In this document: piece by piece, positions 1 to 64,000 of the stretch
Layout of the letters: each line of letters starts with the position of its first letter
Numbering within the stretch: the first letter of the stretch is position 1
Assembly (NCBI GenBank): GCA_947561585.1
Contig: CANNZV010000876.1
Coordinates: 124,001-188,000 of the forward strand
Direction: 5' to 3'
Length of the DNA stretch: 64,000 nucleotides
DNA from: Caprella mutica
Lineage: Eukaryota; Arthropoda; Malacostraca; Amphipoda; Caprellidae
Position numbers and translations under genes: made by a program
The notes under the pieces: model-generated
The model's database searches: none
Told to the model about the DNA's origin: nothing
Seen by the model: only the letters and a program-made list of their open reading frames with translations

Positions 1-1260
1 CTCCCCCCATATGATCGTAATAATCTTTGACTACAGAAGGGCAAGGAACTTCAATCTTCCTACCATCCTGTAGCTTTCTTGAGACAGTTGTCTTATCTAT
101 GCCCTGATAATTTGAGATGAAGTTCACTGCTTTCGAAGACTGTTATACCATTTTGGGAGGCTTCTAAAATGAAAGTCCCTTCTGTTTTGTTTCTTCTCAT
201 GCTCCAAAGCAGGGAAATCTTTTCTTGAAGGCCTGATGGTGCCACATCCCAACACTTTTCTTACTTTTAGGGCTTCCAACAGTTTAATTGAAGAGAAAAA
301 GTTATCAAAAAAGTTTTTCTGTAAGAGTTCTGCAAAATTCATAACGATGCTGCCTCCAAGCCCTAATTCTTTGTGTTTCTGTTCTTCATTTTTACCTGTG
401 TACAATTCAAATCTATGGACATATCCTGAACCACTAGCTAGACACCAAAGCTTGAATCCTCTTTTGATAGGTGTCATTGGATTGTACTGCTTTAGTAAAC
501 TTCGACCTTTGAATTTAATCATTGACTCATCAATTGCCAAGTATTCATCTGGTTTGAGTACCTTGAAGAATTTTTCATTTAGATCTTCAATCAAAGGGCG
601 GAGTTTGAATATTTTATCTCTCTTGGCATCATTGGGTTATCGTTCAGATGAAAGTATCTCAAAATTGTGAAAAATTAATCACGAGACATTGATTGTGCAA
701 CAGCAGCATTACCCCAAGTCATTGCCAGATGCCAAATAACTGCTTATGGTATTCAAACGATTGTATCCCATTACAATGTTGATACCTAAGAAAACCATCA
801 ACTCTTCCTTTGTAAGGTTGAGTGGTTTATTTTTCTGTACACTGTACAAGTTGGTTTGGTAACATATATGATTCAACATTGCGTCATCAAAAAAGAGTTT
901 GAAGGCCTCCAGTGGATTGAATATCAAATGTGAATCTCTAACGGAATCCCTGGGAAAATCAGTATCTGCCTCTTTATCTTCCTTCTTCCTCCATTTACGT
1001 TTAGGTGTTGCTTTTTTCTTATTCGCATCAGCTTGTTCATTTGCCTCATTCTCATGTACAGTGATGACACATCTCTCATCCAACTCGATACATTGTCAAT
1101 CTTCCATCAATTTATCCGACACTGTGACCGTAGGGGTTTCGTCAAATTCTTCCTCCTGCGCTTCAATATCAGTGTCAGTATCATTATCTAAAGGAAGGGG
1201 TTCCACTAATAAATCGGCAATTTGTTCGTCCGTCAACGTAATTTGTGTCAATTTTCACCT
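1..1260 (-). pseudogene. piggyBac-family transposase, broken, runs off the left edge
   Basis: Minus-strand translation gives pieces of a piggyBac-type (DDE_Tnp_1_7) cut-and-paste transposase. The acidic N-terminal part (about 1260-1100) continues in frame through a TGA stop at 1096-1098 into 1083-709, a basic stretch followed by LTKEELMVFLGINIVMGYNR, which is typical of the family's N-terminal core. A frameshift near 712 and a TAA at 675-677 follow. A further frameshift leads into 594-124, which contains the first catalytic Asp motif (YLAIDESMIKFKGR). Another frameshift precedes the C-terminal piece at 123-1 (CPSVVKDYYDHMGG). At least two stops and three frameshifts make it nonfunctional. No start ATG is visible near 1260, so the 5' end is lost or lies in an upstream exon. 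Terminal repeats were not found. Family assignment is confident. Confidence 0.85.
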
Positions 1261-1264
1261 GTGA

Positions 1265-1924
1265 AGAGGAAAGTATCTCTGTAATATGTATCGCAACTAA
1301 ATAATAAAATATAATTCACAATGAATAACATCTGAAGGACTAAAAGTTCTATCTATTTTTCATGAATCAAAATACATTCAAGTTATTTATATACTATTAT
1401 TATATAGGCAGAATCAATAGTGGCATAAAATATTTTCCTGTAATGCAAGTAGCAGACTGATGACAATGTTCATTCTCAAAAAAAGAAATATATGCTTTTG
1501 GTGCAGATACCATACTAATGAAAAATGTGAATTAGTAAGCTAATCATTCTTCCACAATAGAAAAGTGAACAAAACAGTCCCATGTGCAAAACAACCAAAA
1601 GAAAATAGTAGATACCAATTTTATTATGTCAATATATCTAAAATATAAATCTAACGTATAATTTATGATATGAAACTATAATTATACAGTTCTGGAACGG
1701 TTTATATATGATATTCAGTCAATACATTCATGCAAATAAAATTTTCCCTAATGTGTAGTCAAATATTGACGGGAGTTTCAGTTCCCATCTCTACTGGCGA
1801 GAACTCTCTATCCCATAGGTTAAAAGACATGTAACTAAATGGGTACAATAAATTCATCAAACTTTATTTCACTAACTTGGGTAATAGTAGTACTAATGCA
1901 ATCAATCACAATACAAAACTTTTT
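1265..1924. other. AT-rich spacer
   Basis: This stretch holds no coding region, RNA gene or clear repeat that I can support. Confidence 0.5.
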
Positions 1925-2400
1925 TTAAGGGGACCTCCCCCAAAATTTTGAAAAAAAATTATTATTGAAGTTATGGTTCTGAAACTTTGTATGTATAAAT
2001 AAAATTGAATTATCTATCGTTTTTGTTCCTGACATTTTTTCGATTAGAACCATAGAAAACGAGTTATTCGAATTTCGAACAAATTTCGAACCATTTTCAA
2101 AAACCTAGGCTTTTTTTTTTGGTTGAAGCTAGAGCATTGCGGTTTTTTGCATTCGATTCTCCATACTGATATCTTCAATATGATTTTCTTCGATTTTTGA
2201 TTTTCGAATGGGTTTTCTAAATTTCGACTTTTTCATAAAAAGTAAACCAAAATTTTGAAAAAACAATTTTGTAGGGAAAAATTTTTTTACAACAAATTCG
2301 AAAATCAAAAATCGAAGACCATCATATTGTAGATATCATTATGGAGTATCGAATGCAAAAAACCGCAATGCTCTAGCTTCAACCAAAAACCAGAAAATGA
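1925..2400. mobile_element. TTAA-flanked foldback MITE, truncated copy
   Basis: The left end reads TTAAGGGGACC at 1925-1935. The following 250 bases match, in the same orientation, the reverse complement of 34372-34130, including CTATCGTTTTT and GACATTTTTTCGATTAGA. An internal inverted repeat (about 2123-2210 against 2299-2388) folds into a long hairpin around GAAGCTAGAGCATTGCGG. No matching GGTCCCC right end is visible, so this copy appears truncated. The TTAA flank suggests piggyBac-type mobilisation, which is an inference. Confidence 0.6.
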
Positions 2401-3031
2401 GGTTTGAATTACAAGATTTGTAGACGTCAGAATTAGTAGGAATATCCTTTCATAGTTTGATGATCTGACACGCAGCGTCCATCCACTTCGAAGGTTTAGG
2501 GGCAACTGACTAATCTCTCTTTGCATTCATTGGTGTGGGCGTGCTACACGGGTATGTTAGATACCAGATATAGCAATATAATTAATTATTACGAATTATA
2601 ATTGTCTGAAAGATTGTTTTTAGAGTACATATTGACTCCCTACCCCCCGGCCCACTTTCCCCTTTCTTCCTCTCCCCAGGGGGTTAGAGTTATACGAGAC
2701 CTCTGGTATTTTGCACACACTATAGAAAGGTTATAAAGAAACTATTTACACAATGAAAAAAAGATACAATTTTGAGATTTCTTCGGGGGCGGTCCCCTTG
2801 ATAACAAAGATTATTTTCAATAATAATCTAGAGAGGAGACACACCCACCTCTTCCATCGACAGCTTGTAGCCGCAAAACTATTGTACGTAGTTGCCAGAT
2901 GCACTATTCAAAAGATGCAGAATGGGTACTCTACATCCCAACAGTAATATGCGAAACCTAGGACAAGTACATTGTTTGCTATGTGGAGAAAACACATCTG
3001 GGAATTGCAGTTCTCGTCAGTCTCGAAAGGG
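2401..3031. other. Spacer without recognisable genes
   Basis: There are short ORFs only (for example 2753-2947), with no family resemblance. A pyrimidine-rich block (about 2640-2685) precedes a polypurine tract. Confidence 0.4.
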
Positions 3032-4248
3032 TTAAGCATTGAAGCCAAATAGAAGCTTTCTACAATAATACTGTGGTTATCAGTTACTTTGTTCTGTAGT
3101 TTCGTATTATTCTTTATTCAAACATATAATTTGTCATGGACAGTAACTCTACAGTGGCCAGAATATTGATATTTTTCTTGGATCCATAGTTCACATCTTT
3201 AAACCTGCACTAAGATATGTATTCCTGCCTAACTACTTCTTCTCAGTCCTTTGTATTTATTTCCTCATGATGTCAATGACATGGTGTAAGAGTAGTGCAA
3301 GACTTTCTGTTTGATTAAGTTATGCATTTCTTCTGTTATCTCAATTAGTCTCTATAATAAACCATTTTGATTATAGACAATTTTTTAGATATAATTAATA
3401 AAACAAAATAGAATCATATTTTATCGTCATGATTTAATTTTTGAAGGTTTATATTCTGTATTGTTAGTGAAATAAAGTTGTATGTATAAATCCTTTTAGA
3501 GAAAAGCTCTACAGAGTTTCAACTTTACAAAATTCAATTTTTTTGTTTTTAATTAGCATTGTTTATTTTATAATTAATTATAAATCTTCACCTATTTCCC
3601 ACTCTCCCAAGAATTTATAATTTTCCCCATTTAATGTACTAAGATTCCCTCTCTCAATTGAGTACCCAAAATTTATATTTATTTCAAGTCTGAAATTACA
3701 TATACATCTATGTAATGAAAGTATTATCCTATTTTCAAATTTCATTTTCTTTTAGAAATGATTTATTATCAATTTATAAATTTTTGAATGACATATCAAA
3801 TGACTAATATCAAGGGATATAAAAAGCTGTGCAATTATAAAAATGCTTCTATGCTAAGAAATTATGACCTAGTTATCTTATTATATTCTTTTAAGAATTC
3901 TTAGATGTTATTTTACTGAAGTAAACTCATTGGATTCATTGACTGTTATCTTTTCATTTAGCTACCTAATTCTATCTGTTCTTTTATATTTTTTAGTGTT
4001 GTATTCATTGATATTTTCAACACTAAATGTTGGTAAGTGATTTGGTTTGTGAGGGAACTTTTATATCTAACTAGCTACTCCTTCAAAGTATTTTGTAATT
4101 ATTCTTATTATGTTACAGTAGATATCTATGGTGAATCTAGAATTCTGAATACGAAACTACCCCAAATAGCGCCAGTAGTCTTCTAAAGCTGATGACCCTT
4201 ATTGACAGGCTAAATTAAGTTAAATATCTAATAGATCGATTGTTTCAG
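3032..4248 (+). repeat. 5' flank of zinc-finger duplication unit 1
   Basis: From GCATTGAAGCCAAATAGAAG (3034) onwards this matches 17616-18488 plus 22661-23163 on the plus strand, and 62995-61900 plus 56945-56531 on the minus strand. The homology runs into the acceptor TTGTTTCAG immediately before the zinc-finger ATG. It probably contains the promoter, a noncoding first exon and an intron, but no first exon can be placed from sequence alone. The site TTTAGAAATGATTT near 3754 is the uninterrupted counterpart of the BEL/Pao insertion site in unit 2. Confidence 0.8.
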
Positions 4249-5520
4249 ATGGAGTCTGTAGGTGAAGGTCCTGCAATATCATATGGAGAGGGAATTATTG
4301 CTGACTCATCCAATGTGATCTACTTGGTGGAAGAGGAAGACATCAAGCCAGATGTTGCTGATCTCTTGTGTCAAGGTGTGGATGTTGACCCTCTAGTAAA
4401 GGGAGTAGACCAAGAGGAACTTAACGCTCATAATAAATTCTATAATGATGTTAAGAACGAAGTTTCTGATGATCATATAGCTATCAAACATGAAAATACT
4501 AATAATGATAACAGAAGTGAACCTTATTCCGAGATGAATCAGCTACTCGAAGGAAAAATGAATGATGAATATTTTTCAAATATAGAAGATTATGGATCAT
4601 TTTCTAGTGAAAATTTTTGCTATGCTAATAGTCCTGAAAAGACAGTTACCCATGAAAAATGTGAGAAGCCATTCAAGTGCAATTATTGTGATAAAGCATT
4701 CTCTTATTCATCTGCTCTCATTAGTCATCAAAGAATTCACACTGGTGAGAAGCCATTCAAATGCAGTTATTGTGATAAAGCATTCTCTCAGTCATCTGTT
4801 CTCCATAATCACCAAAAAATTCACACTGGTGAGAAGCCATTCAAATGCAGTTATTGTGATAAAGCATTCTCTCGTTCATCTGTTCTCAATAGACATCAAA
4901 GAGTTCACACTGGTGAGAAGCCATTCAAATGCAGTTTTTGTGTTAAGACATTCTCTCGTTCATCTGGTCTCAATAGCCATCAAAGAGTTCACACTGGTGA
5001 GAAGCCATTCAAATGCAGTTTTTGTGATAAGACATTCTCTAATTCGTCTACTCTCAATAATCATCAAAAAATTCACACTCGTGAGAAGCAATTCAAATGT
5101 AGTTTTTGTGATAAGACCTTCTGTAATTCGTCTACTCTCAATAATCATCAAAAAATTCACACTGGTGGGAAGCCATTCAAATGCAATTATTGTGATAAAT
5201 CATTCCCTCATTCATCTGCCCTCAATAGTCATCAAAGAATTCACACTGGTGAGAAGCCATTCAAATGCAATTATTGTGATAAGGCATTCCCTCAGTCATC
5301 TCGTCGCAATAGTCATCAAAGAATTCACACTGGTGAGAAACCATTCAAATGCAATTATTGTGATAAAGCATTCTCTGAGTCATTTACTCTCAATAATCAT
5401 CAAAGAATTCACACTGGTGAGAAGCCATTTAAATGCAGTTATTGTGATGAGGCATTTATTAGTTCATCTCATCGCTCTTACCATCAAAGAGTTCACACTG
5501 GTGAGAAGCCATTTAAATGA
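4249..5520 (+). CDS. C2H2 zinc-finger protein, 10 fingers (copy 1)
   Basis: This is probably a nuclear sequence-specific DNA-binding protein. The ATG at 4249 follows the 3' splice acceptor TTGTTTCAG and is conserved in all three paralogues, so I take it as the start (423 residues). Residues 1-142 are acidic, with a [20 protein letters not shown] block that matches no named domain I recognise. They are almost identical in the other copies. From about residue 143 ten consecutive C2H2 fingers follow (C-x2-C-x12-H-x3-H) with TGEKPF linkers. The ORF ends in TGEKPFK followed by TGA, that is, inside the linker where copy 2 has a further finger. The 31-bp minisatellite begins directly after the stop, so the 3' end was probably lost by a rearrangement into the repeat. 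The targets are unknown. KRAB and ZAD domains are absent. Confidence 0.85.
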   Translation: MESVGEGPAISYGEGIIADSSNVIYLVEEEDIKPDVADLLCQGVDVDPLVKGVDQEELNAHNKFYNDVKNEVSDDHIAIKHENTNNDNRSEPYSEMNQLLEGKMNDEYFSNIEDYGSFSSENFCYANSPEKTVTHEKCEKPFKCNYCDKAFSYSSALISHQRIHTGEKPFKCSYCDKAFSQSSVLHNHQKIHTGEKPFKCSYCDKAFSRSSVLNRHQRVHTGEKPFKCSFCVKTFSRSSGLNSHQRVHTGEKPFKCSFCDKTFSNSSTLNNHQKIHTREKQFKCSFCDKTFCNSSTLNNHQKIHTGGKPFKCNYCDKSFPHSSALNSHQRIHTGEKPFKCNYCDKAFPQSSRRNSHQRIHTGEKPFKCNYCDKAFSESFTLNNHQRIHTGEKPFKCSYCDEAFISSSHRSYHQRVHTGEKPFK

Positions 5521-5905
5521 CTTGGGTGTGGATTGTACACAAGTGAAATCATTGTGGTGCGGTTCGCACAGGAGTGAAATCATTGTGGTGCGGATTGCAC
5601 AGGAGTGAAATCATTGGGGTGCGGATTGCACAGGAGTGAAATCATTGGGGTGCGGATTGCACAGGAGTGAAATCATTGGGGTGCAGATTGTAAAGGAGTG
5701 ATATAATTGGGGTACAGTTTGCACAGAAGTGAAATTATTGGGGTACAGTTTGCACAGATGTGAAATTATTGGGGTACAGTTTGCACAGAAGTGGAATCTT
5801 AGGGATGCAGATTGAACAGGAGTGAAATCATTGGGATATGGATTTCACAGGAGTGAAATCATTGGGGTGTAGATTGAACAGGATAGGAGTGAAATCTTGG
5901 GATTT
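5521..5905 (+). repeat. 31-bp minisatellite 3' of zinc-finger copy 1
   Basis: About 12 degenerate copies of a unit of the form GGAGTGAAATCATTGGGGTG plus CAGATTGCACA. The same unit follows copy 2 at 24215-24905 but is absent after copy 3. Confidence 0.9.
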
Positions 5906-6102
5906 GGATTCTACAAATGACATTTTTTTTTATAAATTTTACTTTATAAACAGAGTTTTGTCTCCCGCACGCAGGAGCGTGTCTAGAATTCGGTCAGGGG
6001 GGGGGGGTACTTTTCTAAAAAATTAACGTTCTTGAAAAATCTACGGATAATTCCTCTGACTGGTCAGTTATTTGATTATCTTAATTACTTTGAACATGCT
6101 TA

Positions 6103-7676
6103 CACTGTGCTCCGTCAGAAGCATCATGTTTTTAAATTGAGAAATGGGAGGACGTCATTATGCTCATAAAGTATAAAGAATGGATTTTATCCTATTAATA
6201 TTTTTTCTTAAACCTCAAAAATGTTTTTTGAATTTGAGAAGAAATGCATCGTCCTGTACTCAGTAGTTTGCCAAAACACCTTCTTCCTCAACAGTATGTC
6301 GAAAATTCATGCTTCACTTCATGACCAGTGGAAGGGCGGCTAAATCTTACCACCTGAAAAAGTTCAAAAGAGTTCGTGGTCTATTCAATGGAACTGGTTC
6401 TATTCACAAGAAAAGCAAATGATAACAAAACCAAAAAGAACAGAAACAGAGATTCAGGAGGTGAAGAGTTTCTATGAAGAACCCCCAGTTTCTCAGCAGA
6501 TTTCACCAACCATAACTCCGTTGTGAAGGATCGTCTGGTACACTAATGAAAATCCCTGAAATATCAACGGAATAAATGATAGGTATGATGCTAAGGTAAT
6601 ATCTTTGTTGCCATTATTAATTGAATGGATATAATCTTTCATGCATTCCTTGATGATGATGGCAACTTGTCATCGGTTAATGGTGTTTCATATCTCAGAT
6701 TGCTACAGGACATTATTTGGTGCTAGTTTGCTATGCGATCTGATCATCATTTACTGGTTTGGCATGCGACCTATTTAGAATTTTTTAGCAAATATAAAAG
6801 ATACAAACAGGTATACGAGATACCAAATATATATAGTATTTTATTTCCTTAAATATTTATATACCATTTACATATGCAAAACCTTATTATGGAAATACTT
6901 CAAGAAAATATCGTTATATAAACTACATCCTACCAAACTTATTTGAATATAAAGTAAAAATAAGCAATTAATATATGATTTTTCTTACTTTTAATGCATT
7001 GTGACAATATAATCTCGTCTATATTGTTTGTTTTGTATCACAGTTAGCTACTTAAAAATAAAGATTATCATAATTATTAAAATACTAATGCATTATCAGA
7101 TCACATTAACCTCACAGATCGTATACTAAACTAGCCTACCCATTATTTGGCCAATACTACACCATTCTGCAACTCGTTCTTCACTTGGGTAGATGCAAGA
7201 CGGTGCTCCACCACATTGAACAAATTCAGTTCTAGAATTTCTCATTGAAACTGTAAGAGGTCGATTCATTAGCAGAAGAACGGAAAATTCCTGGCCAGCA
7301 CACAATCAATATATAACCCTTTGGATTTTCACTTCTTGGCTGCTGCACAAACTCAAGTTTATATATGAAAAAGAATATTCCATTGTGTCTCTTATACAAA
7401 GTGTTTAAAGTTTCGCTGAAAGGTATAACCCTGAGACCCCTAAGAAATTATGAAAGAATGTTTCGAAGTTTGCTTCGTTCTGTCTTCAGGCTGGAGGGGG
7501 TCATTTTCAACAACTTTTGTAGGGTCTCAGGAGATGTGCTTCATATGATATAGCCATATATATAGAACAATAAATGTTTAATAATAATACTTTCTTTTCC
7601 ATCAAAGTGGTGTATCTATGATGAAGTGTTTCTAATTCGCAATTTAAAAATGTCGTTTCTGATGGAACACAGTGTG
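6103..7676 (+). pseudogene. mariner/IS630-type element M1 with decayed transposase
   Basis: The terminal inverted repeats are CACTGTGCTCCGTCAGAAGC at about 6103 and its degenerate complement at about 7643-7676 (GTCGTTTCTGATGGAACACAGTG). Between them, plus-strand transposase fragments appear in the expected order. A helix-turn-helix region lies at 6246-6520. A central fragment at 6640-6730 reads FLDDDGNLSSVNGVSYLRLL, matching the mariner VNG-x-Y core. MQDGAPPH at about 7198-7221 holds the second catalytic Asp, and an ISRR...WPA stretch follows. Stops and frameshifts are frequent. The family belongs to the Tc1/mariner/IS630 superfamily. The fragment is nonfunctional. Confidence 0.7.
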
Positions 7677-7794
7677 TCAGTGGATGTATTATATAGTCCA
7701 TAAGCTGTATATCAAGTCTAATGGACTGATAGTTATTAACTTAATCACAATATTCAATCATTGGCTGCAGCAAAAATAATCAAAACCATACTGC

Positions 7795-8878
7795 TACAGT
7801 GTTTCATCAGATAACGTAATTTTTTAATTACGAATTAGAAGCACTTAAAAATAAGTCGAATACCATTATAGATGCGTCACATTGAAGTAAAAGAAAGGAT
7901 TTTTATATTATTAAACATTTATTGTCTTATATCATATGAGGCACATCTCCTGAGGTCCTACAAAAGTTTTTGAAATTGACCCCCTCCGATGTGAAGACAG
8001 AACAATGCACGCTTCAGAACATTCTTGCATAATTTCTAGAGTCTTATTTTATAAGAGACTCATTGGAATCTGTTTTGTTTTATACTAATTTATTTCCGTA
8101 CTTCTGCTAATCACTCGACCTCGCAACTTTTCCTTAAAAATTGTAGAGCTGCAATTATTAATAATTGCAACGAAGATCATTCATTACCTTAGCATCATAC
8201 CTATCATTTGTTTTCCAGATTTTTTGAGGATTTTCATTCATATTTTTTCAATGTATTTTTGATGGAGGCAAATTAACTTCTCGTCTGTCCAAACGATTTA
8301 AGTGGCAATGTTGGATGGTTGCTGCATAAGGTTTTCGTTAATAGTCGAACTGAAATTCAATGATGAAAACGGAAATTTAATGAATGTATGAAGATCCTCC
8401 ATCACGTGGTTTTTGAGTGAATGAAATCTGCTGAAAAGCTTTTCTGAGAGAGCAACTGGGGGTTTGTTTCTTCAAAGTAACTCTCACCTCCCGAATCACC
8501 GTTTCTGTTCTTTTTGGTTTTGTTTTCATTTGCTTTTTCTTTTGAATAGAACCAGTTTCATTGAATAGACCACGAACTCTTGTGAACTTTTTCAAGTGGT
8601 AAGATTTAGCCACCCTTCCATTTATCATGGGAAAGCATGAATTTTCGGCGTACTGTTGAAGAAGAAGGTGTTTTGGCAAGCTACAGAGAAAAGGACGATG
8701 CATTTCTTCTCAAATTCAAAAACATTTTTAAATGGAGAACAATGCTAATATTAATAGGGTGACAGAAATCCACTCTCTATGGACAAGATTGCTTATACAT
8801 AATACGACTTGAAGCAATTTAATTTCTCCCATTTTGTAATTTAAAAATGACGATTTTGATAGAATACAGTGTTCAAGC
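7795..8878 (-). pseudogene. mariner/IS630-type element M2, internally deleted, inverted copy of M1
   Basis: This minus-strand copy of the M1 family has termini at about 8842-8878 and 7795-7836. The best preserved part is 8703-8377, a 108-residue ORF with FTRVRGLFNETGSIQKKK, which resembles the helix-turn-helix DNA-binding part of insect mariner-type transposases. The catalytic middle is deleted, and only C-terminal traces remain at 8160-8050 (VISRST). It lies tail to tail with M1 across a spacer of roughly 115 bp. Confidence 0.65.
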
Positions 8879-9067
8879 ATGTCAAAAGCAATTAAATATA
8901 ATCAAATAATTGACATTTCTTCAATTTGGAGGATTAATCCATATATTTTTATTAATCCGTAAATTTATTTTTAAAAAGTTCAGACCTCAAGGGGGGAGCA
9001 TCTGCCCCAAATGCCCCCCCCCCCCCCTTCTATATGCGCCTGCCTGCCCGCACGCAACGTGTTATAG

Positions 9068-9690
9068 GTATTTTTCTTAGAAAATTTGAACTTGTCTACC
9101 AACTTGTGTTATCTATTTATGTGAGGTCACACTTATATTTATTAATTAATTGTTGAATATTCTTCTGCGGCCAGGTACCGGACCGGGGTTGCCGACCTCT
9201 GAGTTATGCGACTCAAATTGGTATTAATTAATTATCTTGAATGTAGTTTATAATATCTATCCATTTTGAAGCAACTTGTCAATTATTATTTCTTTTAATC
9301 TCAAATCAAGGAATCATAGTTGCAGAACAATAGAAAAATTTTAATTTATTTTTATATATTTCTTTTAATAAAAAACTCCCATTTTTGATGAACAAACTCA
9401 TTTCAACTTTCATTATTAACCCGAGTAACCTAGCCCTCAAAAGTTTACTCACTAACCTAGCCGCTGGAGCGTGCGCGCCAGTCTTCACTAAAACTCTTAT
9501 AAAATCTTAACCAATTGACATTTCGATATATTTTCTTCATATGAAGCGCGAAAGAATAATTTTTATTTAAAAATAATTAACAAGCAAAGATAAACAAACA
9601 AATATTTCTTAGGTATTATTGTATGGGCGGGGCTTATGATTGTTGGGGAGGCCCTTAGATTCAGGAAGCCACTGTAAGGGTTACAATTAT
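9068..9690 (+). repeat. 3' part of zinc-finger duplication unit 1
   Basis: This matches 25130-26140 of unit 2 (for example GGCCAGGTACCGGACCGGG and GCCGCTGGAGCGTGCGCGC), which carries an additional 382-bp mariner derivative. Homology to unit 2 stops near GTAAGGGTTACAA (about 9677-9689). No gene is evident. Confidence 0.8.
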
Positions 9691-11994
9691 TTGATTATAG
9701 TGAGACATTCACCCTTATGTACTCAATAAATTTGTGAATCTCATGACTGGAGAGACCACCGATATACTTCTTACATATTTGAATAAATGCTTATAATATG
9801 AGCATCTTATCATTTATCACCGTTTTTGTCTAATCGTATGTAATTATGTGAAAAATTAAAAGTCATGGAATGACTGTTTTCAAATCAGTTTAAAATTATT
9901 ATCATTCAATGAGGTGGACCAGCAGCAAGGTTACTAGGGTTAACACTAATGACCAGTGACTTTTATAAATAAATTTGTTAACATATTTCTCATGAAAAAT
10001 CAGCAACTGAAAAATATGAACAAATTATTTTTCACATATTAGTTTTTCCGTTTTTTTCCAAGTGTCTTGTTCCACTAACTATTTTAAAACTTCTATTTTT
10101 CAGTAGGATAGAATAAATTAGCTTGGTTGGACATAAACCTGAACAAGATTTTCAATTTCCTTACAACATTTACATTGGCGGTGTAGTAGCGTTTTGTAAT
10201 GTTATTAAAAATAACCTTTCCATGTATTATTGTATATTGTCTGTTTTTTCATTTGTTCATTGTAAAAATTATTTCTCATATATTGATATATATAAAAACT
10301 TATGTAGGGTGTATTTAAACTCACCACCACCAGATAGCGCTGTATAGCACTTTAATTTCTATAAATAAGTGCACTCTGTTCGAATAAAAGCAGTATCTAA
10401 CAAACACTCAATCAGTAACTACTAAATTCTCGATCTGTGATGACGTTCGAGTAGTGTGATTAAGCTTATAGGTTTAAATTCTATTATTATAGTAGTTAAG
10501 TGGTAAAGCTGCTACTCTTTAAAGAATATAGATAGCTCTTAAACCCTGTCCTTTCTATGTTCAAACACTTTTTCTTGAAGTACAATAGTACAACCTTATT
10601 TTCGTGAGCTTTTTAGTTCCATTTAAAATCTTGTTAAGAGTTATCCTAAACTCCATTGTTAACTAACTTTGCGTCTAACCATCTAATTTGGTAGACTCTT
10701 GAAAGAGCTTTACTTTTAATAAGTATTAAATTCCAAGGTTTGTAATTGATACAATTGAATTGTGCTCTATATTTTGCGTCTGGTTGTGGTGATAAATAAT
10801 TGAAATAATATGTTCTAATTCCTATAGAATAAACTACTGGTGACTGCTTAAGCCTGTCGGCATTACCCATTGATGACATAACTCATCGCCGTTTTCAACC
10901 CTTAATAAATTCCTGTTGGCATATCTTTACGAAGGTATATTCCGAACATTATTTGTGCGAATTTGTGGTGGTAAATATAGCTCTATTCTAATTTCTAATG
11001 TTCAAATTATATATTCCAGATAAATGAATAAACATCGGGAACTTCTTTAAATTTATCATTATCCTAATTATCCTAAAATTTCTGTTGGAACTAAATAATT
11101 CTAACATAAACTAATTCTTGAAATTTGATTTGAGGTATTATTAGGTTTAACAGAGGAAGGATCCATCGCTTTTAGTGCAGATCCTAAATTTGTTCAGGGC
11201 AGATCACTACTTTCAGAAATTTGATAGGAATTACGTCCAAGAAAACTAAATTTTCAGAGAACTGATTTCTTTCAGAGAACTCATATTTTTGAGAAAATTC
11301 AAATTTGAAAATAGGCTAATTCGAATTGAGAACTAAAATTTTTAGATAACTGAAATTATTTTTTAGAAAAGCTAAATTGTTTCAAAGAAATACAAATATT
11401 TAAAAAAAGCTCATTTTTTTAATCTAAGAAAATGATTCAAGTAACTTGAAAAGACCTCCTAAAAAATCACCCCCCCCCCCCCCCCCCCTAAATAATAAAA
11501 AAGGAACAGAAAATAAAACAATGCAATTAGGTATAGCTATACTAAAATTATTTTGAGGAAATTTATTTATCAAATTTGTATTGAATCAATATTCAATTTC
11601 TATTGAAAACCCGTTATTTTCAACAGAGAAGTACACTAGTTAATATAATATTGATCTTATATGGATGAAACTTGGGTCACTGGAAGATTGCTTCTTTGTA
11701 ATTATTCTGCTTAATTATTATTTGAATCCATGCTAAATTTAGAGCGTTATGTACATTTTTTTAAGACATTTCAAATGTTAATCGCTTTATTGCAGTTCGT
11801 TGAAAATGCCGAAAAATTAACCACTACCAAGAAGTGAAAAATAGTAGCAGGTCTTGCAGAAGGAATATGGCAAGGCTTATCGACTATTACAAAGTTGACC
11901 AGACGTGATTTTCTGACAGGCTGATGACTGATGAGGTAATAGATCTCAGATTTGAGGAGGTAACAGACAATGAAATCTCAGAGAAATACACTTT
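9691..11994. other. Spacer, no supported gene
   Basis: Only short unassignable ORFs are present (10123-10347 +, 10646-10879 -). A stretch near 10300-10440 (GATAGCGCTGTATAGCAC, then ATAAAAGCAG) has an LTR- or promoter-like look that I cannot confirm. A run of 19 C residues lies at 11470-11488. Degenerate TTTCAGAGAACT repeats lie at about 11255-11400. Confidence 0.4.
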
Positions 11995-12498
11995 CAATTT
12001 ATTCAGATGGAAAATAAAGTGAGCAGTGCATATACAATTAATCCTGGTAAAGGTGTCAACTTCCAAGCCAGTCTCCATCCTGAAGTCTCAGTACTTGTTG
12101 CAGAATTATTTGCATTTCATTCAGCGCTTGAATATTGCATTACTAACAGAGAACTAGGGTTAATTTTTGTAATGTATACAGACTCCCTCTCTTCATTGAA
12201 ACTTCTCACTGGTAAGACAGCCTGCATCTAAAAATTTATAGTTAACAGTATTTGGAATATGAGGATACAGTTACAAGAAAAATTCCACCTACAATGGATA
12301 CCTATTCATTTTGGAATATTGGGAAATGAAAAGGCAGATCAACTAGCAAAACTACAATTTCAGATCAACACTTAAAGTATGAAAAAATTTACAAGAGGAT
12401 TATTATAGAATAATTAATGATAGAATGAAAAAGAGGTGGAATGAACATTGGCAAAGTCAATTTAGTGCCTCACTGAAAGGTCATACATTTAGAAGTAT

Positions 12499-12705
12499 AA
12501 AGGCCTTGTTACCCGGTGCGAGTTACTGTCATGAAAGTGGACAGCAGCTGTCCCACTGTACTCGCATGCCAGTAGCTCAATGTTCATAGCATTGAATTTC
12601 CATGACAGTTACTCGATTGATGTGATCACACTGTGCGAGTAGTTGCACTGCAGTAACTAGCTAGGCTAACTCGCATGTTTACTCGAACCGTGTAACAAGG
12701 CCTTT
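12499..12705. mobile_element. 207-bp MITE with AAAGGCCTTGTTAC termini
   Basis: AAAGGCCTTGTTACCCGG at 12499-12516 and CCGTGTAACAAGGCCTTT at 12688-12705 are inverted repeats with one mismatch. Internal ACTCGCATG-type motifs also occur on both strands. There is no coding capacity. It interrupts the LINE fragment. The target duplication is unclear. Confidence 0.75.
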
Positions 12706-13480
12706 AAAGGGAGTGCCTTACTTTTTCCCTTTTTTTTTTGTTTGGAGAGTGAGATGCATGATTTTATCAGACTTGATTATACTAAAAAAAAAGGACAATT
12801 TTTTACTAAAGACACTTTTTTCAAATCCCCCCCTTCCCTCTCTCCCCTCGAAAAACCACATAATTTAGACTTTTTTAAAATCCCTACTCCTTCCTCATTT
12901 CTTAGCTTATAGACAGGAGAAGGGGTTGGTTTCATTTTGTTCAGAATTGTACACTTTACTATGGTACGATCCGTTTCATCAAGTACGCATTCTTAAAAAA
13001 AATAAAAGTTCAAAGAATTTCAATTATTTTTGAAATATGGTTACATTTCTTCATACACTTTTTTTACAAGTTGTGAAATAACATATCAACTGATCGTACT
13101 TTTGTAGACAACTGAATTTTGAATAAAAAGACCAATGTCCCTAAGTCAAAAATTGAAGATGGAGTAGGCTTTAGAAGTTGAACAGTGTTCAGAACAGCCA
13201 ATTTTATCTAATTTTTTTTTTATTCTCATTATTTCTTTTCTATAACAGCAGTACTATATTGACTAAATGAAACATACCAGAAATAAACAATTACCACTTC
13301 ATAACATACCTTTTTTGTTATTTTTGCTTCCCCCTGCTCGTCCCCCATCCTTTCCCCTCTCCCCCAGCTCCTCCCCCTCCCCTTTTTGAGGCCCTTGCAG
13401 ACAACTTTCATGCCTAATTTTTTTACACATGATTTGGGACATCATCATTTTATGCAAAAAAAATTTCTTGGAAAATTATT
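12706..13480. other. Inserted or diverged sequence within the LINE fragment
   Basis: AT-rich with pyrimidine blocks (CCCCTTCCCTCTCTCCCC near 12828 and 13350-13385). No gene is seen, and the ORFs here are low-complexity. Confidence 0.35.
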
Positions 13481-13811
13481 TCAAATTTCGGTGAAGCCCG
13501 TAGTAGAATTTCGGCCGTGGACTTATCATCTTGACAGAGCTGTTGAAACTAGTCTCGCTCGTCTTATAACAGGTCATGTTGGACTGGCAAAGCATTTAGA
13601 TTTCCCATAAACTTTCATCCACTTTGTGCTTGTGGGGAAGTCGAATCCATTGAGCATTATTTGTTTAAATGCCTCCTTTACCTCACTGAGAGGATTAAAC
13701 TAAGAAGATCAATGGTTGGGAGTGGTATCTGTGATATATTGACTCTGTTTAGGTGGATCAAAGCATCCTTTGAAATTGCATCAGCAATAATTAAGAGTTC
13801 AGTTTCAGGGT

Positions 13812-14112
13812 TTAACGTTTATATACTTTAGGAAACAATTGATATCTAAAATAAAGGCTGAAAACGCATGGTTTGTTAATAAAATCCAAACTTGTTATCA
13901 AAACAAAGAGTGTACAATCTTCTTCTTGAGCATCAGATTAGTGATTCGCTCAATTGTTGCTCACAGAGTATTAAAAACTTTAAAAACAAATTATAAAATA
14001 TATCTGAACCGAATTGTATGCGGTTTGCAGAATAATGATCGTAGATCTTAGTTCTATAATATTATGTTATAAACTCATTTTTTTTTCCCGGAGCCTGGAG
14101 AGGACTTTCAAT
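13812..14112 (+). repeat. Dispersed repeat, single arm, shared with the palindrome at 50815-52000
   Basis: Sequence from TTTATATACTTTAGGAAACAATTGATATC to CCCGGAGCCTGG matches 51111-51360 in the same orientation and 51400-51720 inverted. It sits directly downstream of the LINE C-terminal coding remnant, so it may be a LINE 3' region. This is an inference. Confidence 0.65.
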
Positions 14113-15140
14113 TGGTGAATATTGTAGGGATACCAATAGATTGTTTTCTCTATGAATATTACTGTTTTTCCTTTATACTCTCTAAACCATCAAGTATTGG
14201 TAAGAGCTTATCAAAATGATAAGTACTATACTACTAATTTAACTTGAAAATTGTAAAAATATTTTAGATTAAATTTAATCTCAAAAGGGTCAGCAAACTG
14301 TAATTTAGATCAATCTTTAATGAAACCTGGACATGGTTGGTAGGCTTGACCCACTCTGGGTGAGTCAAGGTTTGTCTGCCCTCCCAGTAGGTACCGGCCC
14401 AACTCTCTCAGGAAGCTCTTCCAGAGGGATTGGTGTCTGGTACCGAAGAGAACGTACAAACTAACCATCCTTGTACATTGTGTATATAAATATTATATAT
14501 ATTTATCGTATTCTTTATATTTATTTGTGTGTTTTGGTGATTGTGTGTTTTTCTAACATATCTTCTATTGTGTTGCATTCTTCAAAGTTTTTATATTAAA
14601 AGGTTTTCTGTGAAGTTATAATTCATAAACAAAGATCAAACTTATAATATCAATTATAGATATCCTGATGCAGTAGGGACATAATAGTACAAACCTGATC
14701 CCTTCAAAATCAAATAAAAAAATCTGCTATGGTTCTGTTATGTTAGCTTCATGATTGTTTAATGACCTGGCAGGGGGGATTCATAAATAAACTGCAATTG
14801 TACCTGTGACACCTGATCGGGTGTCTCAGGTACATCATTTTTCGAAGTTTGTTTTGCTCATTACTAATTAAAATTTCACTTAATTGACGATATTTTCACT
14901 AAATATTTGCCTATCGGTATTAGTATTGTCCAAGTATCGTATAAGTTTATACTTCATAGCTGCCCAGATAAAAAAGTTAACAGGCCAAATGTACCTTGTG
15001 AGAACTACATATGAATACAGTACCTTACTTTTTGGTTGAGAAAGTTGAGTTTCATCCTGAATCCACTAATATACAGATACCAAGTATACACTAAGAAAAG
15101 GCATGTCCCTGAATTTGAACTCCTAATTATTGCTAATCAA
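14113..15140. other. Spacer, no supported gene
   Basis: A locally GC-richer block at 14330-14460 (GGTACCGGCCCAACTC, then GGTGTCTGGTACCG) is unassigned. The rest is AT-rich with no coding signal. Confidence 0.35.
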
Positions 15141-15144
15141 AGGA

Positions 15145-16320
15145 TTAGTAAATAACAGACACAGCGAGTATTAGGGGTAATAGTTGACTCTACAAAACTA
15201 AATTTCAGAGAGCAAATAAAAGCCCTCAAAAATGACTGCTCAAAACGGTTATCTATCCTGAGATGCTTACCATCTAACAGATGGAGTGCATCCCGTAATT
15301 TACTTAGAATGGTGTACAGTGCCTATGTAAGGAGCAAGCTCCACAGTATAAAGATTTGGTGAGTAGACAAATCTCATATGGAAGAAATATTTTTGAACTG
15401 ACCAATAGCGTTGCTGGAGAGACCGGTGGTGCGTGATTTACTACTGTTTACAAGTAGTATTTGTATGAAACGCACAAAGAAACTCACTTTGTTTTTTAAC
15501 TAAATAAATGTATTGAATTTCTTCACAACTTTATGAAAATAATTTGATAAGATAATTACTAGGATGGTGACAATATGCGTTCAAAATCATAGATCTTGAG
15601 AATATCATAGATGAAACAAAATGGTATCGAATACGGAATACTATAATACACACCGCCGAATACTATACTATAAACACCGTCGTGCGAATGATTATATAGT
15701 CTTTAATTCAATAAGTCTATAATATTTACAGGATCTATGATTTTGAATACATATTGTCACAACCTTAATTATTTCTAATAGTAGAACTAAAAAAACAATC
15801 CTAATAAAACTTAAATTGAGGAGAGACATCAACTTAGTTTTGAATGGAGTCAAAATTTTGGCGAATTGCCATCTTCATTCTTGAGAAATGGTCTCCACAG
15901 ACATAAGTTGAAAAGAGACAACTATTTTCTGCTGTTTTCTTACTATCTTTAAAATAACATTTAATAACCTTCCTATCACGCGTGTTTGTCATTGTTTGTT
16001 TCTAGAACTCTCCTTGATTTGTTTACAGTTTTCACAATCACGTGACTCTAGCGAGTCGCTGATTGGTTCAAGATTGCTGACATCACACACGGTCCACTTA
16101 AAAAATAATAACACACAACTGGGCTACTCCCCTAATCTTTATACTGTACAAGCTTGAATATGGTTGCATTAAATATGATGAGTTCTCTGAATCTGTATTT
16201 CAGGGATTAAATATCCAGAATAATGCTCTGAAAACTATCCTTGATTCCTTGGAGTGAGAAAGAATTCTATAGTGCTTTCAATGGAGATAGAAGCACATAT
16301 AATGCCATTAGACTTGAGTT
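15145..16320 (+). pseudogene. Non-LTR reverse transcriptase C-terminal fragment, interrupted
   Basis: The plus strand at 15160-15360 translates to RVLGVIVDSTKLNFREQIKA and then KRLSILRCLPSNRW, with RMVYSAYVRSKL near the end. This is the conserved region after the YADD domain of Jockey/I-type LINEs. The protein resumes at about 16137-16250 (YKLEYGCIKYDE, then LNIQNNALK), which fits the next conserved block. About 760 bp between 15365 and 16125 are therefore inserted. In-frame stops follow (for example at 16256). This is a separate copy from the RNase H fragment at 11995, because the domain order is wrong for one element. Confidence 0.7.
15365..16125. mobile_element. Unclassified insertion within the reverse transcriptase fragment
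   Basis: This is defined by the break in the LINE reading. Its ends show weak inverted similarity (ACCAATAGCGTTGCTGGAGA near 15400; the complement of AGCGAGTCGCTGATTGGTTC near 16045). There is no coding capacity. Confidence 0.4.
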
Positions 16321-17264
16321 TTAGATTTCTTTTCATTAAATGGTTTAGAGAAATGATGTACTCTCCAGAGAACAGATTTAGGATTGGCCAATGGCCAAGA
16401 AGTTGGTTTCCTGCCTAATGATAGGAGAAATAAAAGTTCTGAGCTCTTGAGAACACAAGCTATCTTGAGCATTTTGAGAATAGCAAAAATCAGAAGAGTT
16501 TTCACATCATCCTTGTCTCTTTTACCCCCAACCAACAATATTTCTAGCACAATCAATCTTGAAATGTTTGATGGTGAATACAGAAGACAAGTTTTTTTGC
16601 AATAATCAGAAAGCTATCATCTTCTCTAAGTTTGGCAACATTTAACATCTGTAAATGCTTCAATGGTTGGTTCCCATTCCCTATCACTTTTTCAACATTT
16701 AATTCCCATCTTTTTCAATTCAGCTAGAATCACCTGCCTGTTATGATGCTCTTATATAGAGAGGAACCTTTGGCCATCTCAGTGCAATAATATAATTTTG
16801 TGCTTGCTTCATAAAATATTACATGATTATTTACTGACATGGAATTTGATCAACAAAACATGGCATTAAAATTTATATTAGCATGAGTTCTGTATTATGA
16901 AAATTAAGTTTCTTTTTTATATTTCCAGGAGTGTTGAAAAATTCTAAGTTATCTACATCTTGAACAAGCAGTGGGTGTTCATGTTTCTAATGGTGAATCT
17001 CAAATGATAGAATTATATATTATCTTTTAGCCCTATTATACAGCTTTCAATCTTTTGATTCTGAAACATATTATTTTTTTATTGAGTTATTTTTCTGGAA
17101 TAGGAAAATTACATAAATAGATGATGACTTGAGGTTCAGATACCTATGATGATATTTATGTGTACTTTTTTGTCAGCCCTTTGATCTTAAATAACTACTC
17201 TGAATCTGACGTTTTCGTTCTATTTCTTTTATATTTTAACTTCAGAAGTCTAATCATTAGGGAG
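16321..17264. other. Spacer, no supported gene
   Basis: AT-rich. The overlapping short ORFs at 16308-16605 on both strands show no family resemblance. Confidence 0.35.
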
Positions 17265-18488
17265 GCAATTGTCCTAGCACCATTCTCATTAATTACTGTT
17301 ATATTTCTACAAGCTAATAATCACATTTACTTCAAGTGAAGTATATTCAATCCTGAATTATATCCTATTCATTCATTGACTAGTCTCCAGGATATGAGAC
17401 ATCATTTTCTCTTAAAGCATTTCCTTCTACATTTATTTCCTTCTAAAGCACAGAAGATAAGTAAACAATTCCTTTATTAAGGGAGCTACATCATTATTTT
17501 TGACAAAACATTTTGCCAGTCTCAAGGATATAGAACATCATATTCACTACATATATGAAATGCAAAGTATATGCAATCTTAAATTTCCTTATAAGAATAT
17601 CTAGCATATGTTTCTTAAGCATTGAAGCCAAATAGAAGATTTCTACAATAATACTGTAGCTATCAGTTACTTTGTTATTTTTTTCTGTACTTTCGTATTA
17701 TTCTTTATTCAAACATATAATTTGCCATGAACAGTAAAGAATATCTCTATGAACACTTTGCCATATTTGGCAAACTACAGTGGCCAGAGTATTGATAATT
17801 TTCTGGGATCCACAGTTCACATCTTTAAATCTGCACTAAGATATGTATTCCTGCCTAACTACTTCTTCTTAGTCCTTTGTATTTATTTCCTCATGATGTC
17901 AATGACATGGTGTAAGAGTAGTGTAAGACTTTCTGTTAGATTAAATAATGCATTAATTCTGTTATCTTAATTAATCTCTATAATTATCCATTTTGATAAG
18001 AGACACTTTTTTTAGCTACAATTAATTAAACAAAATAAAATCATATTTTATTTGAAGATTTATATATTTGAAGATTTATATTCTGTATTGTTAGTGAAAT
18101 AAAGCTGTATGTATAAATCCTTTCAGAGAGGAGTTCTCTACAGAATTTCAACTTTCCAAAATTCAAATTATTTTGTTTTCAATTAGTTAGCCTTTGGATC
18201 TCTTTAAGATCATGTGCCCCAGTGAAAAGCTTGTAAAGATCATGCACCCCAATAACTTCTGGGGTGCATGATCTTAACATGATTTTAGCATTGTAACCTA
18301 ATGTGAGAAATTATTTCGAAATCTTCACCTATTTCTCACTCTCCAAGAGTTATAATTTTCCCAATTTAATGTACTAAGATTCCCTCTCTCAATTACTTAT
18401 GTATAAAATTTGTATTTATTTCAAGTCTGAAATTACATATACATCTATGTAATGAAAGTATTATCCTATTTTCAAATTTCATCTTTTA
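17265..18488 (+). repeat. 5' flank of zinc-finger duplication unit 2, distal part
   Basis: 17265-17530 matches 63985-63690 inverted. 17590-18130 matches 3020-3520 and 63000-62460 inverted. Homology continues past the retrotransposon at 22661. The junction is marked by the GAAAT target duplication. Confidence 0.8.
18206..18275. repeat. Short hairpin insertion specific to unit 2
   Basis: AAGATCATGCACCCC (18236-18250) and its exact complement (18261-18275) form a perfect 15-bp stem with a 10-base loop. A near copy of the stem (AAGATCATGTGCCCC) lies at 18206-18220. Units 1 and 3 lack this sequence at the homologous place. Confidence 0.75.
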
Positions 18489-18493
18489 GAAAT
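18489..18493. repeat. Target site duplication GAAAT, left
   Basis: GAAAT at 18489-18493 is repeated at 22656-22660. The homologous site in unit 1 has a single GAAAT. Confidence 0.85.
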
Positions 18494-19496
18494 TGTTCTG
18501 GTTCTACCCTCCTAAGTTATGAACACTACTTTGTTCTGAGTTTTAAATTTTCATGGGATTGGAAACTTGATCAGCAACAATTTTTATTCACTGGTAAGAC
18601 ATGGTAGATGGTTACAGCCAGATATTTGCACGTAATCTGCGGACAATAACACAGAATCAATAACGGAAATAGACTTGAATAATTCGGAAAAAATACCTAC
18701 TATGGAATAAATAATTCAGAAAACATAACTACTATGAAATAAATAATTAATGGATACATTCAGCCATCAAAGATAAATCTTTAGGTTACTTATACGGATT
18801 TTAGGCAGTTTAGTAAATAAATATATGTTGAAGTACATGAAAAATGAAAACTGGTCAAACAATTTTTTTTTTTTTTTTTTTTTAGAAATTACACTTAGGG
18901 CAAATCACGAATCATCGGCCAGTCCCACACCACCGGTCACACAAGAAAAAACGAACCCACAACTGCCATCACACCTGGCATCCATGATACCTACAGGTAT
19001 CACGGATACCAAGCGAACAGACACAAAACAACAATCAGAAAATCGCCCCCTCCCACACAACCGAAGATGCGAAACTGACCGACAACTCGCAAGTCACCCT
19101 AGTGCTGTTTTTAGGCCTACGAGTAAAGCTAAATAAGGAACTAACTATTTAATAAACTAGCTATAAATAAATCCTAAATCTTGCAAATTTTTAACCAACT
19201 TACATGGTATAGATTTTCCTCTCACAATATCAACACAATGGCACGAATTTAAGGCACTTGTTTACAGTATGAAAAGATTAAAGAGACTGAATTAATTGTG
19301 GTCACGGCATTAGGTAATAATAAGGAGAACGTAAAAACTCGCCTATCAATGCCTAAGGAATAAATTTAACAAAGCTAATTAGCAAACAAGAACATATAAC
19401 GAAATTTAAAATGCTAATTAGCCAACAAGAATATAGAAGGAAAATTTTAAAAGGTTAATATATATAATTATTACATGGAGGCTCATAGCCAACACA
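18494..19496 (-). repeat. 3' LTR of the BEL/Pao element
   Basis: On the coding strand it begins TGTGTTGGCTATGAGCC and ends CCAGAACA. It is preceded by the polypurine tract. Confidence 0.93.
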
Positions 19497-19516
19497 CTCC
19501 CCACTTAAAATTCAGC

Positions 19517-21640
19517 TCAAATTTTACAATCCCCATGACTCTCCCCCTTCGTCACCAATATCAATTGATGAATAGATCTCAGTAGCAACTCATTCTTCCC
19601 AGGTATCTTGATGTAAACCTTTCTGACAAGGTTATCTTTACTACGGACTACTTCCACCACTCTCGCCATTGGCCAGAAGTTCCTTTTTTCGGTCTTGTTA
19701 CAAACAAGCACTACATCTCCAGATGCAATACATGGTGTCCGTGTGCGCCATTTGTGCCGTCGTTGAAGCGTGTGCAAATATTCTCTTCTATATCTTACCC
19801 AGAACTGCTGGGCAAGATATTGTACCCTTCTCCATCGCATTTTCCCATATTGAAGTAAGTCAGACTCAGAGAATTCTAGTGTAGAGGGGTTAGGAGCTTC
19901 TCGCATTGTAAGCAATGCAGCAGGGCATAGTGGGGCTGGGTCGTCAGGGTGCGTCGACGTCTCCCACAACGGAGTATTGTTCACAATAGCAGACACTTCC
20001 AACAGTAGAGTGTGAAATTCATCTCTGCTTAAATTTCTGCCATTCATTGCCAACATCGAACCCTCAAATACCCTACGAACGCTGCCAATTTTCCTCTCCC
20101 AGGCACCAGAGAAATTGCTAGCCATTGGGGGACTGAAAATCCATTCACAGTTCTTATCTTCCAGTTCGGATTGAATCTGGTTGATGTTCACAGACTTCTC
20201 TTTTTGCATCTGCTTCTGTGTTGACACGAAGTTACTACCGTTATCACTCCTGAATATCTTACAAACTCCTCTAATTGCCATGAATCTGAATATCGCGTTT
20301 CTCATTGAAGAAGTGTCCATACCAGGTAGTAGCTCCACGTGTATGCAACGAGACACGAGACAAACAAATATGACCACCCAAACTTTCTTTGTAGCAGCGT
20401 TACGTCTTGTACTTTTGCCATCGTGAATAAAGAAGGGGCCGAAAACATCCAATCCACTGTTGGTAAAGGGTGGGCACTCCTCTAGCCGATCAGGTGGGAT
20501 ATCAGCCATTAACTGATTTAATGGAATGCCTCTCAACTTGTGGCAAGCAGAGCAGTCAGCAATTAACTTCTTTACCACTTTTCGTCCATTAACTATATGA
20601 TAGCCATTTTGTCATACCGCACCGTGGGTAAGGTGCCTACCCTGGTGACAGACACCACGGTGAATACTATCTATGATAAGAGAGGTAACTGGATGATTTT
20701 CCGGAAGAAGAAGTGGATGCTTATGATCAGCTGGTATAGCTGCGTGATGTATCCTCCCTCCCACTCTCAGCAACCCTTCAGAATCTAAAAAGGGTGACAA
20801 ATCAGCCAAGGAGTGATTTTCTGGCAAATGTTTACCCCTTTGCAAACACTTGAGAGCACCCAAGTAAGATTCTCGTTGAGCTAGTCTTACCAAAATGCGG
20901 GATGCTTCAATTTCCGTAGTTTGTGGGTTTCTTTGAGCAATACTTATACCTATTTTCTGCTTACAAGCGTCAATTCTCTTGGCTAAACTGATAATAAGAA
21001 CGACAACTCTCAATACTCTAGTCCAGTTGTTCAATCTGAGGCAAAGTTCCTTAATACTCGATGTCATGCACATTTTAGTGACCAAAGTGGTAGGAACTGG
21101 CTGTTCCTCAGGCAATGCACTGTCTAAGTTCTGTTTGTAAGGTTCGAGTTCTTGACCACGGCACAAGAATAACGGTCCACTGAACCATCTCGATTGCTTT
21201 AACTCTTCTGGTGTGTGTGGTCTGGAAGCAATGTCTGCAGGATTTTCAGAAGTGTTTATGTATTTCCATTGCTTGATAGATGTTGTATGAAGAATCATCT
21301 CAATTCTCCTCGCAACGTATCTTTGGAATCTCCTCTGAGTATTGGTTAGGTAACCCAAAACTACTTGAGAGTCCGAATAATAAGTTACCCCCTTTGGTTT
21401 ACTAGTTAACTGATTCAATACCTCATTAGTGTTTACAGCAGCATGCATAGCTGCACACAGCTCCAGTCGTGGAATGGTAGTAGCTCCTTGTGGGGCGACT
21501 TTTGTTCCAGCACTGACGAAAGCTACATGCACCCTGCCATCTTGATTAACGGATCGCATGTATATAACGTACCCAATAGCATTATCAGAAGCATCAGCAA
21601 ATACGTGCAACTCTCTTTCCTCATCTTGAAACTGTTGCAA
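19517..21640 (-). pseudogene. BEL/Pao pol remnant: RNase H and integrase, one in-frame stop
   Basis: The minus strand reads from RNase H (HVFADASDNAIGYV, RLELCAAMHAAV, YYSDSQVVLGYL, ENPADIASRP) through the H2C2 zinc-binding region (HRGVCHQGRHLT, then CSACHK) into the integrase core. The core has catalytic Asp in SGLDVFGPF, Asp in FRSDNGSNF and Glu in FSGAWERKIGSVRR, followed by a C-terminal DUF5641-like domain (WPMARVVEVVRSKD). A single TGA at 20612-20614 interrupts an otherwise continuous frame inside the zinc-binding region. It is explicable as a CGA-to-TGA transition. Reverse transcriptase and everything N-terminal are missing, and the first in-element codons abut the LTR. Assignment to BEL/Pao rests on the RNase H and integrase motifs and is confident. 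Confidence 0.92.
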
Positions 21641-21653
21641 ATCACCATATTAC

Positions 21654-22655
21654 TGTTCTGGTTCTACCCTCCTAAGTTATGAACACTACTTTGTTCTGAG
21701 TTTTAAATTTTCATGGGATTGGAAACTTGATCAGCAACAATTTTTATTCACTGGTAAGACATGGTAGATGGTTACAGCCAGATATTTGCACGTAATCTGC
21801 GGACAATAACACAGAATCAATAACGGAAATAGACTTGAATAATTCGGAAAAAATACCTACTATGGAATAAATAATTCAGAAAACATAACTACTATGAAAT
21901 AAATAATTAATGGATACATTCAGCCATCAAAGATAAATCTTTAGGTTACTTATACGGATTTTAGGCAGTTTAGTAAATAAATATATGTTGAAGTACATGA
22001 AAAATGAAAACTGGTCAAACAATTTTTTTTTTTTTTTTTTTTAGAAATTACACTTAGGGCAAATCACGAATCATCGGCCAGTCCCACACCACCGGTCACA
22101 CAAGAAAAAACGAACCCACAACTGCCATCACACCTGGCATTCATGATACCTACAGGTATCACGGATACCAAGCGAACAGACACAAAACAACAATCAGAAA
22201 ATCGCCCCCTCCCACACAACCGAAGATGCGAAACTGACCGACAACTCGCAAGTCACCCTAGTGCTGTTTTTAGGCCTACGAGTAAAGCTAAATAAGGAAC
22301 TAACTATTTAATAAACTAGCTATAAATAAATCCTAAATCTTGCAAATTTTTAACCAACTTACATGGTATAGATTTTCCTCTCACAATATCAACACAATGG
22401 CACGAATTTAAGGCACTTGTTTACAGTATGAAAAGATTAAAGAGACTGAATTAATTGTGGTCACGGCATTAGGTAATAATAAGGAGAACGTAAAAACTCG
22501 CCTATCAATGCCTAAGGAATAAATTTAACAAAGCTAATTAGCAAACAAGAACATATAACGAAATTTAAAATGCTAATTAGCCAACAAGAATATAGAAGGA
22601 AAATTTTAAAAGGTTAATATATATAATTATTACATGGAGGCTCATAGCCAACACA
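21654..22655 (-). repeat. 5' LTR of the BEL/Pao element
   Basis: 1002 bp, nearly identical to the 3' LTR. It should contain the element's promoter on the minus strand. The internal sequence joined to it (GTAATATGGTGATTTGC) shows no evident tRNA-complementary primer-binding site. Confidence 0.93.
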
Positions 22656-22660
22656 GAAAT

Positions 22661-23163
22661 GATTTATTATCAATTTATAAATCATTGAATGACAAATCAA
22701 ATGAGTAATGTCAAGGGATAAAAAAAGCTGAGTAATTATAAAAATGTTTATATACGAAGAAATTATGACCTAGTTATCTTATTATATTCTTTTAAGAATT
22801 CTTAGATATTATTTTATTAAAGTAAACTCATTGGATTCATTGACTGTTACCATTTCATTTAGCTACTTAATTTTATTTGTTCTTTGATATTCCTTAGTGT
22901 TGTATTAATTGATATTTTCATTTTTTCTATGAACATTGACACTAAATGTTGGTAAGTGACTTTTTTTGTGAGGGAACTTTTATATCTAGCTACTCCTCCA
23001 AGGTATTTTGTTATCATTCTTATTATGTTACAGTAGATCTCTATGGTGAATCTAGAATTCTGAATACGAAACTACCCCAAATAGCGCCAGTAGTCTTTTA
23101 AAACTGATGACCCTTATTGACAGACTAATTTAAGGTAAATATCTAATAGATCAATTGTTTCAG
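22661..23163 (+). repeat. 5' flank of zinc-finger duplication unit 2, proximal part
   Basis: Continues the homology to 3760-4248 and to 56945-56531 inverted, ending in the acceptor TTGTTTCAG at 23155-23163. Confidence 0.85.
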
Positions 23164-24171
23164 ATGGAGTCTGTAGGTGAAGGTCCTGCAATACCAGATG
23201 GAGAGGAAATTATTGCTGACTCATCCAATGTGATCTACTTGGTGGAAGAGGAAGACATCAAGCCAGATGTTGCAGATCTCTTGCGGCACGGTGTTGATAT
23301 TGACCCTCTAGTAAAGGGAGTAGACCAAGAGGAACTTAACGCTCATAATAAATTCTATAATGATGTTAAGAATGAAGTTTCTGATGATGATATAACTATC
23401 AAACATGAAAATATTGATAATGATAACAGAAGTGAACCTAATCCCGAGATGAATCAACTACTCGAAGGAAAAATGATTGATAAATATTTATTAAATATAG
23501 AAGATTATGGATCATATTCTAATGAAAATTTTGTCTATGCTAATAGTCCTGAAAAGACAGTTACCCATGAAAAATGTGAGAAGTCAATCAAGTGCAATTA
23601 TTGTGATAAGGCATTCTCTTATTCATCTCATCTCAATAGTCATCAAAGAATTCACACTGGTGAGAAACCATTTAAATGCAGTTATTGTGATATGGCATTC
23701 TCTAATTCATCTACGCTCAATAATCATCTAAGAATTCACACTGGTGAGAAGCCATTCAAATGCAGTTATTGTGATAAAGCATTCTCTCAGTCATCTGTTC
23801 TCAATAATCATCAAAGAATTCACACTGGTGAGAAGCCATTCAAATGCAATTACTGTGATAAAGCATTCTCTCGTTCATCTGTTTTCAATAGACATCAAAG
23901 AGTTCACACTGGTGAGAAGCCATTCAAATGCAGTTTTTGTGATAAGACATTCTCTAATTTGTCTACTCTCAATAATCATCAAAGAATTCACACTGGTGAG
24001 AAGCCATTCAAGTGCAGTTATTGTGATGAGGCATTTTCTAGTTCATCTCATCGCTTTTACCATCAAAGAGTTCACACTGGTGAGAAGTCATTCAAATGCA
24101 ATTGCTGTAGTAAGGCATTCGATCAGTCATGTGATCACAAAAGTCATCAAAGAATTCACACTGATGAATAG
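23164..24171 (+). CDS. C2H2 zinc-finger protein, 7 fingers (copy 2)
   Basis: 335 residues. The ATG at 23164 follows the conserved acceptor. Residues 1-142 match copy 1 with few substitutions (acidic, with the [20 protein letters not shown] block). Seven C2H2 fingers then run to HTDE and a TAG stop. The first four and the sixth have close counterparts in copy 1, which has three more fingers, so finger number changed by unequal exchange or deletion. Finger 5 has SNLSTLNN where copy 1 has SNSSTLNN. The last finger is aberrant (CNCCSKAFDQSCDHKSH) but keeps its Cys/His ligands. It is probably a nuclear DNA-binding protein with unknown targets. The BEL/Pao element sits about 500 bp upstream, in the presumed promoter or intron, and may affect expression. 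Confidence 0.85.
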   Translation: MESVGEGPAIPDGEEIIADSSNVIYLVEEEDIKPDVADLLRHGVDIDPLVKGVDQEELNAHNKFYNDVKNEVSDDDITIKHENIDNDNRSEPNPEMNQLLEGKMIDKYLLNIEDYGSYSNENFVYANSPEKTVTHEKCEKSIKCNYCDKAFSYSSHLNSHQRIHTGEKPFKCSYCDMAFSNSSTLNNHLRIHTGEKPFKCSYCDKAFSQSSVLNNHQRIHTGEKPFKCNYCDKAFSRSSVFNRHQRVHTGEKPFKCSFCDKTFSNLSTLNNHQRIHTGEKPFKCSYCDEAFSSSSHRFYHQRVHTGEKSFKCNCCSKAFDQSCDHKSHQRIHTDE

Positions 24172-24214
24172 GCATTCATTCTAGAGAAAATATTTTGATG
24201 CTGCGTAGTGAAAT

Positions 24215-24905
24215 ATATCATTGGGGTGCTGATTGTACAGGAGTGAAATCATTGCTGTGTGGATATACAGGGGTGATATCAATTCATTGAGGTACAGATT
24301 GTACAGGGGTGAAATCAATGGGTTGCAGATTGCACAGGAGTGAAATCATTGGACTGCTGATTACACAGGAGTGAAATCATTGGGTATGGATTGCATAGGA
24401 AGGAAATCATTGGGGTGCGGATTGCGCAGGAGTGAAATCATTGGGATGCGGATTGCACAGGAGTGAAATCATTGGGGTGCAAATTGCCCAGGAGTGAAAT
24501 CATTGAAGTGCGGATTGCACAGGAGTGAAATGATCGGGGTGCGGATGTCACAGTAGTGAAATCATTTGGGTGCAGATTGCACAGGAGTGAAATCATTGGG
24601 ATGCAGATTGTACAGGAGTGAAATTATTAGGGTGTAGATTGCCAGGAGTGAAATCATTGGGGTGCAGATTGCACAGGAGTGAAATCATTGGGGTGCAGAT
24701 TGCACAGGAGTGAAATCATTGGGGTGCAGATTGCACAGGAGTGAAATCATTGGGGTGCAGATTGCACAGGAGTGAAATCATTGGGGTGCAGATTGCACAG
24801 GAGTGAAATCATTGGGGTGCAGATTGCACTGGAGTGAAATCATTGGGGACGGATTGCACTGGAGTAAAATAATTGGGGTTCGATTGTACAGGATGGAAAT
24901 CTTGG
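24215..24905 (+). repeat. 31-bp minisatellite 3' of zinc-finger copy 2
   Basis: About 22 copies of the same unit as at 5521-5905. Five to six central copies (about 24655-24830) are nearly identical, which suggests recent expansion. Confidence 0.92.
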
Positions 24906-25129
24906 GATTTGGATTTTACAGATGACATTAAAAGAGATAGTAATACTCAAGTCTGAAAAAATAATAATGTGATAATAATAGTCAGGTCTAAATGCTTCCA
25001 AACATGATTTGATCATGTCACAGAGGGTAGGGTAAGGTTGTACTTTTTCGTAGGGGTCCACAAACAGGACACTAAATTTCATGATCAAAACACCTATAAT
25101 TGTTATGCATTATATAATCATTTGAAAAG
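24906..25129. other. Spacer after the minisatellite
   Basis: No gene is seen. This part has no counterpart in unit 1, where the mariner inverted duplication occupies the position. Confidence 0.4.
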
Positions 25130-26140
25130 TATTCTTCTTAGAAAATTTGAACTTGTCTACCAACTTGTGTTATCTATTTATGTGAGGTCACACCTATATT
25201 TATAATTATTTGTTGAATATTCTTCCGCGGCCAGGTACCGGACCGGGGGTTGCCTACATCTGAGTTATGCGACTCAAATTGGTACTCTTTGTATTAATTA
25301 TCTTAAATGTAGTTTAAAATATCGATCCATTTAGAAACAACATGTTAATTTTTTCAATACAAAGAATCATAGTTGCAGAACAATAGAAAAAATTTAATTT
25401 ATATTTATACCATATGACAAAAAAAGTGGGCGAAAATAAAATCCCTTTAACTTAAAAACTAATCAATGTAGGAAAATAAAACAAAGATCATATTGAAAGG
25501 CAAATTCTGAAGTTTTAGTTAGTTTTCAACAAATGTTCAAAATTTCCAATTTGTTGTTCAATACAAAGATCTATCTGCTTCTTAAAATGATTGATTACTC
25601 TCGCTATGGTCGCTTGATTGATTGATGCGATTACTTCTTGAATTAGTTGTTTTAATGCAGGAATGGATCTTGGATTGTATTTGAAAACCTTTTGTTTAAC
25701 AAATTCCCAAATAAAATATTTCAAAGGCGAACGGTCAGGTGATCTGGCTATTTTTGGAGTTATAGCGACTTATTTTTCGCCTACTTTTTTGTGTCATACG
25801 TTATCTTCATATATTTCTTATAATAAAAACTCCCATTATTGATGAACAAACTCGTTTCAACTTTCAGTATTAACCCGAGTAACCTAGACCCCTAGCCGCT
25901 GGAGCGTGCGCGCTAGTCTTCACTAAAACTCTTATAAAATATTAACCAATTGACATTTCGATATTTTTTCTTCATATGATATTTACACATCCAATAGTAA
26001 ACGTGAAAGAATAATTTTCCATTTAAAAATAATTAACAAGCCAAGATAAACAAATAAATATTTCATAGGTATTATTGTATGGGCAGGGTTTATGATTGTT
26101 GGGGAGACCCTTAGATTCAGGAAGCCACTGTAAGGGTTAC
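25130..26140 (+). repeat. 3' part of zinc-finger duplication unit 2
   Basis: Matches 9068-9690 apart from the mariner derivative at 25415-25796. Homology ends near GTAAGGGTTACAACC. Confidence 0.8.
25415..25796 (-). mobile_element. 382-bp mariner-type deletion derivative with C-terminal transposase piece
   Basis: The termini TGACAAAAAAAGTGGGCG (25415) and the complement of CGCCTACTTTTTTGTGTCA (to 25796) are about 25-bp inverted repeats flanked by TA on both sides. Inside, the minus strand encodes ARSPDRSPLKYFIWEFVKQK at about 25757-25698 and then the C-terminal tail, ending NFEHLLKTN. This fits the third-Asp region of mariner/Tc1 transposases (the usual SPDL-P-DFFLWG), with Lys-Tyr in place of the expected Asp-Phe. 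It lacks the other catalytic residues and needs a partner for transposition. Confidence 0.8.
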
Positions 26141-26945
26141 AACCAAAGAAACATTGCATGGTTGGCCCAACTACGGGTACCATTGGTTCAACAGTGGCAG
26201 TAACGGACGATGGCTTGCCGGAGCTAAGAAGCATTGGCCCAATGCTGGCTGCCGGTGCTTAATCAACACGATCCTAGCCTTAATTGGGCTGCCAATGTTG
26301 GCTGCCAGATCATAGCCAATTGATATTGTGGCCATCATCGGCCCAACGTTGGCAAGCATCCACATGAAATGTATATAAATGAATCTTTTTTAATCTGTGA
26401 TATTGTTGGCATGTTACATAAAATTGATTCTAAATAATTAATTTTAATATTGTAATGTATTTTTTTTTTAATTTATTTAGTTAACACTTCATCTGTTCAA
26501 TAGTCAGGCTGAATCATAACTCATTTACTATAAAGGAGTTCTACTATAAACTGTTTCATTCTATTTTATTGACTAAGTATATTTTTTTGTTATAAAGATT
26601 TTATTATTTATATATCGAGAGGATTTTGTTGGTTTTCATTTTATCATTTCCATGTTGATTTCATATATTAAAATGTCTGGTTAAAATGTGTACTTTTATT
26701 TACCTAATTGAGATTCATTGTAAAAATAAATCCTAGTTTGGACTAAAGCGGTTAGTAATGACATGCCGTCGTCAGCCGTAGCTATGCCATCATGGGCTAA
26801 TGATGGCCCAACAATTAATTACAGTTGGCTTTAGAGTGGTTAGCATCGGCATGCCGTCGCTAGCCATTGTCAGCCGTTGCTATGCCGGCATGGACCAATG
26901 CTGGCCAGCGGTGCAAAAGGCATTGACCCGACTTTATTTATTTAT
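26141..26945. repeat. GC-rich repeat with TTGGCCCAA-type motifs
   Basis: Blocks at 26150-26365 and 26750-26935 are rich in GGCCCAATG, GCCATCATNGGCCC and GCATGCCGTCG motifs on both strands, separated by AT-rich sequence. The composition differs sharply from the surroundings. Probably a dispersed foldback or SINE-like element. Its class is not recognised. Confidence 0.5.
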
Positions 26946-27745
26946 TATCATTCAATACTTAACAAACATAAACAAACAAAGCAGTTGAATTGATTTACTG
27001 TTTAACTGAATTGATATTTACTCAGGAATAATTATTCTATTTCATAAGAATAACTTCACAGAATATAATTAGTAATTATTCAAATTGGAACAGCAACACA
27101 AGTCTTAGTTCGCAAGAACCTTTTGTTGAAAGACTGTTTACCAAAGGATAAGGTCACAGATTTAAAGGTAATTTGTGACCTCTCTTGACACCTCTTCCGC
27201 ACAGAATAATAAATAATTATACGATAAAAAACAAGTACATATCGCAATAGCAGTCAGTATTATTGACCTCAATAGCGCATTAGCAAGATATGCTTACGCA
27301 AACGTTCGTGCGTATATGTGTCATTTAGTTTAACACTTTTTTCACTGTACTTCGTTTCACTTGATTACTGTAATAAACTTCTAACATATATTTAAACATA
27401 ATTTGATTTATAAACTCTTATCGTTCACTGGGCCCATAACCTGTTAGAATTAGGTTAAATTACAGTGGGTTTACAACGTTAAGACATAGAGTTTATTTAA
27501 AGAGTAATATGTTATACAGTTAGGAGTCTATTGGAGAGATGAGTGAAACACATCTCTCACTGAGTAATGTAAAAGACCGACTAACTTAAGAATTGACATG
27601 CGGAAGTATTTAACACTCACCGGAACTTGTAATGGACTTTAAACCTTAAATCCGTTTCTCATAAAAGTAATACATTGTTATTTAAACAATAGGTAATTAA
27701 TATAGCTGAGCTAGTCTAACAGGAAGTTAACATTAAACATATAAA
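26946..27745. other. Spacer, no supported gene
   Basis: AT-rich. No coding signal or structured repeat is seen. Confidence 0.4.
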
Positions 27746-28584
27746 GAGTGTGTAATACATTTAAACTAAAATTCCAACACAAGGTCCATAGGAGTTGGAG
27801 GATGGAGATTGGCAAACAGGAAGCATGGAACAGGTATAGGCAGCAGAAGATGAAGGTAGCATGTCTGATAAGAGAACAGATGCATATATATGAGGACAAG
27901 ATTGTAAGTGGGATCAGAAGAAATGGATGGTGCGGAGGACTCTGGGAGAATATTAACAAGTTGAGAGGAAAAGAGATGCATAGGAAGGAATTCGCAATCT
28001 TCGGGGAGAGTGGAGAGCGGCTGGGAGAGGAAGACATGAAGAGGGAAATGAGCTTGTTCTGGGGAGGAGTTTATCGGAGACACCCAAATAGAATGGGAGA
28101 GATGTGGAATTAGGTGGAGAAGAGGAATTATAATGGTGAGCTCAGAAGAAGAAGAATCATGGAGGGAGAGGAAGGGGAAAGAGATAGACAGAGGACATTA
28201 CCAAGGATCGTGGCAGACCCATACAGAAGAATAAAGGTGGCAGCAATCGATTTAAGCAAGGAGGACATTGGAAAGGCAATAAAGAAACTGAAGAATGGGA
28301 AAGCAGGAGGACTGGACGGCATGAAGGCGGAGATGTATAAGGTGATGGAGGAAAGTGATGTGGTAGGTACTGGGAAGATTGGAGGAAAGTTACAGGAGAT
28401 TGATTGAGGAGGGAGACATCCCTGAAGGTTGGAAAACCACACGAACTGTAATGGTGCCAAAGATACGGAAACCAACCGTATCAGACATGAGGCCCATTGC
28501 CATAACAGATGTCTCCTACAAGATACTGATGGGATCCCTGAGAGATAAGATAGAGGCAGAGATGGGCGAAAAGTACATCGAAAG

Positions 28585-29870
28585 TACTTAAGTACTAAGT
28601 ACAAGTACTCGTAAATCAATGTACTTGAAGTAGTTGCCCAAGTACTCAAATAAAAAAGTACTTTCAAAGTACAAGTACCAAGTACTTTTTAAAGTACTTT
28701 CAAGTACCAAGTACATTTACTATACAATTTAAAAACTAATAATTTATGCTGTTAACTCTTATAGTACATCTTCTCAGTGACTTTTTTCTCTGATAGTACA
28801 TCTTCTCAGTGACTTTTTTCTCTGATAGTACATCATCATAGTGACTCTTTTCTCTGATAGTACATCATCGCAGTGACTCTTTTCTCTGATAGTACATCAT
28901 CACAGTGACTCTTTTCTCTGATGGTACATCATCACAGTGACTCTTTTCCCTGATAGTACATCATCACAGTGACTCTTTTCTCTGATAGTACATCATCACA
29001 GTGACTCTTTTCTCTGATGGTATATCATCACAGTGACTCTTTTCTCTGATAGTACATCATCACAGTGACTCTTTTCTCTGATAGTACATCATCACAGTGA
29101 CTCTTTTCTCTGATATTACATCATCACAGTGACTCTTTTCTCTGATAGTATATCATCACAGTGACTCTTTTCTCTGATGGTATATCATCACAGTGACTCT
29201 TTTCTCTGATAGTACATCATCACAGTGACTCTTTTCTCTGATAGTATATCATCACAGTAACTCTTTTCTCTGATAGTACATCATCACAGTGATTCTTTTC
29301 TCTGATAGTACATCATCACAGTGACTCACTGTACACGTCCACACGCTTATAATTCATCATTGTGTTTGGTAAATATTGGTTGTGATATCTAGGTATCACA
29401 AAATAATTATATTCAATGTACTTAAATTGGTCAATATAACTCATAGTCTCTAAACATGATTGTATGTCAGAATATATAAATATTCACCGTCAGATGAAAG
29501 TATACAATGTCTTACAGTCTTAGTTTTCGATTCTACTGTTTGACAAAGTTTTCAATTTTACTGCTTGACAAACAATTTTCCAACATGTTGGACCTCTTCA
29601 AACTCTAGTTTTTATCCAGTTGCTGTAAATACATTCTTCATGAGAAAAAGAATTAATTTTGTTAAGATTTTAGAACTAATCTTTCAAAATCTCTTGACTG
29701 AAAGGAAAAAATGTACTTTGCAAAGTACTTTTTACTTGGAAAGAAACAAGTACTTGTAAAAAGTACTTCTAAGTAATTATTCAAAGTACTTTTTAGAAAG
29801 TACTTCAAGTAGTACTTGAAGTACTTACTTGTTACTTAGTACTTTTACTTGATACTTGGGAAGTACTTTC
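28585..29870. mobile_element. AAGTACTT-ended element with internal 32-bp array, inside the LINE
   Basis: Both ends are dense in AAGTACTT and AAGTAC motifs in inverted arrangement (about 28585-28725 and 29710-29868). The RT reading frame before and after it belongs to one protein, so it is an insertion. The centre carries the 32-bp array. There is no transposase, so it is non-autonomous. The self-complementary motif allows extensive pairing of the ends. Confidence 0.75.
28762..29328 (+). repeat. 32-bp tandem array
   Basis: About 18 copies of a unit of the form CTCTGATAGTACATCATCAC plus AGTGACTCTTTT. Most copies differ by 0-3 substitutions. Confidence 0.95.
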
Positions 29871-31599
29871 CCGTCCATCTCTGGATAGAGGGACATGTGT
29901 TTGAGAGCGGAATGAGGAGAGATGAACAGGCAGCATTCACGGCAGGGAGCAACATTGTGGACAACTTGCATGTGCTACAGGAGTGTGTGCAGGAGAGCTA
30001 CAGGAGGAAGGAGATGATGGTTGTTGTTGCAGTTGACTTCAAGAAGGCTTTTGACTTTGTTAGGAGAGAAACAATTCTGGAGGTGCTGAAGGAGTATAGG
30101 ATACCGAGGAGGTGCTGGAGGTTTTCAAGAGGGTGTACTGTGAAGATAAGACAAGAGTGGAATTGGGTGAGGATATGCATGTGGAGATAGAAGTGGAAAG
30201 CGGGATCAGACAGGGATGCACAGCATCAACACTTCTGTTCAAGTTGCTCACCTATAAGATGATAGAGGCACTGAGGAGACGGATTGAGGGACTGAGGATT
30301 GGAGGATCACGTATTGCATGCCTGTTCTATGCTGACGACGGATTGATACTGACGAGAAGCGTGCGAGAGGCAGGAGAGGGAGTTGTGGAGCTGACTGAGG
30401 TTGCGGAGAGATATGGGCTGGAAATTAATGCATGGTAGAGTCAATGCATGATCTTTAACTCAGATGAGGCAGTGGTAGAGGTAGAAGGGATAGCGGTTGT
30501 TGAGGAGATGAGGTATTTGGGTGTGAAGGTGCAAGGGCAGAGGAATTTATTTAAAGGACAGAGAGAGCAGATGGTTACGACAGCAAAAAAGATGAGCATG
30601 CTCACTAGCAGTGTAATAGAGAAGAGCTGCCACAGAGAGTTGATTGGTAAGGGATATTGGAAGGGAGTGGTGTTGCTGAGAGTGCTGAATGGCTCGGAGG
30701 TGGTGAGAATGAGGGTGGAGGCTATATGGGAGATTCAGAAGCAGGAGAATGCAGCCATGAGAAGAATGCTGGGAGCGCCAAAATGGGCCACAATAGCTGG
30801 AATGAGGGGTGAAGTTGGCACTAGCACAGTAAGGAGCAGGGTGGCCAGAGGAAGAATTCAGTATGCGAGAAGAGTGGAGCAGGGAGATAATAGGATGCTG
30901 CGGATGATCATGGGAAGCAGCAGAGAAGGCAGAAGAAGTGAGTGGTGGGAGGAGACTAGAAGGTGTTTGCAGTGGGCGATGGTGGGAGAGGAGGAGCTGA
31001 AGGAGATGAGCGGAAGTGAAGTGAAGAGAAGAGTGGCCAGAGTGGTGGAGGCTGAATGGAGGATGGAGATGGAATCTAAGAGTAGTCTGAGGATATACAG
31101 GTGGTTTAAGCTGGAGATGAGAGAGGAGGACTATTGTGGGAGCTTGGAGGCGAGAATTTGGTTCGCTGCTAGAACCAACTGCATGAGACTTGGCGACAGA
31201 AGGTGGGGAGAGAGTAGGGAGTGCAAGCTGTGTGATTTTGAACTTGAGGACCAGCAGCACTTTGTACTCGATTGTGACAGGCTGGAGGAAGTTAGGAGAG
31301 AGGCAGTGGAGCTACAGAGACCGAGAGTGATGGATAGAGAGGAGGTGATGGAATGTTTTCTGTTTGGAGAACAAGGTGAAGCGGAGAGGAGAGGTATAGT
31401 GCTGAGGATGTGGAGGGCGAGAGAGAGGATGATGAACGTGGAGGAATGAAGAGGTGGGATGGCTGAAGCGGACGAATGAATGGGACATGAATCTGTGTTG
31501 CAGGAAGAAGACTGCAGACCTGAGCAAAGGAGACCTCTGCAAATATACCTCATTGGACATTGGCCACGGCCACCGCTTATGTTCCCTCACAGGGATAGT

Positions 31600-31880
31600 A
31601 AACTTTAAATCAAACAATCGCCAAATTTGTTTTAAATCGATTCAGAATATTTAATCATGTAATATTTGAATGCTCGTTTATTTTTAAAATGTTCATATAA
31701 AAAGTATATAATAAAATTAGCGACACCTAGCGGAAGTATTACTACTCGTTAGTATGTACGTGAGTATATTTGTTGTTTTCATATTAATTTATGTATGCAG
31801 TAATTAACCTTTTTTTGCGTTAAAATGGTTGAAAGATTCAAGACAAAAAGTCATAACTTTAAAAATAAAGCCATCTCTTC
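31600..31880 (+). repeat. Truncated copy of the GGGGCAGTTCAGTCA repeat
   Basis: AAATCAAACAATCGCCAAAT, then AAATCGATTCAG and a degenerate tail ending in CCATCTCTTCACTTAAA, match 31902-32200 in the same orientation. The element is therefore present twice in tandem here. Confidence 0.65.
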
Positions 31881-31887
31881 ACTTAAA

Positions 31888-33526
<1,639 letters not shown>

Positions 33527-33543
33527 ATTCGGTTCCTCATTTA

Positions 33544-34372
33544 GGGGACCGTTCCTGGAAAAATCTCCTAATTTTATCCTTTTTTTTTATTTCGTACATA
33601 GCTACCTAATACCCTTCTAGTTATTTGTGTGAAATATCAGAATTTTAGAGTCACTATAACCTACTGGGGGAGAGAGAAAGGGAGGGGTGAGGCCAGGGTT
33701 GGAGAGGATCTATGCGCTTTACACACTCCCTATCAGCTACTGATGATTCATAATAATTATTTATTTCGCCATATCTGGTATAGTTCGTGTTATTCAGAAC
33801 ACACACAAAAGCAATTGGCTACAATCCGCTTCAGTTGTCCTCCATATCTTATACGGGAGAGATGCTATGTTCATTGTAGCTATCAAACACATCAACTTTT
33901 AATGCTATTTTCTGGTTGCACTTCTGAAAAATGACAAATTTTAGTTTTCGAAAGCCTAAGGCTTTTACAATTTTGAAGCTACGGCATTGGGTGTTTTTGC
34001 ATTTGATTCTCCAAGAAATTCTCTAAAACTGTTTAATCCTGATTTGTTTTTCGAAATATTAAAAAAAAAATCACGAAAAAATTAATATTTCGAAAATAAA
34101 AAAAAACGCGATTGACAGTTGTAGAGAATTCCGTGGAGAATCGAATGCAGAAAAACCCAATGTCGTAGCTTCAAAATTGTAGAATCCTAATGCTCTTTTG
34201 GAAACAGTTCTGAATTCGTTCAAAATTCGGATAAGTTGTTTTTATGGGTCTAATCGAAAAAATGTCAGGGGAAAAAAAAAACGATAGAGAATTCAATTTT
34301 ATATTAGAGTACTAATTTTCAGAACCGTAGCTTCATCAATAAAAATATTTTCAAAAATCAGGAACGGTCCCC
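33544..34372. mobile_element. 829-bp foldback MITE with GGGGACCGTTCCTG termini and TTAA flank
   Basis: GGGGACCGTTCCTG (33544-33557) and CAGGAACGGTCCCC (34359-34372) are perfect 14-bp inverted repeats. The right flank is TTAA and the left is TTTA, compatible with a TTAA target duplication with one change. An internal hairpin (about 33965-34025 against 34120-34185) includes GAAGCTACGGCATTGGGT. There is no coding capacity. Related to 1925-2400. Confidence 0.85.
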
Positions 34373-34376
34373 TTAA

Positions 34377-35504
34377 GTACCATGGGTCTAGAAAAATTTA
34401 TTGAAAACAATTGATCGAAAAGAAAATTGATAGGACAGCAATTGGCTAAAAGGAAAATTGATAGAATCGATCAGCTACTAAACACAAAGAAAATATAAAT
34501 ACGTATGTATACAACAAAACAAAAGTTGCTGATTAATTTAAATTCTAGTATCTTGCATTATTTAATATATCCTTATCCTTCGTTTTTTCTTGTGTACTTA
34601 TCTATCATTTCCATTGTCTTTCCATATACATAGTATTTAACCAACAATGTACTTCCTTAATATTTAATGACTTGTTTTTGCCCATCGTTAGCTTCGTTTA
34701 CTATCGTCTCTTTATTCTCCTCTTCCATCTGGAAGACCCCAGGTGCTCTATCCTGAAGCTGTCTGTCGTGAATGGAAGAGGAGGTGGCGTTCCTTGGTAC
34801 CTGAACTATTGTAATTTGGATTATTAATTGTCTTTTTTTTTTCATTTTACCACGTTTATCAATTTTTTTTAACGATACTTGCTGTTTCAGAAGATAGTGC
34901 TAGGGTTATGCTCTTCAACTACGAGGTCTTATATTTTAGGTTAGGTAGGCTTCATTTACCATCACCTCTTCATTTTCCTCTTCCATCTGTGAGTGCAGCA
35001 ACCGGTGTTTGTGTCCTTTTTCGTCACGTTCCTTGGTAAGTGATTGCATTCACGGAGTAAATTTTCTGCACCCATGAGCATTGTCATCGATGGTGTTAAG
35101 TGACTTTGTTCATGGATACACTTTCCTTTCTGACTGCTTCTTCCTGTCCCTTGTATTAAATACCCTTTTGACGTCAGCGATTTGGCCTTTGGTTCCGAAA
35201 CAGATGTTAAACCTATACTAAAGTAATTAATTATTTAACTTTCATTTCACAAGTTATCGAGAACTAGTTATCTCCAAATTATAATATATTTCAAAGCAAA
35301 ACAGTTGATTGAAAAAATATATATAAATTATTATTATTATAAATAAATCATGATAACAAGAGCTACTAGCTTTAATATATTGAGAGTATGTTTCTCTGTT
35401 AATCCATGGTTTCATTTATCGTCAAAAAGTGTAAATCGATCTATTATCATTTTTGATCAATTTTCCATTCGATCAATTTTGCTTTCAATCAATTTTCTGG
35501 ATCC
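34377..35504. other. Spacer with two duplicated exon-like segments
   Basis: On the minus strand two segments start with an AG acceptor and ATGGAAGAGGA (34735 down to about 34657, and 34990 down to about 34945). They share a Met-Glu-Glu-Glu-Asn opening and a VNEA motif. The first runs 20 codons to a TAA. They look like duplicated initiator exons, but no continuing gene is found. Confidence 0.35.
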
Positions 35505-35660
35505 CAAGTGCAATCATTATAATAAGGCATGGTCTCGGTTATTAACCTCAAAAGTCATCAAAGAGTTCACACTGGAGACTTGCCATTGAAGTGTAAATAT
35601 CGTGATGTTCCATTTTATGTTTTGTATAGTCTCATTACACGAGAGAGAGTTCATACTTTA
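35505..35660 (+). pseudogene. Decayed C2H2 zinc-finger remnant
   Basis: GTGCAATCATTATAATAAGG encodes CNHYNKAW, a mutated CNYCDKAF. A frameshift follows, and then TCATCAAAGAGTTCACACTGG encodes the usual finger end and linker (SHQRVHTG). KCKYRDVPFYV and RERVH follow. About two fingers are recognisable. This is a relic of the same gene family. Confidence 0.65.
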
Positions 35661-36359
35661 CTAATTTTTTTCAGTTATTTACCCATCAACTAAATTTAAA
35701 TGTGAATAACAACTTCCATAATGAGTAATTGAATGGACTTTTGAAATTTAACGGAGTTATTTTTGAAATATTTATTCATATCTTGTTCTTTAAAACCTAT
35801 TTATTAACAATAAAATGTATTAGGTAAGATTAGATAAACTATAATAATTAATTCATTTTGGAACAACTTTTGCTTCTGTGATATGCATACTATTTTGATT
35901 TAAAAAAATAATTGATCAATTTGAGTCCTAGGCTAATCTTTTCATTTTGAAATGTTTTCGATCCGATGAATTGATATATGGTTATTAGTTGTAAATAAAT
36001 AGATTAGAATTTAGATTGATAAATAACTTCACCAGGTCAGTTTATAAATAATTAGTTAGATGACGTAAATAACTCCTATAGGTCTGTTGATAAATAGGTA
36101 GACTAGATAAATCAAATAACCAGGCTAGATTACAAAAAAAAATGTTGATAGAATAAATCTTTCATAGGCTGCAATTATACTATAACTTACTGAATAATAA
36201 TAAAGCCTATCTTCTAGACCATATTTTACTTTTAGTGCAATTCGTCCTACTCATCATAGGCACTGATGTAGAAATATGCTAATAGAATAACCAGGTCAAA
36301 TTGAAAATGAAATATAAACATTAGATATATTATTTAGAAGTACAATCTGAATCCTCATC
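35661..36359. other. Spacer, no supported gene
   Basis: AT-rich. GTTTATAAATAATTAG- and AGATTGATAAATAAC-like near repeats occur at 35990-36120. No coding signal. Confidence 0.35.
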
Positions 36360-36718
36360 ACTGTCTGTTACAACTATAGGTTGCAAATTCCTGAAATAAG
36401 AGATTCGTATATTAATATATATTGAATAGAAATTCATAGTATCGTTTATATACATTATCAATTACATCAACTACTCTTTTTTTCCTTTTGTGATGAGATA
36501 GCGACAGCTTCGATATTCTTTTCATGTCTGGAATCCATAAAAGCATATGAAAAAGTAAGAGCTAATTACATTACAAAGATGTATTTAAAAATCATTTACC
36601 ATTTTCAAATACTTACTTCGACCTAGCATAATTGTTCCTGAATCATTCAAAGGAATTGAAGAGGACTCCGATGGTTGATGACGTTGATCTAGCTACTCCA
36701 TAAATTCTTCAAAAGATC
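36360..36718 (-). CDS. Possible terminal exons of an unidentified minus-strand gene
   Basis: Three segments are each preceded by an AG acceptor. 36717 down to about 36620 encodes SFEEFME, a TAG, then LDQRHQPSESSSIPLNDSG and ends at GTAAGT. A second starts at about 36530 (MKRISKLSLSHHKRKKRVVD), basic and lysine-rich. A third starts at about 36391 and could encode TDSDEDSDCTSK before a TAA, but only in a phase I could not connect. The in-frame TAG argues for a pseudogene. The Tigger-like element at 36754 lies just upstream of the first acceptor. No family is recognised. Confidence 0.25.
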
Positions 36719-36753
36719 TGAAAGTAGATTAAAAAAATATAGAAAACCATATA

Positions 36754-39026
36754 CAGTAAAACTCCTGAGTAGTGAAGTTTTTTTATGAAGCATCGAGTAA
36801 TGAAGTCCTGAATTATGAAGTAGTTTTCTTTATTTAAATCATAGAAAACGATAGTTCTTGAGGTATAACTATACCTTTTCACAGTCAAGTTGGCAGAAGT
36901 GAATAATGAATTGGCACAAGTGAAAGTCATACTATAGAAGTTAATATGAAAAATCCAATTATGACAAGCAATTACAATATAGAAGTTTTTTTTATTAAAG
37001 TTACAACTTCAATGCAATAGTGGGTTTTTGCAATCTTCTCCACCAGACTCTACCATATGATAAGATAATAGCCTATTAATTTAGGATAATACAAAATTAA
37101 TGGATAATACTCACTTATAGGAGAGTACCCAATAATTATTAAAGGGTGATATCCAATTATATGATACCACCTTTAAGTGTGTATTATCCTATAATAGAGT
37201 GCTATATATGAAAATGTAAATCAGGAAGGCAAAGATTTACTATAAAGGTTAGGTTATCAATAAATCGGATATATTGAGTATAAACTGTGTTTTCTGTATT
37301 ATTTGAGATTTAAATTATGTGTATTTTTTGTTAATGATTTAAATTAATGACTACTACTTTGATATATATTAATTTTTATACCACAACATTTACTTAATAT
37401 AATATTTGTTTGAAACCACAATTTTGTATAAAATTTAGTGCACACAGCACATCCATATACAATTATTTTCTTGTTGAATTGGTGACTTAGTTGATTCTTC
37501 ATTAGCTTTCATAGTTTCATTTGATGGAATGTTTATCGATTCTTGGTAAACAGAACTTTCTCTTGATGAATCAATGTTGACAGAGCTTGCTGTAACTGAT
37601 TTGTTATCTGACGCATAAAAACTATTGTCTACATTTCTATTTACGTTGAGATTTAATGATTTAAATGAAGCTGTGCTATCTCTGTCATATTCACTAATGA
37701 TATCTTGGTTGATATCCTCCAATAGCTTTTGAATAATGCTGAATTTTTCTTTAAACTCTGAATACATGTCATGTCTAAATGAATTAATCTCAGCTGCATC
37801 TTTTATAACTCCATTCTTTAACAAACTACTAGAATATGCTCTGCTAGCGCTTGAGTATTTAGCGTAACTGGATTTAAGATTAGTACCACTATTTCGAAGC
37901 TCTTCTGGATCTTCAATTCTAGCAAAATTTACAGCTAAAATGTTATGAAGTTCAGTAGTTGCCTCATGAAATTCTGTTTCCAGCATACCGAGAGGCTTTT
38001 GACGATTTCGTGCAGGCTTTGATGCCATTCTAAATTTCTAACGATACTCTCACCTCAAAAAGAAGACTCCTTGATTTACTTTCGCGGGACTCCGCGTTTC
38101 TGCCGAAGCCGTTTTGTGAATAAAACAGGTTCGGAGAAAAGCACATATATTGAAGACGTCTGTCTGGTGTACAGAAACTGAAATAACATTATTTATTTAG
38201 AAAAAGAAAAATGATCACATTATATAAAGAAAGAGTTTAACTAATAATACATTAATGATTTAATCGTTTAACCATTATTTACTAGGTATTATATATTAAT
38301 ATATAAAATATATTTAATACAACTTAACATTAAATACCGTAAAACCTATTTTGAGAAATAGATTAGTCTGCCAAACAAATAAGTATTATTTTCTACGAGT
38401 GAAGAGAAAATTAACAGTTTTCTATGAAATCTCTTTTAAGAAAGGGATACTACCTAATACAAAAACTTAGAAGAGATAAATGTAAAGTGAAGACTGAAAT
38501 ATTATCAATAATTATTAACGAATGTGATGATGACACAAACTATTAAAGAATTAGGTATTTGACGTTATAGGTTCTGTTCTAGGCACAACTGAGTTAGGTA
38601 TTTATACATTTATAAAGCAATGAAACAATACAAATAAAAGTGAATGCTATCTATCTATCTGGATTATTTGATTTCTAAAATAACTTACATCAAGGTTGGA
38701 GTCTATACTACAGTATTTTGAGGTGAGGATTGTCAGGAGTTAGATGTGAGTACCTCTATAACATAAGACTGGCACTCTGACTGAAACGACTTTACGTTGG
38801 TTAACATTTTCACTCTAGAATGAATTCAAATAGTACCTAAATAAAAAATGACCAAAATGTTTACATAACTATATAGCTACTAATTATAACTTAATATTTA
38901 TCTGATATAAAGAAAATATATATTTCCAGAACAATTTTAATCACAGAAAACTATCAATGCACACAAATTATGAAGTGGCTCTGGGTTATGAAGAAACCAT
39001 TACTTCATAACTCAGGAGTTTCACTG
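36754..39026 (-). mobile_element. Tigger/pogo-like TIR element carrying a non-transposase ORF
   Basis: CAGTAAAACTCCTGAGTAGTGAAG at 36754 and the complement of CTTCATAACTCAGGAGTTTCACTG ending at 39026 are inverted repeats with few mismatches. They are flanked by TA on both sides (36752-36753; 39027-39028). The CAGT start, TA target and NNATGAAG subterminal repeats (ATGAAGCATCGAGTAATGAAG on the left; CACTTCATAATTTGTGTG on the right) resemble Tigger/pogo elements. No transposase motifs are found. The only substantial ORF is 38028-37435. Confidence 0.75.
37435..38028 (-). CDS. Uncharacterised 197-residue protein inside a Tigger-like element
   Basis: The ORF is intact from a true ATG to TAA. I do not recognise the family. 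The N-terminus is basic (MASKPARNRQK). Residues about 12-115 are predicted to be helical, with a possible coiled coil (FSIIQKLLEDINQDI) and a serine-rich SSYAKYSSASRAYSSS segment. The rest is Asn/Ser-rich and probably disordered. The protein ends in CIWMCCVH, a cysteine cluster that could be lipidated (inference). The helical N-terminal part loosely recalls the region before the DUF1759 domain of BEL/Pao gag proteins, but I would not assign it. It lies wholly between the TIRs of the element, so it is either a captured host or retroelement fragment or the product of a non-autonomous element. The upstream region (38040-38120) is locally CpG-rich and could hold its promoter. Confidence 0.5.
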   Translation of the reverse strand: MASKPARNRQKPLGMLETEFHEATTELHNILAVNFARIEDPEELRNSGTNLKSSYAKYSSASRAYSSSLLKNGVIKDAAEINSFRHDMYSEFKEKFSIIQKLLEDINQDIISEYDRDSTASFKSLNLNVNRNVDNSFYASDNKSVTASSVNIDSSRESSVYQESINIPSNETMKANEESTKSPIQQENNCIWMCCVH

Positions 39027-39099
39027 TAATGGAGAGAATTGTTTCATATAGGTAAATTATTTATATAAAATGTTGAACTATACCATTTACAGTTCTACT

Positions 39100-39226
39100 T
39101 GATCCAAATGAAATAATATTTTATCCAAGTGAATTTCAATTTGATCCATGTGAAATTCAATTTGATCCTTATGCAATTGAATTTGATCAATGTGAAATAA
39201 TATTTGATCCAAGTGAAATTGAATAT
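39100..39226 (+). repeat. Left arm: six 21-bp units
   Basis: Units such as GATCCAWGTGAAATTCAATT plus T repeat at exactly 21 bp. The mirror copy is 47695-47822. Confidence 0.85.
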
Positions 39227-39246
39227 TTTATCATCCTGATAAGGTA

Positions 39247-39560
39247 GGGTCACTAATACTCGGCACTTTAAGAGACTGCCGATAGTCCTCTCTTCATTAC
39301 TCAAGTACAAGTAATCGTATACTGAACAGCGGAGGTGTTTATTGTAGGGAATTTTGAGGAGAATCATTATGATATGATTGTTTATCATGTTAACATGCTT
39401 TAATTCATGTTAAACAGATTTTAAGATTCTCTTTCCATAATATCCACATGTCGGCAGTTTTAGTTTAGAAGTCGGCACGTAATGTATTATGAGTCGGCAT
39501 TGTTAATTCTATAACACGGCACATATATATTCGTAAGGTCGGCACTTTCTTTCAAATTAT
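39247..39560. promoter_or_regulatory. Left subterminal TCGGCA motif cluster
   Basis: CTCGGCAC, TGCCGA, GTCGGCAG, GTCGGCAC, GTCGGCAT, ACGGCAC and GTCGGCAC occur within 39260-39545. By analogy with other cut-and-paste elements these are candidate transposase-binding sites (inference). Confidence 0.55.
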
Positions 39561-40040
39561 ATATTCTACGAAAATATTCTCTAATTAAGTTTTTGCGTAC
39601 GTGAAAACTATCACCGTGTAATATAATATACTGATAACATATAAATAAAGAATGATATTATAAATTTTTATATTATTTTGTGTAGGGCCCTACTGAAATA
39701 GGAGCTATCAAATGTCCCTTTGTATCGAGGAATGAACACAGCTTGAAAAGCTTTATGAGTATTAATAAAGGGTAATAATACGACAATTCAATGTATCACA
39801 GTGTTTAAGTGAGATTATCACAGTCAAAATATAAATCCTTTGGCATTATTGCTTTCAAACGGGAATGTTTGAAAAAAATACGACTAATAAATAAATAAGT
39901 ACGAACTATTATAGAAAATTGGTCACTAATGTAAAATATATTCCTTTAATAATGATAACATAAATAGAGAACAAAAATATTCAACAAAAAAAATCTTTAA
40001 CTGTCAACCTTAAATTAGTTTAATTAATAGCATATTATTA

Positions 40041-43000
40041 TCATTCAATGTCATTATTTTCATTGCAGCCTTCACAAATGAAGTCACTTTCATCTTCTGA
40101 TTGATCGAGAGTCATGGATCGAGACTCTAAATAAACTTTAGAGACACATTTTACGTGCATTTTCCTATCACATGAATCGCAATTGATCCATTTGACTTTT
40201 CTACCCATCTTTTCATCTTCTGAATACATTTCCTTGCAGTAAACACATTCCCAATCGTCATTCTTCTGCTTCTAAAATTTTCTTCCCATGTCTTTTTTCA
40301 AACAATATCCACGATAATGTGAAGTGCTTACAGCAGAAAGCAGCCTATCTTTGGGGGCTTTTCGTTTCTTGTATGTAATTTTTCCCTCCCAAAAGATCGG
40401 GTCTTTCGAGCATGAAGCTTTACCTAGAGGAATAGGACAGCTAGGAAGATTCTTGTTCCTCTCTTTTATTGTTATAACACTTGTAGCAATAGCAGAAGTA
40501 ACACTCAACTTGTGCACGGAGGTAGGTTCAGGAGTAGAAGATGAAGGAGCAATGGTTGAAGCTTCCGAGCTTTCAGGAGAGTTTTGAGTATGTATAGGAA
40601 CAGAAGTAATCGTTGGTGGTATCAAACTACAGATATCTTTCGGAGAATTTGTCTCCACCGGCGCTGGAGAAGGCAAAGATACTGAAGGAGTTAACAGAGT
40701 GGACACACTGTACGGTGGTGATGGTGACCGGGATGCCAGAGTCCTATTAGTTGAAATTATGACTGATCCAGTGGTTGGTTCATTAGGATGTTCGTAATAG
40801 CAGGGTGACTGAGACGCATTGAGTATGGAAGACGTCGACAGAGGAAGATATGGCGATGACATGATGCATGGGAGATTATTTTTAGAATGAACATTTGATT
40901 CAGCAGGTGGTAGATCGGATGAGAGAACAGAGGACATAAGAGACACAGGGAATGGCTGAGAAACAGTTACTGACATAGACATACTTGATTCACTTGCGAA
41001 GACAATTGGAGTAGATGGGATCAATGATGGAGAAGTGGATTCTGTTGGATCAGACCTATCATCCAAATGTTCAACGATTGGTTCCTGTTGAAATGGTTCG
41101 TTTAATAAAGAAGTCGGTTCTTCTAGAAGTCTGGACAAGGATATATTTGTTTCGGAGAAGTTTGTTCCAGTAATGTTTGCATCATAAACTTCAGTGAAGT
41201 CGTCCAACATTATGACCCCTGGTTCAGATATCTCCTTACCTTTTCGAACAATAGCTTTGAAAGCTTCACTCAGAACATTCCTGTGAACGTTTGATCCATA
41301 TCTACATTGTTCAAATATCTCAGCACCTAACTCTTCTTTCAGGATTCTTTCTGTTATACGGTAGTCATTATTTGAAGTTGCAGGAGAAATATCTTCCACT
41401 TGTGGGTTTGGAGGCTCTACATCTGGCACTGCATTCTCTTCTTGAGTCTCCTCTATTTCAAAACACTTGCTGTAATCTACGCTGTTCTCGTTGAGAGGAA
41501 ATAGTCCTGTAACTCTGAAGCCATTAACTATTGAAGATGTCTCTATTCTCCTCAATACTTTCAACAGCATTGGAGCGACATCCTTCCTCCGAACAACAGA
41601 GTTAGGGTTCGTACGTTGGAAGGTATGCACTTCCTGTCTCCAGTACTCTTTTAGTGGCTTAAACACTGAGACATCTGCAGGCTGTAGAAGATGAGTAGTG
41701 TTGGGTGGAAGCAGATAGAGGACAACTTCATTTTCCTCGCAGAACTTCGAGACCTGCATGCTAAGATGAGTTTTGTGACCGTCAATGAAGAGAATTACAG
41801 GCCGTTTGATATTATGCTCGTTCAAATAAGGTACAAAACCATTCGAGATGAACTCGAAAAATGTCTCTGACTTCATCCAGCCTGTCTCTGTCGCACCTAT
41901 CATAAATTCTTCTGGTACCGACCTAACAATATCTGAGGGCACACGGAGATATGGATAGACTACCATTGGCTGCACTATATCACCTATTGCGTTGAAAGTA
42001 CCGAAAAACGTCAGAGTCGATTTTTCAGGACCTGGACCAAGTTCGTAAACATTTTTCCACCCTTTTAAGCCAACAACTTTGCCCGTTTTAGGGCAAAGTT
42101 GAATATTAGATTCATCTGAATTATAGATTCTGGATGGATCTTCAAACATTTCTCCCCAATTAAATTCTGCAATATTTCTCCTAAGTTCTCCGAACCATTC
42201 TCTGATGGATCCCTCCGTCACTCCAACACGAGCCTTGGATACCCTTTCAGGTGTACGTAGGGATAGTGATGGATGGCGCTTCATGAAACACTGGGAAACA
42301 AGTTTATTATTAATAAGATACAATATCAATATTATTTTGATTTAAAATATACATGTTAATCAATAGAGCCAAAAAACTCACAGTGAACCACGTTTTCCCG
42401 GGCCTGTCATCTTTGAAGGGAGCTTTAATTTTCGGATTTGAAAATTTTATCAGTCTCTGAACCGTATTCAAAACGTCCTCTTTCTTCGGTGGAAGCCCCC
42501 TCCTATTGCCTCTAGTTATCCAACTATAATAGAATAATGTACTTAACTAGGAGTTCAGTTTTATCGTATTAAGTCATATTAATTCTGTATATGGACAGTT
42601 GACCTCTCCTCTTAATTCAAAACTTCTTATTAAGGTGATATTTGTGATCTATTTGCTTTATCGAATATTTCCCAAATTTGTATGGTGAAAAAATTAATAC
42701 ACTAGAAAACTATAACTTCTCCAATTGAATTTCTTCCTACTAAATAGCATTTCATTAAGGTGAAAAAAAACATTTCCTCCAAGTGAAAAAGCACTTCATG
42801 AAAGTGAAATAGCATTTCATCAAAATGAAAAAGCACTTCATCAAAATGAAAAAGCACTTCATCAAAATGAAAAAGCACTTCATCAAAATGAAAAAGCACT
42901 TCATCAAAGTGAAAAAGCATTTCATCAAAATGAAAAAGCACTCCATCAAAATGAAAAAGCACTTCATCAAAGTGAAAAAGCACTTCATCAAAGTGAAAAA

Positions 43001-44985
43001 GCACTTCATCAAAGTGAAAAAGCATTTCATCAAATCGAAAAAGCACTTCATCAAAATGAAAAAGCACTTCATCAAAGTGAAAAAGCACTTCATCAAAATG
43101 AAAAAGCACTTCATCAAAATGAAAAAGCACTTCATCAAAGTGAAAAAGCATTTCATCAAAATGAAAAAGCACTTCATCAAAATGAAAAAGCACTTCATCA
43201 AAGTGAAAAAGCACTTCATCAAAGTGAAAAAGCACTTCATCAAAGTGAAAAAGCACTTCATCAAAATGAAAAAGCACTTCATCAAAGTGAAAAAGCATTT
43301 CATCAAAATGAAAAAGCACTTCATCAAAATGAAAAAGCACTTCATCAAAGTGAAAAAGCACTTCATCAAAGTGAAAAAGCACTTCATCAAAGTGAAAAAG
43401 CACTTCATCAAAATGAAAAAGCACTTCATCAAAGTGAAAAAGCACTTCATCAAAATGAAAAAGCACTTCATTAAAGTGAAAAAGCATTTCATCAAAATGA
43501 AAAAGCACTTCATCAAAGTGAAAAAGCATTTCATCAAAATGAAAAAGCACTTCATCAAAATGAAAAAGCACTTCATCAAAGTGAAAAAGCACTTCATCAA
43601 AATGAAAAAGCACTTCATCAAAGTGAAAAAGCATTTCATCAAAATGAAAAAGCACTTCATCAAAATGAAAAAGCACTTCATCAAAGTGAAAAAGCACTTC
43701 ATCAAAATGAAAAAGCACTTCATCAAAGTGAAAAAGCACTTCATCAAAATGAAAAAGCACTTCATCAAAGTGAAAAAGCACTTCATCAAAATGAAAAAGC
43801 ACTTCATCAAAGTGAAAAAGCACTTCATCAAAGTGAAAAAGCATTTCATCAAAATGAAAAAGCACTTCATCAAAATGAAAAAGCATTTCATCAAAATGAA
43901 AAAGCACTTCATCAAAATGAAAAAGCATTTCATCAAAGTGAAAAAGCACTTCATCAAAATGAAAAAGCACTTCATCAAAATGAAAAAGCACTTCATCAAA
44001 ATGAAAAAGCACTTCATCAAAGTGAAAAAGCACTTCATCAAAATGAAAAAGCACTTCATCAAAGTGAAAAAGCACTTCATCAAAATGAAAAAGCACTTCA
44101 TCAAAGTGAAAAAGCACTTCATCAAAATGAAAAAGCATTTCATCAAAATGAAAAAGCACTTCATCAAAATGAAAAAGCATTTCATCAAAGTGAAGCATTT
44201 CAATAAAATACAAATCGAATCAATGTGCATTCAAATACATTTATGAACATGATTTTATTTATATAAATTTATGTAAATAAACTTCTTAAATAAATTTTTG
44301 TGTAGATAAAAATCATATAAATAAATATATTTTGATTGAAGAAACTCTATAAACACTTGGAAAAAACGCTTTTTCACTTCGATGAAATGATATTTTACTT
44401 TGATGATATGATATTTTACTTTGATGATATGATATTTTACTTTGATGATATGATATTTTACTTTGATGATATGATATTTTACTTTGATGATATGATATTT
44501 TACTTTGATGATATGATATTTTACTTTGATGATATGATATTTTACTTTGATGATATGATATTTTACTTTGATGATATGATATTTTACTTTGATGATATGA
44601 TATTTTACTTTGATGATATGATATTTAATTTTGATGAAATGCTTTTTCACTTTGATGAAGAGGAATTTCAGTTGGTGGAAAGTCAATTGTATAAGGTAGC
44701 TATACATAGATTTATATGTCGCTTATAATTTGATTGAATAATAATTATAGGTATAGTGCACACTTACTCTACTATTTCCTGCTCATGCTCAGCAGATAAA
44801 TAAGGATCCTTGCCCATTTTCCGACCTACTGGAGTTCTTCCAGCAATCTTGTCTTGTAGTGTAGATCGTGGAACAGAAAATTTTCTAGCTGCTTCTTTCT
44901 TTGGCATTCCATTTTCTGTAACAGCCCGAATAGCAGATTCCATCTGTTCTTCCGAATAACGAAAGAGAGATCCTCGTTTTGACAT
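40041..44985 (-). CDS. pogo/Tigger-type transposase with HTH_psq, DDE_1 and PHD-like finger
   Basis: Three exons with good splice signals: 44985-44768 (donor GTAAGT), 42523-42382 (acceptor TATTATAG, donor GTGAGT) and 42290-40272 (acceptor GTTTCCCAG). Phases fit, giving about 792 residues. Exon 1 has a pipsqueak-type helix-turn-helix (KKEAARKFSVPRSTLQDKIA). Exon 2 continues with DWITRGNRRGLPPKKEDV, and the join to exon 3 gives KTWFTCFMKRHPSLSLRTPE. The DDE_1 core has Asp in YNSDESNIQL, LFIDGHKTH and QPADVSVFKPLK, a DD35D spacing. A Ser/Thr/Pro-rich stretch of about 300 residues follows. An in-frame TAG (40274-40272) ends exon 3, but the same frame continues through 14 codons and 40229-40041, encoding a PHD-like finger (CVYC, CDSC, MHVKC, CEGC). 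The stop is either a mutation, readthrough or spliced out. The transposase core is intact. Confidence 0.85.
42770..44195 (-). repeat. 21-bp array A in intron 1 of the transposase gene (about 67 copies)
   Basis: The plus-strand unit is AAAAAGCACTTCATCAAAGTG, with recurring A/G and C/T variants at two positions. The period is exactly 21, and three reading frames stay open throughout, so the long ORFs here are repeat artefacts. Confidence 0.95.
44370..44655 (+). repeat. 21-bp array B, opposed to array A (about 13 copies)
   Basis: The plus-strand unit is ATGATATTTTACTTTGATGAT. Its complement matches the array A unit at most positions, so arrays A and B lie in inverted orientation about a roughly 170-bp AT-rich spacer. 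Both outer flanks carry a related GAAATTCAATTGG or AATTTCAGTTGG motif. Confidence 0.93.
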
Positions 44986-45189
44986 CCTAATTACTACCTA
45001 CTACTAATGTTGATTTATGATTGTATGAATGATATGTGAAATGATCTAACATTAGACTGTGGATATAATTATGTATATAATTATCAGTAAATGTTCGTTT
45101 TTTTTCTTTGAATTTACTTTTTTTTACTCTACTTGCAAATCTCATTCAACCAAAGAAGAATGAAAAGGCCGAGTGAAAAATTATTATTT

Positions 45190-46024
45190 TATTGATTCGG
45201 CACCCCAGATGCCGAATCAATAAAAGGCACTTTCCAAAGTCGGCACCCAAGATTCCGAATCAATAAAGGGCATTTTCCAAAGTCGGTACCCAAGATGCCG
45301 AATCAATAAAGGGCACTTTCCAAAGTCGGCACCCAAGATGCCGAATCAATAAAGGGCACTTTCCAAAGTCGGCACCCAAGATGCCGAATCAATAAATGGC
45401 ACTTTCCAAAGTCGGCACCCTCTAGTTCTCTTAGGTGCCGAGTTAAAGAAAAAAAATCCGACATCCATGCCGAATTAAGAAAAAATGTATAATTTGATAT
45501 TTTTTATGCAATATTGAATGCAACTATTTATTATATTATAAATAAAAGATAAAAATATGTTCATTAGAGAAATCAAATCAAATACTATTAGTTGGCAGTG
45601 GGTGCCGACTTATCAAAAGACGCGCTTTTTTATGGTAAATTATCGGCACCCTAATAAAATTAAAAGCTAACAAGTAAACGTAAAACCTTTTATACTTAAT
45701 TGAAAGAATAAATATTAAAGAAACCAAAACAATTCATGCAACACGAAAATACTAGTTTTTACACTTTTCACAGTCATTATGTTATACACACTTCACTAAT
45801 GATATAATTTGTCAGCAACGTCTGTCACCAACCTCTCCTAACGAACTTTGATTTAAAACTAACGGTTCGCGCGCAAAATCGTTCAAACTACATCCGTGAT
45901 TGGTTAGAATGCTGTGGAATCATTCGATGTTATCATTTGCAAGATCTAATAGACGGATATCTTATTTTCTCGGCATTGGTGTGTTTGGTGCCGAGCTATG
46001 AACAGTGCCGAGTGAACGTGACCC
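45190..46024. promoter_or_regulatory. Right subterminal TCGGCAC cluster with 43-bp tandem repeat
   Basis: Five 43-bp repeats (about 45190-45426; GCCGAATCAATAAAGGGCAC plus TTTCCAAAGTCGGCACCCAAGAT) and further GTGCCGAC, TCGGCACC, CGGCATTG and GTGCCGAG motifs lead to the terminus. The transposase promoter probably lies between here and 44985 (inference). Confidence 0.6.
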
Positions 46025-46189
46025 TACCTACCTCACTTGTGTCTTTGTTTGTTGGTTGGTTGCAAGAAAAATGTCACGATTTTAATATTTAAAATATAAA
46101 AAATATTTGTATAATTTATTTACATAAAATTAATTTATATAACATTTATTTACAACTTTATGTAAATAAATTTTATGTATATTGATATT

Positions 46190-47580
46190 GATAGGCCAAT
46201 TAAAATGGTGGACTTTGAAGATTATTATGGTGAACAATGATAGATTATTATGGTGGGCAATGATAGATTATTATGGTGGGCAATGATATATTAGGGTGGG
46301 AATGAAAGATTGTGGTGGCCAATGAAAGATTATGGTTGCAATGAAAGATTGTGGTGGGCAATGAAAGATTGTGGTGGACAATGAAAGATTATGGTGGGCA
46401 ATGAGAGATAATGGTGGGCGATGAAGGATTATGGTGGGCAATGAAGGATTATGGTGGTCAATGAAGGATTATGGTGGTCAGTGAAAGATTATGGTGGGTA
46501 ATAAAGGATTATGGTGGGCAATGAAGGATTATGGTGGGCAATGAAAGATTATGGTAGGCAATGAAGGATTATGGTGGCCAATGAAAGATTATGGTGGGCG
46601 ATGAAATATCATAGAGGGCAATGAAAGATTATGGTGGGCAATGAAAGATTATGGTGGGCAATGAAGGATTATGGTGGGCAATGATATATTATTATGGTGG
46701 GCAATGATAGATTATTATGGTGGGCAATGATAGATTATTATGGTGGGTAATGAATAGAAGATTATGGTGGGTAATGAATAGAAGATTATGGTGGGTAATG
46801 AATAGAAGATTATGGTGGCCAATGGAAGATTATGTTGGGCAATGAAAGATTATGATGAGCAATGAAAGATTATTGTGGATAATAAATGATTATGGTGGGC
46901 AATGAATGATTGTGGTGGGCAATGGAAGATTATCTTGGGCAATGAAAGATTATGATGAGCAATGAAAGATTATTGTGGATAATAAATGATTATTGTGGGC
47001 AATGAATGATTGTGGTGGGCAATGGAAGATTATGTTGGGCAATATAAGATTATGGTTGGCAATGAAATATTATGGTGGACAATGAAATATTAGGTGGGCA
47101 ATGAAAGATTATGGTGGGCAATGAAAGATTATGGTGGGCAATGAAAGATTATGGTGGGCAATGAAAGATTGTGGTGGACAATGAAAGATTATGGTGGACA
47201 ATGAAAGATTGTGGTGGACAATGAAAGATTATGGTGGGCATAGAAGGATTATGGTGGGCAATGAAGGATTATGGTGGGCAATGAAGGATTATGGTGGTCA
47301 ATGAAGGATTATGGTGGTCAATGAAAGATTATGGTGGGTAATGAAGGATTATGGTGGGCAATGAAGGATAATGGTGGGCAATGAAGAATTATGGTGGGCA
47401 ATGGAGGATTATGGTGGCCAATGAAATATTATGGTGGCCAATGAAGGATTATGGTGGCCAATGAAGGATTATGATGGGCAATGGAGGATTATGGTGGCCA
47501 ATGAAAGATTATGGTGGACAATGAAGGATTATGGTGGGCAATGAAGGATTATGGTGGGTAATGAAGGATTGGTGACAATG
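46190..47580 (+). repeat. 20-bp array at the centre of the foldback element
   Basis: About 65-70 copies of GGGCAATGAAAGATTATGGT with indels. A higher-order block is visible: a run of variants near 46320-46560 recurs at about 47160-47410. Confidence 0.95.
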
Positions 47581-47584
47581 AGAG

Positions 47585-47842
47585 ATTATACAAATATTTT
47601 TTTATATTTTAAATATTAATTGTGACGTTTTTCTTGCAACAAACCAACCAACAAACAAAGACACAAAATGTGAGGTATCGGGAAGATAAAATATTCAATT
47701 TCTCTTGGATCAAATATTATTTCACATTGATCAAATTCAATTGCATAAGGATCAAATTCAATTTCACATGGATCATATTCAAAAAATTCACTTGGATCAA
47801 ATATTATTTTATTTGGATCAACTAGAACTGTAAATGGTATAA
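47585..47842 (-). repeat. Right arm of the foldback element
   Basis: Complement of the left arm (39083-39246 joined to 46025-46112), including CAACAAACCAACCAACAAAC and six 21-bp units. Confidence 0.85.
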
Positions 47843-48009
47843 AACATATATTTATAAATCTTCAGATGTAGTATAAATTTAGCTCTAATAAATGCAATGG
47901 ACACTCCTAATTTAGACTTTAAATACCAACAATGTATAATATATCAAAAGGCTCACCTCTGGTTGGAGATATCACTGTCAAATCCCTGGACGGTGTTCTC
48001 CTTATTTGC

Positions 48010-48240
48010 TTCCAGGAATGAGTTCTGCCTTATATCTCCCTGGAGGGAGTTCTCTCTACTACTTCCCTGGAGGGAGCTCTTCCAGCTACTTCCTTCAGGC
48101 TCCCTGGAGGGAAATCTTTCAGCTACCTCTCTGGAGGGAGTTCTTCATGCTAACTCCCTTGAGGGAGTTATCTCTACTACTCCCCTTGAAGGAGCTTTCC
48201 CGACTACTTCCCTGGATGTAGTTCTCCCGGTCATAGAAAA
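48010..48240 (+). repeat. Degenerate array with CTCCCTGGAGGGAGTTCT units
   Basis: Six to seven imperfect units of about 33-36 bp, each with the near-palindrome TCCCTGGAGGGA. Confidence 0.8.
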
Positions 48241-49699
48241 CTAGGGTCAAGTAGGTAAATTTCGACACTTTAACCAACTGCAGCCTGTTATCTCAGAAAC
48301 ATTAATAATTATCTTTGCTTCAAGTCACTCGTCAAATAAATTGAACCTATCACAGATTGAGCTTATTATAATATTTAACAATTCAATATATAGCTAAAAT
48401 AATTTCAGAAAGATTTTGAGACTTTCTTAATATGGCCGCAATTAGAAATGAAAGGACCGAATTTACCTGTGTAGTACCCTACCTATAGCCTATAGGTAGA
48501 CTTAATACTAGTTTTAAAATATATAAATTATCAGAACACTTCACTAAAGATACTAGGATAAGTTCCGAAATATTGGACGGTTCCACATTTTCGGTCATCT
48601 AAGAAAAACTATTTAAAATAATTTATCAACTTTTATTTTAATTAGATATTAGGTAGCTACAGGGTACAGCAACATAAACGGGTATAGTACCTAGTAGATT
48701 ACACAAAAATATGACGTCACCACAACAACACATTCCTTGTTTCTGACGGAGTGGCTCATAATTCCTCGTATTTGCATGTTAATATCGAGAAGTTTAAAGT
48801 CATTTTATAAGGGTTTCGTGCAAAAGAAAAGCGAAAATGGCGATTGAACCTCAAAGTTGAATATTTAGATATATAATTCAGGTGTGTTTTTATTATTCAT
48901 TTCTTTAACTTATCTATAAAAAATAGAGTCTTGAAAATATGCTACATAGGAGCCTAAACTAGTGCTAGTTAACTGCTAAATTGTAGTTCCTATGAATAAC
49001 AAATAAGGAAAAGATAATGGAAATACAATTTAACCAATGCCTAGTTAGTAATTGATAAGAAAAAAATTAAATTTGAAAGTGACTAAGTTTAAGTAGGTTT
49101 TCCCATGTTTCAAAATGTGGTCAGAGTCGCCATTTCCAGTCACCCAGTGGTCAGGTCGAACTAGATTCGATCAGCTGATTTGTGTTACTGTATCCTGGGT
49201 AGCTATTTACTTTATTTCATACGTGACGAAAAATATGAAATCGCCTGATAATTTGGAACTTACCCTATCTGAGGACAGCGCAGTAACTGCTGCCTAGCCT
49301 ATGTAGAAGGTATTGACACAGAAAAAAAAACATCTAGGTAGGTATGATGCTAGATATAATAATCTAGGAAAATTTGTTTAGATATCAGTTTACGAACTGG
49401 AAGGCAGTAATCAAAATGCATTATTATGACAAGTTATATACCTTCTGATACGCCAGCCTATCAATCCCCAAAATTTTAGAATATTTAGGCAGATATATAT
49501 CTATGTATTAATGGAATTAATTAATAATCGATCGGCAGCGATAATACTATTTAGTGCATATAACGCAATTGTTTGCACTTGAACTGAAATGGTATTGAGG
49601 AGCGTTCACATTCAACAAGTAACAAACACACTTGAAACAAGATTTGAACTGTAAAGTGTCAACCGATTAATTGGCTTTGAGGAAAGCATAAGTTGCCAC
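48241..49699. other. Spacer with promoter-like motifs, no proven gene
   Basis: A TGACGTCA (CRE-like) site near 48713, ATTTGCAT near 48770 and GAAAATGGCGATTGAACC near 48834 together look like a promoter and first-exon region, but no downstream coding exon is found. A 60-codon ATG ORF at 49115-49297 has one hydrophobic stretch and no family resemblance. Confidence 0.3.
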
Positions 49700-50270
49700 A
49701 TACTTATTTGATTCAACTCACACCTAAACTTAAAAAAAGTAGCGACAACTCTCATAGTAAGTTAATTTATACACCTGATACACAGGATTAACAGTCTTTG
49801 TGGGTTACTTTAACAAACTATGTCATAATTGATTTAACTCACATCTAAACTTTAAAAAAAGTAGCGCCAACTCTCATAGTAAGTTATTTATACAGCAGAT
49901 GGCAGATGACTAACAGTCTTTGTGGCCTGTGGGTTACTTTTTATCACACTATGTCATAGTTGATTTAACTCACTCCTAAACTTACAAAAAGTAGCGGCAA
50001 CTCTCATGGTAAGTTAATTCATACACCAGATACATTGGATTAACAGTCTTTGTGAGTTACTTTAACACACTATGTCATAGTTGTTTAACATATGTTCAAA
50101 CTCCCAAAATGTAACTCTAACTCTCATAGAAAGTTGATTCAATCCATAAAGTGATTTGAATTAACTATGTTTGGTGACTCACCACGTCATATTTGTTTTG
50201 ACACACTTGAAAACATGAATATAGTCCAACTAACTCACGTAATAAATTGATTCAAAGCATAAATTTTTGA
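49700..50270 (+). repeat. Tandem repeat, about 125 bp, four degenerate copies
   Basis: GATTTAACTCACNCCTAAAC, AAAAAGTAGCGNCAACTCTC and AACAGTCTTTGTGNGTTACT recur at about 49710, 49832, 49971 and, more diverged, 50085. Confidence 0.85.
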
Positions 50271-50349
50271 CCCATTGAATATGTGTAAACTTTTTTCTCT
50301 GTGTACACAAAATAAATTTAATTAATATTCATAAAATATACAAATGTTA

Positions 50350-50620
50350 TTTTTAACAATTATTTGGCCCAGACTGCAATTCATTCTTCACTTTGGTGAA
50401 TGCAAGATGATGCTCCACCACTTGCAGGTCAAGAATTTCAAGGAAAATTTTCGAGGTCAAGCCATTAGCAGAAAAACGGAAAATCCCTGGCCAGCTAATA
50501 GTCCAGATCTCAACCATTTGGACTTTCAGATCTTGGCTGCTGCACAAACTAGTGTTTATAGGGATAACCAGATTCCTTTGAGTCTCTTATGCAATGTGTT
50601 TAAGACATAGTTTAGCTATG
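50350..50620 (+). pseudogene. mariner/IS630-type transposase C-terminal fragment
   Basis: The plus strand holds a damaged MQDDAPPL (second-Asp region, 50402-50425), then a frame with RGQAISRKTENPWPANSPDL and NHLDFQILAAAQTSVYRDNQ, the third-Asp region of mariner-type transposases. It resembles M1 at 7190-7400 closely, so it is the same family. No terminal repeats are placed. Confidence 0.75.
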
Positions 50621-50814
50621 TCTTGAACACTTCGTGTTACAACGAATAAAAGAGAATATTCTTGAGATTGTAAAATATTCCATATTGTTCGTATGTACAC
50701 TATCATATCCTGAATGTCATACGTGGTTTTACGACTGATTTGATTTTCGACCACTAAGCCGGTTATTTTCAGTCATTTTTAGAGAAAGGTCTTCATACAG
50801 CTCAAGTGCTCACT

Positions 50815-52000
50815 GCATGAGGTTAAAGGTCCCATCCAAGCAAATTTTGTTATTGCTTCAATTAATGAAGCAAATGTTCCCTATTATTTTCTGCAAACCC
50901 CCATGATATTTGATGTCTTATTTTTAATTTTATATGCTTTCAAAGATTTTCAAAACTCTACAATACCTATTTTATTTCCAACTTGCTGAATTTCAGTCAG
51001 AAGAAAAAGAATGCACACCATTTGTTTTGAATGTCAACTAGGGTATAGTAAATCCATTTGGTATTCGTGTAAAGGTATAAAATTGGATAAACTTATTATA
51101 GAAACGTTTATATACTTCAGGAAACAATTAATATCTTAAGCAAAAGCCAGAAGCGCATTTTTTGTTTATAAAATTCTAATTTAAAATCAAAACAAAAAGT
51201 GTAGGTACAATCTTTTTCTCCACTGTCAGGTTAGTGGTTGGTACAATTGTTGTACACAGAGTATTAAAAACCTTTGAAGCAAATAATAAAATATACACAG
51301 AATCGAATTATGCGCGGTTTGCAGAATAATGATCCTAGACCTCTGCAAGCTCCGCGAAAAAAAAGTTTATTGTACAATAAACTCTTTTTTTTCGCGGAGC
51401 CTGGTCATCTCCAGGCTCCGGGAAAAAATGAGTTTATAACATAATATTATAGAACTACGGTCTACGATCATTATTCTGCAAATGGCATACAAATCGGTTC
51501 AGTATATATTTTATAATTTGTTTTTAAAGTTTTTTGATACTTTGTTAACAACAACTGAGCGAATCACTAATCTGATGCTCAAGAAGAAGATTGTACACTC
51601 TTTGTTTTGATTACAAATTTGAATTTTATAAACAAAACATGCGTTTCCGGCCTTTATTTCAGATATTAATTGTTTCTGAAAGTATATAAGCGTTTTTATT
51701 ATAAGTTCATTCAATTTTATACCTTTACACGAATATTAAATGGATTTATTAAACCTAATACCCAGTTGGCAATCAAAACAAATGGTGTACATTCTTTTTC
51801 TTCAGCCTGAAAATTTCTTAAATTAGTAAGTCAGAAGTTAAATAGGTTTCGTAGAGTTTAGATTATAAAAATCTTTAAAAGCGTATAAAATTAAAAATAT
51901 GCTACCAAATTCGATGCGGTTTGCAGCAAAATAATAAATAACATTAGCCTCGTTGAATAAGGCAATAAAAATATTTGCTTGGAGGGGACCTTTAAATACG
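50815..52000. repeat. 1.2-kb palindrome, arms about 590 bp
   Basis: 50815-51370 and 51420-52000 are inverted copies (for example AAAGGTCCC/GGGACCTTT at the outer ends, ATGGTGTAC/GCACACCAT, and GCAGAATAATGATC/GATCATTATTCTGC). The centre near 51407 is GGAGCCTGG-TCATCT-CCAGGCTCC. A second perfect hairpin, GAGTTTATTGTACAATAAAC-like with A/T tracts, sits at about 51350-51398. A single arm of the inner part exists at 13812-14112. Confidence 0.85.
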
Positions 52001-53324
52001 TAGTTAAATAAAAGCGAAGACTTTGGTATAAAAATGGCGATTGGTAAAACAGATATTACAACATTGTTACAGTAAAGCAAGCTCTAAAGTTAAAGAAAAC
52101 ATGAACCGCGCTAACCTGAAAATGCGCTTTTAAGTTCTTTATACTTGTTCAGTTAGAAAGGAGTATTACTTTCTATTAGAATAACATTAAATTATTCATT
52201 TCAGTTAGAATAAGTTAGGGATGGGACTTAATATCGGTACTCGGTATCGAAAGTACGAGTAGTTTTTCAAGTAGCCCTATTGGCAAAATAGTGCCGATAC
52301 TACTATTATTAAGAAAAAATATAATATAATTTATTATCTATTATTTATCTTTACGCGGACTAATTCCGCAAAATCAGAGGCAGAGATACAACCAGTTTTT
52401 TCATAGTATCCATTTTAATCCTCGTAAAATTTATTGACAAATAACGGTACACGGAAAACTGCCAGTCACTTTCTGTCAATTAGATAATCGCAGTCAATAA
52501 TAAATTATGATGATAATAATATCGAGAGTTATTTGCAACTTAATTGTTATGGTAGCATTAGGCACGAAGGTAGGCTAATAATTACTTAGGGAGCTTTTGT
52601 TTCTTTTATAAAGATAATGTAATTATTTATGGAAAACAATTACAATCCCTCTTTTGCTGTATCACCAATTGTTGTGATCACCTCTGTGTCACAACGTAAG
52701 CTACCTATTTTAATTGATTAATCAAGATTCAATAATGACTAATTATTTACTTCTCCACTTTTCCAAATTTCTGTTATATGACTTCCATTAATTAAACTAT
52801 TTTTCAATTATATATTTTCTCTCAATTCAATGCCTACATATGTTGGAGATGGATACAAGCAATGGACTAATTATAAATTTATTCATTACTGCTTATTATT
52901 AATTGACATTGTTAGTAAGATAATTCTAAAATGAATTTATGAACTGAAAAAGGGTTTTACCGTAACAATTACAAACCTTAATACTAAACTAAGAATCCAG
53001 CTTCTAAAGTAAATAAATGACAAGGGCTGTTAAGACCTATTTAATTACATAGAACCTATAACTCTCTGCTCAATTATTATCACGCTGGTTATTTATTCAA
53101 CTTCTGATTGCCGTCCGATGGATGTGTGATTAATACCCCCGCATGGCTTCAATATTACGTGATCTATAATTTATCACTGCTATTTCACTTCACCAATAAT
53201 CTTCTCAGATTAAAGAATAGGAAAAGGCATGTCTGATTGTCCCGAGAGCCAAGGGTATTAATGAGGGTAGTGGGAAAGTTGTCATCAAGTTGTATAAAGA
53301 TCTTTCCAACACTACTTCTACCAT
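52001..53324. other. Spacer with one dispersed-repeat fragment
   Basis: ACGGTACACGGAAAACTGCCAGTCACTTTC at about 52446 matches the termini of the element at 57366-61880. No gene is seen. Confidence 0.45.
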
Positions 53325-53470
53325 GTCCAGGATGGCTCAGTGGTAGCGTCGCCGACTTCAATAGTACATCACACTACAGTCCTTAGATCGATTCCCGAGA
53401 TCACCACTACATTTCTTTCTCCATTTCTTCCCATTTAATTTGTATATAACAATATGTAATATTAAAATAA
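53325..53470 (+). ncRNA. tRNA-like SINE or tRNA pseudogene
   Basis: GATGGCTCAGTGGTAGCGTC (A-box-like) and GATCGATTCCCGAG (B-box-like) lie about 55 bases apart, as in tRNA-derived SINE heads, followed by an AT-rich tail. A full cloverleaf could not be drawn. The middle is unusually long for a standard tRNA without an intron. Confidence 0.45.
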
Positions 53471-53609
53471 TTGATTTACAGCCAAATGTACATATACACT
53501 ATATGCAATATAGTAAGAAATTGCAATAATGATTAGTATAATCTTTTTTATTTCTTATACATATTTATATACCCCAATTAACCAAAGTAGTTTCAGCAGA
53601 AGGGAGATA

Positions 53610-53985
53610 TGTCCCCCTTCCAGAGGGGGACATCCACACTTTGTTCCACGTCTTGTAAAGGGGGACATCCGCACTCTGTCCCACGTCTTGCAGAGGGGGA
53701 CATCCGCACTCTGTCCCACGTCTTGCAGAGGGGGACATCCGCACTCTGTCCCACGTCTTGCAGAGGGGGACATCCGCACTCTGTCCCACGTCTTGCAGAG
53801 GGGGACATCTACACTCTGTCCCACGTCTTGCAGAGGGGGACATCCGCACTCTGTCCCACGTCTTGCAGAGGGGGACATCCGCACTCTGTCCCACGTCTTG
53901 CAGAGGGGGACATCTACACTCTGTCCCACGTCTTGCAGAGGGGGACATCTACATTCTGTCCCACGTCTTGAATCCCTCTATAGCG
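53610..53985 (+). repeat. 36-bp tandem array
   Basis: About 10 copies of GACATCCGCACTCTGTCCCA plus CGTCTTGCAGAGGGGG. The divisible-by-three period keeps several frames open. Partial copies and GACGTCTT/AAGACGTC inverted motifs continue to 54175. Confidence 0.95.
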
Positions 53986-54179
53986 AGGGACATCCGAACT
54001 CTGTCCCACGTCTTTAAAACGTTGGACATGTGGATGTCACCCTCTGTCAGAGAGGAACAAGACGTGGGATCAGACGTCTTGCAGAGGGGGACCCCTGTGC
54101 AAATGAAGAGGGCAAGACGTCTTTTATCCCTCTATAGCGAGGGGTATCAGACGTCTTAAGACGTGGGACAAACAGCTTT

Positions 54180-54949
54180 TGGTTAGCTGGGTTAGTTTAG
54201 TTACCAAACGGTAACTAAAGCGAATAAAAGTAACAAGAAATTTATAATTGTCACTCCTCGATTATATGTCTCATTTTCAAGGAGTTATAGAAATAAAATT
54301 TGTTTTAGGGTTATTTATTAACTTATTAGAGTACTACACATATAAGCATATTAATAATAATATATTGTCTTTCATTGTTTGTGACTGTGATGAAAAAGTT
54401 TAAAGTCGTGCATTTATTAAATGTTTTAAAATCCATCCATAGCTTAACTCTCACTCAGTATAGGTGAGTAATTTATAGATACTTAGATTTCTATAATTAT
54501 TGTGCTACATTTAACAAACCGCAATTTTATGCTCTATGAAATGTTTTTGGAAGAAGAGTACTAATTTTCAAGTTATTGGTTGGTTCTACATTTTCGAACA
54601 CGTCAGAAAAGAAAATACTATTTAACTTCTATTCTAATTGGTATAATGGATACCAATCGAAATAAAAGTTAAATAGTGATTATTAAATAAAGATTTTCAT
54701 GTGTTCGAAAATATAGAACCGTGCAGTAACACGGAACTTACCGTTAAATGGGACATGTTGAATTTCTGAACCAATTACTTCTAAATAACCTCATCTGGAT
54801 TATAATTTTGATGTTTTTTAGTTACCGTGAAATAATCACAGAAAATTGTCTCCGTTTTCTATGTCTACGAACGGTTCTTATTTCGAATCATGACTCGAAA
54901 TAAGGACCACTTTTACTAAAGTGAGTTGTACTTAAGGTGAGGCCTGCCT
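54180..54949. other. Spacer with one hairpin element
   Basis: A 139-bp hairpin lies at 54582-54720. Otherwise AT-rich with no gene. Confidence 0.45.
54582..54720. mobile_element. Hairpin MITE centred on ATTGGTATAATGGATACCAAT
   Basis: GGTTCTACATTTTCGAACAC at 54582 pairs with GTGTTCGAAAATATAGAACC ending at 54720. The centre is a 21-base near-palindrome. A related single arm occurs near 48580-48650. Confidence 0.7.
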
Positions 54950-55190
54950 GTATAAGAAACTTCTCTCAGTTGCATTGTGTACGAATTAGCAGATGTGTTA
55001 TGTAAAGAAAAGTATAGACTGGTGGCACTATCTATAGGAGGGTCCCGACACTAAATCATTTTTATGAAATATGATATGTATCGCTTATTATGTTTAATTC
55101 AACCTTAAAATTCTACAAGAACTCTTTATTCCTACAAAGTTCAACAATAATATCATAAAAAATGACTGAACTGCCCCTTTAAATGGCTCT
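54950..55190 (-). repeat. 3' flank of zinc-finger copy 3
   Basis: The minus strand matches 32965-33210 (GGGGCAGTTCAGTCATTTTT, GTCGGGACCCTCCTATAGAT). This links copy 3 with the pseudogene copy 4. Confidence 0.85.
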
Positions 55191-55192
55191 AA

Positions 55193-56530
55193 TCAAGGGT
55201 GATTTTTTTGATGTCTACTGCGAAGAGATGAACTAGAAAATTTCCTATCACAATATTTGCATTTGAATGGCTTCTCACCAGTGTGAATTCTTTGATGCGT
55301 ATTGAGATCAGATGAATTAGAGAATGCTTTATCACAGCTATTGCATCTGAATGGCTTCTCACCAGTGTGAATTTTATGATGTCTACTGAGAACAGATGAC
55401 CGAGAGAATGCTTTATCACAGTAATAGCATTTGAACGGCTTCTCACCAGTGTGAATTCTTTGATGACTATCGAGAGCAGATGACTCATAGAATGTCTTAT
55501 CACAATAACTGCATTTGAATGACTTCTCATCAGTGTGAATTCTTTGATGACTATTGAGATCAGATGAAGTAGAGAATGCCTTATCACAATAATTGCATTT
55601 GAATGGCTTCTCACCAGTGTGAATTCTTTGATGACTATTGAGAGTAGATGACTGAGAAAATGCCTTATCACAGTAATTGCATTTGAATGGTTTCTCACCA
55701 GTGTGAATTCTTCGATGACAATTGAGATTAGATGACTCAGAGAATGCCATATCACAAAAATTGCATTTGAATGGCTTTTCACCACTATGAATTCTTTGAT
55801 GATTATTGAGAGCAGATGAAGTAGAGAATGCCTTATCACAGAAATTGCATTTGAATGGCTTCTCACCAGTGTGAATTCTTTGATGACTATTGAGATGAGA
55901 TAACTGAGAGAATGCTCTATCACAGCTATTGCATTTGAATGGTTTCTCACCTGTGTGAATTCTTTGATGACTATTGAGATGAGATGAATTAGAGAATGCC
56001 TTTTCACAATAACTGCATTTGAATGGCTTCTCACCAGTGTGAATTCTTTGATGTCTATTGCGATGAGATGACTGAGTGAAAGCCTTATTACAATAATTGC
56101 ATTTAAATGGCTTTTCACACTTTTCATGGGTAACTTTCTTCTCAGGACTATTAGCACAGCCAAAATTTTCATTAGAAAATGATCCATAACCTTCTTTATT
56201 TGATAAATATTTATCATTCAATTTTCCTTCGAGTGTTTGATACTTCTCAGAATTAGGTACACTTCTGTTCTCATAATCAATATTTTCATCTTTGATAGTT
56301 ATATCAACATCAGAAATTTCATTCTTAACATCATTATAGAATTTATTATGAGTATTTAGCTCCTCTTGGTCTACTCCCTTTACTAGAGGGTCAACATCCA
56401 CAGCTTGACAAGAGAGATCTGCAACATCTGGCTTGATGTCTTCCTCTTCCACCAAGTAGATCACATTGGATGAGTCAGCAATAATTCCCTCTCCATCTGG
56501 TATTGCAGGACCTTCACCTACAGACTCCAT
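55193..56530 (-). CDS. C2H2 zinc-finger protein, 11 fingers (copy 3)
   Basis: 445 residues. The ATG at 56530 follows the same TTGTTTCAG acceptor as the other copies. The acidic N-terminal region (about 142 residues) is conserved ([20 protein letters not shown]), with differences clustered around residues 40-130. Eleven C2H2 fingers follow. Linkers are TGEKPF except SGEKPF after finger 4 and TDEKSF after finger 7. The last finger ends RHQKNHP before the stop. Finger helices differ largely from copies 1 and 2, which suggests divergent DNA targets. All zinc ligands are present, so the protein looks functional. Its 5' flank is split by the 4.5-kb element at 57366-61880. Confidence 0.87.
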
Positions 56531-56945
56531 CTGAAACAATTGATTTATTAGATATTTAACTTAATTTAGTATGTCAATAAGGGTCATCAGTTTTAGTATG
56601 TCAATAAGGGTCATCAGTTTTAAAAAACTACTGGTGGTTCTACGACAGACGATAGAAAATTTTTTCACTAATCGTGGTAGTTCCTTATTCAGAATTCTAG
56701 ATTTACCATAGAGGAAGAATAATAACAAAATACCTTGAAGGAGTAGTTAGATATTAAAGTTCCCTCACAAACAAAGTCACTTACCAACATATAGTGTCGA
56801 TGTTAATACAAAAGATGAAAATATCAATGAATACAACACTAAGGAATATAGAAGAAAATAAGTAGCTAAACGAAAAGAATCCAATGAATCCAATGATTTT
56901 ACTTTAATAAAATAACATCTAAGAATTCTTAAAAGAATATATTTC
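56531..56945 (-). repeat. 5' flank of zinc-finger copy 3, proximal part
   Basis: Inverted match to 4248-3890 and 23163-22790. A recent tandem duplication of about 27 bp (TAGTATGTCAATAAGGGTCA, twice) lies at 56567-56620. Confidence 0.8.
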
Positions 56946-57899
56946 TACATGTAATCAGAACGAATAAACTAGCTAGATATAACAATATAGTGAGTGGCAA
57001 TAAGTTAAATATATTTATTAAAGGTTCCCTCCAATCTATTTTTCTTATTTCTCTATTCATTAGAACTAAGGTTACGGATTATAAAACTGCAATCCATTTC
57101 AAATTTGGTTCAATAGTTGAACTATAATATGAAATTTAAGATTTGTTTCCAATCTTTCTACTACCCCTCTGAATTTCAAGAAAAAGATAGAGCCCGCATG
57201 ATCAATAGGCTAACTAGATCCGACAAATTCTTAACAATAACAATGCTGATTCCAAGATAAATGGATCCATATAAAGAATCCAAGTACCAAATTAAGTATT
57301 TCTTTCAAATAGTTTTCATATTTCATAACATTTTTCCTAACTAGATTTTCCTTAAAACCCTGTATATGAATAGGTATGTACTATGTGGTCCGGAAAACTG
57401 CCGAAGCGGAAAACTGCCAGGGGGAAAACTGCCAGTCACTTATTGGCAATACATGTATATTTTTTGACTATCTTAAATATTCTTTAGTTATAAACACATT
57501 TTAATTTATAAAAAACAGCGTTAGTCCTTCTTTAAGAGGTTAAGGAGACATTAATTTTTACAGTAATAACTACATAGATATTGGAATACAATAAATTAAG
57601 TGAATGTTAAATCAAATAGTTATTACATTCACATTTTTATTCTCCATGTAATTAACACAACCCATTCATTTAACAATTTTCATTTATATGTAAAAAGTAT
57701 TATTAATTAATATGCAATTAATTCGATCGAGTGAAATTGTCAGAGAATTGGGCAAGTAATAGCAGTTTAATAATCATTGATGTTGGGTCGCAAATTTTAA
57801 ATATTTCACGAACATCGATCAAAGTTTTTTTATTGTGAGTACAAGTGAATATTAAGCTTCCCTTCAAACAATTCCATGTGTATACCATGTGGCACTTAC

Positions 57900-58260
57900 A
57901 CATTTAAATCATGTGTATACCATGCATATTTTTGGAAATGGATACCATATTTATTACATGTTGTTTTATGTGGTAATATGGTAAATTATACGTGTTTACC
58001 ATATGTTATAAGTATGGTAATTTACATGTGCATCTGATGTGGTGTATACAATCTCTATTTGATATGTTTTTTTTTATGATATGGTTTTAAAATGGCAGAA
58101 CCACATGTTAATTATGTGTTTTTATGATGGTTAGATTGGTTCAATGTGGATAACACATATTCTTACTCCATTGCCACATTAAAACCATTAAACCACATGG
58201 TAAATATGTGTATGCAATAGGGAATGGTTTGCATGGTTGAACACTTGTTCAATCATCAAA
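57900..58260. repeat. Region of ACCACATGGTAAA / CCATGTGG motifs
   Basis: Repeated CCATGTG, CACATGGTAAATATGTGT and TATGGTAA motifs on both strands. Probably a degenerate foldback repeat. Confidence 0.4.
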
Positions 58261-58734
58261 TTATAAACACAAAATGAATTATTAGACACTAAACCTGTTA
58301 TCAACTGATAATGTAAAGATGCGTTGTGTAAACTGTATACTTGTAGTTATAAAATCTTCAGACCGGTTTGTTATTTGAAGTTAATTATTTTGTGAGTTTG
58401 AAATAAAACAGTGTCATTGTATATTTCCCTTCTGCTCAAATGTTTGTGGTTTTAGAATGATTGTTTGACAGCAATATTTATTGCTTTAAGAGAGTGAATA
58501 AGACTCTCAAACTCTGTTACATGTAATGCATTTGGTGAGGGTAATTAACCACCTACTGTTTTCTCTAGACTAGAGGTTTCTGTGGTTTTCTTTATAGAAA
58601 TGACAAGCTCTTGAGGTTTCATGTATCCTAACAGATTTCAAGTTTAATGTTACTTTTCTGTGAGAAAGTAATTAGTTGAGTCGGAAATATAGGAGGAGTT
58701 ATTTTTGAATTGATCAGTTTCTATTAGTTGAGGG

Positions 58735-59480
58735 TAGAATTAGGGACAGCCTACAGGAGGGTTGAGAACCAATAGGAATTGGAGAAGTGAGATCAGCGGC
58801 ATCTTACGTTTGGATTTGGGTGGAGTTTTAGATGAATCTGGGGAAAATATAAGCGGTGGATTGAGTTTATGAAGGAGTCCTACTCTGTCTGTCGTCACTC
58901 TCTGCTTACAAGAGTGTCTTAAGCAGTTTACTGGTCTGGGTAAGACCCCGGCGGCGGGGTGAAGTCTTCTCTCACCCCAGCCTTAGGTGACCATCGCAGG
59001 ACTTAGTCGATGAAGATCTCCGCCCGTCATAGTGGTGGAGATAGGATCCTTAGCAAGTGGCTGAATCTTGCAATTTAATGGATCCAGGCAGCAAAGGTTG
59101 TATTCTTTACGGAAGAGTCGAAGCCAAATGAGACAGGATGTGGGAACCAAGAACTGAAGTCTATTGCAGAATAACTTCTGATGTTGCAGAAAGAACAACT
59201 TCTCATGTTGCAGAGCAGACATTCAATAAGCAGTAGGAGTCTGAAGCCAGAGTCACCATCATCGTACCGAGATTTGCACGAGTTGTCGTCCACGTCAATT
59301 AACAAAGTTCCAGTGAAGGACTTCAGCCGTTCCCAATACACTAGTACAGTGGTTCCGAAGAGTTTCCAGCCGCGTCAACTCCATTAGAAATTCAGTAACC
59401 CCATCCGTATTTCCTCAGTGATAGTGTCAGTGTTTATTTGTGAAAAGTATACTATCAACCTCCAAAGCTTGACCCATGTT
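58735..59480 (+). other. GC-richer, promoter- or LTR-like stretch
   Basis: AAAATATAAGCGGTGG (TATA-like), then TCCTACTCTGTCTGTCGTCA and a CCCCGGCGGCGGGG palindrome at 58947-58960. Short ORFs only. Could be a solo LTR of an unrecognised retroelement. No matching second LTR is in the window. Confidence 0.3.
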
Positions 59481-59927
59481 GTAAGTTAAACTCCTCCATA
59501 GGTAGATATTTGATTAATTGAATTAAATGTACGATGTATATGTAGGATTTACTATTTCTCGAACCTTTTGTCTGATCGATCACTTAATTAGAGTACACCT
59601 AATTTAAACTATGACTGTGTTTCATCTAACCTTGTTATTTTGGTACGATATTTGATTTGATGCTATTTAATGAAGTGAAGATGATTATTATTGACAAGTA
59701 ACGTAAACAGTAAATTAAACAAATTCATTATTCTTTCTAGGGAGAATCTTAACCCACGTAAATAAATGCCCGCTCGGCACTAATTAATAACCACGCTACC
59801 ATGTGAATGAAAAAACTTAAATACTGAAAATATTGAATATGAATATTGAAATAAAGAAATGCCTGCCCGGCAGAAATAAGAACCCCCCCCCCTCAGGACC
59901 CCGAATATACAAAACAATGAAATTGTA

Positions 59928-61542
59928 GCATCAGACCGGGTGGCTTTGCGCACTTCAACATTCCGGGTGAAGTTGCGCATCGGTAATTGACGGTGAATGC
60001 TTGAAAATATTTCAAATCTGACAACACCATTGGAAAGAGCAGCTCTTAAACCCCCTGGTGCATAAATTTCACGAAAATTGTAAGAGATTAGGTATAGATA
60101 CTAAGTGTTCAAACAGAGACCTATGTTTTTTGTGGCAAAATAATTATTTTGGACTAGAATCGAATCTCTGCGAACTATGCTGTAGTGTTGATAATTATGC
60201 TCCAATTTGATTGCAATTTACGTTGGATACGCATAATTTACTGCAGATTAACGTCATGTAAGATGATTTTAATAATAATTATAAATTATTGAGATATGAC
60301 CAATATACTAAATGCGCAAGATCACCCTAGGAATATTTTAATTCACGGGTGGACTTGCGCACATTTACTAATAAAGTTAAAGAGCTCTTATTCATCAATA
60401 AACCTGTGATATTCATCCCCGATACTCCTATATCACGGTAGTTGCACAGCAGCCTCACGGCAGTTGCACAGCAGCCTCGCCCTCACGGCAATTGCACTGC
60501 AGCCTCGTCCTCACGGCAATTGCACTGCAGCCTCGCAGTCACAGCAATTCCCCAGCAGCCTCGCCCTCACGGCAATTGCACAGCAGTCTCACGGCAATTC
60601 CACAGCAGTCTCACGGCAATTCCACAGCAGTCTCACGGCAGCCTCACGTTAATTCCACAGCAGCCTCACGGCAATTCCACAGCAGCCTCACGGCAATTCC
60701 ACAGCAGACTCACGGCAATTCCACAGCAGACTCACGGCAATTCCACAGCAGCCTCACGGCAATTCCACAGCAGTCTCACGGTAATTCCACAGCAGTCTCA
60801 CGGCAATTCCACAGCAGTCTCACGGCAATTCCACAGCAATCTCACGGCAATTCCACAGCAGTCTCACGGCAATTCCACAGCAGTCTCACGGCAATTCCAC
60901 AGCAGTCTCACGGCAATTCCACAGCAGTCTCACGGCAATTCCACAGCAGTCTCACGGCAATTCCACAGCAGTCTCACGGCAATTCCACAGCAGTCTCACG
61001 GCAATTCCACAGCAGTCTCACGGCAATTCCACAGCAGTCTCACGGCAATTCCACAGCAGACACACGGCAATTCCACAGCAGACACACGGCAATTCCACAG
61101 CATACACACGGCAATTCCACAGCAGACTCACGGCAATTCCACAGCAGACTCACGGCAATTCCACAGCAGCCTCACGGCAATTCCACAGCAGCCTCACTGC
61201 AATTGCACAGCAGATTGGGGCAGTTGCATAGAAGATTGGGGCAGATTCACGGCAGTTGCATAGCATATTGGGGTTAGATTTTCTATGCACAGTTTATACA
61301 TAGGATGAACTTGCACACTGCGCAGTTTCACATTGGGTGAATTTGCGCAGTGCGCGAGTACACCCGGTAATTGCGCAAAATTCACCCGGTTTATCCCAAC
61401 GATCTTTGCGCACAGTTTTTCGATGATAACTTTTTTCTATTGAACTTAAAGAGTTGAAACTTGGTGCTGACTTCTTTAGTTTTTTCGTAAAATCAAAGTA
61501 TGCGGAAAATGCGCAAAGCCACCAGGTCCGACGCTACTCTGC
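59928..61542. mobile_element. TGCGCA-rich foldback element with 22-bp array
   Basis: GTAGCATCAGACCGGGTGGC...TTTGCGCA at 59928 is mirrored by TGCGCAAAGCCACCAGGTCC...GCTAC ending near 61537. TTGCGCA/TGCGCAA and CACCCGGT/ACCGGGTG motifs recur in both subterminal regions. The centre is a 22-bp array. No protein is encoded. Confidence 0.7.
60440..61215 (+). repeat. 22-bp tandem array
   Basis: About 34 copies of CACGGCAATTCCACAGCAGTCT. The central 15 are almost identical and the edges more diverged. The long ORFs cycling through 22 residues are artefacts of the repeat. Confidence 0.95.
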
Positions 61543-61899
61543 CCCTAATACAATTATTCCTTTGTTTCTTCTCTTAGTACTTTTTAAGAAAGTTTATATT
61601 TTCAATTTCTATATTGTAATTGATTAATTTCTGTAATATTTATAGAATTATGTATTTTGTATATTTTTCTAATCAATTAGTGTACATTTAACTATTATTT
61701 TTATTTTGTATAAATGAATATCCCTTTAACTTCTTAACGAAAGGCGAACGGCTTTTTAAATAAATTAAATGCCAATATTGTCTAAACTGATTAAATTGCC
61801 AATAAGTGACTGGCAGTTTTCCGCCTGGTAGTTTTCCGTGTACCGTACTATGTATATATGAACGAACATACCTATTCAATTATGCGGCCCTTATCTTCT

Positions 61900-63040
61900 A
61901 ATGAATCCCAGAATGGAAAAAAATGAAATGTGAATATTTCCTATATAATAAATCCGTAAACTGAATATTTTAGCGATTTAAACTCTGTTTACTGTTATAT
62001 AACCTTAGCTCTACATATTTAAAGTAATTCCAGATTTTTTAATTTAGAATAGAGAGGACTTTTAAGAAGGAGTGGCACAAAAAATTGTACAGCTACCTAG
62101 GTCATAATTTCCTAGTATATAAACATTTTTATAATAATACAGCTTTATTTTTCCTCAATATTAGCTACTCATTTGATTTATCAATTCAATAATTTATAAA
62201 TTGATGATAAATCATTTCTAAAAGAAGATGAAATTTTAAAATAGGATACTTTTATCAGATAGATGAATACTTGTATATGTAATTTCGGCTTGAAATAAAT
62301 ATAAATTTTATACCAAAAGTAATTTAGAGTACATTAAATGGGGAAAACTTTATCTCTTGGAGAGTGGAAATGGAAAGGATTTCTCACATTAGGTTACAAT
62401 GCTAATGTAAAACAAACTACTTATTCTGAAAATAATTGAATTTTGGAAAGTTGAAATCCTGTAGAGAGAGCTCTTCTCAAAAAGATTTATACATACAACT
62501 TTATTTCACTAACAATACAGAATATAAATCTTCAAATACTAACTTATGAAGATAAAATATGATTTCATTTTGTTTAATTAATTGTAGCTTAAAAAGTGTC
62601 TATTATCAAAATGGATAATTATAGAGACTAATTAAGATAACAGAAGAAATGCATTATCTAGCAGAAAGTCTTACACTACTCTTACACCATGTCATTGACA
62701 TAATGAGGAAATAAATACAAAGGACTGAGAATAAGTAGTTAGGCAGGAATACATATATATTAGTCCAGATTGAATGATGTGAACTGTGGATCCAAGAAAA
62801 ATATCAATACCCTGGCCACTGTAGTTTGCCAAAGATGGCAAAGTGTTCATAGAGATATTCTTTACTGTCCATGGCAAATTATATGTTTGAATAATAAAGA
62901 ATAATACGAAAGTACAGAACAAAGTAACTGATAGCTACAGTATTATTGTAGAAAGCTTCTATTTGGCTTCAATGCTTAAGAAACATATGCTAGATATTCT
63001 TATAAGGAAATATGAGATTACATATACTCTGCATCTCATA
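61900..63040 (-). repeat. 5' flank of zinc-finger copy 3, distal part
   Basis: Inverted match to 3032-3900 and 17590-18488, for example 62640-62960 against 17640-17960. Confidence 0.85.
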
Positions 63041-63689
63041 TTTATGTAGAGAAAATTGTAAAATGCGTTTCACGGTTTTAATTTATGTTCAATGAATGAG
63101 TTCCTCTTCACTAGATGGCGCTGTACTCGCTTGTTGAACATTATTTGCTATACTGTTCCAGCGATGATTCAGCTGTGTGCTTCAGTTTAATGATTTTATT
63201 CGCTAGAGTAGGGTGTGTTCGGATGGGAGAATCATTTTTATTCACATCAGTTGTATTCACCCAGTCTCTTATCTGATGCCGTCTCTTACTGTGTGTTACA
63301 GGTCATTCTTGATTTATTGTTAAGTTGGAGTTATTTAACTGGTAAAATATCATTATTGAATGGAGTGCTGTGGTTTCACTTCGTTGTCTACCAATGCTTG
63401 AGAGGAAAGGTGGTAACCGGAGTTTGGGTCGCAATCACTAGTCAGGTATGAGTGCCTACTATATTTTGACCGCTTAGTTTTTCTTATTAACCTACCATCT
63501 TTAATATAGAGCTATTTAACATTGGTGTTAACAGTTTAATAAAGTTGTGAAGTTGATTTGTATATAAATCTGTATATTATTTATGTTGATTTTAGCTCAT
63601 TATACTCTTTAATTTTTTTTTATAGTACACCTACTGTTGTGCAGTCTCCAAATAAAACTACAAGTCACTGGCTTTTGATTTGACCTCTC
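63041..63689. other. Insertion in the copy 3 flank, unidentified
   Basis: This sequence interrupts the homology with 17530-17590 of unit 2. It has no recognisable coding region. The 63215-63451 ORF is unassigned. CACTAGATGGCGCTGTACTC and TGTGTGTTACAG near 63290 may be functional but cannot be placed. Confidence 0.4.
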
Positions 63690-64000
63690 CCATCAACAAA
63701 AATGATGTTCTATATCCTTGAGACTGCAAAAATGTTTGTTAACAATAATGTATATAGCTCCCTTAATAAAGGAATTGTTTACTCATCTTCTGTGCTTAGA
63801 AGGAAATAAATGTAGAAGGAAATGCTTTAAGAGAAAATGATGTCCCATATCCTGGAGACTAGTCAATGTATGAATAGGATATAATTCAGGATTGAATATA
63901 CTTCACTTGAAGTAAAAGTGAATATTAGTTCATAGAAATATAACAATAATTAATGAGAATGGTGCTAGGACAATTGCTTCCCTAATTACCTGACTTCTTA
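63690..64000 (-). repeat. Distal copy 3 flank, continues off the right edge
   Basis: Inverted match to 17265-17530 (for example GGAGACTAGTCAATG against CATTGACTAGTCTCC). Confidence 0.8.

Follow-up and report, generated by a model that had tools for sequence, protein, structure and literature searches.

Organization of the locus

The window, meaning the whole stretch of 64,000 nucleotides of DNA analysed here, lies in contig C876 of the searched genome (903 Mb, 7200 contigs) and holds three nested DNA elements: a foldback element of a family termed FB-B, inside a pogo element, inside a foldback element of a second family, FB-A. The tandem arrays detected by TRF, the domains of the pogo gene and the inverted arms of the foldbacks confirm the three-level nesting with related 21-bp units that had been proposed in a preliminary description of this DNA.

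The outer FB-A element occupies positions 39081 to 47839, as defined by its inverted ends (TATACCATTTACAG...CTGTAAATGGTATA) and by three uninterrupted relatives elsewhere in the genome (L072-L074). The element first placed at 39083 to 47842 is therefore retained with corrected limits, which become 39079 and 47841 if the flanking TA is included. Its left arm consists of six 21-bp units (TTGATCCAAGTGAAATAATAT-like) on the forward strand (39099 to 39224) and its right arm of six on the reverse strand (47696 to 47821), each delimited by TRF and unit alignment and each in agreement with the count reported before; a seventh 'unit' in the left-arm alignment is the junction beside the pogo element and is excluded. 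The remainder of the left arm, with its AT-rich inner end, resumes beyond the pogo element at 46031 to 46200 on the forward strand and is followed by the loop, in which a 20-bp unit is repeated 66 times (46247 to 47589, forward strand; TRF). This 20-bp unit is also present in all three relatives, there as inverted arrays. Minus the pogo element, the outer element measures about 2 kb, and its arms are identical to each other in 219 of 233 ungapped columns.

The pogo element and its transposase gene

The pogo element, recognized by its domains and terminal inverted repeat (TIR), spans positions 39242 to 46028, with its gene on the reverse strand. The TIR is 26 bp long with 4 mismatches and reads AGGTAGGGTCAC at the left end in the window, compared to GGGTAGGGTCAC in other copies. 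Insertion into the left foldback arm, as claimed earlier, is borne out, and the insertion site is a TA, copies of which are read directly from the sequence on the left (39240 to 39241) and the right (46029 to 46030). The element duplicates this dinucleotide: the unoccupied site, GATACCTCAC, is found in the right arm of the outer element itself and in the relatives L073 and L074, and L072 reads GATACTTCAC at the same place. A further pogo copy, in contig C145, is also flanked by TA, its ends reading TA, GGGTAGGGTCAC...CCTACCC, TA.

The transposase gene is predicted to comprise three exons, all on the reverse strand. Exon 1 (44768 to 44985) encodes an HTH_psq DNA-binding domain, assigned by domain match and bounded by a splice signal; intron 1 (42524 to 44767; GTAAGT...TAG) is predicted from its GT-AG signals, as is exon 2 (42382 to 42523) from the splice signals around it; and exon 3 (40272 to 42290) encodes a DDE_1 domain with a D-D-35-D triad, identified by domain match, its start being placed at a probable splice signal. 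A PHD-finger-like tail on the same strand (40041 to 40271), in a frame that differs from that of the DDE exon, gives weak PHD-type matches, all below cut-offs. The features by which the pogo superfamily is recognized, namely HTH_psq together with DDE_1, a D-D-3xD triad, a TA duplication and a TIR, are present. HTH_psq, DDE_1 and the PHD-like tail recur in many transposase relatives among the matches listed, and those with a species name, among the 120 of 196 matches listed, we take to be arthropods. The element resembles arthropod pogo elements in its transposase with HTH_psq, DDE_1 and a PHD-like tail, its TA target and its short TIR, and differs from them in that the window copy bears a foldback element in intron 1.

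A 43-bp tandem array detected by TRF in the pogo end (45197 to 45420, reverse strand) carries the TIR motif TCGGCAC, and possibly provides extra transposase sites. The same subterminal array is found in L005, L039 and L041, and its copy number varies among pogo copies (5.2, 2.1, 4.2 and 4.2 by TRF).

The foldback element in the pogo intron

The passenger of the pogo intron is an FB-B foldback element at 42711 to 44698, identified by its TIRs and left junction. The preliminary description had reported 67 and 13 mutually inverted units here; the arrays stand as reported, with counts of 67 and 13.7, and their full extent is widened by TIRs of their own. Inner array 1 (42795 to 44201, forward strand; TRF and unit alignment) consists of 67 units of 21 bp (TTCATCAAARTGAAAAAGCAY), a count that includes a divergent first and last unit (TRF gives 68.1 copies at 42765-44194), and is preceded by degenerate units from about 42745. 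It is followed by a junction (AAATCGAATCAAT) and an AT-rich spacer (44202 to 44371, forward strand), which may be read as a remnant of an FB-B interior, and then by the 13.7 inverted units of inner array 2 (ATCATCAAAGTAAAATATCAT; 44372 to 44658, reverse strand; TRF).

Both TIRs are degenerate and both match those of free-standing FB-B elements. Compared with the TIR of the FB-B element in contig C215, the left one (from 42711) scores 46 and the right one (from 44698) 42, against best random scores of 26 and 31, none of the 2000 window segments that served as the random set being as good in either case. The junction of about 66 bp immediately inward of array 1 (AAATCGAATCAAT) matches the same position in all four FB-B elements compared (0 of 500 random sequences as good for each), and the inner right junction matches these four more weakly, with 0, 4, 5 and 34 of 500 random sequences as good. 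The FB-B order of TIR, 21-bp array, junction and 15-bp sequence is present in the left half of the inner element and is weaker in the right half, and no true 15-bp array remains. The element is flanked by TA on the left and GC on the right, with no clear target site duplication (TSD).

Each inner array is homogenised to a unit of its own. In array 2, the clean unit lying furthest out, TTCATCAAAGTGAAAAAGCAT, is of a type also present in array 1, and this type is probably the older one. Higher-order structure was considered for the 67-unit array and rejected: its longest repeated run of unit types is 8 units long, a length that 196 of 2000 shuffles also attain.

Dispersed families FB-B and FB-A

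Free-standing FB-B elements occur throughout the genome. A pattern of the 29-base TIR, with up to 2 mismatches allowed, gave 126 forward and 122 reverse matches (248), and the reversed control gave 0 and 0. One pair of TIR matches, at C697, is separated by 4.5 kb. Ten complete elements, nine of them read whole from 18 of 30 loci (the other 12 being read at their ends) and the tenth from L038, share a single architecture of 2.2-2.9 kb: a TIR, an arm array of 9-14 units of 21 bp, 15-bp arrays and about 0.8 kb of other DNA, followed by the mirror image. Among these ten, C329, with 14 and 10 units, is the one copy whose arms differ by more than 2 units. Their open frames, judged by the two longest per copy in the ten copies, are nearly all array; the exception, 89 aa long and present in C295 and C323, was not recognised. 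No transposase was found in the foldbacks here. In C215 (L038 1351-5566), one FB-B element (2320-4833) lies within another, a second instance of one foldback nested in another, here without pogo.

The FB-A family is similarly dispersed. Searching with the outer right arm yielded 57 matches at 40 main places, one being the window; the other 39 are 78-88% identical to that arm (40 of 876 candidates scored). The three copies read whole, L072-L074, agree with the window's outer element in their ends, in arms of 21-bp units and in loop arrays of the 20-bp unit, and are uninterrupted and without pogo.

Kinship of the 21-bp units

The consensus of the window's outer arm units matches that of inner array 1 at 14 of 21 positions in a single register, the next best register giving 11, and that of array 2 equally well, in line with the earlier estimate of about 14 of 21. 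Taken alone, this match is uncommon and suggestive, not decisive. Of 5000 shuffles 29 do equally well, as do 103 of 5000 window 21-mers matched for AT content; with the FB-A family consensus the counts are 219 of 20000 shuffles (1.1%) and 466 of 20000 window 21-mers (2.3%). These last rates are what speaks for a chance convergence of two AT-rich 21-bp arrays; the TIRs, the junction and the intermediate FB-B units, however, tie inner and outer elements together and make such a coincidence hardly credible. The earlier claim that the similarity exceeds chance is upheld through TIRs and junctions, compared by way of free-standing copies elsewhere.

That link runs through FB-B, since inner and outer TIRs match poorly when compared directly, with 108 and 8 of 2000 random segments doing no worse. 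The outer TIR scores 48 against the C215 FB-B TIR, where the best random score is 28 (0 of 2000 as good), and the ends of both families contain TATACC(A/T)TTT. The unit consensuses of FB-A and FB-B agree at 17 of 21 positions, which is equalled by only 2 among 20000 shuffles and by as many among 20000 window 21-mers. The outer element also resembles FB-B at its AT-rich inner end, with 0 of 500 random sequences as good in three elements and 13 of 500 in a fourth. On the strength of TIR, unit and layout, FB-A and FB-B would appear to be kin by common descent. The inner arrays are nearer to distant free copies than to the local arm: array 1 matches the FB-B consensus at 17 of 21 positions and array 2 at 19 of 21, compared to 14 of 21 for either against the outer arm that surrounds them; the free-family set of 251 units used in this comparison includes at least 29 non-unit stretches, of junction (20) and 15-bp sequence (9).

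The passenger in other pogo copies

The analysis covered six pogo copies, those of the window, C145, C133, C30, C1668 and C6046, of which C145, C133 and C30 were found by a query outside the intron and C1668 and C6046 by the unit itself, the latter search being biased toward arrays. The question raised earlier, whether other copies hold the intronic arrays, can be answered in the affirmative: arrays are present in five of the six, and the sixth, C133, breaks off 42 bp short of the foldback end. Among the four copies found without the unit query, three hold at least part of the arrays. Both arrays are present in C145 (16.1 and 11.4 units), array 1 in C30 (7.4 units), and array 2 in C1668 (5.8 units) and C6046 (76 units), so that lengths across copies, rounded, are 67, 16 and 7 for array 1 and 14, 11, 76 and 6 for array 2. 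Because C30 and C1668 are broken within the array and the array of C6046 lies 19 bases from its contig end, the counts for these three are lower bounds. An expanded single arm of 39.7 units in C2603 lies outside pogo, and array growth thus does not need pogo. With one array comparable across pogo copies, the system offers a natural test of minisatellite-like arm expansion.

Three of the six copies (C30, C1668 and C133) end inside the foldback or within 42 bp of it, and these breaks may reflect either fragility or assembly trouble in the arrays. Break points lie near 4104 in L006, near 5330 in L007 and near 4569 in L039.

Origin of the nested arrangement

Three routes to the shared motif had been put forward, template switching, gene conversion and nested transposition of related foldback elements, and the evidence favours the last. 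The emphasis on local seeding, by either of the first two, is not supported. On that view the surrounding foldback arms served as template for the intron arrays, or converted them, after pogo had landed, and it draws on the equal unit length and the 14 of 21 match at one locus. The same arrays, however, occupy pogo copies at C145, C30, C1668 and C6046. A query with the outer arm matched only the array region in the stretches fetched around C145 and C30, and nothing in that around C133 (9.5-9.8 kb each), and C145 and C30 therefore carry the arrays with no FB-A arm in the fetched DNA, an outcome that the preliminary description had itself named as speaking against its view. The inner element moreover has the FB-B junction, its units resemble FB-B more than they do the outer arm, and both families are dispersed genome-wide, all of which leaves local seeding extremely unlikely. 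The shared motif most likely reflects the common ancestry of two related, dispersed foldback families.

A different relationship between the passenger and its family would be that tandem growth in the pogo intron gave rise to the FB-B ancestor, which later escaped as a foldback family. No intron-empty pogo was seen among the six copies examined (two of which were found via the unit, with C133 stopping 42 bp short), as this origin would have it. Against it, the ten free FB-B copies have more parts, namely 15-bp arrays and a loop; the 100 FB-B TIR matches listed are exact to the pattern, in contrast to the degenerate TIRs in the pogo intron; and FB-A shares the same kind of ends without pogo in the three copies read. 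Birth of the family within the intron is accordingly very improbable.

The arrangement is best explained by three DNA transposons nested through successive ordinary insertions, and this is in all likelihood how the locus arose; we propose that the 21-bp units of FB-A and FB-B match because both families descend from one ancestral foldback. An FB-B member, with TIR, 21-bp array, 15-bp array and loop in mirrored order, would have entered intron 1 of an ancestral pogo element, where it presumably lost most of its loop. The pogo element could then have multiplied, the foldback riding silently in its intron, while the arrays grew, shrank and homogenised separately in each arm and each pogo copy, their growth perhaps driven by slippage or unequal exchange. 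One pogo copy would finally have landed in the left arm of an FB-A member, at a TA. This order of events, suggested by the shared passenger and by ordinary nesting logic, would make the locus a record of an ordered insertion series: FB-B into pogo, the spread of pogo, and pogo into FB-A.

Foldback ends and target sites

In each of the ten FB-B copies, TATACC is preceded by C and GGTATA followed by G; one position further out, 7 of the ten show A on the left side and 9 show T on the right side. The three FB-A relatives are all flanked as C-TA...TA-G, and the outer element of the window has C on its left and A on its right. Such ends fit either a CTAG target of which the TA is duplicated or a TIR that starts with CTATACC and makes no duplication. 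A Mutator type, with TSDs of 8-10 bp, is proposed for most foldbacks (PMC4079207). The flanks of the ten FB-B copies contain no exact match of 8, 9 or 10 bp, as a Mutator-type foldback would need, and their matches at these lengths differ from those of mismatched flank pairs by at most 0.09 either way. Comparison of true with mismatched pairs over lengths 2-10 and offsets 0-3 revealed no clear excess in the ten copies, the largest, at offset 3 and length 5, being 0.40 versus 0.32. Exact matches, each of 2-3 bases, were seen in no more than 2 of the 10 copies. The two foldback families are alike in ends and unit, without a visible mover. A more far-reaching view would make foldbacks and pogo mutual vehicles, with FB-B riding pogo and palindromic arrays breaking it (3 of 6 copies), and would unite FB-A and FB-B in a deep clade whose transposase targets CTAG or leaves no duplication; this we regard as rather unlikely.

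Comparison with known systems

The FB element of Drosophila is a foldback element. Foldback elements such as this one and Tetris of D. virilis (PMC4079207) resemble the elements described here in that their inverted arms consist largely of internal tandem repeats, no transposase has been found and repeat number varies between copies. Tetris has units of about 220 bp, compared to 21 bp here, and TSDs of 8-10 bp, whereas none was seen in the ten FB-B copies. The window further differs from both systems in that one foldback copy rides in a pogo intron, and no description of a foldback inside a pogo intron was recognised in the part of the literature surveyed. Galileo, of the P superfamily (PMC3573991), is similar in that the arms of a single copy can hold unequal numbers of repeats and in the occurrence of chimeric and solo-arm copies, but has a known transposase, whereas none was found in the foldbacks here. 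FB-A, FB-B and the pogo element with its passenger are further members of already known element types.

Other tandem repeats in the window

Several further repeats accompany these elements. A 35-bp minisatellite (GGGACAGAGTGCGGATGTCCC-like unit) is found both in the window (53617-53970) and in C6046 (L041 2085-2333). The same tandem-repeat pattern occurs twice in the window, at 18678-19453 and 21838-22612, about 3.16 kb apart, and looks like a local duplication. Arrays of an 84-bp unit lie at 4661-5883, 23576-24906, 32433-32962 and 55199-56118, two of them followed by 31-bp arrays, and these 84-bp arrays may represent C2H2 zinc-finger repeats, which they resemble.
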